Below are positions 1-64,000 of a stretch of DNA of 64,000 bases, piece after piece. Below the pieces are notes generated by a model. The model was not told where the DNA came from. It was given only the letters and a program-made list of their open reading frames with translations, and made no database searches. The position numbers were made by a program, and so were the translations under genes. The stretch is from Nitratireductor sp. XY-223. Its GTDB lineage: Bacteria > Pseudomonadota > Alphaproteobacteria > Rhizobiales > Rhizobiaceae. Positions within the stretch are counted from its first letter, which is position 1, and every line of letters starts with the position of its first letter. Location of the stretch: assembly GCF_004959855.1 (NCBI RefSeq), contig NZ_SPNT01000005.1, positions 62,001 to 126,000 of the forward strand, in the 5' to 3' direction.

Positions 1-173
1 CCCCGGCGGTTCAGTTCCGGATCGCCGCCAAGCTGGCGAGCGAGATCGCCGCGCCCCGCGGCCTCGACCTTGATGACTTCGGCGCCCAGGTGGACGAGCT
101 GATGGCAGCAGAAGGGTCCGGCGAGGACATTGGTGAGATCGAGGACGCGCACGCCCCTGAGCGGTTTTGTCAT
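1..173 (-). CDS. CaiB/BaiF family CoA-transferase, N-terminal fragment
   Basis: The reverse strand from 173 encodes an N-terminus starting [20 protein letters not shown], followed by [18 protein letters not shown]. This is the opening of type III (CaiB/BaiF) acyl-CoA transferases, with the G-x-R-V-L-D-L start, the A-G-P turn and the L[11 protein letters not shown] strand. These enzymes move CoA between carboxylic acids. Only about 57 residues are in the window; the rest lies beyond base 1, so substrate and integrity cannot be judged. It precedes and is unrelated to the motility locus. Confidence 0.8.
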
Positions 174-232
174 GGTGTGTCCTCCCGTCGGCGCAGGCGC
201 CGGTGAAGGTTATCCTTGCTCCGGGAAATGAT

Positions 233-1267
233 CTAGAGCGCCAGTCGCCCCGAAGCATCCGCAATGCTGCGCCGCACGGAATTGTCCAGCTGCCGCAGCA
301 GCGGTTCTTCGGCGCTCAACGCCTGGTTCCGCTTGTGGCGCAGGCGCCAGGCCTGAGGGTTCAGTATCCAGTGCAACCGCTTGCCGCGCAATTCGCTCAG
401 CCCGCGATCCAGCTCGCGGCGTCTGTTGCCGACCCGTATCCATTCCTGCAGCGGTGACACCGATTCCGTTTCGCCGCCGGTGACGCGGGCCTCAGTAAAC
501 CCGGTTTGGTGAAGCGCCCTTATCTGGTCCGAGGCCAGTTCGAAAAGCTCCAGACACATCCGCACATAGGCCTGTTTGTCCCATTGCCTCGTCTGCTTGT
601 GGTGAACAAATTCGGCAACCGTCTCGGGGTAGATTCCGAAACTGACATGGGTGGCATACAAAGCGCCCCAGGCGACGTCGCCAATATGCCCGAACTCGCT
701 CGGAAAGGGCCATTCCTTCAGGCAATCCGTCCGATAGAGATTGCTCGCCGAACTGCCCAGAATGGACGAAGGCAAATAGCGAGTTGCAAAATAAGTGGCG
801 CTCTCGGTCGTCAGTCTGAGCGGCGTGCGGATATCGTACTGGTCGATGATCCGGTGGATGGGCCAGGAATGTTCGGCGGGCTCACCATCGTCAGTCTTCA
901 TCCGCGGCGGACTGATCACCACATCGCAATCCAGTGAAACGGCCGTTTCATAGAGGGCCGTGAGACCGTCGAGGGATATCGTGTCTCCAACGGTGGAGAA
1001 ATATGTAAATGGCGACCTGGATTGGGAAACGCCGAAATTCCAGCTCTCGTAGAGCCCCGGGGGATGTTGCAGAAAACCGATGTTGTCGCCCGCAAGATTG
1101 CTCTTCAGGTAATCCCACGTGCCGTCCTCGGAATGGCTGTCAACGACAACGACCCGTTCCACATGCGGCGCCCATTCCCGCATCGCAGAAACATGGCGCT
1201 GCATCATGGACATCGAATTGTATGTCGGCGCCACAACGGTGATCGGAAGAACCATAGGGGGTACCAT
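233..1267 (-). CDS. Family 2 glycosyltransferase
   Basis: A 344-residue soluble GT-A fold glycosyltransferase. The N-terminus LPITVVAPTYNSMSMM, then RVVVVDSHSEDGTWD, is the nucleotide-sugar binding start of GT2 enzymes. The metal-binding DxD is replaced by a short acidic segment (STVGDTISLDG, about residue 92). No membrane segments are seen. The first ATG (1267) has no clear ribosome site; a second in-frame ATG at 1255 gives MVLPITVV and is equally plausible. It lies on the same strand as fliQ, 287 bases beyond the end of the flagellar operon. The acceptor is unknown. Flagellin or surface polysaccharide glycosylation is only a possibility suggested by position. Confidence 0.8.
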   Translation of the reverse strand: MVPPMVLPITVVAPTYNSMSMMQRHVSAMREWAPHVERVVVVDSHSEDGTWDYLKSNLAGDNIGFLQHPPGLYESWNFGVSQSRSPFTYFSTVGDTISLDGLTALYETAVSLDCDVVISPPRMKTDDGEPAEHSWPIHRIIDQYDIRTPLRLTTESATYFATRYLPSSILGSSASNLYRTDCLKEWPFPSEFGHIGDVAWGALYATHVSFGIYPETVAEFVHHKQTRQWDKQAYVRMCLELFELASDQIRALHQTGFTEARVTGGETESVSPLQEWIRVGNRRRELDRGLSELRGKRLHWILNPQAWRLRHKRNQALSAEEPLLRQLDNSVRRSIADASGRLAL

Positions 1268-1554
1268 GCACGTCGTGCCTGTCGTCGCGGCAGGCGTTCA
1301 AAAGGCGATCTTGCGGATTCCTCAAATCCGCTGCTTTCGATCAGCGCGGGAATTTCTGATCGGGACGGATCCGGCTGGACTTCGGGATAGACCATATTTG
1401 TGGACCCGACAACGATTCCGGAAATGTCTGTCCCGATCTGCTGTGTAAAACCTGTGGTGGTGTTGCCGACCTGATACGCAGCCGCAGTCGGTCGGCTCTC
1501 GAAAGGGGTGCGTTGCCGCGCCGGCGAACGAGCCGGCACCGGCCTCGTGCCGCT
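1268..1554. other. Spacer between the glycosyltransferase gene and fliQ
   Basis: No convincing gene or RNA was seen. A short hairpin (CGGCAC at 1534-1539 pairing with GTGCCG at 1547-1552) sits just after the fliQ stop but has no T-run, so it is at best a weak transcript end. In close relatives flhA and fliR follow fliQ here; neither is recognisable in this spacer, not even as a fragment. Confidence 0.5.
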
Positions 1555-1821
1555 TTAGAAGCCGCTTTCGATGCGCGAGAACACGAGATTGGTGAAGCTG
1601 GAGATCTGGGCGCCGACAAAGGGGGCCGACACGGCGACGGTCACGAGGATCGCGACAATCTTCGGAACGAAGGTGAGCGTGATCTCCTGGACCTGGGTCA
1701 GCGCCTGAAGGAAGGCGATGCCGACACCGACGAACATCGCAACGAAGACCGCCGGTCCGGAGGCCGCCAGGATGGTCCAGATGGCTTTCTGGACGATGTC
1801 GAGCGCGTCGGCTTCGCTCAT
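1555..1821 (-). CDS. fliQ: Flagellar export gate protein FliQ
   Basis: An 88-residue protein, the family's usual length, with two hydrophobic helices (about residues 15-40 and 48-75) and the FliQ signature around FLQALTQVQEITLTFVPKI. FliQ is one of the inner-membrane subunits (with FliP and FliR) of the export gate at the base of the flagellum. It is the last gene of the flgE-flgK-flgL-flaF-flbT-flgD-fliQ run, 13 bases after flgD. In Sinorhizobium, Agrobacterium and Brucella flhA and fliR come next; here they do not, so they must be encoded elsewhere if the flagellum is functional. Confidence 0.95.
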   Translation of the reverse strand: MSEADALDIVQKAIWTILAASGPAVFVAMFVGVGIAFLQALTQVQEITLTFVPKIVAILVTVAVSAPFVGAQISSFTNLVFSRIESGF

Positions 1822-1834
1822 CTCATTGGCCGCC

Positions 1835-2236
1835 TCAGGAGACCGTCAGGCCGGCACCCATGACCACTTTCTCACCGGTGTCGAGAACCGCGACGACGCC
1901 GTCATCGTAGAGCTCGACCTGCTCGACGACGCCGCTGACGGTGCCGTCATTCGATGTGACGGTGCGGCCGATCAGCGAGCCGGCCTGCGAAACCGAATTC
2001 GCCGCAAGCAGCTCCTCCAGCCGCGCGTTGGTCTGGATGGTCTGCTCGACCTGTGAGAACGAGGCGAGCTGCGCGATGTACTCGGTCGAATCCATCGGCT
2101 CGGTCGGGTCCTGGTTCTGCATCTCGGCGACCAGCAGCTGCAGGAACGTGTCATAGTCGACAGTTGCCTGCTCGGCCGCGCTCGCGGCCGCCGAGGAGCC
2201 TGTATACGTGCTGTTAGAAACTGCCTCTACCGCCAT
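1835..2236 (-). CDS. flgD: Flagellar hook-assembly scaffold FlgD
   Basis: A 133-residue protein with the conserved FlgD N-terminal block [39 protein letters not shown] (about residues 27-67), needed for capping hook polymerisation. It is short compared with enteric FlgD (about 230 residues) because the tudor/Fn3-like C-terminal domain is reduced, as is usual in rhizobia. Its start overlaps the end of flbT by 10 bases, suggesting translational coupling. Confidence 0.93.
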
Positions 2237-2676
2237 GGCGCAATCTCCTTCTTGATGTCTTCCAGCGTCTCAACCGGCATCTGACGGTTGTTGAGGATGT
2301 CCTCCTCGACCTTGTAGAGCGCGCGGATCGCCTTGAGCGATTCGAAGACGCGGCCCTCGGTGACCATCGCGTCGATGTGCTTGAGCTCGGTCAGGATCTG
2401 TTCGTTGCTGAAGCAGTTGAGCAGCATGACGATGGACTTTTTGAACATCGCGTGGGACTGCTCGGCCCCTTCGGGATTGATCAGCATCATCTGCACGATG
2501 AAATAGAGCTGGCGCAGCGGCGTCGACGCGTCCTCGGGCTGCAGGACGTGGTTCTCCAGCAGGAATGTTACGTCATTGAGGAACTCAAGACCGACTTTTC
2601 TGTCCACCCGGAGCACGGCCCCGTTGATGAAGATCTTTTCCCCGGTCTTGAGCGAAATGCGCAATGAACTCTTCAT
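2227..2676 (-). CDS. flbT: Flagellin mRNA regulator FlbT
   Basis: A 149-residue FlbT family protein, recognisable from the N-terminus [43 protein letters not shown]. In Caulobacter FlbT binds the 5' untranslated region of flagellin mRNA and destabilises it until the hook is complete; in Brucella and Sinorhizobium it also controls flagellin amount. It sits between flaF and flgD with 4- and 10-base overlaps. The three flagellin leaders in this window (14238-14318, 15552-15624, 16915-16994) share an RNA-like structure that would be its natural target; that link is inference. Confidence 0.93.
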
Positions 2677-3020
2677 TTAAGACCGTCCCGAATAATGGAT
2701 GAAATATCGATTATGCCTTCGTAATTCTGGGATTCCCCCGACCGGATCTTCTCGGTCTCGCGCAGGATCCAGATGCCGATGGAAATGAGATTGGCGCGCA
2801 GTTCCTGCTCCAGCTCGTTTTCGGGCGAACCGAGATCCTCGATGAAACGCACCCATACGCGGTTCACGAAGAACAGGGCCTCTATGGACTCTCGGGATTT
2901 CGGACCGTGCTCCTTCGCCTCCTCGAGCATCCTGATGGATTTGTCGAGGACCTGCCGTTCACGGTCCTTGGAGTCAGCAACTGCATCTTGCTGCACTTCC
3001 GCATATGAGAACTGATACAT
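2673..3020 (-). CDS. flaF: Flagellin synthesis regulator FlaF
   Basis: A 115-residue FlaF family protein ([21 protein letters not shown] start, with the conserved [20 protein letters not shown] segment around residues 50-70). FlaF acts with FlbT in alphaproteobacteria to control flagellin synthesis and secretion. It overlaps flbT by 4 bases (ATGA-type) and follows flgL after 45 bases. Confidence 0.93.
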
Positions 3021-3065
3021 TTCAGCTACCTTCGCCCTCTCCGTTACTCACCATTGCGCGACCCA

Positions 3066-4118
3066 CTAAAGGTAATTGGTCAAGCTCAACTGCTGGATCC
3101 TCGCCGTTAAAGCGTATGAGGTTTCGACCTGGGTCATCAGCAGAGTCAGACGCGTCGAAGCCTCATAGACATCGACGTTCTCCAGCTCGCCGATATAGAC
3201 GGACATCAGATCGATCTGGACCTGGATCGACTCGTTGGCCTTCTCAATGCGCTGCTCCGACAAGCCGAGCTGAGCGCGCTGGAAGTCGATCCCGGTTATG
3301 GCCTGGCCGACATAGTCGATGGCGCGCTCGACGAGCTCCTGTCTCGTGTCGCTCGATAATGGCGTGGCCAGCATTTCCATGATGATCGTCGAGGCCATGG
3401 CCATGTTTTTCGGACCGTCAGCATTGATCGTGGCTGAACTGTCGACCACCTCGTTGGAATTGATGCGGTTGGTCATGACCTGGTCGTCGGCGTTCGACCA
3501 GTCGGCATCCCACCCGGCACCGAGAATGAGCGGCTCGACCTGGTTCGTCAGAAAATCGTCCATCTGCGCGGTCGTGATGCCCGACGCCGCGGCGTCGTTC
3601 TGGGTAAAGCCGAAATAGGCCAGGTACGCGGCGTCGAAGCTCGCCTTGGCGGCCGAGCCGGTCTCCGTGTAGTCGGCCAACGGCTTCACATCGGTGTTGA
3701 TGCCGGCAAACAGGAATTCGCCGCTGGCCGAGGAATTGGCAAAGGCCGTAAAGTTCTGAAACGCCGTCTGCACCGTTTCGACGGCGACGTCGAGACGGCC
3801 CTGGTCGTCGATATCGACCATGCTGATCAGCGTATCGAGCACCTGCTGCGCGCTTCCCGCCATCTGTTCCAGCGCGTTTTGGGACGAGGACAGGCGGTTG
3901 GTGACAAGCGCGTTGCTGTCAATGATCGTGTTGAGGCGGGCGACATCGCGATTGAGCGATATCGTCTGGGCCGTCTGGGCGCCGAGTTCCAGGCCGATAT
4001 CGGCATGACGACCCGTCGTCGCCTCGGTCTGCGCATTCATCATCTCAGTCTGCGCGCGCTGGACCGTCAGCCGCAGGGCGCTTTGGATGGCGAGCGTTGA
4101 AACGAAGGTCGTCTTCAT
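3066..4118 (-). CDS. flgL: Hook-filament junction protein FlgL (HAP3)
   Basis: A 350-residue flagellin-like protein. The N-terminal helix region (residues 1-130, with RAQTEMMNAQTEATTGRHADIGLELG) and the C-terminal helix region (ENVDVYEASTRLTLLMTQVETSYALTARIQQLSLTNYL) resemble the D0/D1 parts of flagellin and FlgL, while the middle is variable. It forms the second junction ring between hook and filament. Located 4 bases downstream of flgK, its usual partner. Confidence 0.93.
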   Translation of the reverse strand: MKTTFVSTLAIQSALRLTVQRAQTEMMNAQTEATTGRHADIGLELGAQTAQTISLNRDVARLNTIIDSNALVTNRLSSSQNALEQMAGSAQQVLDTLISMVDIDDQGRLDVAVETVQTAFQNFTAFANSSASGEFLFAGINTDVKPLADYTETGSAAKASFDAAYLAYFGFTQNDAAASGITTAQMDDFLTNQVEPLILGAGWDADWSNADDQVMTNRINSNEVVDSSATINADGPKNMAMASTIIMEMLATPLSSDTRQELVERAIDYVGQAITGIDFQRAQLGLSEQRIEKANESIQVQIDLMSVYIGELENVDVYEASTRLTLLMTQVETSYALTARIQQLSLTNYL

Positions 4119-4122
4119 CGCC

Positions 4123-5577
4123 CTACCCCACCGCCATCAGCGCCGCGAGCATCTCGTCGATGGTCGACAGCAATTGGGTGGACGCCCTGTAGGATTGCTC
4201 CAGGTCGAGCAGCAGCGCCATTTCCTCGTCAATATTGACGCCGGTCTCATTGCTGAAGCTCTCAAAAATGCGCACGGTCGCGGCTTCGCGCGTTTCGGAG
4301 GACTCATAGGCCTGGGACCGGTAGAGCTCGAGCCAGCCGATGGAGTCGGACGCGTAGCCGATGATGCCGGCGCTATCGCCGGCAAGGGCGGCCGGGTCAA
4401 AGGAGATCGGCTCCTCCAACCCTGTCACATAGCCGTCCAGCAGGGCGGAGAAGCCCGTCGCGCCGGTGGCGTTGGAAATGTAGGAGGCCCCGTTGATACC
4501 GCCGTCGCGCAACAGGGCCGGGTTGCCGGTGTCCACCAGCACCGCCGGGTTCACGGAAAAGGTCGCGGAGATTCCGGGCTCGATCGTCGCGGCGGACGGC
4601 ACAGTGCCGCCGGACCAGGTGAAGAGACCCGGCAGATCCGGCAGCGCCGATCCGCTCTGGTCGTGTTCGGCGAAGACGACCACCAGACCGCGGGCTATTT
4701 CGTCGAGCTGGGCCTGATAGGTCGGGGCCACATTGTCCCTGATCTGGAGCTGGGCGGCCAGCTCTCCGGTCGCGGTCGTCTGCGCACCGTTACCCGCCTG
4801 CAGGGCGACGCCGTCAATATAGACCGCGTTGCCGCTGATCGTTGCGTCAAAACCGTTGGTGGGCGTGAACGAGACCGACCGCGGCACCGTCTCGAACAGG
4901 GTCTGGCCGCCGGTCGTATAGATGGCGATGTCGTTGCTTTCGCGCGTGAGCGTGCGAATGCCGACCAGCGTCGAGATCTCCCGCAACAGCGCCTCGCGCG
5001 AATCCAGCGCCTGGGAAACATCATCGCCCGTGCTCGTGCCAGCGACGACTTCCCTGTTGACCTCCTCGAACTGCACCAGCAGGTTGTTGAGCGTTTCGAC
5101 GCCCTCGCTGATCGCCTGGTCGGCCTCGAGGCGAAGCTGCTGCGTGGCGGCCGATGCGTCGTTGATGCTGTTGGCGACGTCCTGGGCGGCGGAGATTACC
5201 GAGGCGGTGAGCGTGGAATCGCCGGGCGTTGCCGCCAGCGTCTGCAGCATGTCGCGCAGATCGCCGATGTAGCGTGACGGGGACAGCTCGTAGTCATTGC
5301 CGCCCATCGAAATCTTCAGCTGCTCAAGTCCGTCATAGACTATATTCTGGGCGCTGCTGACAGAAAGGTACTCAAGCGACTGGTTGAACAGGACAGTATT
5401 TTCGGCGCGCTGTACGGAGATCGACAGCTCTCCGCCGAAATAGGTCTGAATCGTCGGCGCGCGCCGCGCATAGTCTGGATTGCCCGCATTGGCGATGTTG
5501 TCGGATACCACCAAGGTCTGTTTGGATGTATTCGACAGAATGGACTGTGCAGTACTGATCGCCGATGACAGTGACAT
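4123..5577 (-). CDS. flgK: Hook-filament junction protein FlgK (HAP1)
   Basis: A 484-residue FlgK. The N-terminus MSLSSAISTAQSILSNTSKQ plus SDNIANAGNPDYARR is the axial-protein rod/hook motif, and the C-terminus (GVNIDEEMALLLDLEQSYRASTQLLSTIDEMLAALMAVG) is the classical HAP1 end with the NxDEE-x-LxxL-QSY pattern. It caps the hook and starts the junction. It lies 35 bases after flgE. Confidence 0.95.
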   Translation of the reverse strand: MSLSSAISTAQSILSNTSKQTLVVSDNIANAGNPDYARRAPTIQTYFGGELSISVQRAENTVLFNQSLEYLSVSSAQNIVYDGLEQLKISMGGNDYELSPSRYIGDLRDMLQTLAATPGDSTLTASVISAAQDVANSINDASAATQQLRLEADQAISEGVETLNNLLVQFEEVNREVVAGTSTGDDVSQALDSREALLREISTLVGIRTLTRESNDIAIYTTGGQTLFETVPRSVSFTPTNGFDATISGNAVYIDGVALQAGNGAQTTATGELAAQLQIRDNVAPTYQAQLDEIARGLVVVFAEHDQSGSALPDLPGLFTWSGGTVPSAATIEPGISATFSVNPAVLVDTGNPALLRDGGINGASYISNATGATGFSALLDGYVTGLEEPISFDPAALAGDSAGIIGYASDSIGWLELYRSQAYESSETREAATVRIFESFSNETGVNIDEEMALLLDLEQSYRASTQLLSTIDEMLAALMAVG

Positions 5578-5612
5578 TGCTTGGTCTTACGCCTCCAGGG
5601 CCATTGACGGCC

Positions 5613-6869
5613 CTAACGTTTCAGATTGACGAGGACTTCCATCAAATCCGATCCAGTTTGAAACACCTTCGAGTTCGCGGTGTAGCTGCGCTGGGATTCG
5701 ATCATGCTCGTCAGTTCGTCGGCTATGTCGACATTGGACGATTCCAGCGCTCCCGAAACGATGTCGCCGAAATTTCCGGATCCCGCGAAACCCGTGGTCA
5801 CGACCCCGGATTCACTGTTCTGGGCGAAGACATTGCCGGAAATCGGCGTCAGTTCGTCGGGGCTCGGCACATCGGCGAGCGCGATCCGGTACTTAGGCTC
5901 GAGCGTGCCGTTCTCATACTTCGCGAAGACCGTGCCGTCGGTGGTTATCTCAACGCTCTCCACCTTGCTCGGCGCGTTGCCGTTGACGCTCGCATCGCCG
6001 ACGTTGAATTCATAGGCGAGCTGGGTCATATCGGAAAAGTCGATGGCGAGGCTCTGACCGCCGGGGACCGGAACGGTGATGGATGTCGGGCTGGTTCCCG
6101 AAAGGCTGCCGGACGTCGCATCGAAATCCAGAGTGACCGTGGACAACGCGGCGGACGAATACGGGAAAGAGGTTCCGGGCGTTGCGTCGGCCTGGTCATA
6201 GACCGCAACTTCCCACGTGTTGGCTGCGGTCTTGGTGTAATAGAAGTCAAGCAGCACCTCGCTGCCGAGATCGTCGTAGACAACCAGCGAGCTCTTGTGG
6301 GTGTATTCGGAGGTCGCAAGGTTCGCCGACGGCAGCGTGCCGGTCACGATGGCGGCATCGGAATCGAGGTTCGCGGTGAAGATGCCGGACGTCGATGCGT
6401 CGGCGAGCAATTCGCCCTGCAACACATTGATCGCCACCAGGCCGTCAAATCCATTGACCACCGGCGTCGGGGATCCGCCGGAATAATCGTATCCCATCAG
6501 CGAGTAGCCCGCCGCGTTCACAAGATTGCCGTCAGCGTCCGGGATGAAGGACCCGGCCCGCGTCAGGAAGGACACGCCCGAGGTGTCCTGCACGACAAAG
6601 AAACCGTCGCCGCCGATGGCAAGATCGGTGATCGACGTGGTGAACTGAAGCGCGCCTTCTTCCGAGATGGCATACCGCACCGACGTGCTGACGCCGCCGG
6701 AATTGTAAGTTCCGCCCGCGCTCGGGAGAACAAGAGACGAAAACTCGGTCGAGCTGCGCTTGTATCCGGTGGTGTTGGCGTTGGCGATATTGTCGGCAAC
6801 CGTTCCCAGGCGCACCGCCTGGGCGTTCATGCCGGATACACCAGTCCGCATCATTCCATAGAGGCTCAT
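5613..6869 (-). CDS. flgE: Flagellar hook protein FlgE
   Basis: A 418-residue hook subunit when started at 6869 (MSLYGMMRTGVSGMNAQ), the usual hook-protein N-terminus; an in-frame ATG 10 codons upstream (6899) lacks family support. The start at 6869 has GGAAT 6 bases upstream. The motif DNIANANTTGYKRSS follows at about residue 36, FlgE beta-domains fill the middle, and the C-terminus ends in the SYTANSKVFQTGSDLMEVLVNLKR axial helix. First gene of its operon; the shared flagellar promoter element lies 33-54 bases upstream. Confidence 0.95.
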   Translation of the reverse strand: MSLYGMMRTGVSGMNAQAVRLGTVADNIANANTTGYKRSSTEFSSLVLPSAGGTYNSGGVSTSVRYAISEEGALQFTTSITDLAIGGDGFFVVQDTSGVSFLTRAGSFIPDADGNLVNAAGYSLMGYDYSGGSPTPVVNGFDGLVAINVLQGELLADASTSGIFTANLDSDAAIVTGTLPSANLATSEYTHKSSLVVYDDLGSEVLLDFYYTKTAANTWEVAVYDQADATPGTSFPYSSAALSTVTLDFDATSGSLSGTSPTSITVPVPGGQSLAIDFSDMTQLAYEFNVGDASVNGNAPSKVESVEITTDGTVFAKYENGTLEPKYRIALADVPSPDELTPISGNVFAQNSESGVVTTGFAGSGNFGDIVSGALESSNVDIADELTSMIESQRSYTANSKVFQTGSDLMEVLVNLKR

Positions 6870-6901
6870 CGCACAATTCCCCGTTTGCGTTTGCGACAAG
6901 G

Positions 6902-6923
6902 TAGTTCGGCAGGCTTGCGCGAA
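6902..6923 (-). promoter_or_regulatory. Shared flagellar promoter element, flgE operon
   Basis: On the reverse strand: TTCGCGCAAG (6923-6914), ten bases, then TA (6903-6902), 33 bases before the flgE start. The same spacing recurs at five other flagellar operon starts in this window. Its role as activator site and/or core promoter is inferred from the recurrence. Confidence 0.6.
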
Positions 6924-7005
6924 ACTGGCTTGCCGATTGAATTCCGCGAGGCATTAGAGCGGGATGGGCGAGGCACGCGCGCGCTGATCGGCAAACCGGA
7001 GGCGC

Positions 7006-7677
7006 CTACTGCCAGTCGATGCGGTAGCCGAGAAAACGTTTCGAATCGATCGGATCGAAATCAAGGCGCATGCGCAGCTTCTTGCGCAGCTTGCTGATGT
7101 GGCTCTCAACGACGTTCTCTTCGACATCGTCGTCGAAGATGCCGTAGATGGCGTTGAAGATCTGCGCCTTGGTCACCCGGCGGCCGCGATTGGCGACGAG
7201 ATATTCGAGAATCCGCCGCTCGCGCCGCGGCAGCGGGAAGGCCTGTCCGTCGATCTCCGGATCGCGCCCATCGGAATAGACACGGATTCTGCCGATCTCG
7301 GTGTATTCGAGCTCCGGCTCAAGCCGGCGGCGGATGGCGGCGGCACGCGCCAGGATTTCACGTGGGTGGATCGGCTTGCGCACAACGTCGTCTGCGCCGC
7401 AATCGAAAAATGCCAGTGTGGTGTCCAGGGAGGGCTTGTCGCTGACCGCGATCACCGGGGCCTTTGAGCGGTCCCTGATGACCCGCGGGAGAACCATGTT
7501 GTCGCTGCCCTGACCGATCAGGAACGCTTCCACCGCGTCGATATCGGAGTCCGCCGCCGTGTGGACCCATTCACCGAATTCGTCGGGATCAAAACCGGCA
7601 GATGGAACCCCTTCCCTGCCGAACAGTGACGTGTACCCCTCCGTCACCAACTCACGCTCATCAACCACAACGATCAT
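7006..7677 (-). CDS. ftcR: OmpR-type flagellar master regulator FtcR/Rem
   Basis: A 223-residue two-domain protein. Residues 1-115 resemble a receiver but open [20 protein letters not shown] and lack the full acidic pocket, as in FtcR and Rem, which act without a known kinase. Residues 125-220 form an OmpR-type winged helix ([51 protein letters not shown]). In Brucella FtcR and in Sinorhizobium Rem activate mid-level flagellar operons and are themselves controlled by VisNR. It is flanked by its own upstream spacer and by flgE. It is the best candidate for recognising the shared element found at six operon starts, an inference not testable here. Confidence 0.92.
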
Positions 7678-7958
7678 CAGTCCGCCCCCGAATCACTTTG
7701 CATCCCCGTTAATCAATTGGTAACGAAAGGGCGGAATCATCGACAATTATAGAAAGTTAATGGTGCTTTTTAGTAGTTGAACACGACATGAGCCGTGATT
7801 TGCCACTAGATATAGTGTCAGGCTGTGGGTAGATACATATTAGCTGTGGAAATGTTAACACTTCCGTTGGACGATTAACGAATTGTGTCTTGACAGACCA
7901 CGCCATCGTCACAATTCAGCGCACAACCCGCCAAAACGGCAACTACTACTTTTACGTG
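7678..7958. promoter_or_regulatory. ftcR upstream region with a near-palindrome
   Basis: An AT-rich 281-base spacer between the transglycosylase stop and ftcR. It holds a near-palindrome centred on CAATTG (7708-7724, GTTA-N9-TAAC) about 30 bases upstream of the ftcR start, and further GTTAAC/ATTAAC repeats around 7856-7880. The six-operon promoter element is absent. These are plausible sites for VisNR or autoregulation; no exact core promoter is claimed. Confidence 0.4.
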
Positions 7959-8534
7959 TTATTTGCAGAAGGTCTTTGCCTCGGCTGTCCACCGTCCGTA
8001 TCCGGTCGCGACCAGGTTGCGGATGACGCGGCAAACATACTTTTTCTGTGCCGGGTCGTTGTGCGGACCGGCGTGGTAACGGGCGACCGCCATCGTCCAG
8101 CTGCTGTGCCGTCTGCGCAGGTCGGCGAGGAATTTCGCCGCGTAGTCGACGTTCTTCGCCGGATCCAGCATCGACCTCAAATTGGCAAATTCACCGCGGT
8201 GGTAATGGTGATTGATCTGCATGCAGCCGAGATCGATGAGTTTCCGGCCCTTTGCTCTGGCCCGGTGAAAAGCCTGGAGCGCCTCGCCGATGTCGCTCGC
8301 AAACACCGCCTGCCCCTCGATGTTCAGCGCATAGGGATGCAGCGATCCCTTGCGGCCGGTCTCGGCAAGGCCAACGGAGTAGAGAATTCCGACCGGAACG
8401 CCGTGCCTCTTTGCGGCCGAGGCGATCTGCCGTTCGCACGAATTGGCCGCTGCGGCGGCCTCAAAGATAAACAGCGTCAGACAGACCGGCAGCATCATCA
8501 GCAGCCGGCTGGTCACCCGAATTGTTGCGATCAT
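7959..8534 (-). CDS. Periplasmic lytic transglycosylase (SLT domain) of the mot/fliK operon
   Basis: Started at 8534 (AGGA 5 bases upstream) this is a 191-residue exported protein: an Arg-containing signal peptide (MIATIRVTSRLL plus a hydrophobic run to about residue 29) and a transglycosylase fold. The catalytic Glu lies in VGLAETGRKG, followed by GCMQINHHYH and AVARYHAGPHN, typical SLT motifs. It likely cuts peptidoglycan to let the rod or stator through. A gene like this lies between fliK and ftcR in Brucella. Its start overlaps the end of fliK by 74 bases in another frame. Confidence 0.85.
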   Translation of the reverse strand: MIATIRVTSRLLMMLPVCLTLFIFEAAAAANSCERQIASAAKRHGVPVGILYSVGLAETGRKGSLHPYALNIEGQAVFASDIGEALQAFHRARAKGRKLIDLGCMQINHHYHRGEFANLRSMLDPAKNVDYAAKFLADLRRRHSSWTMAVARYHAGPHNDPAQKKYVCRVIRNLVATGYGRWTAEAKTFCK

Positions 8535-9897
8535 TGTCCTGCCCGTCCCTGTCGCGCCGGCCCGGGCTGTCGCCCGTTCCGTTGTCCGCGGAATTCTGCT
8601 GTCCGGACTGCAGGGAAGCGTCACCGGAAGTCTGACTGCCGCCCTGCGAGGCGGTGACCGACTGCTGGATCAGTCCGCGCTCCTGTCCGGGCGGCTGGAT
8701 GGTGATGTGTTCAACCGCATATCCCTGGCCCTTGAGCGCCTTTATTATCTGCTGCTGGCCGTCGGCGAGGTGCCGATAGGCCTCGATTGTCTCGACCTTC
8801 AGTTCGACCAGAAGCTGCCCGCCCGACAGTTTCAGCGTTGCGTCGACGGATCCAAGCTCGGCCGGATTGAGGCGGATCTTGAGCGTATTGACCGTATTCT
8901 GCGCCTGATCGAGGCTTTGCGCGGAAATCGATTCCGCTCCGCGCAGCATCGCACTCCAGGACGCGTCGCCGGTTACAGCGCTGACCACGGCGGCCGCGCT
9001 CGACTGGCTGGCCGACAATCCCGGAAACTGCCGTGCCTCGATCACTGTCACCATGTTGCTGGACAGGCTGACCGGTTCAGCGCCGCCGGCCGGCGGCTGG
9101 GGCGTTCCACCCCCGCCCGGCGTAACCGCGTCCCTGCTGCGGGCAAATCCGAACAGGTCGAGCACCCGGCGGGCGCCCCCCGGCGCATCGGCATCGCCCT
9201 GCTGCCTGCCGCCGGACCGGTCACCGTCGCCGCGCATGTGCGGCCCAGTCGCGTCGTTTGCCGAAGTCCCTGCGTCGCTGCGCCCGGCAAGGACAGCATC
9301 GGCGGTCGGCCGTGTGGGTGAATCCGCGTTGGCACTGGAACGCGACATTTCCCGCTGCGATGCATGCCCCGGCATTATGCCGTGAACAGGCGCCGGCGGC
9401 AGGTCCTGTAACGGGTTTGCAGCGCGCGGCAATTCCGTCACGTCCCTGTCCGCGGGCGTATCCGTCATCTTTCCCGGATCGCCGGCTTCGACCGCGGCCC
9501 GCATTTGCGGTTTCCCCGCGTCCGGGCCGCCCGGGTCCATGTCCGGGGGCAGCGGCTCGGCGCGTGTTCCCCCGGGCGCCGGGCCCGGTGCTGGCGCTGC
9601 GATCTCTCCATCCTTGAGGGCTGACTTGTCCATGATGGTGACGAGCGGCCGTTCGGAACGCGGCTGCGGATCTGCACGTCCCGCGCCTGCGTCATCCGCG
9701 GTTCCGGTGGTCTTCGCCGGCGTTCCCGGCGGATCCGACGGGGCGTTGCCCCGAGCCTCGAGAACGGCCGCGTCGAAGGCGGATCCGTCCGCGGATTTCG
9801 AAGCACCCTGTTGTTTCGGCCCGGTCCCCTTGCCGAGGAGGGCGGCGGTGTCGGCAGCGCCCTTGCCCGGGCCCGATGGCGCATTGCTATTCATCAC
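8461..9897 (-). CDS. fliK: Flagellar hook-length control protein FliK (formerly MotD)
   Basis: A 478-residue protein with a long low-complexity N-terminal half rich in Pro, Gly, Asp and Ala (the ruler part) and a compact C-terminal domain at about 325-410 (TLKIRLNPAELGSVDATLKLSGGQLLVELKVETIEAYRHL). This matches the Flg_hook/FliK_C domain with its L-x-P-x-x-L-G-x-V motif. In Sinorhizobium the equivalent was named MotD before reassignment as FliK. It overlaps the motC end by 11 bases; two ATGs in tandem (9897, 9894) could serve as start. Confidence 0.9.
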   Translation of the reverse strand: MMNSNAPSGPGKGAADTAALLGKGTGPKQQGASKSADGSAFDAAVLEARGNAPSDPPGTPAKTTGTADDAGAGRADPQPRSERPLVTIMDKSALKDGEIAAPAPGPAPGGTRAEPLPPDMDPGGPDAGKPQMRAAVEAGDPGKMTDTPADRDVTELPRAANPLQDLPPAPVHGIMPGHASQREMSRSSANADSPTRPTADAVLAGRSDAGTSANDATGPHMRGDGDRSGGRQQGDADAPGGARRVLDLFGFARSRDAVTPGGGGTPQPPAGGAEPVSLSSNMVTVIEARQFPGLSASQSSAAAVVSAVTGDASWSAMLRGAESISAQSLDQAQNTVNTLKIRLNPAELGSVDATLKLSGGQLLVELKVETIEAYRHLADGQQQIIKALKGQGYAVEHITIQPPGQERGLIQQSVTASQGGSQTSGDASLQSGQQNSADNGTGDSPGRRDRDGQDNDRNNSGDQPAADDAAGLSDAVYL

Positions 9898-11152
9898 TGC
9901 TCCCGTCCAGCATGGAATCGATGTCCTCTATCGTGGCTCTCTTTGCGGCAAGGAACAGGTCGTGGCCGTCGCTTTCCACCACCGGGGCATCCGCCTCCGG
10001 ATCGTCCTTTTCCATGTCGTCAGCCGCCGTTAACTCAGATGACGGCACCGGCATGGCCAGCCTTTGCGGATCGGGCGGCGCCGTCACCTGCCTGGCAATC
10101 GTCTTTGCGGCGTCCCGCAGGGCGCGGTCCCGCTGCGAAAGCTTGTCATCCGGAATCGCCGCGATGGTTTCGATCGCTTCCGTCACGTCGCCTGTCGGAA
10201 CCTTCGCAATGCCGGCATAGAACCCGGCCAGATCGCGCACGACATCGCGGGTCTCGCCCGACAGCGACTCGGCACGCGAGGCCGCAAGAAGCGCGATGTC
10301 CTCCTTGCCGGCGATCGTTCCCATGCGCGCCATGCGCAAATAGATTTCGCGCTGCCGCGAGCGGTCCATCAGCGAAAGGATGTACTCCACCCGCTCACGG
10401 TCGACGCTTTCGGAGTGATAGACGATGGCATAGACGAAGATATCGACGAACTGGCTGGCATAGGGCGAATGCAGGAAACGGCGCACATAGCGCTCGGCAT
10501 TGTCGAGCGCGCGGCCGACGTCACCCGTGCGCGATGCAATGTGTGTCGCCCGCCGAAGCGCCGATTCCTCGATGATGGTTCCGGGCGCGAGAAGGCGGGC
10601 CCAATCGAACAGGCGCAGCGCCTCTTCCTCGTTCTTTGCCGCGACGACATTGGCGGTGACCAGCATCAGATAGGCGCCGATCCGGCTGTCGGCGAATTCG
10701 GGAAGCAGTCCTTGAAATACGGGCCGCGCGGCCTCCGGCGAACCCGAGAAATAGGCATTGAGCGCGGCCGAGAGCCGGCGGTCGAACCGCTCCTCGACAT
10801 CGTTTTCGACCAACAACACCAGCGTTTCCGGATTGCCGCCGCTCATCGCGTAGATAAAGGCGGCCTCGACATTGCGGTTGTCTTCAAACGTTTCCTGGCT
10901 CGCGGAGCGCAGGTTCTGGTCAACGATCTTGAGCAGATGGCGCTGCATCTCGCCGGCCGAATGGTCGCCCTGCACCACCGCGTCCTGCACGAATTGCAGC
11001 GAGCGGACGATCTTGTAGGGCGCAAGGCCCGCATCACCGTCATCGGCCGCAGAATGGGCCACCGCCGCGAAAAACGGCAAAACGAGCATTGGCAGGGCGC
11101 GGCGGACACACCGTGCGATCGATCCTGCCATGCGCTCTTGAACGGATACCAT
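9887..11152 (-). CDS. motC: Periplasmic motility protein MotC
   Basis: A 421-residue exported protein with an N-terminal signal (about residues 8-35, RRALPMLVLPFFAAVAHSAA) and an alpha-helical repeat-like body. MotC is peculiar to rhizobia and relatives: it is periplasmic and works with MotB to set motor speed. It follows motB by 6 bases and overlaps fliK. A second ATG at 11131 (MAGSIARCVRRALP) is an alternative start that leaves the signal peptide intact. Its dedicated chaperone MotE is encoded at 19134-19679. Confidence 0.92.
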   Translation of the reverse strand: MVSVQERMAGSIARCVRRALPMLVLPFFAAVAHSAADDGDAGLAPYKIVRSLQFVQDAVVQGDHSAGEMQRHLLKIVDQNLRSASQETFEDNRNVEAAFIYAMSGGNPETLVLLVENDVEERFDRRLSAALNAYFSGSPEAARPVFQGLLPEFADSRIGAYLMLVTANVVAAKNEEEALRLFDWARLLAPGTIIEESALRRATHIASRTGDVGRALDNAERYVRRFLHSPYASQFVDIFVYAIVYHSESVDRERVEYILSLMDRSRQREIYLRMARMGTIAGKEDIALLAASRAESLSGETRDVVRDLAGFYAGIAKVPTGDVTEAIETIAAIPDDKLSQRDRALRDAAKTIARQVTAPPDPQRLAMPVPSSELTAADDMEKDDPEADAPVVESDGHDLFLAAKRATIEDIDSMLDGSSDE

Positions 11153-11158
11153 CGGCCG

Positions 11159-12448
11159 CTACCCCGCAGGCCCGACGATCAGGATCTCGATGCGCCTGTT
11201 GGCATCGGCCAGCGGGTCCTCCGCGTCCTTCAGCTTGCGGTCGGCGAATCCGGAAACCTCGACGATCCGGTTTTCATCCAAGCCGCCGCGGATGAGCATG
11301 TAGTAGGCGCTGTGCGCCCGGGCCATGGAGAGCTTCCAGTTGTCGTTCTTCGTCCCGGCAAACGGGCGGGCATCCGTGTGGCCTCGAATGGCGACGGCCC
11401 CCTGGCGTTCGGACAAGATACGGCCGATCTCGGCCATCGCGAGGACAAGGTCCCGTTTCGGAACCGCGGAGCCCACATTGAACATGCCGCCCTTCACTTC
11501 GTCGGTAAGGGAAACCAGCAATCCACCTTCGGCGGGTGCCACCGTCAGCCCGTCGCCAAGCTGGATCTGGTCCTCCGAGAGCGCCTGCTCGATCTGTTCC
11601 TTGAGTTCGGTCGCCTCCTGCTCCTGCTCTACAGTCGGCGCCTCTTCTAGCGCTGCCGGATCGGCCGCCTCCTCGACCTGAACCTCGCCGTCGGCGTCAA
11701 CGACAAGCCGGCCGGTCTTGCCGCCGGCCGCCTCTCCGGCGGCCTCCACCGAGCGTTCCAGTTCCTCGCTGACCGGTGCGGCCGCTTCCAGCGCTTCCTC
11801 GATGGCATCGCGGCTGCCGCCCTCAAGGATGCCCTTCTCGGTGCCGGTCTCCGTCACATCGGACGACGTTGCTATCTCGATCGCCTTTGACCAGAAGTCG
11901 GGATCGAAGGGATCGCGATACGCTTCGCCGCCGGAGGCGCCGGTCGCCGGTCCGGACGTGTTCGCCCCGCCCTCTCCGGCGGCGCTGACGTTGGTCTGCT
12001 GGCCTGTCTCGAGGGCTATTTCGGCGAGTATTGAATACGGGTTTTCAAAAAAGTCGGCATCCGAGTACTTGGCTTCCTCGCCCGCCGCGGAATCGATGTC
12101 GTCGCCGCCGCCGGTCTGCGGACCGGCCTCGTAGCCGGCCTTGTCGCTGTCCGACAGATATTCGACCTCGTCGCCCACCGTCGCCTGATCCTGCTGCTTC
12201 AGGCCGCGCTCGGCAGGTTTGTTGTCGGTCAGCCTGATGGGGTTGAAATAGCTGGCGACAGCCGCCCTGGTCTCGTCATTGGAGGCATTGATCAACCACA
12301 TGACCAGAAAGAAGGCCATCATGGCGGTCATGAAGTCGGCATAGGCGATCTTCCAGGCGCCGCCGTGGTGACCGTCATGACCACCGCCGCGCTTCTTGAC
12401 GATGATGACCTCTCCACCGGAGTGGTGTCTCGACTGGCTCTCGCTCAA
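11159..12448 (-). CDS. motB: Flagellar stator protein MotB
   Basis: The start is placed at a TTG (12448) that overlaps the fliH-like stop (TTGA), giving [22 protein letters not shown], much like relatives; GAGGTG lies 7 bases upstream. One membrane helix follows with the proton-path Asp ([21 protein letters not shown], about residue 37). A long acidic Ala/Glu-rich linker (about 100-280) leads to an OmpA-type peptidoglycan-binding domain ([13 protein letters not shown] and [10 protein letters not shown]). An ATG start at 12496 would overlap the upstream gene by 52 bases and lacks family support. MotB anchors the MotA/B proton channel to the cell wall. Confidence 0.92.
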
Positions 12449-13104
12449 GGCAGCACCTCGCGGAGGCGGTCCGCCCATTCGGACAGCCTGGTGCACAGCA
12501 CGGCGTCGTCGACACGGACGGTCAGATCGAATTCATCGCTCTCGACGAATTCGAGCTGCGCGGCGTCCTCGCCGAGCGCGGTCTTGAGGTTTTCGAATAT
12601 CGAGGCCGGGCCGGTGACCGTCATCACCGTCGCCGTCCGGTCCTTCAGCGTCTGCCGTATGGCGGCGGCAAGGGAGGCGACCATCTGCTCGCTCAGCGAC
12701 TGTTCGAAGAGCGGTGCGAGAATGCGGGTGACCTGGGCTCCCAACGCCTCCACCAACTCGTCGCACAGCGCGTCGTAGCGGGTCGCGACAACGGTGGTCA
12801 AATCCTGTTCGTAGCGCGTGCGCAGTTCGTTGATCTCATCGCGGTGGCGGCCACGCTCCTCCTCGAAAGCTTCGTTGAGTCGGATTTCGGCCGCCTGCGC
12901 ACCCTCCAGCCGGCCGCGTTCCATGGCCTCGGCCCTTTCGGCCTCCACATCGACGGCCGCCGCGACCGGCAGCGTCGACTGCGGTGCCACCGTCACCGCA
13001 TCCTGAGGTTCGGGCGGTCCCGGCAGCAATTCGATATCGTCGGCAACCACAAAAGTCTCGGGCTTTCCGAAGTCTTTCAGATAGCGCTCGATCGCAATGG
13101 CCAT
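12445..13104 (-). CDS. fliH: FliH-like export ATPase regulator (candidate)
   Basis: A 219-residue soluble protein with a nearly perfect ribosome site (GGAGGTGA, 13104 start). A charged coiled-coil region (about 50-115, [26 protein letters not shown], with small-residue spacing) and a globular C-terminal part ([41 protein letters not shown]) follow the FliH/FlbE plan, in which the helical arm binds FliN and the C-terminal domain binds FliI. No other fliH is seen near fliI or fliG. The assignment rests on architecture and position as first gene of the motB operon; similarity is weak, so it remains a candidate. Confidence 0.55.
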
Positions 13105-13163
13105 TCAATCACCTCCGGGCCTGCAACGCCGGTGCGCCCGCGTGCAGCATTTGCCGCGAAGCA

Positions 13164-13185
13164 TAGGTTTTGAAACTTGTGCGAA
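13164..13185 (-). promoter_or_regulatory. Shared flagellar promoter element, fliH-motB operon
   Basis: Reverse-strand TTCGCACAAG (13185-13176), ten bases, then TA (13165-13164), 60 bases before the fliH-like start. It extends the match to the fliF site over the flanking CATCACC on the upstream side. Confidence 0.6.
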
Positions 13186-13228
13186 GGTGATGGAAAAACC
13201 GGCGTGCTGCGGCTGAAAGGAGCAGGAA

Positions 13229-13252
13229 AGACGGCCGGGTTGCCGGCCGTCT
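13229..13252 (-). terminator. Transcript end hairpin after the first flagellin gene
   Basis: A perfect 10-bp stem (AGACGGCCGG with CCGGCCGTCT) and a 4-base loop, 19 bases past the flagellin stop at 13272. The U-tract after it is short (TTTCC), so it is a moderate intrinsic terminator or an mRNA 3' end protector. It separates the flagellin from the fliH-motB operon. Confidence 0.65.
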
Positions 13253-13271
13253 CAATGTCGTATGCTCAGCG

Positions 13272-14237
13272 CTAGCCCTGGAAGAGCTGCAGGACGTTCT
13301 GCGACGTGGAGTTGGCGATCGACAGCGCCTGGATGCCCAGCTGCTGCTGGGTTTGCAGCGCGTTCAGCCGTGTCGATTCCTCGTTCATGTCGGCATCGAC
13401 CAGGCGTCCGACGCCCTTGTCGATGGAGTCCATCAGGTTGGACACGAAGGTCTCCTGCATCTGGACACGGCTGTTGATCGCACCGAGATCCGATGCCACA
13501 TCGGTGAGCTGGTTGAGGATCTCGTCGGCGACGCGGATCATGGCCTCGACCTCGGCGTCGGTGGTTGATCCGGACAGGGCGATTTCCGTACCCGTGCCGC
13601 CGGTGCCGCCCGCATCGATCAGGAACCAATTGTCAACGGTGCCGGACGGCGTATCAAGCAATTGGTCAGCGTCAATGTCCTTGGTCAGGATGCCGCCGGC
13701 ATCTGACGTCGTGTCGATCAGGACGACAGCCGCGACATCGACATCAAGCGTTGCGATCGAGACATTGCCGGATGCGGAGCGGTTGAAGGAGCCAACGATC
13801 GAGGCCGTCGCTGCAGCCGCGCCGGTGTCATTGAAGAGCCAGTTCTCGCCGCTGAAGGAGGCCGATTCGGCAATCGACGAAAGCTGCTTCTTCAGCTCGG
13901 CGAGTTCCGAGTTGATCTTTACCTTGTCGACGCCGGGTTCGGCAGCGGCGACCAGCTTGGACTTGATCTCGTCGACAACGTCGATGGCGCTGGAAAGAGC
14001 CGTATAGGCGACATCGACCTTGGCGGCGCCGAGGCCGAGCGCATCGCTGACGGTGGACAGCGCCTTGTTGTCGGAGCGCATGGTCGTGGCGATCGACCAG
14101 TAGGCGGCGTTGTCGGAAGCGGTCTCGACGCGGTAGCCCGATGAAATTCGTGCCTGCGTCGTTTCCATTGAAGAGTTGATGCCACGGAGCGTCTGCAGGG
14201 CCGCCATGGCGGCGGCATTGGTCATAATGCTGGTCAT
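13272..14237 (-). CDS. fla: Flagellin (copy 1 of 3)
   Basis: A 321-residue flagellin. The N-terminus MTSIMTNAAAMAALQTLRGI and the C-terminus ending in LGIQALSIANSTSQNVLQLFQG form the D0/D1 helices, with TASDNAAYWSIATTMRSD the conserved early motif; the middle (about 150-215) is the short surface-exposed domain. Monomers are exported and polymerise into the filament. It is nearly identical to copy 2, with which it also shares long stretches of DNA. Its 5' leader carries the conserved structured element; its mRNA ends at the hairpin at 13229-13252. Confidence 0.96.
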   Translation of the reverse strand: MTSIMTNAAAMAALQTLRGINSSMETTQARISSGYRVETASDNAAYWSIATTMRSDNKALSTVSDALGLGAAKVDVAYTALSSAIDVVDEIKSKLVAAAEPGVDKVKINSELAELKKQLSSIAESASFSGENWLFNDTGAAAATASIVGSFNRSASGNVSIATLDVDVAAVVLIDTTSDAGGILTKDIDADQLLDTPSGTVDNWFLIDAGGTGGTGTEIALSGSTTDAEVEAMIRVADEILNQLTDVASDLGAINSRVQMQETFVSNLMDSIDKGVGRLVDADMNEESTRLNALQTQQQLGIQALSIANSTSQNVLQLFQG

Positions 14238-14318
14238 CGGGCTGCCCCTGTTACCAAAAAATTATAGAAAGGGGACATGCCGGATCGGTCGTGCCGGCAA
14301 TGGCGGCTGGCATCATGC
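14238..14318 (-). promoter_or_regulatory. Conserved flagellin leader (copy 1) with Shine-Dalgarno pairing
   Basis: In the mRNA the block reads CCGG hairpin arms (around 14279-14296), then UGUCCCCU (14277-14270), then the Shine-Dalgarno AGGGGCA (14249-14243) just before the start. UGUCCCCU can pair with AGGGGCA with one bulge, hiding the ribosome site. The same order occurs at copies 2 and 3 with compensating changes. Candidate site for FlbT; the structure is predicted by eye. Confidence 0.55.
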
Positions 14319-14449
14319 CCGCTGATCCGGATCGAAAAAGGTCAACCCGCCATTCGTTAACAAATCTACTAAGACTATGGTTAACAGAGTATTAACCCGC
14401 ACCGCAAGCGGTTAAATATCGTAACGAAAACGTAAATAAAAACAGATTG

Positions 14450-14486
14450 ATAAAAAGAGAAACCGCACCACTTGCGTGATGCGGTT
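14450..14486 (-). terminator. Intrinsic terminator of flagellin copy 2
   Basis: Reverse-strand stem AACCGCATCAC / GTGGTGCGGTT (11 bp, one wobble, GCAA loop; 14461-14486) followed by TCTCTTTTTATC. A strong rho-independent terminator about 100 bases after the stop of flagellin copy 2. The remainder of the 14319-14588 spacer is the AT-rich upstream region of copy 1. Confidence 0.85.
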
Positions 14487-14588
14487 CCAATTTTTGCCGG
14501 ATATCTGCGCCGAGGCGAATCGCTGGCGTGAAATGCCGCTGCGTCCGCCTTGGCGGTCCCGGCCCTGAAGAGGGCCGGGTGTCTGCCA

Positions 14589-15551
14589 TTACTGGAAGAG
14601 CCGCAGGATATTCTGCGAGGAGGAGTTGGCGATCGACAGCGCCTGGATGCCGAGCTGCTGCTGGGTCTGCAGGGCCGACAGGCGTGTCGATTCCTCGTTC
14701 ATATCGGCATCGACCAGGCGTCCGACGCCCTTGTCGATGGAGTCCATCAGGTTGGACACGAAGGTCTCCTGCATCTCGACGCGACTGTTGATCGCACCGA
14801 GATCCGATGCCACATCGGTGAGCTGGTTGAGGATCTCGTCGGCGACGCGGATCATGGCCTCGACCTCGGCGTCGGTGGTTGCCGTGGACAGGGCGATTTC
14901 CGTGCCGGTACCGCCGGTGCCGCCGCCATCGATCAGGAACCAATTGTCAACGGTGCCGGACGGCGTATCAAGCAATTGGTCAGCATCAATGTCCTTGGTC
15001 AGGATGCCGCCGGCATCTGACGTCGTGTCGATCAGGACGACAGCCGCGACATCGACGTCAAGCGTTGCGATCGAGACATTGCCGGATGCGGAGCGGTTGA
15101 AGGAGCCAACGATCGAGGCTGTCGCTGCAGCCGCGCCGGTGTCGTTGTAAAGCCAGTTCTCGCCGCTGAAGGAGGCCGATTCGGCAATCGACGAAAGCTG
15201 CTTCTTCAGCTCGGCGAGTTCCGAATTGATCTTTTCCTTGTCGACGCCGGGTTCGGCAGCGGCGACCAGCTTGGACTTGATCTCGTCGACAACGTCGATG
15301 GCGCTGTCGAGCGCCGTATAAGCGACATCGACCTTGGCAGCGCCGAGGCCGAGCGCGTCGCTGACGGTGGACAGCGCCTTGTTGTCGGAGCGCATGGTCG
15401 TCGCGATCGACCAGTAGGCGGCGTTGTCGGAAGCGGTTTCAACGCGATAGCCGGAAGAAATCCGAGCCTGCGTCATTTCCATGGAAGAGTTGATGCCACG
15501 GAGCGTTTGCAGCGCGGCCATGGCGGCGGTGTTGGTCATAATGCTTGTCAT
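14589..15551 (-). CDS. fla: Flagellin (copy 2 of 3)
   Basis: A 320-residue flagellin when started at 15551 (MTSIMTNTAAMAALQ); the longer frame to 15680 only reads through the leader. Differences from copy 1 are few, such as SSMEMT for SSMETT, LDSAID for LSSAID, LYNDTG for LFNDTG and STATTD for SGSTTD. The Shine-Dalgarno AAGGGG is 6-8 bases upstream. It ends with the strong terminator at 14450-14486, so the flagellins are probably separate transcripts. Confidence 0.96.
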   Translation of the reverse strand: MTSIMTNTAAMAALQTLRGINSSMEMTQARISSGYRVETASDNAAYWSIATTMRSDNKALSTVSDALGLGAAKVDVAYTALDSAIDVVDEIKSKLVAAAEPGVDKEKINSELAELKKQLSSIAESASFSGENWLYNDTGAAAATASIVGSFNRSASGNVSIATLDVDVAAVVLIDTTSDAGGILTKDIDADQLLDTPSGTVDNWFLIDGGGTGGTGTEIALSTATTDAEVEAMIRVADEILNQLTDVASDLGAINSRVEMQETFVSNLMDSIDKGVGRLVDADMNEESTRLSALQTQQQLGIQALSIANSSSQNILRLFQ

Positions 15552-15624
15552 TGTCTGCCCCTTCTGACAGTCGACATCTAAGGGACATGCCGGAGTGGAC
15601 CGGCAACGACGGTGTCGCATCATG
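15552..15624 (-). promoter_or_regulatory. Conserved flagellin leader (copy 2) with Shine-Dalgarno pairing
   Basis: UGUCCCUU (15587-15580) can pair over 8 positions with AAGGGGCA (15563-15556), one G-U wobble, closing off the ribosome site. Upstream in the mRNA is a small hairpin with GCCGG/CCGGC arms around 15588-15604, and then the conserved GCATGATGC (15623-15617 region). Confidence 0.55.
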
Positions 15625-15823
15625 CTCACCTGGGGTCCACCTGCGTAAAGGCGCCAACCCGGTCCGTCATTCGTCGCCAATACAACACATTATTAAGGTT
15701 AATCAATTCTGAACAAAGCCGCACAAGCGGTTGTTTTTTTTGGTTAATGGACGGTAAACGTTTACCTCTTGTTAACGAACGGCCCTGCCAGCGCCCTGAT
15801 CTGCGGAAAAAGCGCACAATACA

Positions 15824-15856
15824 AAACGCCGCAATCCCCTGCGGGATGCGGCGTTT
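15824..15856. terminator. Strong two-part hairpin between flagellin copies 2 and 3
   Basis: AAACGCCGCA (15824-15833) pairs with TGCGGCGTTT (15847-15856), and inside it TCCC pairs with GGGA. The flanking A- and T-rich ends make it a possible terminator in the minus direction for flagellin copy 3, the second hairpin after its stop. Confidence 0.6.
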
Positions 15857-15894
15857 CATCGTGCTGAACGAAAACAAAGTCAGCCAACTGGAAA

Positions 15895-15916
15895 GGAGCG
15901 GCCAAGAGGCCGCTCC
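15895..15916 (-). terminator. Transcript end hairpin after flagellin copy 3
   Basis: A 9-bp perfect stem, GGAGCGGCC / GGCCGCTCC with a TCTT loop on the reverse strand, followed by TTTCC, 36 bases after the copy 3 stop. It resembles the hairpin after copy 1. Confidence 0.65.
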
Positions 15917-15951
15917 CCGGTTTTACCTCATTCCGTCAATTGACGGCGCTC

Positions 15952-16914
15952 TTAACGGAAGAGCGAAAGGACGTTCTGGGTGTTCGAGTTGGCGATCGAG
16001 AGCGCCTGGATGCCCAGCTGCTGCTGGGTCTGCAGGGCCGCCAGCCTTGTCGATTCCTCGTTCATGTCGGCATCGACCAGGCGTCCGACGCCCTGGTCAA
16101 TCGCGTCCATCAGGTTGGAAACGAAGTCCTCCTGCATGGAGATACGGGAGTTGACCGCACCCAGGCTGGAAGCCGCATCGGTCAGCTGGCTCATGATCTC
16201 GTCGGCGACGCGGATCATGGCTTCGATTTCAGCATCCGTGGTGGATGAGGACAGGGAGATCTCCGTGCCCGTGCCGCCCGTGCCGCCGCCATCGATCAGG
16301 AAGTAGTTGTCAGCCGTGCCGGTCGGTGTGTCGAGCAGCGCGTCCGCATCGATGTCCTGCGTCAGGATACCGCCGGCATCCGAGGTGGTGTCGATCAGAA
16401 CGACGCTGGCAACGTCGACGTCAAGCGTCGCGATGGAGACATTGCCGGAGGCCGAACGGTTGAACGATCCGACGATCGAGGCGGTGGAAGCCGCAGATCC
16501 GGTGTCGTTGTAGAGCCAGTTCTCGCCACTGAAGGAAGCCGATTCTGCAATCGAGGAAAGCTGGTTCTTCAGCTCGGTAAGTTCCGAGTTGATCTTTTCA
16601 ACGTCGACGCCCGGTTCGGCGGCAGCGACCAGCTTGGACTTGATTTCATCGACAACGTCGATGGCGCTTTCAAGGCCCGTGTAGGCGATGTCGGTCTTCG
16701 CGGCACCAAGGCCCAGCGCGTCGCTGACGGTGGACAGTGCCTTGTTGTCGGAACGCATGGTCGTTGCGATCGACCAGTAGGCGGCGTTGTCGGATGCCGT
16801 TTCAACGCGATAACCGGAAGAAATACGCGCCTGCGTCGTCTCAAGTCCGGAGTTGATGGAACGCAGCGTCTGCAGCGCAGCCATCGCAGCATTGTTGGTA
16901 TTAATACTCGTCAT
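15952..16914 (-). CDS. fla: Flagellin (copy 3 of 3)
   Basis: A 320-residue flagellin started at 16914 (MTSINTNNAAMAALQTLRSI). The same D0/D1 ends and short central domain as copies 1 and 2, but more substitutions (NSGLETT, KTDIAYTGLESA, VASVVLID, LTDAASSLGAVNSRISM), so it is the divergent member. The first of the three in transcription direction. Its leader has the conserved structured element with a compensatory A-U pair in the CCGG hairpin. Confidence 0.96.
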   Translation of the reverse strand: MTSINTNNAAMAALQTLRSINSGLETTQARISSGYRVETASDNAAYWSIATTMRSDNKALSTVSDALGLGAAKTDIAYTGLESAIDVVDEIKSKLVAAAEPGVDVEKINSELTELKNQLSSIAESASFSGENWLYNDTGSAASTASIVGSFNRSASGNVSIATLDVDVASVVLIDTTSDAGGILTQDIDADALLDTPTGTADNYFLIDGGGTGGTGTEISLSSSTTDAEIEAMIRVADEIMSQLTDAASSLGAVNSRISMQEDFVSNLMDAIDQGVGRLVDADMNEESTRLAALQTQQQLGIQALSIANSNTQNVLSLFR

Positions 16915-16994
16915 GGATTTGTCCCTCGGGTAACCCGATACGATAGGGGACATACCGGACTTGATTACCGGTGATGGCGGATCGGCATCATGCC
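16915..16994 (-). promoter_or_regulatory. Conserved flagellin leader (copy 3) with Shine-Dalgarno pairing
   Basis: UGUCCCCU (16952-16945) can pair with the Shine-Dalgarno AGGGACA (16926-16920), where ACA replaces the GCA of the other copies and restores a full UGU/ACA pairing; an inner CGGG/CCCG hairpin lies between. The upstream hairpin has ACCGG/CCGGU in place of GCCGG/CCGGC. The rest of the spacer to fliP (to 17156) is AT-rich promoter sequence. Confidence 0.55.
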
Positions 16995-17156
16995 TGCCGG
17001 CCACCCGACGCACGCGTGGGGACCTTTCCCGTCATGTTGCCGGGCACTGTGACAATCAGCGGTTACGAAATGGCTAACGCCCTGCGGCAGCCGCACGGGC
17101 GCAACAAACAACTAAAAAACATGGTTAACAAAGGGTTTACCCCGCCCGGCAGCGGC

Positions 17157-17894
17157 TCACACGAAGGAGCGCACCAGGCTCCCGACCAGCAGGTTCCAGC
17201 CGTCGATCAGGACGAAGAACAGGATCTTGAACGGCAGCGATATCGCCGTCGGCGGCAGCATCATCATGCCCATGGACATGGTGATTGTCGCCACGACCAG
17301 ATCGATGACCAGGAACGGGAGGACGACAAGGAAGCCGATCTCGAATCCGCGCCTGATCTCCGAGATCATGAAAGCCGGGATCAGCACGCGCAGATCGACC
17401 TTGCCGTCCGTGGATACCGGCTGTCCGCGCTCCGCGGCGAGGTCGACAAACAGGTTCAGGTCCTTGTCGCGCGTGTTGGACAGCATGAAGTCGCGGAACG
17501 GATCGCCGATGCGCTCGAAGGCCTCCGCCTCGCCGATCTGGTTGTCGAGCAGCGGCTGGACGCCGTTTTCCCAGGCGCGGTCGAAGGTCGGCGCCATGAC
17601 GTAGAAAGTCATGAACAGCGCCAGGCTGATGAGGATGAGGTTCGCCGGTGTCGTCATCAGCCCCATGCCCGCCCGCAGGATCGCGAAGGCGATGACAAAT
17701 CGAGGGAAGCTGGTCACCATGATGAGTATGCCGGGCGCGATGGACAGCACCGTCAGCAGACCGAAGGTGCGGATGATCCAGCTCGCGACCGAACCGTCCA
17801 CGGGCTGCGTGAGTATGTTCGGGTCCAGGGTCTGGGCTTCGGCCGTGGCCACCATCGCCATCATGGCGAGTGCTGCCAGAAGTAATCGTATCAT
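17157..17894 (-). CDS. fliP: Flagellar export gate protein FliP
   Basis: A 245-residue protein, the usual length, started at 17894 with an ATGA overlap to fliL; the longer open frame reads back through fliL and is not coding. A cleavable signal (MIRLLLAALAMMAMVATAEA) and about four membrane helices are visible, with the FliP signatures VTSFPRFVIAFAILRAGMG and MSMGMMMLPPTAISLPFKILFFVLIDGWNLLVGSLV. FliP forms the core of the export gate with FliQ and FliR. Last gene of the long flgF-to-fliP run. Confidence 0.96.
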   Translation of the reverse strand: MIRLLLAALAMMAMVATAEAQTLDPNILTQPVDGSVASWIIRTFGLLTVLSIAPGILIMVTSFPRFVIAFAILRAGMGLMTTPANLILISLALFMTFYVMAPTFDRAWENGVQPLLDNQIGEAEAFERIGDPFRDFMLSNTRDKDLNLFVDLAAERGQPVSTDGKVDLRVLIPAFMISEIRRGFEIGFLVVLPFLVIDLVVATITMSMGMMMLPPTAISLPFKILFFVLIDGWNLLVGSLVRSFV

Positions 17895-18409
17895 TCGATC
17901 AGAAAGGTCCGGAAAAGCAGTTTCGAGACACGGCCGTTGGAGCGGATCACGGCACGTTCGGAGAGATCGTCGCGCAGGTGCTGGAACCCGCGCGGTCCTT
18001 CGATCTGGGGAAGCGAAACAGTACGCATGTAGGCCATCACGTCCTGGTGGATCAGTTCGGCCAGGGTGGGATCGGGCTCCCTGTCGAATACCAGGGCCAC
18101 TTCCACCCGGACCCAGCTGTTGGACGGAAAGGACAGATTGGTGGTGATCGGCGCCAGAGTGAGAATCTGGTGATCGGCGATCACGGCAGCGGTTACGCTG
18201 TCGTCCGCGTCGGCATCCTCCTCGGAGCCCATCTTTTCCCGCGCGGCCTTCTCGAGCGCCGCGGACGCCATTTCCTTGTTTTTGGCGCCGGCAATCATGC
18301 CGACCAGCCATCCGCCGCCGCCGGCCAGGGCCGACAGCACCAACAGCACCGCTGCCGTCACGATGAAGGACCCGCCGCTTTTCTTCGTCTTTTCTCCAGG
18401 TGTCTTCAT
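17891..18409 (-). CDS. fliL: Flagellar basal body-associated protein FliL
   Basis: A 172-residue bitopic protein: a short basic N-terminus (KTPGEKTKKSGG), one membrane helix (about 15-38), a charged linker, then a periplasmic domain (ILTLAPITTNLSFPSNSWVRVEVALVF) with the FliL-type end QIEGPRGFQHLRDDLSERAVIRSNGRVSKLLFRTFLIE. FliL sits around the stator and helps motor function. 17 bases after flgH; overlaps fliP by 4. Confidence 0.93.
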   Translation of the reverse strand: MKTPGEKTKKSGGSFIVTAAVLLVLSALAGGGGWLVGMIAGAKNKEMASAALEKAAREKMGSEEDADADDSVTAAVIADHQILTLAPITTNLSFPSNSWVRVEVALVFDREPDPTLAELIHQDVMAYMRTVSLPQIEGPRGFQHLRDDLSERAVIRSNGRVSKLLFRTFLIE

Positions 18410-18426
18410 GTCACCCTGCTTGGCAT

Positions 18427-19137
18427 CTAAATTGGTGAGTAAATATCCACGATCTGCTGGCCGACCGGCGGCTGCTGGACCTCCATCAACCGGCCGCGAC
18501 CGCCGTAGGAGACACGCGCCTCGGCAATCTTCTCGTAGGCGATCGTGTTGTAGGCGTCGACGTCGCGCGGACGCACGATGCCGGCAATGTTCAGGATGCG
18601 CATCTCGTAGTTGACGCGCACCTCCTGCGAGCCGCTGATCACCAGGTTGCCGTTGTCGAGGACGCCGGTGACCACGGCCGCGACGCGCAGCTCAAGCGTC
18701 TCGGAACGCGCGGTGGTGCCCTTGCCTTCGGTGCTGGTGTTGGAGCCGAAGGTCAAACCGAATTCCCCGTCGGACCCCGATCCGTTGACCGCGTAGCTGC
18801 CGCCGGCGTTGATCCCACTGGAATTCGTGCGGTCCCTGTCGGTGGCATTATCGAAGGTCGCCTTGTCGTTGATGGCGATGTTCACCGTCAGAATGTCGCC
18901 GACGGACATGGCGCGGGCATCCTTGAACAAGTCGCTTTGCGCGTCGGTCCAAAGGGAATAGCCATTGCCCGGCTTGCGCGGCGGTTTCGGATAAAGCGCC
19001 ATCTGGGGCGTCTGGCCGTAGCGCAACCCGCTGCCCATCGGGCTCATGGTCGGGGCGCGGCCGATGTCGTTGAATGTGCTGGACCCGCAGCCGGCCAGAA
19101 CAAATGAAAGCAGTATCAGCAAGAAACGGCCAATCAT
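18427..19137 (-). CDS. flgH: Outer-membrane L-ring lipoprotein FlgH
   Basis: A 236-residue lipoprotein with a clear lipobox (MIGRFLLILLSFVLAGCGSS, Cys at residue 17). The FlgH core SLWTDAQSDLFKDARAMSVGDILTVNI and the end IAGIVRPRDVDAYNTIAYEKIAEARVSYGGRG are both present. It forms the L-ring bushing in the outer membrane. It overlaps motE by 4 bases. Confidence 0.95.
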   Translation of the reverse strand: MIGRFLLILLSFVLAGCGSSTFNDIGRAPTMSPMGSGLRYGQTPQMALYPKPPRKPGNGYSLWTDAQSDLFKDARAMSVGDILTVNIAINDKATFDNATDRDRTNSSGINAGGSYAVNGSGSDGEFGLTFGSNTSTEGKGTTARSETLELRVAAVVTGVLDNGNLVISGSQEVRVNYEMRILNIAGIVRPRDVDAYNTIAYEKIAEARVSYGGRGRLMEVQQPPVGQQIVDIYSPI

Positions 19138-19679
19138 GAGGGTTCGTCCGGAATGTTGGTGTCGGCGGCGCTGGCTATGATGCTGGTGAGATTCGCCGCG
19201 GTCTCGGCGTCCATCTCGTTGAGGATCTGGCTGGCGAGCCGGGGTTTCAGTTTCATGACGATGGCGGCGGCGACATTCACATCGACGAGTTCGAGCTTCT
19301 CGGCGGCTGAATCGGCGCGCATGTTCTTGTAGATCTCCACCAGACCGCCTTCCGCCTTGACCAGGAACTCATTGCGCAGGTTCAGCCAGTGCTCGTATTC
19401 GGCGCGGCGCTTTTCCAGCGTCGCGATACGGTCCTCGATGTCGGCCTGCAACTGCTCGAGCTCCTGTTTCTGGAGGAGATAACGACGGTCGCGGGCGGCG
19501 TCTGCAATGTTGGTGCAGAAGGCGCGGATCTCGTCCGAGATCTCGTTCTGCATCGTTTCCGCGTCCTTTTCGGCCGCCAGGGAAAGGTTCAGGGGCAGTC
19601 CCCAGGCGCCGAAGGCGGTCGCCAGGGCCAGGGACGCTGCCAGTGTCTTGGTCAGGAATGATCGCACCATTTTCCTCAT
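19134..19679 (-). CDS. motE: MotC chaperone MotE
   Basis: A 181-residue exported protein with an N-terminal signal (about residues 1-35), a long coiled coil (about 40-115, KQELEQLQADIEDRIATLEKRRAEYEHWLNLRNEFL), and a C-terminal MgtE-N-like helical part (NVAAAIVMKLKPRLASQILNEMDAETAANLTSII). This is the MotE family, in Sinorhizobium a periplasmic chaperone needed for MotC stability. Typically found between flgI and flgH, as here, with 4-base overlaps on both sides. Confidence 0.85.
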   Translation of the reverse strand: MRKMVRSFLTKTLAASLALATAFGAWGLPLNLSLAAEKDAETMQNEISDEIRAFCTNIADAARDRRYLLQKQELEQLQADIEDRIATLEKRRAEYEHWLNLRNEFLVKAEGGLVEIYKNMRADSAAEKLELVDVNVAAAIVMKLKPRLASQILNEMDAETAANLTSIIASAADTNIPDEPS

Positions 19680-20782
19680 TGCAGCACCAGCTCAGCCTGC
19701 AGCGCGCCGGCCGACTTAATGCCCTGCAGGATCGCGATGATCCCGTCGGGGCGCACGCCGATGCTGTTGAGCCCGGCGACCAGCGTCTGGAGGTTGGGTC
19801 CGTTGAGAATGGCGACCTGGCCGCCCTCCGTCATGGCGGTGATATCGGTCAACGGCTCGACCGCGGTAACGCCGTCGCTGAACGGCAGGGGCTGCGAGAT
19901 GATCGGCGATTCGTTGACCCGAATGGTGAGTGTCCCGTGACTGACGGCGACTTTCGAAATGCGGACATCGTGCCCCATGACGATGGTTCCGGTGCGCTCG
20001 TTGACCACGACGCGTGCCGGCGCATCGGTCTCGACCACCAGCCGCTCGATCTCGGCGACGAACCGCGGCAGCGCGACGTTCTTGGGCCGCGCCACGCGCA
20101 CCGTGGTCGAATCGTTGGCGCTGGCCAGCATGCCGCCGTAGCGTTTGCCGGTATGGCGGTTGATGGCGTCGGCAACCGAGACCGCAGTCGAGAAATCCGG
20201 ATTGCGCAACTGAAAGATCAGATGGCCGGTGTCGGTGAAGCGCATCGGGATCTCGCGCTCGATGATTGCGCCGCCCGGCACCCGCCCGGTGGTGGTCACA
20301 CCCGACGTGAGGGTCTGCGCGTCACCCTCGGCGGTGAACCCGGAGACGACCACGGAACCCTGGGAAACGGCGTAGATCTCGCCGTCGGCCGCCGAGAGCG
20401 GCGTCATGACAAGAATACCGCCGCGCAGCGATGTCGCATCGCCGAGCGACGAGACACTGACATCGATGCGCGAACCAACGCTGGCAAAGGGCGGCAGGTC
20501 AGCCGTCGCGATGACCGCCGCGACGTTGTTGACGCGGGCGGCGGCACCCTCCGTGGCGATACCGAGATTCTCCAGCATGGCGCGCAGCGACTGCTCGGTA
20601 AAGGGAGAGCCGCGCAGGCTGTCGCCGGTTCCCTGCAGGCCGATGACAAGGCCGTAGCCGATGAGCTGGTTCTGGCGTGCGCTCTGGAGGGAGGCGATAT
20701 CCTTGATGCGCGACGCCGCGCCGGCCGGCAAGGCGGAAGCAAAGGCCAGGACAACCGCGAATGCCGCCGCCCGCCACCTCAT
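19676..20782 (-). CDS. flgI: Flagellar P-ring protein FlgI
   Basis: A 368-residue exported protein. Signal peptide at residues 1-22 (AVVLAFASALPAGAAS), then the hallmark RIKDIASLQSARQNQLIGYGLVIGLQGTGDSL and the C-terminal LVAGLNSIGVRPDGIIAILQGIKSAGALQAELVLQ. It assembles into the P-ring around the rod in the peptidoglycan layer. It overlaps flgA and motE by 4 bases each. Confidence 0.96.
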   Translation of the reverse strand: MRWRAAAFAVVLAFASALPAGAASRIKDIASLQSARQNQLIGYGLVIGLQGTGDSLRGSPFTEQSLRAMLENLGIATEGAAARVNNVAAVIATADLPPFASVGSRIDVSVSSLGDATSLRGGILVMTPLSAADGEIYAVSQGSVVVSGFTAEGDAQTLTSGVTTTGRVPGGAIIEREIPMRFTDTGHLIFQLRNPDFSTAVSVADAINRHTGKRYGGMLASANDSTTVRVARPKNVALPRFVAEIERLVVETDAPARVVVNERTGTIVMGHDVRISKVAVSHGTLTIRVNESPIISQPLPFSDGVTAVEPLTDITAMTEGGQVAILNGPNLQTLVAGLNSIGVRPDGIIAILQGIKSAGALQAELVLQ

Positions 20783-21234
20783 TGGGCTGCGACCCTGACC
20801 GTGCCGTCGGCCATAACCGTGCCGGAAACCATGACGCCGGTGTTGACGTTGCGCACCCGGATGAAATCGCCGACGGACCCGTTCTTCAATGGACTGCCGG
20901 GCGCGGTGATGGTCAGGCCGTTCTGGGAAAACACCATGGTGACCACGGAACCGCGTTCGACCGTGTAGGGTTCACGCACGGACGAGACCGGAACCACGCG
21001 CCCGGGAAGCAGCGTGCGCTTGGCGACCATGCCCTCGACCTCGTCCATCGAGGACGCATAGTCGCGCCGCACGTTCCTGTTGGTGACCTTGACCATTTCG
21101 AGCATGTGCGCCTCGACGGTCTCGCCGGGATAGATGATCCGTTTCGGAATGACGGCGAACGGTTCCGCAGCCGCCACGCGCCAAACACCTGTCAGCAGGA
21201 TCAGCAGGACGGCAAGGGCGGTTCTGAACTTCAT
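20779..21234 (-). CDS. flgA: P-ring assembly chaperone FlgA
   Basis: A 151-residue periplasmic protein with a signal (KFRTALAVLLILLTGVWRVAA), then an SAF-like domain (AVIPKRIIYPGETVEAHMLEMV) and the FlgA C-terminus GDFIRVRNVNTGVMVSGTVMADGTVRVAAQ. It helps FlgI fold into the P-ring. Short compared with enteric FlgA, as usual in alphaproteobacteria. 11 bases after flgG. Confidence 0.93.
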   Translation of the reverse strand: MKFRTALAVLLILLTGVWRVAAAEPFAVIPKRIIYPGETVEAHMLEMVKVTNRNVRRDYASSMDEVEGMVAKRTLLPGRVVPVSSVREPYTVERGSVVTMVFSQNGLTITAPGSPLKNGSVGDFIRVRNVNTGVMVSGTVMADGTVRVAAQ

Positions 21235-21245
21235 CTACGGTCCGA

Positions 21246-22031
21246 TCACATGCTCTGCGAAACGATGGACGCCATTTCATCGGCCGCCTTGATGACCTTC
21301 GAGTTCATCTCATAGGCGCGCTGAGCGGAGATCAGGTCGGTGATCTCCTTCACGGCATCGACATTGGAGGCTTCCAGGTATCCCTGTTCGATCGATGCGA
21401 AACCCGGATCATCCGGGACCCCGACGATCGCCGTTCCGGATGCATCGGTCTCCTGGAACAGATTGTCGCCGAGCGGCGCCAGTCCGGCCTCGTTCACGAA
21501 GTTGGCGATGGTGATCTGACCGACCTCCTGCAGGTCGACGTCATCGCCGACCCGCACGAAGACCTGGCCCGACTTGGTGACGACGGTCTCACTGGTGCCT
21601 TCGGGAAGCGCGATGGCGGGTTCAAGCAGGTAACCGTCGGCGGTGACGATTTCGCCGTTGGCGTTGGTATTGAGGGCGCCGGACCGCGTGTAGAGCGTTT
21701 CACCGTCAGTACTCTGCACCTGGAACCAGCCGCGTCCGACGAGCGCCAGGTCCATGGAATTGCCGGTATTGACCAGTGATCCCTGGATGTGAACGTTGCG
21801 TATCGCCATGGTCTGGACGCCAAGGCCGACATAGGCGCCTTCGGGGACAATCGCCTGGTTGGCGGCCGTCGGAACGCCCTGCGCCTTTTCAACCTGGTAG
21901 AGCAGGTCCGAAAACTCGGCGCGGGCGCGCTTGAAGCCGGTCGTGTTGATGTTGGCGATGTTGTTCGCAATCACCTCGAGATTGAGTTGCTGGGCGTTCA
22001 TGCCCGTCGCAGCGATGGCCAGTGCTTTCAT
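21246..22031 (-). CDS. flgG: Distal rod protein FlgG
   Basis: A 261-residue axial protein of standard length. [46 protein letters not shown] at the N-terminus is the FlgG signature, including the extended YQ segment that makes the rod stiff; the C-terminus has [43 protein letters not shown]. Lies between fliE and flgA. Confidence 0.96.
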
Positions 22032-22042
22032 TGCGGTTCTCC

Positions 22043-22360
22043 TCAGATGGCCATACGGCTGATTTCGAGATAGGCGGTGACGATCTTGTCGCGCACGGCG
22101 ATCGCCGTCTGCAGGGTCCGCTCGGCGCTCATGACCGCCTCGACCACTTCCTGCGTTCCGGCCTGGCCGTTGATCCCCTTGATGGACATTTCCTCGCCCC
22201 GGTGCATGGTCGCCGTCATGTCGGAAACCATGTCGGACAACATCGCCGAGAATTCCGATCCGCCGGAACCGGACGCGGGGCCGGTGGCGCCCGCTTCCGC
22301 GGTCTGCTCGACGGGACGCGTCAGGGAGGTGATTGCGGCGGCGCCGACGGCATCGATCAT
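22043..22360 (-). CDS. fliE: Basal-body MS-ring/rod adaptor FliE
   Basis: A 105-residue protein of FliE length. The conserved C-terminal two-thirds read [69 protein letters not shown], with the usual V-x-A-x-x-x-A-E-x-x-L-Q-T and R-D-K-I-V-x-A-Y-x-E-I pattern. FliE joins the MS ring to the rod. ATGA overlap with flgC. Confidence 0.95.
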
Positions 22361-22785
22361 GACGACGTCCTCAACAGGTCAATGGTCATCGAAATCAGTT
22401 CGCGCGCCTGCTTGATCGTCTGCAGGTTGGCCTCGTAGGAGCGGTTTGCCTCGCGCATGTCGGCCATTTCCACGAGCACGTTGACATTCGGCAGTTTCAC
22501 CATGCCGTTTTCATCGGCGGCCGAATGGCCGGGATCGAACTCGATGGAGAATTCGGAATTGTCCCGGCCGATCGATTCGATCCGGACCATCGATGCGCCG
22601 GTAAGCGCATCGAGCTCCGACACGAAGCCGATGGTCTTGCGCTGATAGGGATTCTCGCCCGGCGCCGAGCCCGTTGTCTGGGCATTGGCCATGTTCTCCG
22701 CCACGACACGCAGGCGCACCGACTGCGCCTCAAGGCCGGATGCGGCGGTCTTCAAAGCCGCGGAAAGAGGATCGATCACGGTCAT
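22357..22785 (-). CDS. flgC: Proximal rod protein FlgC
   Basis: A 142-residue rod protein. N-terminal [36 protein letters not shown] and C-terminal [39 protein letters not shown] match FlgC. It overlaps flgB and fliE by 4 bases. Confidence 0.95.
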
Positions 22786-23159
22786 TTCGCCACCGTCAGA
22801 AGCATCATGCGATGAAAAGAGCGCAAAAGGCCGGTGCTGAGTTCGTATTCCTTGCGGATCTCACCCGCCTTGATCAGCTCTTCTTCCAGCGACACTGCAT
22901 TGCCGGAGGGCGCTATGTCGAAGCCCTGATCGGTGCCCGCCCGCACCGATCCGCGCAAGGGATCTTCGGTCAGATGCGCCGGATGGGTGGCCGCCATTTG
23001 CGTACCGACCGTATCGAGCACCGTTTCGAACGGGTCGATGTCCATCGCGACATAGTCCGGCGTGTTGGCGTTGGCGATGTTGCCGGCCACGACACTTTGC
23101 CGGACGGACAGCCAATGGGCCTTGTCCGACGCAAGTTCAAACAGCTGGATCGGCTCCAT
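22782..23159 (-). CDS. flgB: Proximal rod protein FlgB
   Basis: Started at 23159 ([21 protein letters not shown]) with GGGGAGA 6 bases upstream, giving 125 residues; an upstream ATG at 23183 lacks a ribosome site. The [23 protein letters not shown] rod motif is intact. The shared flagellar promoter element sits 27-48 bases upstream, so flgB probably also starts its own transcript within the larger operon. Confidence 0.94.
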
Positions 23160-23185
23160 CCGAATCTCCCCTTTGCGGGGCAAAT

Positions 23186-23207
23186 TAGAAATTCAATCTT
23201 GCGCGGG
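23186..23207 (-). promoter_or_regulatory. Shared flagellar promoter element, flgB
   Basis: Reverse-strand CCCGCGCAAG (23207-23198), ten bases, TA (23187-23186), 27 bases before the flgB start and in the 98-base gap after the upstream ORF. The least conserved of the six at its 5' end (CCC for TTC). Confidence 0.5.
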
Positions 23208-23257
23208 ACTTGCGGGTGCGGCGCCGTGCACAAGAATTGCACCGGTCGCGCCTGAAA

Positions 23258-23821
23258 CTAGCGCTCGATGACCTCACCCTCGGAGGTGACGATGACCCAG
23301 CGCCCGTCCCTTTGTTCGAGCGTCGCCAGCCGGCTGTCGTCCGGCAGGATCGATCCCACCCGCACCACATAGACCCCGTTGCCGTCCTCGATCAGCGCCC
23401 GGCCATTGACAACGTGCAGCAGACGGAAGGCGGACCTGACGCCCGGGAAGGCCTGTTGGGGGACCTCGCCGTCATCCTCTGCCTCGAACTCCCCCTCGCG
23501 GCCGTCGAGGGTGACGGTCGCAGTGGTGATCGAGTCGAAATCCTCGTCTTCTGCGTTCTCGTCCGCATCGGGAATCGAAAGCGGCGACACGCTGACGGCG
23601 CCGCGGCCGGGCATGCCGGCCATATCGCGCCCGGTCGACAACGCGTAGGGCTGTATCCCGAATTTCTCCTGGTTGAGAAAAACATACCAGGGGAAAAAGG
23701 CGGCAAAGGCGGCAATCCCCAGACCCGCAACGATCAGGACGCGGTCGGCGCGGTCTCCGTCGCCGCGCGGCAGCTCCGGAAGGTCCTGTCCGGCGCTGTT
23801 TTTCTCGGCTCTATCGCTCAT
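23258..23821 (-). CDS. Conserved flagellar-locus membrane protein, unknown function
   Basis: A 187-residue protein with a charged N-terminal cytoplasmic stretch, one membrane helix (about 28-48, VLIVAGLGIAAFAAFFPWYVFL), an acidic variable part, and a small C-terminal domain (AFRLLHVVNGRALIEDGNGVYVVRVGSILPDDSRLATLEQRDGRWVIVTSEGEVI). That end looks like the periplasmic domains of GspC/PilP type secretion proteins, by eye only. A gene at this place, between fliI and flgB, is found in other rhizobia. Its function is not known to me. Confidence 0.75.
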   Translation of the reverse strand: MSDRAEKNSAGQDLPELPRGDGDRADRVLIVAGLGIAAFAAFFPWYVFLNQEKFGIQPYALSTGRDMAGMPGRGAVSVSPLSIPDADENAEDEDFDSITTATVTLDGREGEFEAEDDGEVPQQAFPGVRSAFRLLHVVNGRALIEDGNGVYVVRVGSILPDDSRLATLEQRDGRWVIVTSEGEVIER

Positions 23822-23835
23822 GGAATGCGCTCATC

Positions 23836-25239
23836 TCATTGTCCGGGCTTTTGCTCCTGCTGCGCCCTGGCGGCGGCCTGTTTCATTGCGTCAGCCAGGT
23901 CGTTGAAGGCGTCACGCGCCGGCTTGTCATGCGGCTGCTGCTTGAGGATGTCGTAAATCACCGGGACCTGCTGCACGGCGAGGTCCAGTTCGGCGTCCGA
24001 TCCGGGCTTGTAGCCGCCCAGCAGTCTCAGGTCCTTGGTTTCCTCGAACCGCTGGATCAGCGCGCGCAGCCGGATGACCAGCTTTTCCTCGTCGGACTCC
24101 CAGGCGGTTCGCGCCAGCCGCGAGATCGAGGCGAGAGGATTGATCGGCGGATAACGCCCCTCCTCGGCCAGTGCGCGTTCGAGGACGATGTGGCCGTCGA
24201 GGATCCCGCGGGTCGAATCGGCGATCGGATCGTTGTGATTGTCGCCGTCCACGAGGATCGAGACGATGGCGGTTATGGATCCGGCATTGGCGCCTCCGGG
24301 CCCGGCACGCTCCAGCAGCCGCGGCAGTTCCGTGAACACGGTCGCCGGATAACCGCGGGCGACGGGCAGCTCGCCGGACGCCACACTGACCTCGCGGATG
24401 GCATGGGCAAAGCGGGTAATGCTGTCGACCACGAGAAGAACGTTCTCGCCGTTGTCGCGAAAGTGCTCGGCCACGGTCATCGCCGTCATCGGCGCCATGC
24501 GGCGGACCATCGGGCTTTCGTCGCTCGTCGCAACGACGGCGACCGATTTGCCGAGCTGTTCGCCGAGCGTGTCCTCGATGAACTCGCGAACCTCCCGCCC
24601 GCGCTCGCCGACCAGCGCGATGACCGCGCGGTCGAAGGCGTCGGCGCGGGTGAGCATGGACAAAAGGGTCGACTTGCCGACCCCGGACCCGGCAAAAATG
24701 CCGAGGCGCTGCCCGAGGCAGAGGGGCGAGAAGATGTCGATGGCGCGGATCCCCGTCTTCAACGGCTTGTTGACGCGCTGGCGGGTCATCGAGGCCGGGG
24801 CGTCATTGGCGACGGCGCGGCGCCGCTTTCCCGGCTCGAGCGCGCCCAGCCCGTCGATCGGCTGCCCGAGCGCGTTGATGGTGCGTCCGCACCAGCTCGC
24901 GTCCGGCGCGATGCGGAAGGCGCCGAACCGGATCACCGGGTCGCCGATTGCGATCGCCTCACCGCGCTCTACCGGGCATACGATGACGGCATGCGGCTCG
25001 ACCTTGACCACTTCGCCAAGCGTCATGCCGGCCCGCCCGTGATGCTCGACATAGTCTCCAAGGCAAACATGGGGCGAAAGTCCGGAGACCTCGTAATTGT
25101 TGGGCGTGATGGTGGTAACGAGGCCACCGCGGCGCACCAGCTCGTCGGGACTGGAGAAGCGCCCGACCAGCCGCTCCAGGGCGTCGAGCGTTACCGACCG
25201 GCGCCGGCTATCGGGCTGCGGAGCGGTCACCTCGGACAA
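23836..25239 (-). CDS. fliI: Flagellar export ATPase FliI
   Basis: A 467-residue F1-type ATPase. Walker A is GIFAGSGVGKSTLLSML (about residue 178), Walker B LLVVDSITRFAHAIREV, and the arginine-finger region lies past SADSTRGILDGHIVL-type sequence (DSTRGILDGHIVLERALAEEGRYPPI). It powers delivery of export substrates to the gate. 28 bases after flgF and 14 before the small membrane-protein gene. Confidence 0.96.
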   Translation of the reverse strand: MSEVTAPQPDSRRRSVTLDALERLVGRFSSPDELVRRGGLVTTITPNNYEVSGLSPHVCLGDYVEHHGRAGMTLGEVVKVEPHAVIVCPVERGEAIAIGDPVIRFGAFRIAPDASWCGRTINALGQPIDGLGALEPGKRRRAVANDAPASMTRQRVNKPLKTGIRAIDIFSPLCLGQRLGIFAGSGVGKSTLLSMLTRADAFDRAVIALVGERGREVREFIEDTLGEQLGKSVAVVATSDESPMVRRMAPMTAMTVAEHFRDNGENVLLVVDSITRFAHAIREVSVASGELPVARGYPATVFTELPRLLERAGPGGANAGSITAIVSILVDGDNHNDPIADSTRGILDGHIVLERALAEEGRYPPINPLASISRLARTAWESDEEKLVIRLRALIQRFEETKDLRLLGGYKPGSDAELDLAVQQVPVIYDILKQQPHDKPARDAFNDLADAMKQAAARAQQEQKPGQ

Positions 25240-25267
25240 CGATCACCCCCTCGGCGCGCGGTCCGCA

Positions 25268-25978
25268 TCAGGTGGACCCGAGCGTCCTGACCGCCTCATC
25301 GAGGGTGTTTTCTCCCTCCTTGATTAGGCTGGCGGCGTTTTCGAACGCGCGTGTCACCATGATAAGCCGGCTCATTTCCGACATGGCATTGACGCCGGAC
25401 TCTTCGAGATATCCCTGCAGCACACCGGATTCGGCGCTGTCGACGATGGGTTCCGGCCTCGCGGTCGGCACGACGCCGCTGTTTTCAAAGCGGACGAATC
25501 CCTGATCGATGTCGACCGTATAGACCCCTATGGAGCCGACGACCGCTCCGTTCTGCCGAAGCAGGCCGTCGCGCGAGACCTTCGGCGGACCGGAGGCGCC
25601 GTCGAGCTGGATCGGCGCACCGCCCGGATCGAGCACCGGGTAGCCCTGAAGCGTGACAAGATCGCCGCCCTCCGCCATGGTGAAGCGTCCGTCCCGGGTC
25701 AGGGTCAGGCCGGCGGGCGTTTCTATGGCAAACCACCCCTCGCCCTGAACGGCGAAATCCAGCGCGTTTTCCGTCTGGGTCAATCCGCCGCCGATCGAAG
25801 ACAGATAGGTCTGACCCTCCGACACGAATGCGGTGGTGCCGTTGAGCAGCGATTCGAACCGGATTTCGGTCGGCCGGTATCCGATGGTGCCGGAATTGGC
25901 GATGTTGTCTGCCAGCGTGTTCAGCCGGTTCTCGAGAGCGATCTGCGAGGATAGGGCAACGTAGAGTGATGACTGCAT
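25268..25978 (-). CDS. flgF: Proximal rod protein FlgF
   Basis: A 236-residue axial protein. SSLYVALSSQIALENRLNTLADNIANSGTIGYRPTEIRFESLL at the N-terminus and GVLQGYLEESGVNAMSEMSRLIMVTRAFENAASLI at the C-terminus are typical of FlgF. It lies between the DUF1217 gene and fliI. Confidence 0.94.
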   Translation of the reverse strand: MQSSLYVALSSQIALENRLNTLADNIANSGTIGYRPTEIRFESLLNGTTAFVSEGQTYLSSIGGGLTQTENALDFAVQGEGWFAIETPAGLTLTRDGRFTMAEGGDLVTLQGYPVLDPGGAPIQLDGASGPPKVSRDGLLRQNGAVVGSIGVYTVDIDQGFVRFENSGVVPTARPEPIVDSAESGVLQGYLEESGVNAMSEMSRLIMVTRAFENAASLIKEGENTLDEAVRTLGST

Positions 25979-25988
25979 GGTCTGCGCC

Positions 25989-26765
25989 TTAGCCGCCGAG
26001 CTTGAGATTGTTGATGGCGATCATCAGGTCGGGGGAGATGTCCCTCGACGTTGAGGTTGAAAGCAGGGAGGCCGCATTCAGCGTGGTGGACGGATTGCTG
26101 ATTTCCCATAGGCTGGTGAAGCGCTGCATCAGCTCGCCGAGTTTCTGTGGATCCTGGAAATCCTCGAAATTCAGATTGGCCTCGAAAAAGTCCGCCTGCA
26201 TATCGATGTCTGTATAGGCATATTCATCAGGCAGGCTGAGCAGGGTGCGCGCGACGGTCGAAAGCGCGGTATCGGAGAGGATCTCGTAGGCATTGCTGAG
26301 CGTGGGCGCCATGCGCTCGAAATAAAGCGCAAGACGCACGCCCTCATTGCTGTTGCCCGCGTCTTCCTCCAGCGTCTGGCGCATGTATTTGTCGACCGTT
26401 CCCTGCTGGGCCACGGTGAAGATCGTCGCCGTTTCGCCGTGCCGGGCGAAATTGAAAGCCTCGGCCAGGTCCCGATAGCGCGTGTCGGTCAACTGGTTGG
26501 CAAAAGCCTCGGAATCGTCGATCCCCTCGGTCAGGACCTTGCGGATGAAGGCCTTGGCGTAGGACATCTCCTCAAGGCCATGCGCCTTGAGCGCATAATT
26601 GTAGATGCGGCTGTCGGCCATGAATTCGTCGACGGAATCGATGGTTCCGATCGTCGCCAGGTAATATTCGGTCTCGCGGGCGACGATGGGCTGTTCACCG
26701 ACCAGTTCGATGGAACGGTCCAGATTGTTGGCAATGTTCAGGTAGCTGGTGTAGGTGGTTACCAT
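25989..26765 (-). CDS. DUF1217 flagellar-locus protein
   Basis: A 258-residue protein of the DUF1217 family, recognisable from repeated DxxExFxxDxRI-like helices (TIDSVDEFMADSRIYNYALKAHGLEEMSYAKAFIRKVLTEG). DUF1217 genes sit next to flgF in rhizobia and relatives, and some contain several copies of the unit; here there is one. No signal peptide or membrane helix. Function unproven; helical content and position suggest a secreted or structural flagellar component. First gene of the flgF-to-fliP operon, with the shared promoter element 65 bases upstream. Confidence 0.8.
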   Translation of the reverse strand: MVTTYTSYLNIANNLDRSIELVGEQPIVARETEYYLATIGTIDSVDEFMADSRIYNYALKAHGLEEMSYAKAFIRKVLTEGIDDSEAFANQLTDTRYRDLAEAFNFARHGETATIFTVAQQGTVDKYMRQTLEEDAGNSNEGVRLALYFERMAPTLSNAYEILSDTALSTVARTLLSLPDEYAYTDIDMQADFFEANLNFEDFQDPQKLGELMQRFTSLWEISNPSTTLNAASLLSTSTSRDISPDLMIAINNLKLGG

Positions 26766-26829
26766 CGTGCTCTCGTCGTTTGAAATCGGCGCAGGCCGCC
26801 AAGTTCCCTTCTTTTGCCGGAGCCGAAAC

Positions 26830-26851
26830 TACGGTTGCAGCCTTGTGCGAA
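26830..26851 (-). promoter_or_regulatory. Shared flagellar promoter element, DUF1217-flgF operon
   Basis: Reverse-strand TTCGCACAAG (26851-26842), ten bases, then TA (26831-26830), 65 bases before the start at 26765. It faces away from the motA copy in the same 188-base divergent spacer. Confidence 0.6.
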
Positions 26852-26890
26852 GCTTTCGCAGGGCGGCCCGCGCATCATGCGAGGTCAAGC

Positions 26891-26912
26891 TTCACGCAAG
26901 CCAGAGCACGTA
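26891..26912 (+). promoter_or_regulatory. Shared flagellar promoter element, motA operon
   Basis: Plus-strand TTCACGCAAG (26891-26900), ten bases, then TA (26911-26912), 42 bases before motA. It is the only copy on the plus strand and drives the only plus-strand flagellar operon, which argues that the element is directional and real. Confidence 0.6.
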
Positions 26913-26953
26913 CCTCTAGCGCGACGTTACATTGAACAGAGTCGTGCCCGCTC

Positions 26954-27832
26954 ATGAACATCATCATCGGACTTGTCGTTACCTTTGGCTGCATCCTCGG
27001 CGGCTATATGGCCATGGGCGGTTATATCGGCGTTCTGATGCAGCCCTATGAGCTTCTGATCATCGGCGGTGCGGCTCTGGGCAGCTTCCTGGTCGCCAAT
27101 CCGATGAAGATTATCAAGGATTCCGGAAGGGCGATCTGGGAGGCATTCAAATTCGCTGTCCCAAAGGAGCGCGACTATCTCGACACCCTGGCGGTGCTCT
27201 ACGGCCTGATGCGCGACCTTCGGTCAAAGTCACGCAACGAGATCGAGGCCCATATCGACAATCCGGAGGAATCCAGCATCTTCCAGACGGCACCGTCGGT
27301 GCTCGCCAACCACGAGCTGACGGCATTCATCTGCGACTATGTCCGGCTGATCATTATCGGCAACGCCCGGCCGCACGAAATCGAGGCGCTGATGGACGAG
27401 GAAATCCAGACGATTGAGCATGACAAGCTGAAATCCTACCAGGCCATACTGACCGTTTCCGATGCATGTCCTGCCATCGGCATCATTGCGGCGGTCCTCG
27501 GTGTCATCAAGGCGATGGGCGCGATCGACCAGTCGCCGGAAATCCTCGGCGCCCTGATCGGCGCCGCTCTGGTCGGGACGTTTCTCGGCATTTTCCTGTC
27601 CTATTCCATACTCGGGCCGATCGCCGCACAGATCAAGCTGGTGCGCGAGAAGCAGAACCGCCTCTACGTCATCGTCAAGCAGACACTGCTTGCCTATATG
27701 AACGGCTCGGTTCCGCAGGTGGCGCTCGAACACGGCCGCAAGACCATCTCCTCCTACGAGCGCCCGTCGATCGACGCGGTGGAACAGGAAATGATGAATG
27801 CCGGAAACGGTGGCGAAGCGAAAGCGGCCTGA
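26954..27832 (+). CDS. motA: Flagellar stator protein MotA
   Basis: A 292-residue protein with four membrane helices (about 1-22, 33-52, 170-190, 202-225). Conserved cytoplasmic charges lie in the loop [30 protein letters not shown], and the proline region is [31 protein letters not shown]. It forms the proton channel with MotB. First gene of the plus-strand operon motA-fliM-fliN-fliG-flhB, diverging from the flgF operon. Confidence 0.96.
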
Positions 27833-27836
27833 GTTT

Positions 27837-28781
27837 ATGAGCGACGGTCCATCAACAGCCATCAAGAGCCTGGACGCGGCGCTCCTGCAGCGCATGACAG
27901 GACAGTCCGGCGACCGGGAAACGCTGGAGACGCAATGCCTGATGCTGGCGGAGATGACCGGTCTTTCGCTGGCGCTCAATGCCGGGAAGGCCATCGGAGA
28001 GCCGGTCGATGTCGAATTCGACAGTTTCAACGCCGGTCCCCGGTCGCAACTGCTTGCCGAGTTCGACGTCAACTCGGTTGTCTGCCCGGCCTATATTGAC
28101 GGATGGTGCGACGACATTACGCTCGCCGCCAACACGGTTTTCGTCATCGCCGTCATGGAATGCATGCTTGGCGGCGCGATTCCCGAGGGAAAGAAGTTAA
28201 AGCCGCGCGCGCTGTCCGACATCGAACTCGATGTATCATCGATCCTGTTCGCGCAATTTGCCGAGAGCCTGAAATCCGCGATCGCGGACCCGCAGCCCAA
28301 GGCGGCAACCGCCGGCCAGGCGACGCAGGAACAGCCGGAGCCGGAAGAGGGCACCGAAGACACGCCGTGCGTCATGCTCACATTCCAGCTGCGCCTCGGT
28401 TCGGTGGAAGCGCCGTTCCTGGTGGTCCTGCCGCAACGGCCGCTGCTGAAATCGAGAATCGCCGAGCGCGAGGACGGCAAGCCCGCAAAACCGGAGCGCC
28501 CCAGCTGGGCCAGGCAACTGACGACGCAGGTCAGCCATTCGCATGTGCTGCTGGAAGCGCGCATATCGCTAAACGAGCTGACGCTGGGCGAGGTCGCCCG
28601 TCTGCAGACGGGCGATGTTCTGCCCTTCGACGACGAGGGCGGGGTGCGCACGCTGCTGTCGGCAGGCGGAAAGGAACTTTTCTGGTGCGAGTTCGGCAAG
28701 GCCGGCAACCGGTACACGGTCCGGGTTCAGGAGCCGCATCGCCGTGAGCATGAACTGATTAAGGACATCGCACCGGGGTAA
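27837..28781 (+). CDS. fliM: Flagellar C-ring switch protein FliM
   Basis: A 314-residue protein when started at 27837 (MSDGPSTAIKSLDAALLQRMTG), 4 bases after the motA stop; the start resembles rhizobial FliM (MSD...LDxALLxxxTG). An upstream in-frame ATG at 27798, inside motA, has a better AGGA site and remains possible. The middle domain (28-180) and the C-terminal SpoA domain (HVLLEARISLNELTLGEVARLQTGDVLPFD) are divergent from enteric FliM, as is normal in rhizobia. It binds CheY-P and sets motor behaviour. Confidence 0.9.
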   Translation: MSDGPSTAIKSLDAALLQRMTGQSGDRETLETQCLMLAEMTGLSLALNAGKAIGEPVDVEFDSFNAGPRSQLLAEFDVNSVVCPAYIDGWCDDITLAANTVFVIAVMECMLGGAIPEGKKLKPRALSDIELDVSSILFAQFAESLKSAIADPQPKAATAGQATQEQPEPEEGTEDTPCVMLTFQLRLGSVEAPFLVVLPQRPLLKSRIAEREDGKPAKPERPSWARQLTTQVSHSHVLLEARISLNELTLGEVARLQTGDVLPFDDEGGVRTLLSAGGKELFWCEFGKAGNRYTVRVQEPHRREHELIKDIAPG

Positions 28782-28840
28782 ACAAAACGGCCGCTGCGGC
28801 GGCCAACGTGGCGAAGGCAACAACCGAAGGACACATGACA

Positions 28841-29389
28841 ATGTCTGACAACAAGGCCATGAAGGAAGACGAAGCGCCGGTCGAGGAGCCGGAGGCGGAA
28901 CTGGACCAGGCCATCGACGATCTGAGAGGCGTTCTCGAGAAGGATGCCGCCGGCACTCTCAACCCGGGCAATGAAGACGAAAACCCCTTTGGTGCAGACA
29001 GCCTTTCCATGGACGACTTTCCCGAAACCGCAAACACAGACACCGATCCCCTGGCGGATGCCGGGGATTTCGGAGCAGATTTTTCGGCACAGCCCGAGGC
29101 GGCTGATATTGGCCAGCCGACGGGGGCAACCGGCAATATACCCAATGCCGACATCATCATGGACATCCCCGTCGACGTTCAGATCGTCCTCGGCAAGACC
29201 CGCATGAAGGTCTCCAGCCTCATGAGCCTCGACGAGGGCGCCACCATCTCGCTGGACCGGAAGATCGGCGAGACCGTCGACATCATGGTCAATGGCCGGA
29301 TGATCGGGCACGGTGAAATCACGGTTCTTGAAGAAGACGAGACGCGCTTCGGCGTGCGGCTGACGGAAATCCTCGGCAGCACAAAATGA
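28841..29389 (+). CDS. fliN: Flagellar C-ring switch protein FliN
   Basis: Started at 28841 (MSDNKAMKEDE; AAGGA 9 bases upstream) it has 182 residues. The first 105 residues are acidic and low-complexity; the C-terminal SpoA domain (IIMDIPVDVQIVLGKTRMKVSSLMSLDEGATISLDRKIGETVDIMVNGRMIGHGEITVLEEDETRFGVRLTEIL) is a textbook FliN. Enteric FliN is shorter because it lacks the acidic arm. Its stop overlaps the fliG start by 4 bases. Confidence 0.94.
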   Translation: MSDNKAMKEDEAPVEEPEAELDQAIDDLRGVLEKDAAGTLNPGNEDENPFGADSLSMDDFPETANTDTDPLADAGDFGADFSAQPEAADIGQPTGATGNIPNADIIMDIPVDVQIVLGKTRMKVSSLMSLDEGATISLDRKIGETVDIMVNGRMIGHGEITVLEEDETRFGVRLTEILGSTK

Positions 29390-30429
29390 TGCAGGAATTC
29401 GAAGATCTGTCCGCCGGCAAGTCCGTCGGCCAAGCCCTGTCCAAACCCCAGAAGGCGGCCGCCATCCTGATCGCCATGGGCAAGCCGGTCGCCGGCAAGC
29501 TTCTGAAGTTCTTCGCTCCTTCCGAGCTGCAGACAATCATCTCCAGCGCGCAGTCGCTGCGCAGCATCCCGCCGAACGAGCTCGAGGACGTCGTCAGCGA
29601 GTTCGAAGACCTGTTCACCGAGGGAACGGGCCTGATGGACAATGCGCAGGCCATGGAGGGTATCCTCGAAGAGGGGCTTGCGCCGGAGGAACTGGAAGGT
29701 CTTCTCGGGCGCAAGGATTCAGGGCGGAGCAGCGACGCGACCATTTGGGACCGGCTGCAGGATGCCGACCCCGCAACCGTCGGCAAGTTCCTGTCAAAGG
29801 AACATCCGCAGACGATCGCCTATGTGGTCTCCATGCTGCCCTCCTCCTTTGCTGCCAAGATCCTGCTCGAGGTCCCCGCAAAGCAGCGCGCCGACATTGT
29901 CCATCGCGCCGTCAACATGAAATCGGTCAATCCGAAGATCTCGGAGATCATCGAGCAGCGTGTATCGGCGATGATCGATGACCTGCAGGGCGAACAGAAC
30001 ACCGAGGCGACCAGCCGTGTTGCGGACCTCATGAACGAGCTGGAAAAACCGGTGGTCGACGCACTGCTCGGCGATCTCGAGTCGATCAGCTCGGAGGATG
30101 TGGCGAAGGTCAAGCCGAAGGTCTTCCTGTTCGACGATATCCTCACCATGCCGCAGCGCAGCCGCGTGATGCTGTTCAACGATATCGGCAGCGAGACGAT
30201 CACCCTAGCGCTGCGCGGGGCCGACGAGGATGTCAAGGAGGCGGTCCTTTCGTCCATCGGGGCACGGCAGCGCCGCATGATCGAGGCGGACCTTTCGGAG
30301 GAAATGCAGAACATCACGACGCGCGACATCGCCGTCGCCCGCCGGGCGATCACCCAGGAGGCGATCCGGCTTGCGTCGCTGGGGCAGATCAGGCTTGTCG
30401 ACGAAGAGCAGGGCGAAGAGGCGGCGTGA
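29386..30429 (+). CDS. fliG: Flagellar C-ring motor switch protein FliG
   Basis: A 347-residue armadillo-repeat protein. Middle-domain EHPQTIAYVVSMLPSSFAAKIL (the EHPQ motif) and the C-terminal torque helix with charged residues (SEDVAKVKPKVFLFDDILTMPQRSRVMLFNDIGSETITLALRGADEDVKEAVLSSIGARQRRMIEADL) are clear. It joins the MS ring to FliM and interacts with MotA. It is followed by a 238-base gap holding an inverted-repeat element, unusual inside this otherwise tight operon. Confidence 0.96.
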   Translation: MMQEFEDLSAGKSVGQALSKPQKAAAILIAMGKPVAGKLLKFFAPSELQTIISSAQSLRSIPPNELEDVVSEFEDLFTEGTGLMDNAQAMEGILEEGLAPEELEGLLGRKDSGRSSDATIWDRLQDADPATVGKFLSKEHPQTIAYVVSMLPSSFAAKILLEVPAKQRADIVHRAVNMKSVNPKISEIIEQRVSAMIDDLQGEQNTEATSRVADLMNELEKPVVDALLGDLESISSEDVAKVKPKVFLFDDILTMPQRSRVMLFNDIGSETITLALRGADEDVKEAVLSSIGARQRRMIEADLSEEMQNITTRDIAVARRAITQEAIRLASLGQIRLVDEEQGEEAA

Positions 30430-30452
30430 CGCCGGCCACGCATCGCGGGACC

Positions 30453-30665
30453 AGAGCAATTCTGAGTTGGATTGGAACATTTGATTTTCCCCACCCTGCA
30501 AAGGAAAGAAGATGTTGAAAACCGACGATGAATGGGCCGGGCGATTTTGCTCCCTGGCGTCGTTGGCTCGCGCTTGTGGTGGGCCCGCACCACGGCGCGC
30601 AATCCGCCTAGCCAGAGACCAAAATCGCCGCGGTCAAATGATCCAATCCAACTCAGAATTGCTCT
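30453..30665. mobile_element. Miniature inverted-repeat transposable element between fliG and flhB
   Basis: A 213-base non-coding element. The outer 32 bases (30453-30484, beginning AGAGCAATTCTGAGTTGGAT) are the reverse complement of the last 32 (30634-30665) with one mismatch. Inside, a second inverted pair (30540-30558 with 30611-30629, 17 of 19 matching) surrounds a central GTGGTG/CACCAC hairpin (30576-30593). No transposase frame is present. No clear target duplication is visible. The right end lies two bases before the flhB ATG, so flhB has no evident Shine-Dalgarno site of its own. Confidence 0.8.
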
Positions 30666-30667
30666 AG

Positions 30668-31744
30668 ATGGCCGAAGAACAGGACCAGGAAAGCAAAACA
30701 GAAGAACCGACGGAGAAGAAGATCCGTGACGCGATCGAGAAGGGCAACATTCCCTTCTCACGCGAGGTGCCGATCTTCGCATCCTCCACCGCTATCCTGG
30801 TGTTCTGCATATTCTTCATGCCGTCGGGCGCCTCCTATGTCGCCGTTTCGCTGGCGGACATCTTCGCCAATTCCTCCCTGCATTCCGTCAGCAGCGGCGA
30901 CGATGTCGTATCGCTGTTTAATCACCTGTTCTGGGAAACCAGCCACCTGCTCCTGCCGGCATTCGCGCTGATGATGAGCTTCGGGATCGCCGCATCCGTC
31001 ATGCAGAACATACCGCGGCCAGCGGTCGAGCGCATCAAGCCGCAATTGTCGCGGCTGTCGATCAGCAAGGGATTTCAACGCCTGTTTGGCGCCCAGGGCC
31101 TGGTCGATTTCGCAAAATCCATCACCAAGATCCTGGTGATCTCGTCCATCATCGGCTTCGCCATGCTGGGCGACTATTTCACGGTCCTGAGCGGCATGTT
31201 CTCGGACCCCGTTACCGTCCCGCGGACCATGGCGCGGCTGGCGGGAAAGGTGTTCGCCATCGTCATGATCGCCACGGCGGTACTGGCCATCGCCGACCTT
31301 TTGTGGACGCGGTACCACTGGCGCCACAAGCTGCGCATGACGCGCCAGGAACTGAAGGATGAAATCAAGCAGTCGGACGGCGACCCGATCGTCAAGGCGA
31401 GGCAGCGCTCGCTTGCCCGGGACCGGGCGCGCAAGCGCATGATCTCGGACGTGCCGAGGGCGACGCTGGTGATTGCCAACCCGACGCACTATGCGGTTGC
31501 GCTACGCTATGTGCGTGAGGAAAGCGACGCGCCCGTCGTGGTCGCCAAGGGGCAAGACCTGGTCGCTCTGAGAATCCGTGAAGTGGCTGAAAACAATGAA
31601 ATTCCGGTATTCGAAGACCCGCCGCTCGCGCGCTCCATTTTTGCACAAGCTTCGGTTGGTAGTGTCATTCCACCGGCCTTCTACAAGGCCGTCGCGGAAC
31701 TGATCCATGTGGTCTACTCGAAATCGCCTGCCAGGATGAACTAG
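30668..31744 (+). CDS. flhB: Flagellar export gate/substrate switch FlhB
   Basis: A 358-residue protein with four membrane helices in the first 210 residues and a cytoplasmic domain with the self-cleavage motif N-P-T-H (about residue 272, [19 protein letters not shown]). It switches export from hook to filament substrates. N-terminus [32 protein letters not shown] is standard. The ATG lies right against the inverted-repeat element, so its translation signals are unusual and may be leaderless or supplied by the element. Confidence 0.95.
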
Positions 31745-31751
31745 TCCGTTC

Positions 31752-32189
31752 ATGAAGATCTGTCCCTACACACACCAGCGCGAAGAGATCGTCGCTCACG
31801 CCATACGGTCCGTCGCCAGCGAGCTGCGCCTGATCGATGCCGCCGACCTGATCGCCATGCTCCGGCTCGGATGCCACAGCGATCTCGCAGACCTCGTGTC
31901 ATCGGCGGCGGAACTGTTCTTCCAGCCCGGCACGGTCAATTTCGGCGTCGGCGGGGATTACAGTCTCGATTGGGGCACGACGCCGCAGGTCACGCTGGAC
32001 CTGGAGTTGAAGCCGGACGGCATGACGGTATTTGCGCGCCTCACGCTGCTGGAGAGCCACGGCCAGATCGAGATCAACCACATCTCTTTCGACGATCCGT
32101 CGTCGAATCCCGATGAGAATACGGCCCTGCTGGCTGCCAATCTGAAAGCCAGCGCCTTCAACGACTTTCTCCTGCCCCACCCAAACTAG
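31752..32189 (+). CDS. Conserved small protein downstream of flhB, unknown function
   Basis: A 145-residue soluble protein with no recognised domain. The N-terminal helix HQREEIVAHAIRSVASELRLIDAADLIAMLRLG is followed by a beta-rich part (VTLDLELKPDGMTVFARLTLLESHGQIEINHISFDD). A protein of this kind lies after flhB in several rhizobia. It follows flhB after 7 bases and is the last gene of the motA operon, ending 16 bases from the convergent visR. No function is proposed. Confidence 0.75.
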   Translation: MKICPYTHQREEIVAHAIRSVASELRLIDAADLIAMLRLGCHSDLADLVSSAAELFFQPGTVNFGVGGDYSLDWGTTPQVTLDLELKPDGMTVFARLTLLESHGQIEINHISFDDPSSNPDENTALLAANLKASAFNDFLLPHPN

Positions 32190-32205
32190 GGCAGGACAGG
32201 ACTGT

Positions 32206-32967
32206 TCAGCCAATCAGGCCGAGCCTGATCGCCTTGGCGATAGCCTGGATGCGGTTGACTGCATCGAGCTTAGTCGCCGCGAAGCCGAGATAGGCGTTTA
32301 CGGTATGCACCGACAGGGCCAGTTCCTCGGCTATCGCTTCACTCTTGTGACCGTCCGCTGCAAGCTGAAGGCACTGCAATTCGCGGTCATTGAGATTCTG
32401 ATGCGGGGAAATGCGCTGCACGTCCAAGGTCAGCAATTCCCGCATGATGCGGTAGGTATCGCGGTGGAACTCGACCACGCGATCGCCGACCAGATCCAGT
32501 CCGGAGCCGAAGAACAGGGCAAATCCATTGCCCATAATGCCGAGTTTCACGGGAAAACCGACACCGGCAACCGACGTGTCGCCGACGGACAGTTCCTCGA
32601 CGAACGGGCCGCTCGCCGCCGCGCCTTCCTCGCCTTGCCAGGTAAAGGGCAGCAGCGACCATTCCATATGGGCCTCGATGGCCGGACCAATGGTCGCAAG
32701 TGTTTTACGCATCTGCCGGTCGACCGAGCTCAAAACCACAGTAATGCGTTGACTGTTGCTCGATGCGAACCGGTTGACCCGACACACGACGTAACCGTCG
32801 GCGCCGAGGATCATCCTCAGCTCCTGTGCCGCGTCCTCCAACTCCGTCGATCCCTCGGGATCCCGGTCGGATTTCTGTGGCCATGCCTGACAATCCTCGA
32901 GATTGTCATTGACCGATTTTCTAAGTGCCGTCTCCAACGTCTCGCCCCCGTTTTTGACGAACTGCAA
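32206..32967 (-). CDS. visR: LuxR-type motility master regulator VisR
   Basis: A 253-residue regulator: an N-terminal sensory half (residues 1-180, with no recognised autoinducer motif) and a LuxR-type helix-turn-helix at the end (NLNDRELQCLQLAADGHKSEAIAEELALSVHTVNAYLGFAATKLDAVNRIQAIAKAIRLGLIG). In Sinorhizobium VisN and VisR act together at the top of the motility cascade and are adjacent between fliF and flhB, as here. Identification as VisR rather than VisN is from order and length. Confidence 0.88.
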   Translation of the reverse strand: MQFVKNGGETLETALRKSVNDNLEDCQAWPQKSDRDPEGSTELEDAAQELRMILGADGYVVCRVNRFASSNSQRITVVLSSVDRQMRKTLATIGPAIEAHMEWSLLPFTWQGEEGAAASGPFVEELSVGDTSVAGVGFPVKLGIMGNGFALFFGSGLDLVGDRVVEFHRDTYRIMRELLTLDVQRISPHQNLNDRELQCLQLAADGHKSEAIAEELALSVHTVNAYLGFAATKLDAVNRIQAIAKAIRLGLIG

Positions 32968-33003
32968 AATGAACTAATTTACGAAACAAAAGAATGCGTT
33001 TCG

Positions 33004-33033
33004 AAAAAACGAATGCGGATTTTCCGTATCCGC
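33004..33033 (-). terminator. Hairpin with T-run between visN and visR
   Basis: On the reverse strand, GCGGAT/ATCCGC with a 7-base loop (33015-33033) is followed by ATTCGTTTTTTCG (T-run over 33004-33009), the layout of an intrinsic terminator 5 bases past the visN stop. visR would then need its own promoter in the remaining spacer, or readthrough sets a VisN to VisR ratio. Confidence 0.7.
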
Positions 33034-33037
33034 GCCT

Positions 33038-33706
33038 TTAAATGAGATTGTTTCTTACGGCATGGGCAATGGCCTCCGACCTGGTTTTGGTTGACGTTTT
33101 CTTCATGATGCTGGTGATGTAGTTGTTCACCGTGTTGCGGGAAATACCGATGATCAGGGAGATCTCGTCGCTCGTCTTGCCTTCGGCGATCCACGACAGG
33201 CACTCAAGCTCGCGGTCCGTGAGATCCTGAAGCACCTCGACGCCGAAGATATCCTGCTGGTAGTTCGCCAGATGGTAGGCGCAGACCTGCGCGACATCAT
33301 GCAGCCGGCTCTGCGAAAAGATCATCCCGTCGACGAAGCACAGCATCAGCACCATGCGCGCCGGTCCGACATCAAACGGCACAACGCAGAGCTGACGGCT
33401 GAGATGCGGCGGCATCGCGATCGCCTGCGGGCAATCCAGGAACGACGGCAGCATGGCCGAGGTGCAGCGCTCGATTTCGGTGATCTTGAACTGTGCCCTG
33501 ACCAGGATCGAACCGAGCGTCCGCACCAGGTCGAACGGCCAGTTCGCGGACACCGCGAATTCAAGGCTGCCTTCCGAGTAGACGTCCCAGCGGGCAAGCA
33601 TGTAGTTGGCCGCACCCGCGTAGTCGGCAATCAGCTTCAGGCCGTCGGCGATATCGCCGCTCTGGCCTGCAATCTTCACGTCCTCTAGCAACCGTGCCCT
33701 GCTCAT
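33038..33706 (-). CDS. visN: LuxR-type motility master regulator VisN
   Basis: A 222-residue regulator paralogous to VisR. N-terminal ligand-domain-like part (ADGLKLIADYAGAANYMLARWDV) and C-terminal LuxR helix-turn-helix LTDRELECLSWIAEGKTSDEISLIIGISRNTVNNYITSIMKKTSTKTRSEAIAHAVRNNLI. VisN and VisR are thought to form a heteromeric activator of rem/ftcR. It lies between fliF and visR, as in Sinorhizobium, and is slightly shorter than the S. meliloti protein. Confidence 0.88.
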   Translation of the reverse strand: MSRARLLEDVKIAGQSGDIADGLKLIADYAGAANYMLARWDVYSEGSLEFAVSANWPFDLVRTLGSILVRAQFKITEIERCTSAMLPSFLDCPQAIAMPPHLSRQLCVVPFDVGPARMVLMLCFVDGMIFSQSRLHDVAQVCAYHLANYQQDIFGVEVLQDLTDRELECLSWIAEGKTSDEISLIIGISRNTVNNYITSIMKKTSTKTRSEAIAHAVRNNLI

Positions 33707-34049
33707 TCGCTTACTCCCGCAACCGGGGGAGTCGGCACCGCCGAACGCTCTATGAGAGATTTTTCAACGCGCGGAACCGCACAAAAACGTGCACGCTGCC
33801 CGCGACCAATGCCCCTTCGCAACAATTCAATCCCCGTACGCTTCCCGTCGCCCCGAGTGGGATGTCCGGCAATATCGACTCAAAACGGGGTTGCCGAACC
33901 TGGATGAAGCTATCATCCCCCCTGCGTAATCCGAATGGTCACTTCTAGCACTTTACACAATAAGTCAAATGTGACCGCGGTGATTCGTATTCATAAACTG
34001 TGGATACAACCTCGCAGCCATAACCTGCAGTTGTCAATGCCCGTCGACG
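33707..34049. promoter_or_regulatory. visN upstream region / fliF end spacer
   Basis: A 343-base non-coding spacer. It contains a long-gapped inverted repeat, GGTCAC (33937-33942) with GTGACC (33971-33976), and AT-rich sequence to 34010, suited to a promoter for visN. No gene or RNA was recognised, and the six-operon promoter element is absent. Confidence 0.4.
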
Positions 34050-35771
34050 CTAAGCCGCATCTTCGATGGCCCACTTCCGCAATATCTTCGCCGCGCGCTC
34101 TTCGTTGATCTCGACCATACGCGCGAGGCGTTTTTCGGGGCCTTCCTTCACGCGGCGACTGATGTCCTCGGCCTGCGGGGCCATTCCCGGCATCGGGCCA
34201 GCGGCCGCGGCAGCCGCGGCGGCCGGATCGGCATCGAGGGCGAACGGCGCGGCTTCGGCCGGCGCTTCCTCGGAGGGGTCAAACCCGAAATCGGCGCCAA
34301 ATCCGTCCATGGCGGCGGTGCCCGGGCTGAAATCGGGCAGGTCGGGACCATTCGCATCGTCCTGCTGCGTCGCCGACGTCAGCGCATTTGCCAGCGGACG
34401 GAAGCCGAACCAGACGACCAAAAGCGCGACCAGTACGAAGGCCCCGGCGTTGATCATGCTTCCGAGATGCCGGCCGACCGTCTGTCCAATTCCCTCGCCC
34501 TGGGCGGCTTCGTTCAACAGTTCGGTTTCGAGAAACTTGACCACCGTCAGCTTGATCTGATCGCCGCGGTCCGCATCCAGGCCGGAAGCCGAGGAAACGA
34601 TCTGCTGCAACTCGGCCAGATGGGCGTCGATATCGGCTTGCGTCGCCCCCTCGCCCAGCATGGCCATGATGCGGCCCTCGTTGATCACCACCGCGATGGA
34701 GAGCCTTTCGATGCTGTAGCTGTTCCTGACGGTGGCGATGGTGCGCGAATTGATCTCGTAATTCGTCTGCTCTTCCTTGCGTTCGTTGGATTCGGACGAT
34801 TGCGGCCCGCCCGAACTCTGCACCTGCTCGGTCGGCAGGTTCTGCTCAACCGTTGCCGGCGCATTGGTCTCCGAGCTGTTCGAGGCCTTGTTCTCGCGGG
34901 TCACCCTGACCGACCGCTCCACCCGGGAATCGGGATCGAACACCGTCTCCTGAATCTGTTGCGTATCGGTGTTTATGTTGGCGCGGACGCTGGCGCGGAA
35001 ATTGTCGATGCCGAGAAACGGCGCGAGGGCCTTGTCGATATTGCTGACGATTTCCGATTCCACCGTCTGGACGATATTGAGGGAGCGGTTCATCGTGCTG
35101 TTGGAGAAATCGTCGCCGGACGCCAGCAATTGACCGGTGGAATCGAGCACGGTGACATCGTCGACGCTCAGGCCCGGAACCGACGACGCGACGAGATGGC
35201 GGATCGACTGGGCCGCCCGCTGCCCGTCATTGCCGATGGCACGCACCATGACCGATGCGGACGGCTTTTGTTCGCCGCGACGGAAACTGCCCCGGTCGGG
35301 CATGACGATGTGCACGCGGGCCGCGGAAATGCCGTTTATGGAACGGATGGTGCGGGCGATTTCGCCCTCGAGCGCGCGGACCCGCGTCACTTCCTGCATG
35401 AAGGACGTCAGGCCGAGCGAGCCGACATTGTCGAAGAGTTCATAGCCTGACGTGGAGCTGTTGGGCAGCCCCCGCTCGGCCAGCGTCATGCGCGCGCGGC
35501 CGGTCATGCCGGCCGGAACGCCGATCGTGCCGCCATCCGAGCTGACCTCGAAGGGAATTCCCATTTCGCCGAGGGCAATCGCGATCTGGTTCGAGTCGCT
35601 TCCCTCCAGACCGACATACAGCGTTTCATAGCTCGGACGGTTCAGGAACATCGCGGCGACGGCGATCAGCGCGACGGCAAGCACACCGGTCCCGGCAAGC
35701 GCGAGCAGCCGACTTGTTCCGAGAGACGATAGCGTAGCCGGTAGGCTGGAAAGTTGGTTCAACAGATTCAT
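34050..35771 (-). CDS. fliF: Flagellar MS-ring protein FliF
   Basis: Started at 35771 (MNLLNQLSSLPATLSSLGTSR; GGAG 5-8 bases upstream) it has 573 residues; an ATG six codons earlier has no ribosome site. Two membrane helices (about 23-45 and 430-455) flank a periplasmic region with the YscJ/FliF signature (LALGEMGIPFEVSSDGGTIGVP, VRALEGEIARTIRSINGISAARVHIVMP). The C-terminal tail EKRLARMVEINEERAAKILRKWAIEDAA binds FliG. It is preceded by the shared promoter element 76-97 bases upstream. Confidence 0.96.
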   Translation of the reverse strand: MNLLNQLSSLPATLSSLGTSRLLALAGTGVLAVALIAVAAMFLNRPSYETLYVGLEGSDSNQIAIALGEMGIPFEVSSDGGTIGVPAGMTGRARMTLAERGLPNSSTSGYELFDNVGSLGLTSFMQEVTRVRALEGEIARTIRSINGISAARVHIVMPDRGSFRRGEQKPSASVMVRAIGNDGQRAAQSIRHLVASSVPGLSVDDVTVLDSTGQLLASGDDFSNSTMNRSLNIVQTVESEIVSNIDKALAPFLGIDNFRASVRANINTDTQQIQETVFDPDSRVERSVRVTRENKASNSSETNAPATVEQNLPTEQVQSSGGPQSSESNERKEEQTNYEINSRTIATVRNSYSIERLSIAVVINEGRIMAMLGEGATQADIDAHLAELQQIVSSASGLDADRGDQIKLTVVKFLETELLNEAAQGEGIGQTVGRHLGSMINAGAFVLVALLVVWFGFRPLANALTSATQQDDANGPDLPDFSPGTAAMDGFGADFGFDPSEEAPAEAAPFALDADPAAAAAAAAGPMPGMAPQAEDISRRVKEGPEKRLARMVEINEERAAKILRKWAIEDAA

Positions 35772-35846
35772 TCTGTCTCCACATCGCACACCGCCGCCGC
35801 CAACGGCGGCGCCGGCCGGACCTGTGAAGGCCGGACGACCGCACGC

Positions 35847-35868
35847 TACAAATCGAAGCTTGCGCGAG
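35847..35868 (-). promoter_or_regulatory. Shared flagellar promoter element, fliF
   Basis: Reverse-strand CTCGCGCAAG (35868-35859), ten bases, then TA (35848-35847), 76 bases before the fliF start. The upstream flank CATCACC is also shared with the fliH-motB copy. Confidence 0.6.
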
Positions 35869-35952
35869 GGTGATGTGAAGGACGTAACCGCCGAAATTCA
35901 ATGCGGTTTACCGGTGCCTGTCGCGGGATTTCGGGAGCGCCAGCCGGCGGCG

Positions 35953-36357
35953 TCAGAACAGCTCGGTGTCGCCCGCGGCCTGTCGCAATTCCGTGTCCCT
36001 GACCGGATAGGGGCGCAGACGCTGCTGCAATTCGCTGAGCGTCAGAACGTTGAGCGCGGTCGTGGTGTCGATCAGCCAATCCTGCGGCGCATCGCCGGCA
36101 AGCTCGGCGAGGAAATCGCTCAAGCCCTTTGTCTTCTGGATGGCCAGGTCCATTCCCTGGATCACCGGGACATCTTCCGGATTGACGTGCTTTCCGTCGC
36201 CGTGCACCCGGCACAGAACGGCTTCCGCCGCTTCGATGAGCTGTGCCACTTCCGCCAACTCAAGCTGCAGTTTGAGCAAGAGGGTCGTCAGGGATTCCGC
36301 CGCCCGTTCCGATGCCTCGCCGCCTGTTTTTGCCAGGTTTTCGCCTGTCCCCGCCAT
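35953..36357 (-). CDS. cheT: CheT-like protein at the end of the che operon
   Basis: Started at 36357 (MAGTGENLAKTGGEASERAAESL; GGAG 9 bases upstream), 134 residues; a TTG start 10 codons upstream is less likely. A helical protein (TLLLKLQLELAEVAQLIEAAEAVL, then MDLAIQKTKGLSDFLAELAGDAPQDW). In Sinorhizobium the last gene of the che operon after cheD is cheT, a small protein reported to interact with CheR. The name is given by position and size; sequence identity could not be checked. Confidence 0.6.
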   Translation of the reverse strand: MAGTGENLAKTGGEASERAAESLTTLLLKLQLELAEVAQLIEAAEAVLCRVHGDGKHVNPEDVPVIQGMDLAIQKTKGLSDFLAELAGDAPQDWLIDTTTALNVLTLSELQQRLRPYPVRDTELRQAAGDTELF

Positions 36358-36428
36358 AACGCAATACTCCGCTGGGTCGCCCGTCAATTACTATGCACGG
36401 ATGCAGTTTCAATCCGCTTAACGGCCGG

Positions 36429-36977
36429 TCAGAAAAACTCGACCTCATCCGCCGGCGCCGGCTTAGGCGCGACCGGCTGCTCGCGGGCGACCGCCTTGAG
36501 CGTCTCGTTGCCGCTCAGGATATTCTGCCGGGCCCGGCCGCTGACCGGCCAGAACTCCACCTTGCGGCCGAGGTCGCCGCCCAAGCTGGAGCTGACGACG
36601 CTGATGCCCTCGTCACCGAGGAATTTCTCTGCAAAAATCCCGTTCTTGCGCCCGACATCCGAAAGCCGCGACATGGTCTGGGCGCCGCCGAACAACTTGG
36701 CCTCGAGGCGGCCCTTGCGGGCGCCCTTCTGGAGCAGCGCATTGATCAGAAGCTCCATGAGATGCACGCCGTAGCGTGTCGCCTCGCCGCTCCCGCCGCC
36801 GTTCGCGTTGCCCGGTAAAAGAAAATGGTTCATCCCGCCGACGCCGGCGACCGGGTCGCGCAGGCAGGCGGCGACGCACGAACCGAGGATTGTCGTCAAC
36901 ACAACATCCGGCTGATCGGATACCAGGAACTTTCCCTGAATGACATGCAGGCGTTTGCGCGAAACATCGGCATTCAT
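36429..36977 (-). CDS. cheD: Chemoreceptor glutamine deamidase CheD
   Basis: A 182-residue CheD. The catalytic Cys and His are visible in [32 protein letters not shown], and [33 protein letters not shown] follows. CheD converts receptor Gln to Glu and adjusts CheA stimulation. Its ATG shares one base with the cheY2 stop. Confidence 0.95.
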
Positions 36978-37363
36978 TACAGCGCTCCGAAAACAGCCTC
37001 GATCGCGGCTTTCATCTTGTCGATCGTGAACGGTTTCGCCAGCACGTTGTTGGCGCCGAGGGATGCCGCCTTCTGCACCAGGGCACGATCGCCCTGGGCC
37101 GTGAGGATTATGAACGCGGCCCGTTTCGTGGCGGCGTTGCCGCGTATCGCCTCGAGCAGGCCGAGACCGTCCATCTTGGGCATGTTGAAATCGGAAATGA
37201 CCAGGTGGTGAGGGTCTTTCTGCATGATCTGGTAGGCCTGTTCTCCGTCGCCGGCAACCGTCACCTGGGTGAAGCCGAGTTGTTGCAGCGCGTCGCCCAG
37301 CAGCAATCTGCTGGTGACCTGATCGTCAACAATGAGGGCCTTAATCTTCTGGGCCATAGACAT
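36977..37363 (-). CDS. cheY2: Chemotaxis response regulator CheY2
   Basis: A 128-residue single receiver domain. The acidic pocket DD (VDDQVTS), phospho-acceptor Asp in [22 protein letters not shown], Thr in ILTAQGDR, and Lys in VLAKPFT are all present. In Sinorhizobium CheY2 is the one that acts on the motor while CheY1 drains phosphate. Shares single bases with cheB and cheD. Confidence 0.93.
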
Positions 37364-38421
37364 CAGGATGTCCCCCCTTTGCGGGATAATGTAGATTTAA
37401 GTATTTCCTCGCCGATACGGCGAAGCGGTAGTTGGTTTTCGACCGCGCCGATTTCAAACGCCGAACGCGGCATTCCGTAGACGACGCAGCTCGCTTCGTT
37501 CTGCCCGATCGTCGTCGCGCCCCCATTGCGCATCTCGAGCAGACCCTTCGCGCCGTCGCGCCCCATCCCCGTCAGGATGACCCCCACGGCCCGGCGGCCG
37601 CAGCGCTCGGCCACCGAATTGAACAGCACATCGACGGAGGGCCTGTGGCCGTTCACCGTCTCACCCTCGCGCAACCGGCAACGCAAAGATGTTCCGCCGA
37701 CGACCTCGAGATGCCGGTCGCCGCCGGGCGCGACATAGACCTTGCCCGGAACAATCGGCGCGCCGTCGGCGGCCTCCTCGATTAGCGGCTGGCACAACCG
37801 GTTGAGCCGCGCCGCAAAACTGCTGGTGAAGGCCTCGGGCATGTGTTGCGTGATCAGCGTCGGCGGGCAGTTTTTCGGGTAGTTGGATAGCAGCGTGATC
37901 AGCGCTTCCACACCGCCCGTCGACGCCCCGATCGCAACGACATTGACGCCGGGCCGATAGTCTTCGATCACCGCCGTTCCGTTGACCTTCGTCGGCGCGG
38001 AGGCCGCGGCTGAGGCGATGCGCGCCTTGGATTTCCCGGCCTGCTTGACCTTCTCGATCAATCCGGCGAAGGGCTGCGGATCGCCGGCCGAAGGCTTGCC
38101 CACGCAATCGAACGCACCCAGTTCCAGCGCGGCCAGCGAAGCCTCGGCCCCCCTGCTCGTCAGGGTCGAGACCATGATCACCGGCATCGGCCGGAGCCGC
38201 ATGATTTTCTCCAGGAATTCCAGCCCGTTCATGTTCGGCATCTCGACGTCCAGCGTGATGACGTCGGGATTGAGCTGCTTGATGGCGGTGCGCGCCTGGG
38301 CCGCGTCGCCGGCGGTGCCGATCACCTCGATGCCGGCGTCGGAATCGAGCACTGAGCTGATCATGCTGCGCATTGTCGGCGAGTCGTCGACGACGAGGAC
38401 CTTCACCTTTCCGCTGTCCAC
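37363..38421 (-). CDS. cheB: Receptor methylesterase CheB
   Basis: Started at a GTG (38421) that overlaps the cheR stop by one base, giving 352 residues as expected; a longer frame to 38733 reads back through cheR. A receiver domain ([19 protein letters not shown]; Asp in [20 protein letters not shown]) is joined to the esterase domain with catalytic Ser ([13 protein letters not shown]), His ([19 protein letters not shown]) and Asp ([18 protein letters not shown]). It removes receptor methyl groups. Confidence 0.95.
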
Positions 38422-39350
38422 TACGCGCCTCCCGTCCGTTTCTGGTAGGTTGTTATTCCCGAATTGCGGAAATGGTTCTTCGCCTCTCCGGAAACGCGCT
38501 CGGAATGACCGATATAGAGCCAGCCGCCCTCGGTCAGAAGGTCGCGGTAGCGCGCCCAGATCCTGGCCTGGGTCGGCTCGTCGAAATAGATCACGACATT
38601 CCTGCAGAAGAGCACGTCGAACGGCCCCTTGAACGGCCAGTCGCGCATCAGGTTGAGCTCGCGAAAGGTGATCAGCCGCTTGACCGCATCGTCGACACGC
38701 CATTGACCGGCCGTGCCGTGCGGCTTGAACCACTGGCGGCGCAACTCGGGCGAGACCGTTTCGATTGCCGCGTCGTCGTAGACGCCTTCCTTCGCATGGG
38801 CGATCACCATGGGGTCGATGTCGGTCGCGAGGATCTTGACATCATAACGCTCGGCGTCGGGCATGGCCGATAGAACCGTCAGCGCGATCGTGTAGGGCTC
38901 CTGCCCCTGGGAACAGCCGGCGGACCAGATGCGCACGCGGCCGCCGGCCTTGGCGCGGGACACGAGTTCGGGAAAGACCTCGTCGCGCAAATGATCGAAG
39001 TGGTGTTCCTCGCGAAAGAAGCGGGTGAAGTTGGTGGTCAGGAGCGACAGCATCTGCCGGCGCTCGTCCTTGCCCTGCGGGCCGGAGACAAGCTTGCAGT
39101 AACTCGCGAAACTGTCGACGCCGATGCGCCGGATACGCTTGGCAAGCCGGGAATAGACGAGAGACGCCTTGGTCTCGTTCAAATAGATCCCCGCGTCCTC
39201 GTAGATCATCGATGCGATGTCCCTGAGGTCCTTGGCGGTCATGCGAAACTCACCGTCAACGAGCACGTCGCCATTCGGCGCCCGTTCCCTGCCCGGTCCG
39301 GCGGTCCCGCCGGCCACCGCCGGCTTGCTCATGGCAGGCAATGCGCTCAT
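38421..39350 (-). CDS. cheR: Receptor methyltransferase CheR
   Basis: A 309-residue methyltransferase. The all-helical N-terminal domain and the SAM-binding domain ([62 protein letters not shown]) are intact. CheR may bind the DWTEF tail of the membrane receptor encoded at 42854-44821. It overlaps cheW by 4 bases. Confidence 0.95.
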
Positions 39351-39814
39351 GCAGCTTCACTTTCGCCTTCGGGGAATATCGATTCCAGCTCGATCAGGCA
39401 GATCATCCGTCCCTCGATCGCCAGCACGCCCTTGGCGAAGGACCGGTCGAGTTCCGACGACACTTCCGGCGTCGGCTGGATGTTGTCGTCGGTGACCGTC
39501 AGGATGTCGGACACCGCGTCGACGAGCAGGCCGACCACCTTCTGGTACACCTGGGCAACGATGATGACGTGACGGGCAGAGGGGTCCGATTCCTTCATCC
39601 CGAGCCGGCTTGAGAGATCGACGATCGGCAAAACCGCGCCGCGAAGATTGATGACGCCGAGGACATAGCCCGGGGAATGCGGCAGCGCCGTCGCCGGCGT
39701 CCAACCCCTGATTTCACGCACCGACATGATGTCGACGCAAAATTCCTGCTCGCCGATCCTGAATGCGATCAGTTCGCGGGCGTCCTCAGCAAGGTTCTTT
39801 GAAGTCTGATGCAT
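39347..39814 (-). CDS. cheW: Chemotaxis coupling protein CheW
   Basis: Started at 39814 ([22 protein letters not shown]) for 155 residues, four bases after the cheA stop; the longer frame reads back through cheA. Two SH3-like CheW folds, with [47 protein letters not shown] as the core. It couples receptors to CheA. Confidence 0.95.
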
Positions 39815-39818
39815 GGTA

Positions 39819-42125
39819 CTACCCCACAGCTGCAAGTGACATTTCGGATTTGAGCGCGCCGTTTCGCGATGCCGAGACAACCGCCTCGACATCGACGATC
39901 AGCGCCACCTGGCCGTCGCCAAGTATGGTGGCCGCGGCTATGCCGGGCACATTCGCGTAATTGGCCTCGAGGCTCTTGATCACCACCTGGCGCTGCCCCT
40001 GGATGGCATCCACCAGCAGGGCGCTCTGGCCGCCGTCCTCTGAATCGACCAGCAGGGCGACACCGGCAAGCGGATCCGTCGGCGCATTGCTGAAATTCAG
40101 GATCTGGCCGACATCGACCAGCGGCTTGAAGCTGTCGCGAATGGAGATCAGCTGACCGCTGGCGCCGAAGCCGTGTATGTGCTCGTTTTCCGGCTTGAGC
40201 GTTTCGATGATCGAGGTGAGCGGCACGACGAGCGTCTGATCGGCGACGGAGACGACCATGCCGTCGAGGACGGCCAGTGTCAGCGGCAGGCTCATGGTGA
40301 ACACCGATCCCTTGCCGGGGGTCGACGTGATGCTGACGCGACCGCCGAGCGCCTGGATGGAACGCTTGACGACGTCCATCCCCACTCCGCGGCCGGAAAT
40401 GTCGGACAGTTGCTCGGCCGTCGAGAACCCGGGCTGGAAGATCAGGTTGTCGATCTCCTCGTCGCTCAGCGTCGCCTCAGCCGAAATCAGGCCGCGGTCG
40501 ACCGCCTTCTGCCGCACCCTCTCGCGGTCGATGCCGGCGCCGTCGTCGGCGATCTCGAGCACGATGCGTCCGGAGCGGTGCTTGGCCGACAATTTGACGA
40601 TGCCTTCGGCCGGCTTGCCCGCGGCCTGCCGGTCCTCGGGCGTCTCCAGTCCGTGATCGACCGCGTTTCGGATCATGTGGGTCAGCGGCTCGGAGAGCTT
40701 GTCGATAACCGTCTTGTCGACCTCGGTTCCCTCCCCTTCGGTCACCAGGCGCACGTTCTTGCCGACCATTTCGGCCGCCTCGCGAACCGTGCGCGACATG
40801 CGCTGGAAGATCGGCTTGACCGGCTGGGCGCGGATGGCCATGACGCTGTCCTGGATTTCCCGGGTCAGTTGCTGGAGATCTTCCAGCCCCATGGTCACGG
40901 CGGAAGAGCCGGCGGTGGCCGATTCGGTCACGCTCTGCGCCAGCATGGCCTGGTTGATGACCAGCTCGCCGACGAGGTTGATCAGGCGGTCGATGCGGCC
41001 GAGTTCAACACGAATGGTCGAGCCCGCGCCGGTCGCCGATGCCCGTGCCTGGGTCTTCGGCGCAGCGGTGTTCTCGGCGGCGTCCTGCTTGTTGGCGTTC
41101 GCGGCCTGCTGCAATTCAATGACATTCGGCAATTCGAGCGTCTCCACCGGCGCGGCGGCGGCATCCTCCGCATCGTCCGCAGCGGCGGTTTCCGCCGGTT
41201 CCGGCGGCGAAGCGCCCTCGTCGGTTTCCGGCGCGCCGTCCTCAACCGGCTCGGCCTCGCCAGCCGTCGGCGCAGCATCTTCGTCCGCGGTGATCTCGAG
41301 CTCGCAGTCCCACTCGGCGAACTCGAACACCGAGCGCACGGCGTCTTCGTCCTCGGCTGTCGTCAGCGTTGCGTTCCAGGTCAGATAGGCGCCTTCCGGG
41401 TCGAGCGCGTCGAGGGCGGGCAGCTCAGACCAGTCGCAGTCGACCTCCAGCGTGCCGAGCTGATCGAGCTCGCGCAGAAGCAGCAGCGTTTCGTTGCCCT
41501 TGAGATAGAGGTCCGGCTTCGGCTTGAAGGCAATCTTGAAGCGGTTGCCGGCCGGCGCCTGGTCGGTGCCGAATTCGTCGAAGGAGAACGGGACCGGTTC
41601 GAATTCGGCATCGCTTTCCTGCAGATCGTCGAACTGGACCGGCACTGGTTTGAAATCGGATTCATCGTCGTCCGCAGGCTCGGCTTTGGACTCGGCTTCG
41701 GGCGCCGGCTCGTCGGCGACCGCATCATCGGACACGGGCACCTGGCCATTTGCCAGCGCCTCGAGATCGGCGACAAGCGCCTCGCAGCGCGATTTTTCGA
41801 CACTGCCTCCATCGCGGGCGGCATTGGTCAGATCGGCGAGGACATCCGCGGATTTCAAGAGGACCTTGACGACATCGCGGGTCGGCTCAAGCTGCTTGGA
41901 TCGAACGCAATCGAGGGTCGTTTCGAAGACGTGGGCAAAGCTGACAAGATCATCGAGCGCAAATGCGCCGGCGCCGCCCTTGATCGAATGGACCGCCCGG
42001 AAAACCGCGTTGACGGTTTCCGGATCGTCATCGCCGTCATTGATGGCGAGAAGACCGGTCTCCAGTTCCGCGAGTTGTTCCTCGCACTCCTGGAAGAAGA
42101 TCGCTTTGATTTCGTTCATATCCAT
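39819..42125 (-). CDS. cheA: Chemotaxis sensor kinase CheA
   Basis: Started at 42125 ([22 protein letters not shown] 8 bases upstream) for 768 residues. P1 carries the phospho-His in [24 protein letters not shown] (about residue 50); an acidic linker holds the P2-like region; dimerisation P3 is at about 380-450; P4 has the N, G1, F and G2 ATP boxes ([55 protein letters not shown]); P5 is CheW-like to the end. It phosphorylates CheY1, CheY2 and CheB. Confidence 0.96.
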
Positions 42126-42138
42126 CGCGGTATCTCCG

Positions 42139-42507
42139 TCAGGCCGTGACGCGCTGAATCGCGTTGATGAGTTTTTCCGGGTCGAACGGCTTGATGATCC
42201 AGCCGGTGGCGCCGGCCTCGCGGGCACGGTTTTTCTTCTCGGCGTCGCTTTCGGTGGTCAGGACGAGAATCGGGACCGCGCGGTGACGCTCGCTCTTGCG
42301 AACGTTCTCGATAAAGCCGAAGCCGTCCATGCGGGGCATGTTGATGTCGGTGATGATGACGTCGGGCACGGAGTCGCCCAGGACCTCGAGACCGTGGACA
42401 CCGTCCTCGGCCTGCAGGGTTTCAAACCCGGCGCCGCTCAGCGTCATCAGCAACATGTTGCGGATGGTGCGCGAGTCGTCGACTGTCAGTACGATCGTTT
42501 TTTTCAT
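42139..42507 (-). CDS. cheY1: Chemotaxis response regulator CheY1
   Basis: A 122-residue receiver: acidic pair in TVDDSRTIRN, phospho-Asp in DVIITDINMPRMDGFGFIENV, Thr in LVLTTESD and Lys in WIIKPFDPEKL. Together with CheA and CheS it acts as a phosphate sink in the Sinorhizobium system. It shares an ATGA overlap with the upstream cheS-like gene. Confidence 0.93.
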   Translation of the reverse strand: MKKTIVLTVDDSRTIRNMLLMTLSGAGFETLQAEDGVHGLEVLGDSVPDVIITDINMPRMDGFGFIENVRKSERHRAVPILVLTTESDAEKKNRAREAGATGWIIKPFDPEKLINAIQRVTA

Positions 42508-42806
42508 TGCGTTTGCTCCTTCACATGCAGGCTGTCCGGTCCCACCCCGAGCAGTGCAAGGGCCGAAAGGAAGTTGTTCGATGCATTCACGATCTCAAAC
42601 GGCACGCCGTCATCGGCCCAGCTCTTGCTGGCACTCAGCAGCAGCTGGACACTCTGCCCCCCGATGCGCTCGACGGCCGATGCGTCGATGACCAGCGCAC
42701 TGCCGCGCGACGACAGAAGGCTCTTGTGCAATGGTGTGACAGCCGTCAGGTCGAGATTCTCGGCCAGCTGCAGCTGTCCTGTCCCAGTTTGGCTTTCAAC
42801 GCTCAT
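42504..42806 (-). CDS. cheS: CheS-like STAS-domain protein
   Basis: Started at 42806 (MSVESQTGTGQLQLAENLDL) for 100 residues; a TTG 12 codons upstream is less likely. It has the STAS (anti-sigma-antagonist) pattern, with SSRGSALVIDASAVERIGGQSVQLLLSASKSWADDG. In Sinorhizobium the second gene of the che operon (orf2, cheS, 97 residues) binds CheA and speeds CheY1 dephosphorylation. Position and size fit; direct identity was not checked. Note that VIDAS-AVER lacks the usual phospho-Ser of SpoIIAA. Confidence 0.7.
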   Translation of the reverse strand: MSVESQTGTGQLQLAENLDLTAVTPLHKSLLSSRGSALVIDASAVERIGGQSVQLLLSASKSWADDGVPFEIVNASNNFLSALALLGVGPDSLHVKEQTQ

Positions 42807-42853
42807 TTCAGTCCCATCCTGTTCAAATCCGTTTGGCGGCAATCACCGGTCGC

Positions 42854-44821
42854 TCAGAACTCGGTCCAGTCCTCATCACTCGTTTCAGCGGCGGCAGCGG
42901 TCGCAACGGCGCCCCCCGTTGCAAAGGCACTGGCCAGTTTCTTGCCAAGGCTCCTGGCCGGGGAATCCACCGGCACGCTCTCCTCGTGCGCCGGTTCCGG
43001 CACCGCGGGCTGCACCGGCTCGGCGTGCGCGATGGCCGTTGCACCGGTGCTGAATGCCGACACGAGCTCCCGGAGCTTGCGGCTCTCGGCGGTCAGGTTC
43101 TGGCAGGCCGCATTGGTCTCCTCGACCATGGCCGCGTTCTGCTGGGTGACCTGGTCCATCTGGTTGATGGCCGTGTTGATCTCCTGCAGGCCGGCTGTCT
43201 GCTCGCGCGACGAGGTGACGATCGAGGCGACCCGGTCGTTGATTTTCAGGACATGCTGTTCGATTTCCTCCAGCGCCTCTCCGGTCCGGCTGACCAGCGA
43301 CACGCCGTCTCCGACCTCGGCGACCGAATTGTTGATCAGGTCCTTGATCTCCTTGGCGGCATTGGCCGAACGCTGGGCCAGTTCGCGCACTTCCTGGGCG
43401 ACGACGGCAAAACCCTTGCCGGCATCGCCGGCGCGCGCCGCCTCGACGCCGGCATTGAGCGCGAGGAGATTGGTCTGGAACGCGATATCGTCGATGACCC
43501 CGATGATCTGGCTGATCTGCCCCGACGACTGTTCGATGCGCTGCATCGCCGTAATCGCGTCCTTGACGATCGTCCCCGATTTACGGGCGCCGTCCTTGGC
43601 GTCGTCGACCATCTGGCCGGCTTCCTCGGCTGCGGTAGCGGAGTTGCGGACCGTGGTGGTGATCTCATCGAGCGCGGCTGCCGTTTCCTCGAGCGCCGCC
43701 GCCTGCTGCTCGGTACGGCGGGAAAGATCGTCCGCCGCCTGGGAGATTTCGGTGGAGCCGGTCTGCACGATATCCGTCGAACCGGTGATATCGGTGAGCG
43801 TCCTGTTGAGGGTGCCGACCGACTGATTGAAGGCGCTGCGCAGCTCCTCGTATTCGGCAATGAACGGCTCGCTCAGTTCGACAGAGAGATCGCCCTCGGC
43901 AAGGTGATGCAACCCGTTGGCGACGCTCTCGATGACAATGCGGCGCTGCCTGTCTTCCTCCTCGCGTCGGGCCGCGCTGTCGGATTCGGCCTCCTCGCGA
44001 TTGCGGCGCTCCTGGTCGGCGGCATCGCGCGCGTCCCGGCCATCAATGATCGCCTGGCGGAACACCTCGACGGATTGCGCCATCTGGCCGATTTCGTCGG
44101 ACCGGTTGGTGTAGGGAACCTCCTGGTCATAGGAGCCGGAGGCCAGCACGCCCATATAGTCGGTCATTTTCCCAATGGGACTCACGACCAGGCGGCGTAT
44201 GGCGGCTATGCCGCCGAGCAGAAGGACAAGCGCGATCAGTGCCGCGGCGAGCGCCAGCGACTGGTAGAGCGTCGCCATCTGATGGGCCTGCGTCTCCTGC
44301 CGGGCAAGCGCCGCGTTGGTCTCGCCGACAACGGCCTGCAGGTTCTCGCGATGTTCGTGAAACACCCGGCGCAGCTCAGAAAGGGCAGGCAGCAACAGGA
44401 GGCCGTCGCCGGCTTCCATCGCCGGGATCACGCTGGTGTTGACAACCTCCCAGAACCGGTTGCCGTCGTTTTGCACGCTGGCTTCGATTCCGTCTTTCAA
44501 CGTGGCGCTGATATGGGCATCGCGCCAGTGCTGGGAGCGTTCGTTGTAAAGGGTCTCGAGATCGCGAAGACGTGCAACATTTTCTTCAAGCAGGCTGCGC
44601 GTGCTCGCCGCCTCGAGGGTCATCATGTAGGCTTCGGCGAGAAACAGCGCCGGCGGCAGGACATCGGCCCGCAGGTCGTTGAGTTCGATGATGCGGTTGT
44701 ATTCCGGGGAGCCGATCTCGACCTTGCTGATCGTCAGTGAATTAATACCGACCGCCGCCACAAAACCGAGCGATACGATCGTGCCAAAAACCAGCAGTCC
44801 CCTTGCAATCGTCAATCTCAT
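42854..44821 (-). CDS. Membrane chemoreceptor (MCP) with a C-terminal DWTEF tether
   Basis: A 655-residue methyl-accepting protein. Membrane helices are at about 7-28 and 188-210, with a roughly 160-residue helical periplasmic sensor between them. A HAMP domain follows (RRLVVSPIGKMTDYMGVLASG, about 210-260), then the signalling hairpin with [43 protein letters not shown]. The last residues EDWTEF fit the xWxxF pattern that tethers CheR/CheB in other receptors. Ligand unknown. It lies inside the che operon, which is unusual for a membrane receptor. Confidence 0.92.
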   Translation of the reverse strand: MRLTIARGLLVFGTIVSLGFVAAVGINSLTISKVEIGSPEYNRIIELNDLRADVLPPALFLAEAYMMTLEAASTRSLLEENVARLRDLETLYNERSQHWRDAHISATLKDGIEASVQNDGNRFWEVVNTSVIPAMEAGDGLLLLPALSELRRVFHEHRENLQAVVGETNAALARQETQAHQMATLYQSLALAAALIALVLLLGGIAAIRRLVVSPIGKMTDYMGVLASGSYDQEVPYTNRSDEIGQMAQSVEVFRQAIIDGRDARDAADQERRNREEAESDSAARREEEDRQRRIVIESVANGLHHLAEGDLSVELSEPFIAEYEELRSAFNQSVGTLNRTLTDITGSTDIVQTGSTEISQAADDLSRRTEQQAAALEETAAALDEITTTVRNSATAAEEAGQMVDDAKDGARKSGTIVKDAITAMQRIEQSSGQISQIIGVIDDIAFQTNLLALNAGVEAARAGDAGKGFAVVAQEVRELAQRSANAAKEIKDLINNSVAEVGDGVSLVSRTGEALEEIEQHVLKINDRVASIVTSSREQTAGLQEINTAINQMDQVTQQNAAMVEETNAACQNLTAESRKLRELVSAFSTGATAIAHAEPVQPAVPEPAHEESVPVDSPARSLGKKLASAFATGGAVATAAAAETSDEDWTEF

Positions 44822-44903
44822 CGATAATCCCCCGAAATATGCTTTGCCGGCGCGAAATGGCCGTCGTGTTTACACAAAATATGTTTCGTCACCCGGTTCA
44901 TGA

Positions 44904-46514
44904 TCATGCGCTCCGCCTGACCGGCGTGGCCGGAACGGCCCGCGCTTCCGGGTCGAATCGCGGATCGGCCACGTGCCGCTCCGCGCGCTGCGCTTCACCG
45001 TCCGGTGAAGACTGGTTGCCGGCCGGACCGCCCAGCCGGAACCGGCGGACGATTTCACCCAGCTGGACGATTGCCGCCTGGACATCCTCAACGGATTTCC
45101 GGGCGTTGTCGGAACGTGCGGCGACACCGGCGGCCTCCGCGCCCGCCGTCTCCAGATCGGCACGCAGCCGGCTTATTTCCTCAGCTTCCTGTCCCGACCC
45201 CTCAACCGTGCGGGCGATCGCCGTATCGATGTCCCCGAAGCGGTCGACCACCTCGTCGATCGCGGTGCCGGCCTTGCCGACCGCCTCCACGCCGGCGTCG
45301 ATACGAGACTTGGTATCGCTGACGAGCGTCTCGATTTCCTTCGCTGCGTCGGTCGAGCGCTGGGCCAGCGCCCTGACCTCCTGGGCGACCACCGCGAAGC
45401 CGCGACCGGCCTCTCCCGCACGCGCCGCCTCGATGCCGGCATTCAGGGCCAAGAGGTTGGTCTGAAAGGCAATGTCGTCGATCGCGGCGGTGATCTGCCC
45501 GATCCGGTCGGCAAGCCCTTCTATGCCGTTCATCGCCTCGACCGCCCGGCCCATCACCTTGCCGCCGTTTTCGGCGCTGTCGCGGGCGCTGACGATTACC
45601 GTCTCAACGCCGCCGAAGGCATCGCGCGCGCCGCTTGCGTCTTGCAAGGCGGCCAGCGCGCCGGTGACGTCGCCGATCCGGCCGGCGGCCGATGCCGCAT
45701 CCGAGGCAAGTTCGCCGACCGCGGCAACGGAGGTCTCGGCCCTGTCGTTCCCCGACAGCAGGCTTTTCACGATTGTCGCGAATGTCGACTGGATCCGGTC
45801 GAGCGCAACGTTGAAGGTCGCCGCCAGTTCGCGGTGGTCCGCCGGGACCGAACCGGTGATGCGGTTCTGCAGGTCGCCGACCATCAGGCCGCGGACGGCA
45901 CTGCCGAACTCGGCGTTGACGGATTGCCGTTCCTGCGCCGCGCGCTCCTCGAATGCGGCTTCGGCAAGCGACTGGCTCTCCTCGCGGTGACCGGCCCAGA
46001 ACAGGCCGGTTGTGCTTGCCAGCACGGAGAAGACGGCGGCAGTTTCGTCAACGGCCGCCTCAAGACTGTCCGGCGCGCTGCCGGAGCGCGAAAACATGCC
46101 CTTCGGCCAACGCTGCTTGAGGATCTCACGGACAACGGGTTTGAAAATATGAGTTTGCGCTGCCAGTGCCCATTGCGGATCGGCTTCGTCGCGGGCGCAG
46201 GAGCGGCCCACTGAGCGGGCAGCCTCCTCGTATTGCACGCGGCCTCCCGGTTCGCCCAATTCGCCGGCCGAACCCAGGACTCTCACCATGGCGGCCATGG
46301 CGTTGCGCTGGCTTTCGAATTCGTCTTGCCGGCTGTCAGACGGCGCACGCAATGACTGCAGGCTCGATTGAGCGGCATCCATGGCGGCGGCAAACTCGCT
46401 GCCGACCGTTTTGGCTGCGTCTGCGCCGGCGTCGCCCAGATTCAGAAAGTCACGCTGCTGGCGCGCACCCGGCGCCCGGTCGTGTTCTGTCTGTGTTGAC
46501 GTCTGCCTGCGCAC
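44904..46514 (-). CDS. Soluble chemoreceptor-like protein (IcpA position)
   Basis: A 536-residue protein with no membrane helix. It starts with GTG at 46514 (GGGG 7 bases upstream). Residues 1-200 are a helical sensor of unclear family ([22 protein letters not shown]); 280-440 is the MCP signalling domain ([58 protein letters not shown]). In Sinorhizobium the che operon opens with icpA (mcpE), also soluble, and in Agrobacterium with a globin-coupled receptor. Whether the N-terminus is a degenerate protoglobin cannot be told by eye. First gene of the che operon. Confidence 0.85.
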
Positions 46515-47034
46515 ACGGTTTCCCCAACAACCCGGCGCCGTCGACCGGAACGTGTCGACGTGCCACTTCCTCCCGGACGGTCCCGGCGCGTTGACGATCG
46601 CGCGGTGAACCCTGGCGCAAGCCAGCCCAACACCCGTGGAGCGCTCACGGGGTTACGGTTCCAGTCAAAAAAATCTGAATTGAAAATACCGGATTACGAC
46701 CGGTTCAACGGAGTAGCCTCATGCCCATGGACCGAACGCGCTTGCGCTGCTCCATTCCGCCGCACTGAAACGCTATGGCGAATTCGTTTCGCTAAGGTTA
46801 ACAAAACCTTCAAAAATGTAGTGCGAATTAATCGATTCCACGCCAATTTTTATTAGGCAAATAGGTAAGCCAGTCTGGATTAATACTTATAGTTGTTGCA
46901 CACCTTAATATTACTTGACTATGCAAAGCTCAAAGTCACAAGCTTCGAGCAAGCTTTCTCTGCAAGGTTGCAGCCTATTATCGGAGCAAGACCTAACGTG
47001 TTCCTGTCATGATGACTGTGTGGAGATGTGCTGA
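46515..47034. promoter_or_regulatory. che operon upstream region
   Basis: A 520-base spacer. Bases 46650-47000 are AT-rich compared with their neighbours and should hold the che promoter (minus strand) and that of the mini-ORF at 47035. The six-operon flagellar element was looked for and not found. No tRNA, repeat or gene was recognised. Candidate promoter boxes (for example TTGCAC at about 46895 for the plus strand) are too weak to name. Confidence 0.4.
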
Positions 47035-47148
47035 ATGTTTGCTATCGGCTTGGTCGCCCTGTTTATCGTCGTTGTTATGTCGCTTGCATTTTCATTGTTG
47101 AACCTGCTGGACACACAAAGAAGAACGCACGCCTACCCGCGTATCTGA
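47035..47148 (+). CDS. Putative 37-residue membrane mini-protein
   Basis: A short frame with a good ribosome site, GGAG at 47022-47025 nine bases before the ATG. The product begins MFAIGLVALFIVVVMSLAFS and ends LLNLLDTQRRTHAYPRI: one membrane helix (about residues 3-25) and a basic cytoplasmic tail, the standard form of bacterial small membrane proteins. A weak hairpin (47224-47241) lies beyond it. No family is recognised. It could be chance, but the combination of start signal, uninterrupted hydrophobic run and charged end is better than random. Confidence 0.45.
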   Translation: MFAIGLVALFIVVVMSLAFSLLNLLDTQRRTHAYPRI

Positions 47149-47269
47149 CGCCACGCAGGGCGACGCCGCGTGACCGCCGGGCCGGTGCAGCCGAACAGGA
47201 CGGCACGGGGATGCGCGGCACCGAACCGGGATCTTCCGGTTTGATATCACCCGAGCAACGGGAAAAGCA

Positions 47270-48214
47270 TCAAATCCGCTCGCGCAGATCGGCCCCGGGC
47301 TGTGCCTGCCATTCACCGCTGGCGATCATCGACGCGATTTCATCCAGCAACAGTTCGAGAACGGCATCGGCGGCGCGCGTGTTCGGCCGCTGTGAGGGAA
47401 CGCCAAGCACGAGCTGCCGCCACAATCCACCCGAGCCTATCGAGCGTGCCTTCAGCAGATCCTGGTCCAGCTCGGCTTTCAGCGAGGCCGGAGGCAGGAA
47501 AGAGTGACAGAGACCCGACATCACCATCGACTTGATGGCCCAGTAGGAGTCGACCTCATAGGGCACATTGATCGTGTGCCCCGCTTTCTTGGCGGTGCTT
47601 TCGACAAGGTGCCTGAGCGCATAGGGACGGCCGGGCAGCACAAGCGGCAGTTTCTCGACCGCGTCGAATCCGAGCTGCGGTCCGACACCTTCCAGAGAAC
47701 CGGGCGGGCTGATGAGCACGACTTCCTCGTGAAGCAGCTCCTTCGTGCGTATGTGCAGATCGCTCGATGGCCCGTAGAGGAACGCGATGTCGACATCGCC
47801 GCGCTGGATCCAGGTGAGCACGTCGACCGAATAGCCTTCGCGGATCCGCAGGCTGACCTCCGGCAGTTCCCGGGCGGTGCGCTCGACCAGCCGCGTCGCG
47901 AACACCGTCGAAACCGTCGGCATCAGGGCGAGCGCGACATTGCCGCTGATTTCAGAATGCAGGGACTGCACATCCTGCATGGTCAATTCCAACTGCCGTA
48001 TGACGCCGGAGACCCGGCGCAGCAATTCCGAACCGGCCTCCGTGAGCTCCATGCCGCGCACATGCCGGTCGAAAAGCGGCACACCGACTTCATGCTCAAG
48101 AAGCTTGATCTGGCGAGACAGAGCCGGTTGCGCGATGCGCATACGATCCGAAGCCCTGCTCAGCGAGCCTGACTCTGCAACGCATATAAACGTCTTCAGC
48201 TGGCGGAAATCCAA
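47270..48214 (-). CDS. LysR-family transcriptional regulator
   Basis: A 314-residue LysR regulator. The N-terminal helix-turn-helix MDFRQLKTFICVAESGSLSRASDRMRIAQPALSRQIKLLEHEVG is followed by the effector domain (90-300). It resembles the nitrogen-assimilation/aromatic-type LTTRs that start MDFRQL. It is the last gene before the motility locus on this strand and lies downstream of the sugar catabolic operon (dgoK). A palindromic AT-rich site occurs just upstream of its start, pointing to autoregulation. Target genes not proven. Confidence 0.9.
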   Translation of the reverse strand: MDFRQLKTFICVAESGSLSRASDRMRIAQPALSRQIKLLEHEVGVPLFDRHVRGMELTEAGSELLRRVSGVIRQLELTMQDVQSLHSEISGNVALALMPTVSTVFATRLVERTARELPEVSLRIREGYSVDVLTWIQRGDVDIAFLYGPSSDLHIRTKELLHEEVVLISPPGSLEGVGPQLGFDAVEKLPLVLPGRPYALRHLVESTAKKAGHTINVPYEVDSYWAIKSMVMSGLCHSFLPPASLKAELDQDLLKARSIGSGGLWRQLVLGVPSQRPNTRAADAVLELLLDEIASMIASGEWQAQPGADLRERI

Positions 48215-48233
48215 CGCCCTAACCTTCGCATTC

Positions 48234-48273
48234 TGTTATTTTGTTATTGTAACTATAACCAAATTAAATAACA
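48234..48273. promoter_or_regulatory. LysR-type operator candidate
   Basis: GTTAT-N7-ATAAC (48243-48259), which contains the T-N11-A LysR box, sits inside a larger inverted repeat, TGTTATTT (48234-48241) with AAATAACA (48266-48273), 20-59 bases upstream of the LysR start. Confidence 0.5.
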
Positions 48274-48352
48274 GCCGGCGGCCACTATGGGGCCGCGGGA
48301 GCGATGGCGCAAATTAAAGTGTCGACAGGTTCCAGGGGTCGCCAGCCGACAA

Positions 48353-49312
48353 TCAGGAAAGCACACCCACTTCGGTGCAATAGGAACCGGTCGATCCGAA
48401 CTGCTGTAAGCGACGCGTCCAAATCCGCCCTGCGGCATGGTAGAGGCCGGACCGGGCCATTTCCGAAGCATCGAGACAGGTGTGGTCAATGCCTGCGGTC
48501 GCAAGGGCCAGGCTGTAATTCCGGCACAGTGCACCTGACGATATCAATGTCAGCTTCCTGTTCGTGTCGTCACGCATTCCGGCGATTTCCAGCCCGATGA
48601 GCAGGCCCGAGAGCCGCGCCGCGCCATCGCTGCGCTCGGCACAATCGAGCAGCGGCGCGGCGCGCAGGGAGAACAGCGTCCTGAGGATATCCGACGGGGC
48701 ATTGACCGAAGCGCGGACCGCATCGGCAAATACGCCGTTGCTTGCGTGTTTCGCGTCCGCATCTATGAAATGCGACAGGGTCGAGTTGCGCTCAAGCAGC
48801 GAGAACACCTCTCCCGTCATGGCCGTTGCGAACGCCGCGACACGGCCGGATTCAAGGCGGACCCACTTGGAATGGGTTCCCGGAAGGCAGACAATACCAT
48901 CGGTGCAGCCTGCGAGCGCCGCGCCGAGAAGGAGCGTTTCCTCGCCGCGCATGACGTCCGGGCTTGACGGATTGCGCTGCGAAAGACCGGGCAGGATGCA
49001 GACTTCGCGCTTGCGCGAGCTTATCGAGATCGCCTGCCGGGGAAACGCGTCAAGCCGCGCCGGGATGTCGACATAGGGCGCTTCCTTCCAGCCCTGCGCC
49101 GAGCCCACCATACCGCAGGCGATGACCGGGAGATCCTCAGGCAGCGCCAGTTCGGCGAGCCCTTCTTCGAGCCTGCCCTGAAATTCGTCCGGACGCAGTC
49201 CGGACATGCCGCAGTCGCTGCGCAGTTCGGCGACGGCGCGGCCCACTGCATCCAGCGCCCACAGGCGGAAACTGGTCGTGCCCCAATCGACGGCAGCGCA
49301 AAAAACATCCAT
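48353..49312 (-). CDS. dgoK: 2-dehydro-3-deoxygalactonate kinase
   Basis: A 319-residue kinase of the DgoK family. VDWGTTSFRLWALDAVG is the N-terminal phosphate loop and PGTHSKWVRLESGRVAAFATAMTGEVFSLL the nucleotide/substrate part; length is typical. It phosphorylates 2-keto-3-deoxygalactonate (KDGal). The matching KDPGal aldolase (dgoA) is not in the window. Last catabolic gene of the run ABC importer - AKR - ALDH - cycloisomerase - kinase. Confidence 0.88.
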   Translation of the reverse strand: MDVFCAAVDWGTTSFRLWALDAVGRAVAELRSDCGMSGLRPDEFQGRLEEGLAELALPEDLPVIACGMVGSAQGWKEAPYVDIPARLDAFPRQAISISSRKREVCILPGLSQRNPSSPDVMRGEETLLLGAALAGCTDGIVCLPGTHSKWVRLESGRVAAFATAMTGEVFSLLERNSTLSHFIDADAKHASNGVFADAVRASVNAPSDILRTLFSLRAAPLLDCAERSDGAARLSGLLIGLEIAGMRDDTNRKLTLISSGALCRNYSLALATAGIDHTCLDASEMARSGLYHAAGRIWTRRLQQFGSTGSYCTEVGVLS

Positions 49313-49331
49313 ATCAAAGCGGCCCTATCGC

Positions 49332-50498
49332 TCACGTCACAGAATATCGTTCGATGAAACCGGGATCCGGCTCCACGCCCAGTCCCGGCCCCTCGGGCAC
49401 ACTGGCGTACCCGCCGCTTCGCCTTACCTGGGCCGGTATGTCCATCGGCTCGACCAGCAGATCATCGCGGAAAAGATTGTCGGTCGTGTCGAACTCGAGC
49501 ATCGGTTCGCGCGGATTCAGGCCACCCGGGACCGGCGGCATTGCCGCCAGCAGATGCAGGTTGGCCGCCACCGCGACCGCAGAGCCCCAGACGTGATTGA
49601 CGACGGGCGTGAAATGCGTATGCGCCAACGCCAGAACCTTCAGATATTCCGAGATTCCGCCCAGCGCGCAGACTTCGGGCTGCGCTATGTCGAGGCAGCG
49701 GCCTTCAAGCAAATGGCGCCAACCCCATCGGGTAAACTCGGCCTCGCCGCCGGAGATGTTGGTCTTGAGCCGCGTCCGCAACTCACCGTATCCGTCGAGA
49801 TCCTCCGGGGCCACGGGTTCCTCGAACCAGTAGGCATTCATCTCATCGAGAGCCTGGCCGACGTAAAACGCATCCGCAACGGTGTAACAGTGGTTCGCAT
49901 CGACCATGAACGGGAATTCCTCGCCGATGCCGGAACGGACGGCCTCGATGAGCCGGATGTCGTTCCTGTGGCCGAGACCGACCTTCATCTTCGTGGCGAC
50001 GAAACCGGCTTCCTTGATGCCCGCCGCCTCGTCCCTGAAACGCGAGACATGCGCGTCGATATCCTCGCGACCGAGCATCATGCCGTATCCGTAGACCGGC
50101 ACCCGGTCGCGGTGCCTGCCGCCGGCCAGCTTGCAAAGCGGCAGGCCGGCGATTTTGCCGGTCAGGTCCCACAACGCGATATCGACACCGGACAGGGCCT
50201 GTATCGGCATGCCCTTCTGACCGTGGTCGCGCAGGAGGTTGTAGACATTGTGCCAGATGGCGTCACGATCGACCGGATCGCAGCCGAGTATCATAGGCTG
50301 AATCACCTCTTCGACAATCGTGCGGTTGGCGATCGCCACATTGCCGGGGCCAAAACACTCGCCCCAGCCGGTCAGCCCCTCATCGGTCTGCACTTCGACC
50401 AGATGGGCCGAACGCCGACTGTAAAACTGCTGGGAATATCCCAGTTCCCGGTCCAGCTCGTACTGCAGGATGTGACTCTTTACGCGGGTGATCTTCAT
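49332..50498 (-). CDS. Enolase-superfamily sugar-acid enzyme, galactarolactone-cycloisomerase-like
   Basis: Started at 50498 (MKITRVKSHILQYELDRELGYSQ) with an ATGA overlap to the upstream aldehyde dehydrogenase; 388 residues. Residues match the mandelate racemase group: KxK in ATKMKVGLG, metal ligands in MVDANHCYT, WFEEPVAPEDLDGY and ISGGEAEFTRWGW, and the catalytic His in PVVNHVWGSAVA. From memory it closely resembles Agrobacterium D-galactarolactone cycloisomerase (shared WGEC-x-GP, LRD-x-GQ-x-G, EPMLEFD-x-T-x-N-x-FR, GPGLG-x-E). The same fold includes 3,6-anhydrogalactonate cycloisomerase; substrate open. Confidence 0.8.
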   Translation of the reverse strand: MKITRVKSHILQYELDRELGYSQQFYSRRSAHLVEVQTDEGLTGWGECFGPGNVAIANRTIVEEVIQPMILGCDPVDRDAIWHNVYNLLRDHGQKGMPIQALSGVDIALWDLTGKIAGLPLCKLAGGRHRDRVPVYGYGMMLGREDIDAHVSRFRDEAAGIKEAGFVATKMKVGLGHRNDIRLIEAVRSGIGEEFPFMVDANHCYTVADAFYVGQALDEMNAYWFEEPVAPEDLDGYGELRTRLKTNISGGEAEFTRWGWRHLLEGRCLDIAQPEVCALGGISEYLKVLALAHTHFTPVVNHVWGSAVAVAANLHLLAAMPPVPGGLNPREPMLEFDTTDNLFRDDLLVEPMDIPAQVRRSGGYASVPEGPGLGVEPDPGFIERYSVT

Positions 50499-51940
50499 GC
50501 GCCATCGTCCCGTGAAACCAGGGCACGCGAAATGCGTTTGGGCGCCAGATAGTCGTGCAGCGCGAGGTGCGAGCAGTCGCAACCGATGCCGGACTGCTTG
50601 ATGCCGATATGCGGAAGATCGATGGCATACTTGATGCCGTTGATCTGCACTTCGCCGAAGCGAAGCCTGGCGGCGCAGCGTTCCGCTTTCTCGATATCGC
50701 GGGTGAATACGTAGTCCGTCAGACCGGCATCGGTGTCATTGGCCGCGTCGAGCACCGACTTCTCGTCGTTGAATTCTATCAGGCTGACGACCGGGCCGAA
50801 TATCTCCTCAGAATAGATGCGCATCGGGCTCGTCACGCCTTTCAGCACGGTCGGGGCGTAGAAATGGCCGCGATCGTGTCCCGGTGCGCGGCCGCCCCCG
50901 GCAAGAACCTGCGCACCGCCGGCAACGGCATCCCTGACGAGACCGTCAACGCGCTGGAAGGCGGCCGCGTCAATCAGCGGCCCCATGTCCACGGGTGCGT
51001 TCCGGTCGAAGCCGACCGCGACCGCCCTCGCCCGTTCGACGACCTTTTGCGCAAAAGCGTCTGCAACCGCAGATTCGACATAGACCCTGTTCGGGGTGAC
51101 GCAAATCTGGCCGGCATTGCCGAACTTGACCGCGCCGACAATGTCTGCGGCCAGATCGAGATCGGCATCGGCGAACACCAGGACCGGCGCGTTGCCGCCG
51201 AGCTCCATGGAGTAGCGCTTGATCGAGGTCGCACCCTTTTCCATGACGCGCCGGCCGGTACGCGCCGACCCGATCAGGGTCAGCATTGCCGGGATCTTTG
51301 ACGAGGACAGCGCATCGCCTACTTCCGCATCGTCGCCGCAGACGATGTTGACGACACCGGGCGGAAGCCCGATGCGGTGGCACAGCTCTCCGACCGCGTA
51401 GGCGGACAGCGGCGACTTGAAGGACGGTTTGATGACAATGGGGCAGCCGGCGGCCATGGCCGGGCCGATCTTGAAGGCGAGATTGAGCAGCGGAAAATTC
51501 CAGGCGATGAAGGCAACGGCCACGCCGACCGGCTCGTAGACCAGCGAATGGCTGTGCGTTCCCTCGCGGTCGACAAGCGCCTCCGGCCGCAGGCGCGAAA
51601 TCTCCTCGGCGTAGAACTGCAGGCTGTTCACGAGACTGTCGAAATCCTCCTGCGTTCCGGCCCAGTTCTTGCCCATTTCAAGGTGAACGCACTCGCGCAA
51701 ATGCTCCTCGCTGGCGATTACGGCATCGCGCAGCATGTGCATCCACCGCGCACGCTCGGAAATCGACGTCGCCGACCAGTCTGCGAACGCTGAATCGGCG
51801 GCGGCGAGCGCCGCCTCGGCATCGGCGGCAGTCGCCCATGCGACCTGCCCGACGGTCTCTTCCGTGGCGGGGCTGACGACATCGAACGGCGTTCGGCTGT
51901 CGACAAGTTCACCGCCGATATACATTTTCTTAGACAGCAT
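50495..51940 (-). CDS. NAD(P)-dependent aldehyde dehydrogenase
   Basis: Started at 51940 (MLSKKMYIGGELVDSRT; GAGGAG 8 bases upstream) for 481 residues. Rossmann part with IAWNFPLLNLAFKIGPAMAAGCPIVIKP, catalytic Glu in RYSMELGGNAPVLVF and catalytic Cys in FGNAGQICVTPNRVYV are intact. It oxidises a sugar or other aldehyde to the acid. Sitting between an aldo/keto reductase and a cycloisomerase with a KDGal kinase, it could oxidise a uronate-related or anhydro sugar aldehyde. The substrate cannot be read from sequence. Confidence 0.9.
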   Translation of the reverse strand: MLSKKMYIGGELVDSRTPFDVVSPATEETVGQVAWATAADAEAALAAADSAFADWSATSISERARWMHMLRDAVIASEEHLRECVHLEMGKNWAGTQEDFDSLVNSLQFYAEEISRLRPEALVDREGTHSHSLVYEPVGVAVAFIAWNFPLLNLAFKIGPAMAAGCPIVIKPSFKSPLSAYAVGELCHRIGLPPGVVNIVCGDDAEVGDALSSSKIPAMLTLIGSARTGRRVMEKGATSIKRYSMELGGNAPVLVFADADLDLAADIVGAVKFGNAGQICVTPNRVYVESAVADAFAQKVVERARAVAVGFDRNAPVDMGPLIDAAAFQRVDGLVRDAVAGGAQVLAGGGRAPGHDRGHFYAPTVLKGVTSPMRIYSEEIFGPVVSLIEFNDEKSVLDAANDTDAGLTDYVFTRDIEKAERCAARLRFGEVQINGIKYAIDLPHIGIKQSGIGCDCSHLALHDYLAPKRISRALVSRDDGA

Positions 51941-51951
51941 GACGCGGCTCC

Positions 51952-52926
51952 TCAAAACGGTCTTTCATCGCTGCGCAGATCGAGCCAGTCGCGCTCGAGC
52001 GGCGTGAGCTGCAGCGCGCCGGCTCTCGCCGAAGATGCAACCTGTTCCGGCGTCTCCGCTCCGTTGAGCGCGACCACCGGAAACGCCTGGCTGATCACAT
52101 AGGCGAGCGCGATCTCGAACATGTTCATTCCACGCGCGGCACCGAACGCCTCGGCGCGCTTCTTGCGCTCGAAATTCGCATCCGAATAAAAGACCCGCAC
52201 CAGATCCGCGTCACTCGTGTCCGCCCGATCGGCCCTGGCGAAAAAGCCACGACCGAGCGCAGACCACGCCACCAGGAGGAAGTTGCTGGCTGTGAACCAG
52301 TCGCGGTCTGCGTCATCGGTGACCACGGTATCCGGCCAGAAAGGCTCGTTGGCACGGGCAAGGGAGAAATTCGGTGAGGAGCTCATCATCGCGGCCTTGC
52401 CGTTTTCACGGGCGTAGTCGACGGCCTCCTGGATGCGGGCGGTCGTCCAGTTGGACGCGCCGTAGGCCTTCAGCCGGCCGGCACGCACCTCTTCGTCAAG
52501 CGCGTCGACCAGGGGGCCGACGGGACAGGACGGATCGTCCCTGTGAAACATCCAGATATCGAGATGGTCGGTCTTCAGACGTTCGAGCGAGCCGTCGATC
52601 GCCTTGTGCACCGATTCCGGATCGATCCTGGCGCCGCCCGCATGTAATGGCGCGCAATAACCGGGGATCAGACCTTTCGATGCGAGCACAATGCGTTCGC
52701 GGATGCCTGGACGGTCGGCGAGCCAGTCGCCGATCACCATTTCGGAGTAGCCGTGTTCCTCAACCGCGCCGTAGACCTCGGCCGTGTCCACATAGGTCCC
52801 GCCGTGCTCGACGAACGCATCCAGCAGACCGAAGTCCCTTTCCCTTGTATCGGGGTGGAAGATCATCGTGCCCATGCCGATCGCCGAGACCGGCTTGTTC
52901 AGGGATTTGATTTCGTAAGTCTTCAT
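51952..52926 (-). CDS. Aldo/keto reductase
   Basis: A 324-residue AKR barrel. The catalytic tetrad is visible: Asp in GTYVDTAEVYG, Tyr in AEVYG, Lys in VLASKG and His in DIWMFHRDD. It uses NADPH to interconvert a sugar or keto compound and its reduced form. Placed between the permease and aldehyde dehydrogenase genes, it is probably the first or a redox step of the imported substrate's path. Confidence 0.88.
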   Translation of the reverse strand: MKTYEIKSLNKPVSAIGMGTMIFHPDTRERDFGLLDAFVEHGGTYVDTAEVYGAVEEHGYSEMVIGDWLADRPGIRERIVLASKGLIPGYCAPLHAGGARIDPESVHKAIDGSLERLKTDHLDIWMFHRDDPSCPVGPLVDALDEEVRAGRLKAYGASNWTTARIQEAVDYARENGKAAMMSSSPNFSLARANEPFWPDTVVTDDADRDWFTASNFLLVAWSALGRGFFARADRADTSDADLVRVFYSDANFERKKRAEAFGAARGMNMFEIALAYVISQAFPVVALNGAETPEQVASSARAGALQLTPLERDWLDLRSDERPF

Positions 52927-52941
52927 CAGAGCATCTCTCGA

Positions 52942-54115
52942 CTAGCGGGAATGGCCGGAGCCGGCCCGCGAAATTGCATCTATGGAAACCGCCAGCAGCA
53001 GGATCGCACCGGAGAACATCAGCTTGTCGGCGGCACTTGCGCCGGAAAGATCGAGCCCGTTTCCGAGCGAGCCGATCACCAGCGCACCCAAAAGCGCGTT
53101 CCAGACACTACCGCGGCCGCCGAACAGGGATGTGCCGCCTATGACCGCGGCGCCGATCGCTTCGAGTAGCAGCGGACCGCCGGCAAAGGCGTTGAAAGAG
53201 ACGGACGCATAGCGCGACGCGCCGACAATGCCGCCGACTGCCGCCATCAGCCCGACGATGGCAAACGCCGCAACGCGTATCTTCTGCACGGACATGCCGA
53301 CCCGGCGGGCCGATTCCGTGTTGCCGCCGACGGCAAACAGGGAACGGCCGAACGGCGTCGAGGTGGTGATCCAGGCAAGGAGCGCGGTGAGACCCACCAG
53401 CAGGACGACGAGCAGCGGCACGCCGCGATAGGCGTTGAGCGTCGCGACCGCGGCGAATGCGAGGAGCGCAAAGAAAGCCACGCGGCTGACGGTCGCGGCG
53501 ACCGGATCCAGCTCGAGCCCCATGGATTTGCGCCGGTTGTGACGGCGCCAGGCGATGAACGCGAACGCGGCAACGCACAGCGCGGCGAGCAGCCATCCGA
53601 TCTCCGGCGGCAGGTTGATGGTGGTGATTCCGCGGACGAAGGGATCGCGCACGTTGATCGCGCCCTGGATGCCAAGGATCTTGAGCATCAGACCCTGAAA
53701 GCCCAGAAGGCCGGCCAGCGTGACAACGAAGGAGGGTATCCCGACATAGGCGACGAGCAGGCCCTGCAGGGAACTCAGCGTAATGCCCGCCGCGATCGCG
53801 ACAAGGCAGGCCAGCGGCGCCGGAATGCCGGCGCTTGCGATGAGGACCGCCATCAGCGCGGCGCAGACACCGGATGTCGCCGCCACCGACAGGTCGATAT
53901 CGCCAAGCAGCAGCACGACGGTGATGCCGACGGCCAGCGTACCGACGACGGCGCTTTGCATGAACAGGAAGTAGAAATTGCGGGCGCTGAGGAATGCCGG
54001 TTCGGTCACGCCGAAGTAGATCCAGATCGCGGCGAGCGCCAGCAGCACCGGGATGAAGGCGCCAAAGCGCGACTCCGGCAGTCCGCGGAACCAATCGATC
54101 AATCCGGTTGGACGC

Positions 54116-54141
<26 letters not shown>
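52942..54141 (-). CDS. Sugar ABC transporter permease (XylH/RbsC class)
   Basis: A 399-residue permease with about ten membrane helices and the RbsC/XylH signature (FGRSLFAVGGNTESARRVGMSVQKIRVAAFAIVGLMAAVGGIV). The EAA-like loop contacts the ATPase. It overlaps the ATPase gene by 26 bases, with AGAGG upstream of the ATG at 54141. Part of a complete importer with 54116-54937 and 54946-56022. Confidence 0.93.
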
Positions 54142-54937
<796 letters not shown>

Positions 54938-54945
54938 CTTGCCAC

Positions 54946-56022
54946 CTAGCTCTTGCAGAAATCGGTATCCGCAGCGGCACCCTGGCACACGTCATCCTTC
55001 GAAATCGAGGTGTCGTGCTCGATCACATAGGCGACGCCTTCCTCGCCGACAGCCGAATAGTGACCGACCGGCACAAACGGAACATCGCCGTCGGCGGCGT
55101 TCTTGACGGTGCCCTGGGTCAGGTCATCGACACCTTCGCCCTTGACCAGGCGTACCGTCACGCTCGCGGTCACGCCGGCCATGTCCTTGAACGGCCGCCA
55201 GCCGGTCTGCGTCTGCTCGCCAAGCAGGATCAGTTGCAGCGCCTGGACGGTCGCGTCGAGGCCCGAAACCGGCACCTTGCCGGCAAGGCCCTGCTCCGCC
55301 AGGGACGCAATCGCGGCGCCGGCATTGCCGTCATTGGACGACACGACGCCCTGTACGTTGTTGTTCAGCTTGGTGAGCGCCTGATCCATCGAGCGGCGCG
55401 CAATCGCCGGATCCCAGCCTTGCGTCCAGTTCTCGTAGCCGAGAACGCGTTCGCCGGAATCAAACAGCGGCTGCAGGATCTCAAGCTGGCCGTTATGGAT
55501 AACAGCCGCGTTCGGGTCCGTGGGCGATCCCTTCAGGAGCACCAGCGTGTCGCCGGACTTGGTGTTCTCGACGACATGCTCGGCCTGGGACTTGCCCATG
55601 GCGCCGAGGTCAGCCTGTACCCAGAAACTGGTGTTCTTGGAGTGGATCATGCGATCATAGGCGATCGTCGGCACGCCCGCTTCGGCGGCACTGTCGGCAA
55701 TAATCGCCGCACTCTCGCCGTCGATGGGAATGACGACAAGCACCTTGGCGCCGCGCGTCAGCGCCTGCTCGGCCTGGCGCTGCTGGGTCGCCGTGTCGTT
55801 GTTGGCATTGAAGACCTCGACCTCGATATTCGGCGCCGTCTCCTTCATGGCCTCGACGAAGAATCGCGCGTCCTGGCTCTCCCAGCGCGGGTTGACGTTC
55901 TCCGGCAGGAGCATGGCGACGAAATCGCCGGCAAATGCCTGCGCCGACAACGACAGGGCCGCGGCCATGGCCGCCAGTCCCACCCCGTATTTCAACGCTG
56001 ATCTGCGAGAAGAATTGAGCAT
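54946..56022 (-). CDS. Periplasmic sugar-binding protein of the ABC importer
   Basis: Started at 56022 (MLNSSRRSALKYG; GGAGG 5 bases upstream) for 358 residues. A signal peptide ends about ALSLSAQAFAGDF, followed by a type I binding protein of the XylF/RbsB class (LLPENVNPRWESQDARFFVEAMKE, VVIPIDGESAAIIADSAAEAGVPTIAYDRMI, VVSSNDGNAGAAIASLAEQG). XylF-like proteins bind pentoses and related aldoses; the sugar here is not known. First gene of the importer operon, with a perfect 12-base palindrome 20 bases upstream. Confidence 0.92.
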   Translation of the reverse strand: MLNSSRRSALKYGVGLAAMAAALSLSAQAFAGDFVAMLLPENVNPRWESQDARFFVEAMKETAPNIEVEVFNANNDTATQQRQAEQALTRGAKVLVVIPIDGESAAIIADSAAEAGVPTIAYDRMIHSKNTSFWVQADLGAMGKSQAEHVVENTKSGDTLVLLKGSPTDPNAAVIHNGQLEILQPLFDSGERVLGYENWTQGWDPAIARRSMDQALTKLNNNVQGVVSSNDGNAGAAIASLAEQGLAGKVPVSGLDATVQALQLILLGEQTQTGWRPFKDMAGVTASVTVRLVKGEGVDDLTQGTVKNAADGDVPFVPVGHYSAVGEEGVAYVIEHDTSISKDDVCQGAAADTDFCKS

Positions 56023-56041
56023 ATGTACCTCCCTTGGTTGC

Positions 56042-56053
56042 CCAAAATTTTGG
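56042..56053. promoter_or_regulatory. Palindromic operator candidate upstream of the sugar-binding protein gene
   Basis: CCAAAATTTTGG, a perfect 12-base palindrome 20 bases before the start codon of the binding-protein gene. A plausible repressor site; whether the GntR regulator next door uses it is unknown, since its own upstream site is different in sequence. Confidence 0.35.
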
Positions 56054-56145
56054 CAAAGCAAAGCCGTCGCCCCCATCCCGCGGGAACGCATTCATATCCT
56101 GTTGCTGTGCCGTTCTTCGGCGGGCGCTAGGGCCCGGCCATTGCG

Positions 56146-56883
56146 TTATGCCTCGTCCAGCATACCTCCCAGGCGGCGGCTGGCATCGCCCAGCAGCCGC
56201 TCCATGACACGTTCGGCACGCGCGCCGTCGCGCGCGGCGATCGCTTCGTAGACCTCCCGGTGAAACGGGATCGAATCCTCGTTTTCGCGCGGGTCCTTGT
56301 TGGTCAGGCGTATGCTGCTCAGCAGTGCCGAGAAGATCACGCCTTCCATGGCAACCAGAAACTCGTTCTGCGCCGCCCGCAATATCGAGCGGTGGAACAG
56401 GGCGTCGGCAATGACGAAATCCTCGGCGGAGCCTTTTTCCGCCTCCATGCGTTCGATGGCGGCCTCGATCTGCGCCAGTTCCTCTTCCGTTGCCCGTTCG
56501 GCGGCCCAGCGCGCCGCCTTGGGTTCGAACACCTGGCGTATCTCCATGAGTTGATGGAAAAAGTCGCCATTCGGCGGCGCCGACTGGTACCAGGCGAGCA
56601 CGTCATCATCCAATAGGCCCCAACTGCTGCGCGCGCGGACCCTCGTGCCGATGCCGCGACGCACCTCAAGCAGGCCCTTGCCCACCAGGATCTTGACGGC
56701 ATCTCGGATCACCGACCGGCTGACCTGGTAGCGCTCGGCCAGCGTGCCCTCGTCCTCGACCAGGTCGCCGGGGGCGTAGGTCTGCGAGACGATGCGACGC
56801 CCGATCTCGCGCGCCACCTGCGTTGAAAGGCTGGGCGCGAGACCCGCCACCTGCTTCAAATCGTAAAAGATCAATTCGCTCAT
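56146..56883 (-). CDS. GntR/FadR-family transcriptional regulator
   Basis: A 245-residue regulator of the FadR branch. The winged helix (about 25-85, AREIGRRIVSQTYAPGDLVEDEGTLAERYQVSRSVIRDAVKILVGKGLLEVRRGIGTRV) is joined to an all-helical effector domain of the FCD type with likely metal ligands (Asp and His in IADALFHRSILRAA; His in IPFHREVYEAI). Such proteins repress sugar-acid operons (e.g. DgoR, UxuR) and respond to the sugar acid. It stands immediately upstream of the ABC importer operon. Confidence 0.9.
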   Translation of the reverse strand: MSELIFYDLKQVAGLAPSLSTQVAREIGRRIVSQTYAPGDLVEDEGTLAERYQVSRSVIRDAVKILVGKGLLEVRRGIGTRVRARSSWGLLDDDVLAWYQSAPPNGDFFHQLMEIRQVFEPKAARWAAERATEEELAQIEAAIERMEAEKGSAEDFVIADALFHRSILRAAQNEFLVAMEGVIFSALLSSIRLTNKDPRENEDSIPFHREVYEAIAARDGARAERVMERLLGDASRRLGGMLDEA

Positions 56884-56891
56884 GGGATGTA

Positions 56892-56930
56892 ATCAAACAT
56901 ATGATGTTTACATAGTCAATATGTTTTGAT
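56892..56930. promoter_or_regulatory. GntR autoregulatory operator candidate
   Basis: An AT-rich inverted repeat in the divergent spacer: ATCAAACATAT (56892-56902) with ATATGTTTTGAT (56919-56930), and inside it a second dyad AAACAT-N3-ATGTTT (56895-56909). It lies 9-47 bases upstream of the GntR start and so could cover its own promoter and that of the ABM gene at 57011. Confidence 0.5.
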
Positions 56931-57010
56931 CGGATTTTCACCGACCCGCCGTCAGGGCGGGTCGACCCGGGCGCAGAACCGATCTAGCTTCCGGAGCAAA
57001 GGAGGACCCC

Positions 57011-57310
57011 ATGATCATCGTCACAGGAACAATTGAACTGGATCAATCGGACATCGCGCCGGCCGTTGCCGCCGCACGCGATGCCGTGGAAGAGACCGAG
57101 GCGGAAGACGGCTGCATCGTCTACCGGTTCTATCAGGACATCGGCGATCCGGCGCTGTTCCGCGTCTATGAGGAGTGGGAGAGCCAGGCGCATCTCGACC
57201 GGCACCTGAAAAGCGCGCATGTCGCCGCGTTCAATCAGAAACTGCGCGGGTTGCGCATCAAATCGCTGTCGATCAATGTCGTGGAGCCGAAATCCATCCG
57301 CCCGATCTAG
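57011..57310 (+). CDS. Antibiotic biosynthesis monooxygenase (ABM) domain protein
   Basis: A 99-residue dimeric alpha-beta barrel of the ABM/YgiN family: MIIVTGTIELDQSDIAPAVAAARDAVEETEAEDGCIVYRFYQD, then LFRVYEEWESQAHLDRHLKSAHVAAFNQKL. Members act as quinol monooxygenases or as unknown accessory proteins. It is the only plus-strand gene in this catabolic region, divergent from gntR, with GGAGG 6 bases before the ATG. Function in sugar use is not clear. Confidence 0.85.
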   Translation: MIIVTGTIELDQSDIAPAVAAARDAVEETEAEDGCIVYRFYQDIGDPALFRVYEEWESQAHLDRHLKSAHVAAFNQKLRGLRIKSLSINVVEPKSIRPI

Positions 57311-57322
57311 CCGTGAAACGGT

Positions 57323-58786
57323 CTAGCGCACCGCGGCCATGGCCGTGACGGCGCCCTCGTCGAACAGGATGCGCAGCTGCGCCAGAACCGCATCGCGGAA
57401 GTTTTCATTTCCGGACAGATCGCCGAACACCGGCCGGAGATCGAGCATCGCATTGCCGAATGCCGGCACGTCCGGCAGTGTCATTTCGGCGATCCTGGAA
57501 AGTTCTTCGGCCATCGGGTCCTCGATCGCGTATGGGCTGCCGTCGCCCCTTTCTCCGCTCAGATGGCGGATCCAGGCTGCGACCGCCAGCGTCAGGCGCC
57601 CGTGCGGCCGCCCTTCCCCCATCCGGTCGCGGATCGTGCCGAGCAGCCGTTGCGGGATTTTCTGCGAGCCGTCCATGGCGATCTGCAGGGTCCGGTGCTT
57701 CAGCGCCGTGTTGGCGAAGCGTTCGAGGAGCGCGCGTGCATAGGCGGCAAGATCGACCCCCGGAACATCGAGCATCGGGGTGATCTCGTCGCGCATCATG
57801 GCCTCCAGGTAGGCGGCAAGAACGGGATCGGCGACCGCATCGGCGACCGTCTCGTAGCCGGCCTCGACGCCGAGATAGGCGAGCGCCGAATGGCTGCCGT
57901 TGAGCAGCCTGAGCTTCATCGCCTCGAACGGCCCGACATCGTTGGTCATGATCACGCCGGCCAGTTCCAGCGCCGGCCGGCCGGCGACAAACCGGTCCTC
58001 GACCACCCACTGGCTGAACGGTTCGGTGACAACGGGCCAGGCGTCCTCGTAGCCGGTCAGGGCGGCGATCTCAGCACGGTCGGCATCGGTCGTCGCCGGC
58101 ACGATGCGGTCGACCATCGAGGAGGGAAAGGCGATGGTCTCGCCGATCCAGCGGGCGAGCGCCGGGTCGCGGGCCTCGGCAAAACGCGTGACCACGCGGG
58201 AAAGCGTGCCGCCATTGTCCGGCAGGTTGTCGCAACTCAGGACCGTGAGCGGCGGCATCCCCCGCTGCCGCCGCACCGAGAGCGCCGTTGCCAGAAGGCC
58301 GGGAACCGAGCCCGCGCCCCCGCCGCTCTCCAGGTCCGCGCGGATTTCGGGATGATCAAGATTGAGTTCGCCGGTCGCCGGATTGCGGCAATAGGCCTTC
58401 TCGGTGACGGTGAGCGTGACGATGCGGGTCTGCGGCGCTGCGATCGCCTCGATGACGGCAAGGTTGCCGGGTGGTGCGTGCAGAATATCGACGATCGCGC
58501 CGATGACGCGCGCACTGATTTCATCTCCCTGTCGGATGGCGAGCGTATAGAGGAAATCCTGCGGTGCCAGCGCCTCGCGCATGTCGCCGCGCCTGAGGCT
58601 GGCGCCGATGATCGCCCAGTCCGGCTCCTCGCCGAGCCGGTCGTCGATATAGACCGCCTGGTGGGCGCGATGGAACGCGCCGATGCCGAGGTGAACGATG
58701 CCGGGCGAAATCGCGCCGCGGTCGTAGTCGGGGGCCTTCGCCGGCCCCTTGCCGCTCTCGAGGGTCTTTGAGTTCAACCGGCCCAT
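57323..58786 (-). CDS. uxuB: Fructuronate reductase / mannitol dehydrogenase family
   Basis: A 487-residue long-chain polyol dehydrogenase. N-terminal IVHLGIGAFHRAHQAVYIDD is the NAD site of the family; the catalytic region is MKLRLLNGSHSALAYLG (K-x-x-x-x-N-x-x-H). UxuB reduces D-fructuronate to D-mannonate after UxaC; mannitol, tagaturonate or arabinitol dehydrogenases belong to the same family. It follows uxaC after 28 bases on the same strand, which supports the fructuronate role. Confidence 0.88.
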   Translation of the reverse strand: MGRLNSKTLESGKGPAKAPDYDRGAISPGIVHLGIGAFHRAHQAVYIDDRLGEEPDWAIIGASLRRGDMREALAPQDFLYTLAIRQGDEISARVIGAIVDILHAPPGNLAVIEAIAAPQTRIVTLTVTEKAYCRNPATGELNLDHPEIRADLESGGGAGSVPGLLATALSVRRQRGMPPLTVLSCDNLPDNGGTLSRVVTRFAEARDPALARWIGETIAFPSSMVDRIVPATTDADRAEIAALTGYEDAWPVVTEPFSQWVVEDRFVAGRPALELAGVIMTNDVGPFEAMKLRLLNGSHSALAYLGVEAGYETVADAVADPVLAAYLEAMMRDEITPMLDVPGVDLAAYARALLERFANTALKHRTLQIAMDGSQKIPQRLLGTIRDRMGEGRPHGRLTLAVAAWIRHLSGERGDGSPYAIEDPMAEELSRIAEMTLPDVPAFGNAMLDLRPVFGDLSGNENFRDAVLAQLRILFDEGAVTAMAAVR

Positions 58787-58814
58787 AGCAAATCATCCCC
58801 CGCCTTCGGATATC

Positions 58815-60233
58815 TCAACCGAACCCGTACGCTGCCTTCGGCAGACCATAGGCAAGGTCCCGGGCGATTTCATGGGCCTCATCCTCGCGCAGGCGGTGAT
58901 CGGCGACACGCTCGGCAAGGAAGGCACAGTCGACGCGGCGCGCCATGTCGTGGCGGGCCGGAATGGAGGGGAACGCGCGGGTATCGTCGTTGAAGCCGAC
59001 GGTGTTGTAGAAACCGGCTGTTTCCGTGGTCTGCTCGCGGAAGCGCCTCATGCCGTCCGGGCTGTCGAAGAACCACCAGGCCGGACCCAGCTTCAATGCC
59101 GGATAGGCGCCGGCAAGCGGCGCAAGCTCACGGCCGTAGGTCGTCTCGTCAAGCGTGAAGACGATCAGCGAAAGACCCGGCTCCATGCCGACGGCGTTGA
59201 GCAGCGGCCGCAGGGCCGTCACGTAGTCGGTGCGCGAGGGAATGTCGAACCCCTTGTCCCGGCCATGGCGCTCGAACACGGCGGCATTGTGATTGCGAAC
59301 GGACCCCGGATGGATCTGCATGACCATGCCGTCCTCGACGCTCATCTTCGCCATTTCGGTCAGGAACTGGGCGCGGAACAGCGCGCGGTCAGCGGCGCTC
59401 GCACCGCCGGCGATCACCTTGTCGTAGAGCGCGATGCATTCCGCCGGCGGCAGGTCCGCCGTCTCGGCGCTCGGAAATCCGTGGTCGGTCGCCGTCGCAC
59501 CGTGGTCTCGAAAAAAGGCGCGGCGCTGCCGGTGCGCATCGAGAAAGCCCTGCCAGCGCGTGATGCCGCTTCCGGTCAGGACGCCGAGCCTCTCGACGTC
59601 GCCCAGGAATTGCGGGTGATCGGGATCGCCCGTGCTGTCCGGCCGGTAGGTGGTCACAACCCGGCCGGTCCAGCCGCTCTCGGCAATGGCCCTATGGTGC
59701 GCCAGCGGATCGACGGCGCTTTCGGTGGTCGCCAGTACTTCGATCCCGAACCGTTCGAAAAGCGCCCGGGGTCGGAAGTCCTCCTGCGCCAGGCAGTCGC
59801 TGATGCGCCGGAAATAGACTTCGGCGCTGCCGGGTCCGAGCGGCTCCTCCATGCCGAAAAGTGTCTCGAATGTGTGGTCCAGCCAGAGCCGTGTCGGCGT
59901 GCCACGGAAGAGGTGGTAGTTCGAAGCGAACAGCCGCCACACCGCCTCGGCATCGACAGGCTCACCGGCGGCATCGAGCGGCGGCACGCCGAGGTCATCG
60001 AGTGAAATGCCCTGGCTGACGAGCATGCGCAGCACGTAATGATCGGGAATCACCAGCAGGGAAGCAGGATCGGAAAAATTCTCGTTCCCGGCAAACCATT
60101 GCGGATCGGTGTGACCGTGCGGACTGATGATCGGCAGATCCCTTACCGAGCCGTAGAGCGCGCGGGCAATGTCGCGGACTTTCGGGTCCGGCGGGAACAG
60201 CCGGTCCGGATGGTTGAGCGGCGGTCTCATCAT
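58815..60233 (-). CDS. uxaC: Uronate isomerase UxaC
   Basis: A 472-residue metal-dependent barrel. The metal site HxH is in IISPHGHTDPQWF (about residue 36), with QIHPGSVRNHNAAVF and TDYVTALRPLLNAVG further on, and the usual uxaC length. It interconverts glucuronate/fructuronate and galacturonate/tagaturonate. ATGA overlap with the upstream Gfo/Idh gene. No mannonate dehydratase is in the window. Confidence 0.93.
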   Translation of the reverse strand: MMRPPLNHPDRLFPPDPKVRDIARALYGSVRDLPIISPHGHTDPQWFAGNENFSDPASLLVIPDHYVLRMLVSQGISLDDLGVPPLDAAGEPVDAEAVWRLFASNYHLFRGTPTRLWLDHTFETLFGMEEPLGPGSAEVYFRRISDCLAQEDFRPRALFERFGIEVLATTESAVDPLAHHRAIAESGWTGRVVTTYRPDSTGDPDHPQFLGDVERLGVLTGSGITRWQGFLDAHRQRRAFFRDHGATATDHGFPSAETADLPPAECIALYDKVIAGGASAADRALFRAQFLTEMAKMSVEDGMVMQIHPGSVRNHNAAVFERHGRDKGFDIPSRTDYVTALRPLLNAVGMEPGLSLIVFTLDETTYGRELAPLAGAYPALKLGPAWWFFDSPDGMRRFREQTTETAGFYNTVGFNDDTRAFPSIPARHDMARRVDCAFLAERVADHRLREDEAHEIARDLAYGLPKAAYGFG

Positions 60234-61315
60234 TCGGCCTCGTCTTCCGGCACCCAGTCGGCACAGATCTGCAGCGAGCGGTCAAGCGGGAGCGAGACCC
60301 GCTCGCCGGAGCGCGCCGCGTGATAGATCGCGGCGACCAGTTCAATCGACCGCACGCCATCTTCAACCGTAACCAGATCCGCCGGCAGTCCGTTCAGGTG
60401 GTTGGACACTTCGAGGAACATTCCGGCAAAGCCCGTGGGACGCCCGGCGATCTCGGCATCGATCTCGGCAAGCGCTGCGTCCACCGCGTCCTGCCGCTGC
60501 GGATCGCGCGCCGTGAAGCTCCAGTCCTCCGCTCCGGGCGCGTAGGGATTGCGCCTGCTTTCCGCCGTCAGCGCATCGAAGATCAGACGCAGGCGCGAGG
60601 AATCCGTGGCGCCGCCGAGCGTGACCGAGGACGTCACAAGCCCGCCGGAATCCGTTGCCATTGCGATCGCGGCGCAGTCTTCGGTCTCGATATCGTTGAC
60701 CCGCGTGTCGAGCAGTGACGTCACTTCCGTTACCGGACCGAAAAACCGGGTGACAAGATCGTGGATGTGGATTGCGTGGCCGAGTACTGCGCCGCCGCGC
60801 TCGCTTTGCCAGCGGCCGCGCCAGGGCACGGCGTAATATTCGGCGCCGCGGTTCCAATGGGTCTCAAGTGTCGCGACGAGCGGTTTTCCGCAAAGGCCCC
60901 TGTCCTGAAGGCCGGCAAGCTGGTAAAGCGCGCGCCCGTAACGGTACTGGAACACCGGCGCGAAGAGCAGTCCGGCCCGCTCCGCGGCCGCCATCAGTTC
61001 GTCGGCCTCCGCGACACTCCCGGCCACCGGTTTTTCGCAGATCACGTGCTTGCCGGCGGCCAGCGCCATCAGCGCCACCGGCCCGTGCAGGTGCGGCGGC
61101 AGGCAGATGTCGACAATGTCGATCTTCCGGTCGTCCATCACCGCGTCGATCCCGGAAACGGCACCGCAACCGGGTGCGAGCGCCGCGAGCTGCTCGGCCC
61201 GTTCCAGTTCCCTGTCGCAGACGGTCTGCACTGTGAACAGCTCAGGCAGCGCGCGGTAGCCCAGCATATGTTCGCGGCCGATGCCGGCGCCGAGGATCGC
61301 AACGCTGTGCATCAT
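60230..61315 (-). CDS. Gfo/Idh/MocA-family oxidoreductase (A)
   Basis: Started at 61315 (MMHSVAILGAGIGREHMLGYRAL), 361 residues, overlapping the previous stop by ATGA. Rossmann GAGIG-x-x-H, then the sugar-binding EKP motif (HVICEKPVAGSVAEADELM, about residue 95). It oxidises a sugar or sugar acid with NAD(P). It is translated together with two further members (B and C) and uxaC, indicating one pathway. Confidence 0.88.
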   Translation of the reverse strand: MMHSVAILGAGIGREHMLGYRALPELFTVQTVCDRELERAEQLAALAPGCGAVSGIDAVMDDRKIDIVDICLPPHLHGPVALMALAAGKHVICEKPVAGSVAEADELMAAAERAGLLFAPVFQYRYGRALYQLAGLQDRGLCGKPLVATLETHWNRGAEYYAVPWRGRWQSERGGAVLGHAIHIHDLVTRFFGPVTEVTSLLDTRVNDIETEDCAAIAMATDSGGLVTSSVTLGGATDSSRLRLIFDALTAESRRNPYAPGAEDWSFTARDPQRQDAVDAALAEIDAEIAGRPTGFAGMFLEVSNHLNGLPADLVTVEDGVRSIELVAAIYHAARSGERVSLPLDRSLQICADWVPEDEAE

Positions 61316-62343
61316 TCGCCTTCCCGAAGGTGCCCCAGCCGGGCGGCCAAGGCCTGCGCCCTGATCGCCAGCTCCATCACCTTGAAGCAATGCGCCTGGC
61401 CCATGGCTGTCTCCGTGCGGTCCCGCACATCATGGGCGAGGTTTCCGAAATAGGGCAACGGCGCGGCGGACGCATCGATGTGCTCGCACGTGGTGCCGTT
61501 GACGAGAAAGAGATGATCGGTCCCGGGGCGGCCGGCGACGTCGACATATTTGCGCAGCTCGATATAGCCCTCGGTGCCGAGGATTGTCAGCCGGCCGTCG
61601 CCCCAGGTGGGCAGGCCATCGGGCGTATACCAGTCGACACGGATATAGCCCTGCCCCTTGTCGCTGCGCAGCAGGACTTCGCCGAAATCCTGCAGGCCGG
61701 GATCGCCCGGATTGGCGAAATTGCCAATGCTCGCCGACACGATCTCGGCGTCGGTCGAACCGGTGAAGAACAGGAACTGATCGATCTGGTGCGAGGCGAT
61801 GTCGCACAGGATGCCGCCATACTGGCTGTCATCGAAAAACCAGCCGGGCCGTGTCGCCCGGTTGAGCCGGTGCGGACCGAGGCCAACGGTCTGGACCACC
61901 GTTCCGATGGCGCCGGCGCTAACAAGCTCTGCCGCTTTGGAAACGGCGGGCACCTCGAACCGCTCGGAAAAGTCGATCGACCAAATCCGGCCCGTTTCGG
62001 CCGCGGTTTCACGGATCGCTTCGAGCTGTTCCAGCGTCGTGCAGCCGGGCTTGTCGGTCATCACGTCCTTGCCGGCACGCATGGACTCGATCGCGAGAGC
62101 GGCCCGCCGCGCCGGGATGTCGGCGATCAGCACGAGATCGATTTCGGGGTCATCGAGCAGGATGCGGCGATCCTCGGCCCGGGGAATGTCCGGAAACCGC
62201 TTGACGAAACCCTCGACCGGCTGCGGATTGCCCTTCGTCCACCAGCCCTTGCAGGTGCAGCCGAGCGCTAGCATGCCTGCGAGTTGGCCGTAGATGTGCC
62301 GGTGGTCGACGCCGATGACGGCGAGTTTCAGATCGTGCATCAA
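61312..62343 (-). CDS. Gfo/Idh/MocA-family oxidoreductase (B)
   Basis: A 343-residue member of the family. The nucleotide-binding loop is unusual (AVIGVDHRHIYGQL instead of GxGxxG) and the EKP motif is DKP (DVMTDKPGCTTLEQLEAI). It has the C-terminal beta domain with GPHRLNRATRPGWFFDDSQYGGILCDIASHQIDQFLFFTG. The altered loop suggests a different cofactor mode or a non-oxidising role. 4 bases after member C. Confidence 0.85.
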   Translation of the reverse strand: MMHDLKLAVIGVDHRHIYGQLAGMLALGCTCKGWWTKGNPQPVEGFVKRFPDIPRAEDRRILLDDPEIDLVLIADIPARRAALAIESMRAGKDVMTDKPGCTTLEQLEAIRETAAETGRIWSIDFSERFEVPAVSKAAELVSAGAIGTVVQTVGLGPHRLNRATRPGWFFDDSQYGGILCDIASHQIDQFLFFTGSTDAEIVSASIGNFANPGDPGLQDFGEVLLRSDKGQGYIRVDWYTPDGLPTWGDGRLTILGTEGYIELRKYVDVAGRPGTDHLFLVNGTTCEHIDASAAPLPYFGNLAHDVRDRTETAMGQAHCFKVMELAIRAQALAARLGHLREGE

Positions 62344-62347
62344 AACC

Positions 62348-63387
62348 TCAGTCAGGAGTGTTTGCGTTGACTTTAACGGCGCGCCCCTCGTGCGACGATT
62401 GAATCAGGGCATCGATCAGATAGTGGACGCGCAGCGCATCGCGGCCCGTGACGGCCGGTTCGCGCCCGGATTTTGCCGCCGCGACGAAATCGCGGATGAG
62501 ATCGCGGTGCCAATCGTGCGGAAACGCCATCGGATCGGCGCCGCCGCCGGTTCCGGCCGCCTCGCCGACGGTCTCGACACGGCCGTCACGCCAATTGAGG
62601 GTCAGCGTGCCCGATTGCAGATGGGCGCTCGCCTCCTTGCAATCGATGGTGATCGATTCAGCGCCGCCCGGATAAGCGGCCGTGGTCGCCATGAGCGAAC
62701 CCGCGGCGCCGTTCTCGAAGCGCATGCCGCCGGCGACGAAATCCTCCGCCTCCATGCTGTGAAACGGGGTCGTTACGGCGACGGCCTGGACCTCATTGAC
62801 AGGGCCGGCGATGCTCAGCATCAGGTCGAGCGTGTGGATCGCCTGGCTGATGAGGACGCCGCCGCCGTCGCGCGCATAGGTGCCGCGTCCAGGCTCGTCG
62901 TAATAGGCCTGCTCGCGCCACCAGGGCACCGATACCCGGACCAGACCGACGGCGCCCAGGACGCCGCTGTCGATCCGCTCCTTCAGGGCGATCGATGCCT
63001 GGCGGAAGCGGTGCTGGAAGACAATGCCGAGCCGGACGCCATTTTGCTCGCAGATTGTGACGATCTCCCGTGCCGCCAGGCTCGTCCGCTCCACGGGCTT
63101 TTCCATCAGGATGTGCTTGCCGGCTTCCGCAAACCGGCGCACGAGTTCGATCCGTTCGCTTGGCGGTGTGATCAGGATGACCGCGTTGAGCGTCGGGTCG
63201 TCGGCGAGCGTGTCCACTGATTCCGCACCCGGAAATCCGTATTCTTCGGCAAAGGCGGCGCGTTTTTCGGGGTTGCGCGAAAAGACGCCGCGCACTTCAA
63301 GCGACGGCCGGAGATCGACAAGCGCCCTGGCATGGGGCGCCGCCGCCATGCCCGTGCCGATGACGCCGATGCCGAATGGGTCATCGG

Positions 63388-63391
<4 letters not shown>
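62348..63391 (-). CDS. Gfo/Idh/MocA-family oxidoreductase (C)
   Basis: A 347-residue member with a standard GTGMAAAPHARAL Rossmann loop and EKP motif (ILMEKPVERTSLAAREIVTIC). Catalytic-region GGGVLISQAIHTLDLMLSIAG contains the usual His. It is the member closest to the ABC ATPase gene, with which it shares 4 bases, so uptake and the first oxidation step appear coupled. Confidence 0.88.

Positions 63392-64000
<609 letters not shown>

Follow-up and report, generated by a model that had tools for sequence, protein, structure and literature searches.

Leader RNAs that sequester the Shine-Dalgarno (SD) site form a general class in which an anti-SD helix stands beside a conserved scaffold, and in Bacillus flagellin leaders are controlled by CsrA-FliW. 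The same control is described for Campylobacter. In Caulobacter, FlbT controls flagellin mRNA (Anderson and Gober 2000, as related in reviews), and a later account (PMC4347634) gives FlbT opposite signs in Caulobacter and Brucella and treats it as a flagellin-mRNA regulator since 2000 whose mechanism is unresolved. The flg-Rhizobiales RNA (RF01736) comes from Weinberg et al. 2010 and, according to PMC3765529, has three stem-loops.

The window analysed here, 64,000 nucleotides of Nitratireductor sp. XY-223, carries a 5'-leader element (helices P1 to P5) at three flagellin genes. As far as the reviews outline the Caulobacter system, both have a flagellin 5' UTR and a flagellar cluster that includes flbT and flaF, and a post-transcriptional tie of flagellin synthesis to assembly is a further likeness; the window leaders are flagellin 5' leaders in a genome with flbT, one trait expected of FlbT-regulated leaders. 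The two differ in that P1-P4, searched with model R2 (E <= 0.001, strict filters) in 289 genomes of the class, a sample that may not include Caulobacter, were matched only in the window's own genome (0/288 others), and in that the window FlbT belongs to a subtype deeply split from the other sampled FlbTs, in an alignment made without Caulobacter FlbT. The likeness to CsrA-FliW, drawn from general background and from part of the literature, is post-transcriptional flagellin control through the leader, tied to filament assembly; the difference is that no kinship of FlbT with CsrA could be demonstrated. CsrA itself (PF02599) went unmatched at E <= 1e-6, both in the own genome and in the 9 other sampled genomes of the order. 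SD-sequestering leaders share the anti-SD helix adjoining a conserved scaffold, but the scaffold of the window also occurs at the che operon, there without an anti-SD helix.

The flg-Rhizobiales RNA, in its outline as published, likewise lies in Hyphomicrobiales 5' of a flagellar gene, but it has (U)UUGGG(G)AG-type repeats beside an flgF-like gene, and the window element is without them. We rejected identity with it: compared by eye, RF01736 is a different motif adjoining FlgF-like proteins, not flagellin, and it gave no gathering match in the window, none at E <= 10 in 14100-17200 and none in the own genome at E <= 1. All 4227 models of Rfam 15, run against the window and six element-bearing loci, produced no match near any family's cut-off, and searches of one open-access library yielded no description of the element.

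Architecture of the leader element and its fourth copy

Each flagellin leader has the same layout (Table 1). P1 surrounds P2 and a mini-hairpin, P3 (GGC-AUGAN-GCC, at the site of the GCATGATGC block); next come P4, the CCGG hairpin, and P5, in which UGUCCC is predicted to pair over the SD site. Near-invariant letters are concentrated in the AUGAN loop of P3 and the CCGG/CCGG of P4, both retained in nearly all 136 elements of alignment A4 (see below). A preliminary description of these leaders had reported the blocks; their places and order are confirmed, on the minus strand 5' of the flagellin starts at 14237, 15551 and 16914. It was right but incomplete, having overlooked P1 and P2, the fact that GCATGATGC forms a hairpin, and the fourth site (46688-46762). 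The pairings it gave for P5 hold as UGUCCC/GGGGCA in copy 1, UGUCCCUU/AAGGGGCA in copy 2 and UGUCCC/GGGACA in copy 3, but only copy 2 is complete as it was written, because in copies 1 and 3 a 6 bp helix is followed by C opposite A. Among the claimed pairings, a double change between copies is seen only in the CCGG hairpin (G-C vs A-U); the changes in P5 are one-sided (U-G vs U-A) plus a 2-bp extension.

Table 1. Coordinates of the leader elements and associated genes in the window.
Feature	Position	Strand	Remark
FlbT, NGAV subtype, candidate reader	2227..2676	-	PF07378, 1.9e-42
FlaF, adjoins flbT	2673..3020	-	domain search
Flagellin gene copy 1	13272..14237	-	Pfam flagellin N + C domains
Copy 1 P5 3' arm GGGGCA, overlaps SD	14243..14248	-	SD accessibility prediction
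Copy 1 P5 5' arm, anti-SD, UGUCCC	14272..14277	-	
Copy 1 P4 3' arm CCGGC	14279..14283	-	
Copy 1 P4 5' arm GCCGG	14294..14298	-	P4 absent from this copy's MFE
Copy 1 P1 3' arm CCGCCAUU	14299..14306	-	present in MFE
Copy 1 P3 mini-hairpin GGC-AUGAU-GCC (GCATGATGC block)	14309..14319	-	loop AUGAN near-invariant
Copy 1 P2 3' arm UCAGC	14321..14325	-	
Copy 1 P2 5' arm GUUGA	14342..14346	-	
Copy 1 P1 5' arm AAUGGCGG	14347..14354	-	P1 covariation
Copy 1 putative CtrA-type box TTAATACTCTGTTAAC	14380..14395	-	TTAA-N7-TTAA, ends 26 nt 5' of P1
Flagellin gene copy 2	14589..15551	-	Pfam flagellin N + C domains
Copy 2 P5 3' arm AAGGGGCA, with SD	15556..15563	-	SD accessibility prediction
Copy 2 P5 5' arm UGUCCCUU	15580..15587	-	
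Copy 2 P4 GCCGG...CCGGC	15589..15604	-	
Copy 2 P1 3' arm CCGUCGUU	15605..15612	-	
Copy 2 P3 GCAUGAUGC	15617..15625	-	
Copy 2 P2 arms and apical part	15628..15663	-	
Copy 2 P1 5' arm AAUGACGG	15664..15671	-	
Flagellin gene copy 3	15952..16914	-	Pfam flagellin N + C domains
Copy 3 P5 3' arm GGGACA, with SD	16920..16925	-	SD accessibility prediction
Copy 3 P5 5' arm UGUCCC	16947..16952	-	
Copy 3 P4 ACCGG...CCGGU	16954..16972	-	
Copy 3 P1 3' arm CCGCCAU	16974..16980	-	
Copy 3 P3 GGCAUGAUGCC	16984..16994	-	
Copy 3 P1 5' arm AUGACGG	17029..17035	-	one A-C mismatch with partner; absent from MFE
CheY-like, CheA, CheW, CheR, CheB, CheY-like, CheD	36429..42507	-	same strand, further downstream of fourth site
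MCP gene, first ORF 3' of fourth site	44904..46514	-	start codon unsure
Fourth site, P1-P4 without P5	46688..46762	-	R1, R2 matches; MFE equals model
Fourth site P4	46700-46704 / 46688-46692	-	
Fourth site P3	46715-46725	-	
Fourth site P2	46751-46755 / 46727-46731	-	
Fourth site P1	46756-46762 / 46706-46712	-	

With model R1, made from 67 leaders, copies 1-3 reach 86.3, 71.7 and 78.3 bits (E <= 7.1e-26, genome-wide), values that are biased because these three copies are among its training leaders. The blocks also recur in most of 126 distinct leaders of the family: the CATGANG box in 108, the CCGG hairpin in 105, CGGNNTG[TA]CC in 88 and all three in 74. Judged from these scores and this recurrence, the blocks in the three leaders are not there by chance. 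The TTAA-N7-TTAA box upstream, which we take to be of CtrA type, ends 25-29 nt 5' of P1 in 26/108 leaders, and this distance places the putative transcript start near P1. At the other end, the flagellin start lies at, or at most one codon from, the end of the match in 28 of the 29 best loci of the order (L157-L185).

The fourth site is matched by R1, built without it, at E 3.3e-7 genome-wide, and by R2, whose training sequences include it, at E 6.4e-5. The che operon at which it is found sits 30 kb from the flagellin genes; relatives have similar sites upstream of chemoreceptor genes, and in one case (L190) the element precedes a PAS-GGDEF-EAL gene. P5 and UGUCCC are absent from all 22 non-flagellin elements, and the AUGAN loop and CCGG hairpin are retained in all 22; P2 is 54% paired across them, and their covariation is slight (0.129 vs 0.106, in a fitted alignment). 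Since an element without P5 heads the che operon, hiding the flagellin SD cannot be the element's only role.

Covariation of P1-P4 and the pairing of P5

Two alignments, both made without structure for the covariation tests, were used: A1, a MAFFT alignment of 67 leaders picked for carrying the blocks, and A4, 136 elements from the order. RNAalifold on A1 recovered P1 and P5 unaided. Cells of the helices are paired in 83.7% of cases in A1, against 74.4% when shuffled and at most 46.7% when slid, with double changes at 23/32 pairs; the A4 values are 80.5% vs 69.9% and 20/22 pairs, counts that are lowered, not raised, by a one-base shift of P1 in 22/136 rows. Under a tree-aware null on A4, 10/22 pairs reach E < 0.05 and none outside the helices does so, with helix p values of 1e-15 (P1), 1.6e-8 (P2), 1.1e-5 (P3) and 1.1e-5 (P4); a stricter all-pairs test on A1 left just one pair at E < 0.05. 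G-U cells outnumber A-C cells (132 vs 37 in A1, 173 vs 93 in A4), which fits an RNA of the sense strand. Covariation across homologues, a check proposed with the preliminary description, came out in favour of P1-P4, and the comparison of sequences shows the sense RNA folding into P1, P2, P3 and P4. Single sequences fold no better than their shuffles (z -0.39, -0.63, -0.55 and -1.24), and the unconstrained MFE structures of 82 leaders contain P5 in 54, P4 in 54 and P3 in 43.

The SD site is predicted to be unpaired at 0.082, against 0.237 in shuffled leaders, and is less accessible in 72/82 leaders with a GGGRC site (82 of 126 leaders, the other 44 being dropped for a misfit to the pattern). 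For P5 itself, covariation stays below significance despite its conservation (Fisher p = 0.076, tree-aware null). AUGUCCC is missing in 66/229 parsed leaders; in the 163 leaders that have it, pairing is slightly better with an SD swapped in from elsewhere than with the leader's own (300/300 swaps as good), and in the 66 deviant leaders the own SD pairs slightly better (16/300 swaps as good). Compensatory change in these deviant helices is suggestive only, with one clear case (L183, UGUUCC/GGAACA). The earlier proposal that a structured flagellin leader hides the ribosome site is, as a prediction, well supported by the covariation of P1-P4 and by a predicted SD accessibility below that of shuffled leaders; the specific P5 pairing rests on conservation, its covariation not being significant. 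Pairing of the P3 loop with AUGUCC as an anti-anti-SD was considered and judged unnecessary: all 22 non-flagellin elements, which lack UGUCCC, retain the loop.

FlbT and the rival readings

The element is present within the order, in rhizobia and their relatives. In the 55 genomes of the order with a firm match, flagellin is found in 55/55 and FlbT in 54/55; none of 136 order genomes without flagellin has a match at E <= 1e-5, and 121/175 FlbT genomes are without a firm match, 51 of these 121 having flagellin. The FlbT gene that the preliminary description had placed in the window is indeed there, and it is of the NGAV subtype. Among 61 chosen FlbTs, 21/28 of the NGAV type and 0/33 others have the element no more than 60 kb away. 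Six sampled non-NGAV copies come from element-bearing genomes, and 0/6 are near an element; in five of those genomes an NGAV-type copy was sampled too, 12-13 kb from the element. This co-occurrence makes FlbT a plausible reader of the element. The NGAV subtype is one deep split in the FlbT tree, so the link may be a single inherited event, and it could reflect mere inheritance of one gene cluster. An N-terminal KxGExIxI stretch of FlbT resembles CsrA; we rejected kinship with CsrA, the profile comparison aligning 15 columns at a Probab of 0.35 of 100, and column shuffles score as high against the CsrA profile in 1/100 for non-NGAV FlbTs and 25/100 for the NGAV type. A sequence search found no solved relative of FlbT, and AlphaFold, run on the window's FlbT as a single sequence, gave a poor model (mean pLDDT 60; 38-52 in the first 50 residues).

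We give an even chance to the reading that late flagellar transcripts carry a leader RNA read by a protein, and that P5 is an added translational lock on flagellin. P1-P4 would mark these transcripts in their 5' leaders; on flagellin messages P5 (AUGUCCC with GGGRCA) is predicted to cover the SD site, and docking of a trans-acting protein on P1-P4 would displace it, so that flagellin translation would be held until the hook-basal body is ready. FlbT of the NGAV type, encoded in the same cluster, would be the likeliest reader, together with FlaF, and at the che operon the same dock would act without P5, via message stability or another route. More tentatively, P1-P4 could be an order-wide dock on class III flagellar transcripts with NGAV-type FlbT as sole reader, together with a checkpoint, the P5 lock and an SD mimic. 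The marked transcripts would then be those of flagellins, the che operon and some other chemoreceptor and c-di-GMP genes, filament and chemotaxis proteins would be made together at one assembly checkpoint, and in one class of flagellin leaders the SD mimic CCAGGGCAAA in the P2 loop would replace or supplement P5.

A real, protein-read element with a reader other than FlbT, such as Hfq in complex with RNA or a protein specific to the order, is unlikely, although it deserves serious weight: FlbT is spread far wider than the element, and against this stands the contrast within genomes between NGAV and non-NGAV copies. Hfq is a global regulator and would not account for an element found chiefly at late flagellar genes. 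The reading draws support from an Agrobacterium hfq mutant with less Fla, FlaB and McpA protein (PMC4201532). We think it distinctly unlikely that the leader serves chiefly in stability or processing at the 5' end, with P1 shielding the message and P5 holding initiation at a constant low rate without any switch. The position of P1 at a fixed distance behind the CtrA-type box, so that it probably starts the RNA, would suit such a structure, as would the lack of P5 at the che copy and the other non-flagellin elements and the non-significant P5 covariation; a stability stem, however, would need neither the AUGAN loop nor the CCGG hairpin, yet both are kept.

A small-molecule riboswitch, responding for instance to a second messenger of motility, in which P1-P4 would be the aptamer and P5 the expression platform, has a slim chance. 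Its multi-helix core, near-invariant letters and separable SD-hiding helix are of the right kind, and the L190 element precedes a PAS-GGDEF-EAL gene, but no Rfam riboswitch matched, the P1/P2/P3 junction strands are short and variable in the alignments, which we consider unusual for an aptamer, and the targets have an organelle in common, not a metabolite. The CtrA-type box directly upstream might point to a DNA element (promoter operator or cruciform); compensatory helix variation and the excess of G-U over A-C on the sense strand are unexpected for a DNA site and make this very improbable. Scarcely credible, finally, is a leader peptide begun at the AUG of P3: AUGA is near-invariant, and in copy 2 the frame is open from that AUG into flagellin (ORF 14589-15680), but the frame is open to the start in 105/224 leaders against 126/224 for the other non-trivial frame, SD-like letters precede the AUG in just 32/224, and the stops are scattered.

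The alignments indicate that the same folded element, which compensatory changes have preserved throughout rhizobia and related bacteria, heads three flagellin genes and the che operon. In our sample it is found close to a single FlbT subtype and at two classes of late transcript. As a defined, covarying RNA it offers a precise substrate for work on binding, for structure probing and for compensatory mutation, and it makes the long-standing question of flagellin timing in these bacteria concrete; it could explain the post-transcriptional coupling of flagellin and chemotaxis synthesis in rhizobia and their relatives.

A structured leader of the flagellin genes

Every leader block named in the preliminary description was found in the leaders of the three window flagellin genes (copies 1–3), and the FlbT gene lies where it had been placed. 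The element comprises five helices: P1, which encloses P2 and P3; P4, the CCGG hairpin; and P5, in which UGUCCC pairs over the Shine-Dalgarno (SD) site. The source organism belongs to the Rhizobiaceae and resembles Hoeflea, the closest named flagellin being that of Hoeflea poritis E7-10 (97% identical). Behind flagellin copy 2 stands a hairpin with a T-run, probably a terminator; it weakly resembles RF02353 (19.7 bits against a cut-off of 39, E 0.066).

Features located in the window
Feature	Position	Strand
FlbT	2227-2676	
FlaF	2673-3020	
Flagellin gene	start 14237	minus
T-run hairpin	14452-14515	
Flagellin gene	start 15551	minus
Flagellin gene	start 16914	minus
Gap from P4 to the putative MCP start (che leader)	46514-46687	
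che site (R1 match)	46672-46781	

A flagellin N-terminus search matched 124 of 151 family genomes, and leaders were taken from the best matches listed (30 returned loci and 80 more), giving 126 distinct leaders once repeats were removed: 108 have a CATGANG box, 105 the CCGG hairpin, 88 CGGNNTG[TA]CC and 74 all three. The 67 leaders of alignment A1 were drawn from those with the full set of blocks (78 under a somewhat wider pattern), thinned at 80% identity, and form a non-random sample; A4, aligned by MAFFT only, holds 136 elements from the order, found by covariance models.

Run on A1, a plain MAFFT alignment, RNAalifold recovered P1 and P5 unaided; P2 showed up as the best diagonal linking the box to the P1 5' arm. 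P3 is a small hairpin, GCATGATGC, with a near-invariant AUGAN loop inside varying outer pairs (G-C, A-U, U-A). The arms of P1 differ among leaders, being AAUGGCGG/CCGCCAUU in copy 1, AAUGACGG/CCGUCGUU in copy 2 and AAUAACAG/CUGUUAUU in L074, a relative's locus, with others differing too. Over the 32 pairs of P1–P5 in A1, 83.7% of cells are paired, versus 74.4% with re-dealt partners and at most 46.7% when slid, and 23 pairs show two-sided changes; in A4 the figures are 80.5% versus 69.9%, with double changes in 20 of 22 pairs. G-U pairs outnumber mirror A-C mismatches (132 vs 37 in A1, 173 vs 93 in A4), which favours the sense RNA.

A tree-aware null was made by reconstructing substitutions on a FastTree phylogeny and replaying them at random columns; against it, E < 0.05 was reached by 10 of 22 structure pairs of A4, by 5 of 31 of A1 and by none outside them. 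Helix p values for P1, P2, P3 and P4 were 1e-15, 1.6e-8, 1.1e-5 and 1.1e-5 in A4, and 4.5e-13, 2.3e-10, 5.1e-4 and 0.014 in A1; a stricter one-set test on A1 left a single pair below 0.05. Covariation is significant for P1–P4 in both alignments, but not for P5, which is conserved without covarying by this test (A1, helix p 0.076). That the structured flagellin leader is real we regard as practically beyond doubt.

Of 104 leaders examined, 31 have a TTAA-N7-TTAA box upstream (shuffled mean 0.36). Among 108 leaders with a P1 coordinate, the box ends 25-29 nt 5' of P1 in 26, copy 1 included; a further 14 boxes have their end no more than 2 nt from P1, and six lie elsewhere. If the box is a CtrA site placed around -35, the RNA would start about at P1. 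For S. meliloti, one published account places CtrA motifs upstream of the flaA, flaC, flaD, mcpE and mcpY starts (PMC3616915).

Predicted pairing over the Shine-Dalgarno site

Of 265 leaders, many of them model-found, 229 could be parsed (36 were dropped for pattern misfit). AUGUCCC is kept in 163, of which 158 have GGGRC near the start, and 66 deviate. Deviant leaders pair slightly better with their own SD than with a swapped one (16 of 300 swaps as good), and consensus leaders show no such preference (300 of 300).

The proposal that the leader hides the ribosome site is supported by predicted accessibility: among the 82 of 126 leaders with a GGGRC site and parsed P3–P4, mean SD unpaired probability is 0.082, versus 0.237 with the upstream part shuffled, and is lower in 72; for copies 1, 2 and 3 it is 0.017, 0.016 and 0.002. 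Unconstrained MFE structures of the 82 contain P5 in 54, P4 in 54 and P3 in 43. In copy 2 and at the che site the MFE structure reproduces the model; in copy 1 it has P1–P3 without P4, and in copy 3 it lacks P1. Whole-leader folding energies are unremarkable (z -0.39 to -1.24), and we therefore base no claim on stability. P5 is likely a functional SD lock.

In one class of flagellin leaders (L045, L048, L052, L065, L253 and L270 among them) the P2 loop carries an SD mimic, CCAGGGCAAA, resembling the leader's own SD, and P5 is often degenerate. AUGUCCC is kept in 29 of 65 leaders flagged with such a loop versus 134 of 164 others (p 9e-8, kinship ignored), the flag being a loose pattern that takes in some untrue cases; none of the three window copies is flagged.

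Elements away from flagellin

R1, a covariance model of 67 leaders including copies 1–3, finds in the whole genome the three flagellin leaders and one further site, the che site (E 3.3e-7); R2, a P1–P4 model partly built from that site, returns the same four. The che site, which has no P5, is about 170 nt 5' of an MCP gene; behind that gene, on the same strand, come genes for another MCP, a CheY-like protein, CheA, CheW, CheR, CheB, a CheY-like protein and CheD; such che genes were looked at in the window only. In the che leader, the long gap from P4 to the putative MCP start codon holds a CCCGUG/CACGGG hairpin.

Twenty family matches were fetched, mostly picked for distance from flagellins. 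Three of them stand before flagellins and 17 elsewhere: of the 17, 14 precede proteins that resemble protoglobin MCPs by eye (Pfam agreed for all three that were run), two precede other MCP-like proteins (Pfam agreed for the one run) and one is unassigned. Twenty order matches, picked as weaker or unusually placed, divide into 10 preceding flagellins (one at 113 nt) and 10 not. MCP-like proteins follow L186-L189 and L194 (Pfam run on L188 only); other elements precede a PAS-GGDEF-EAL gene (L190, Pfam), a CheA-like frame (L195, Pfam) and three unassigned ORFs (L192, L193, L198). The L190 placement hints at a c-di-GMP link. UGUCCC follows P4 in none of 22 non-flagellin elements aligned together, within which covariation is slight. 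At L181 a full element with P5 (1501-1635, minus strand) precedes a short protein whose AAYWSI stretch resembles flagellin, with a FliF-like frame just after it (by eye).

Distribution and a candidate reader

No Rfam family matches the element. By its name RF01736 (flg-Rhizobiales RNA) would be the first family to consider, but its motif is a different one; its matches (L001-L030) adjoin FlgF-like proteins by eye (MENxLLVGLSRQ), not flagellin. One open-access literature library yielded no account of the element; subscription journals or supplements may contain one.

R1 matches 82 of 249 order genomes at E <= 0.1 and 55 at E <= 1e-5; all 55 have flagellin (PF00669) and 54 FlbT, the exception being a genome 86% complete. 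Conversely, 121 of 175 FlbT genomes have no R1 match at E <= 1e-5, 51 of them with flagellin. R2 matches 75 of 101 family genomes; across 289 class genomes at E <= 0.001, under strict filters and with a few same-order genomes included, only the source genome matches.

One deep split (tree support 100/100) separates NGAV-type FlbT proteins from the remainder, which are mostly GDSVITN-like, and some genomes that carry flbT twice have both subtypes. Among 61 FlbTs picked to span both kinds (the window's, L338-L357 and L378-L417), 21 of 28 NGAV-type genes have an element no more than 60 kb away, versus 0 of 33 others. Six of the 33 are copies in element-bearing genomes, and in five of those six an NGAV-type copy was also sampled, 12-13 kb from the element. 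This proximity fits equally well with NGAV-type FlbT reading the element and with a single inherited gene cluster. It is likely that a protein reads the element; that this reader is FlbT, the candidate, we put at about even.
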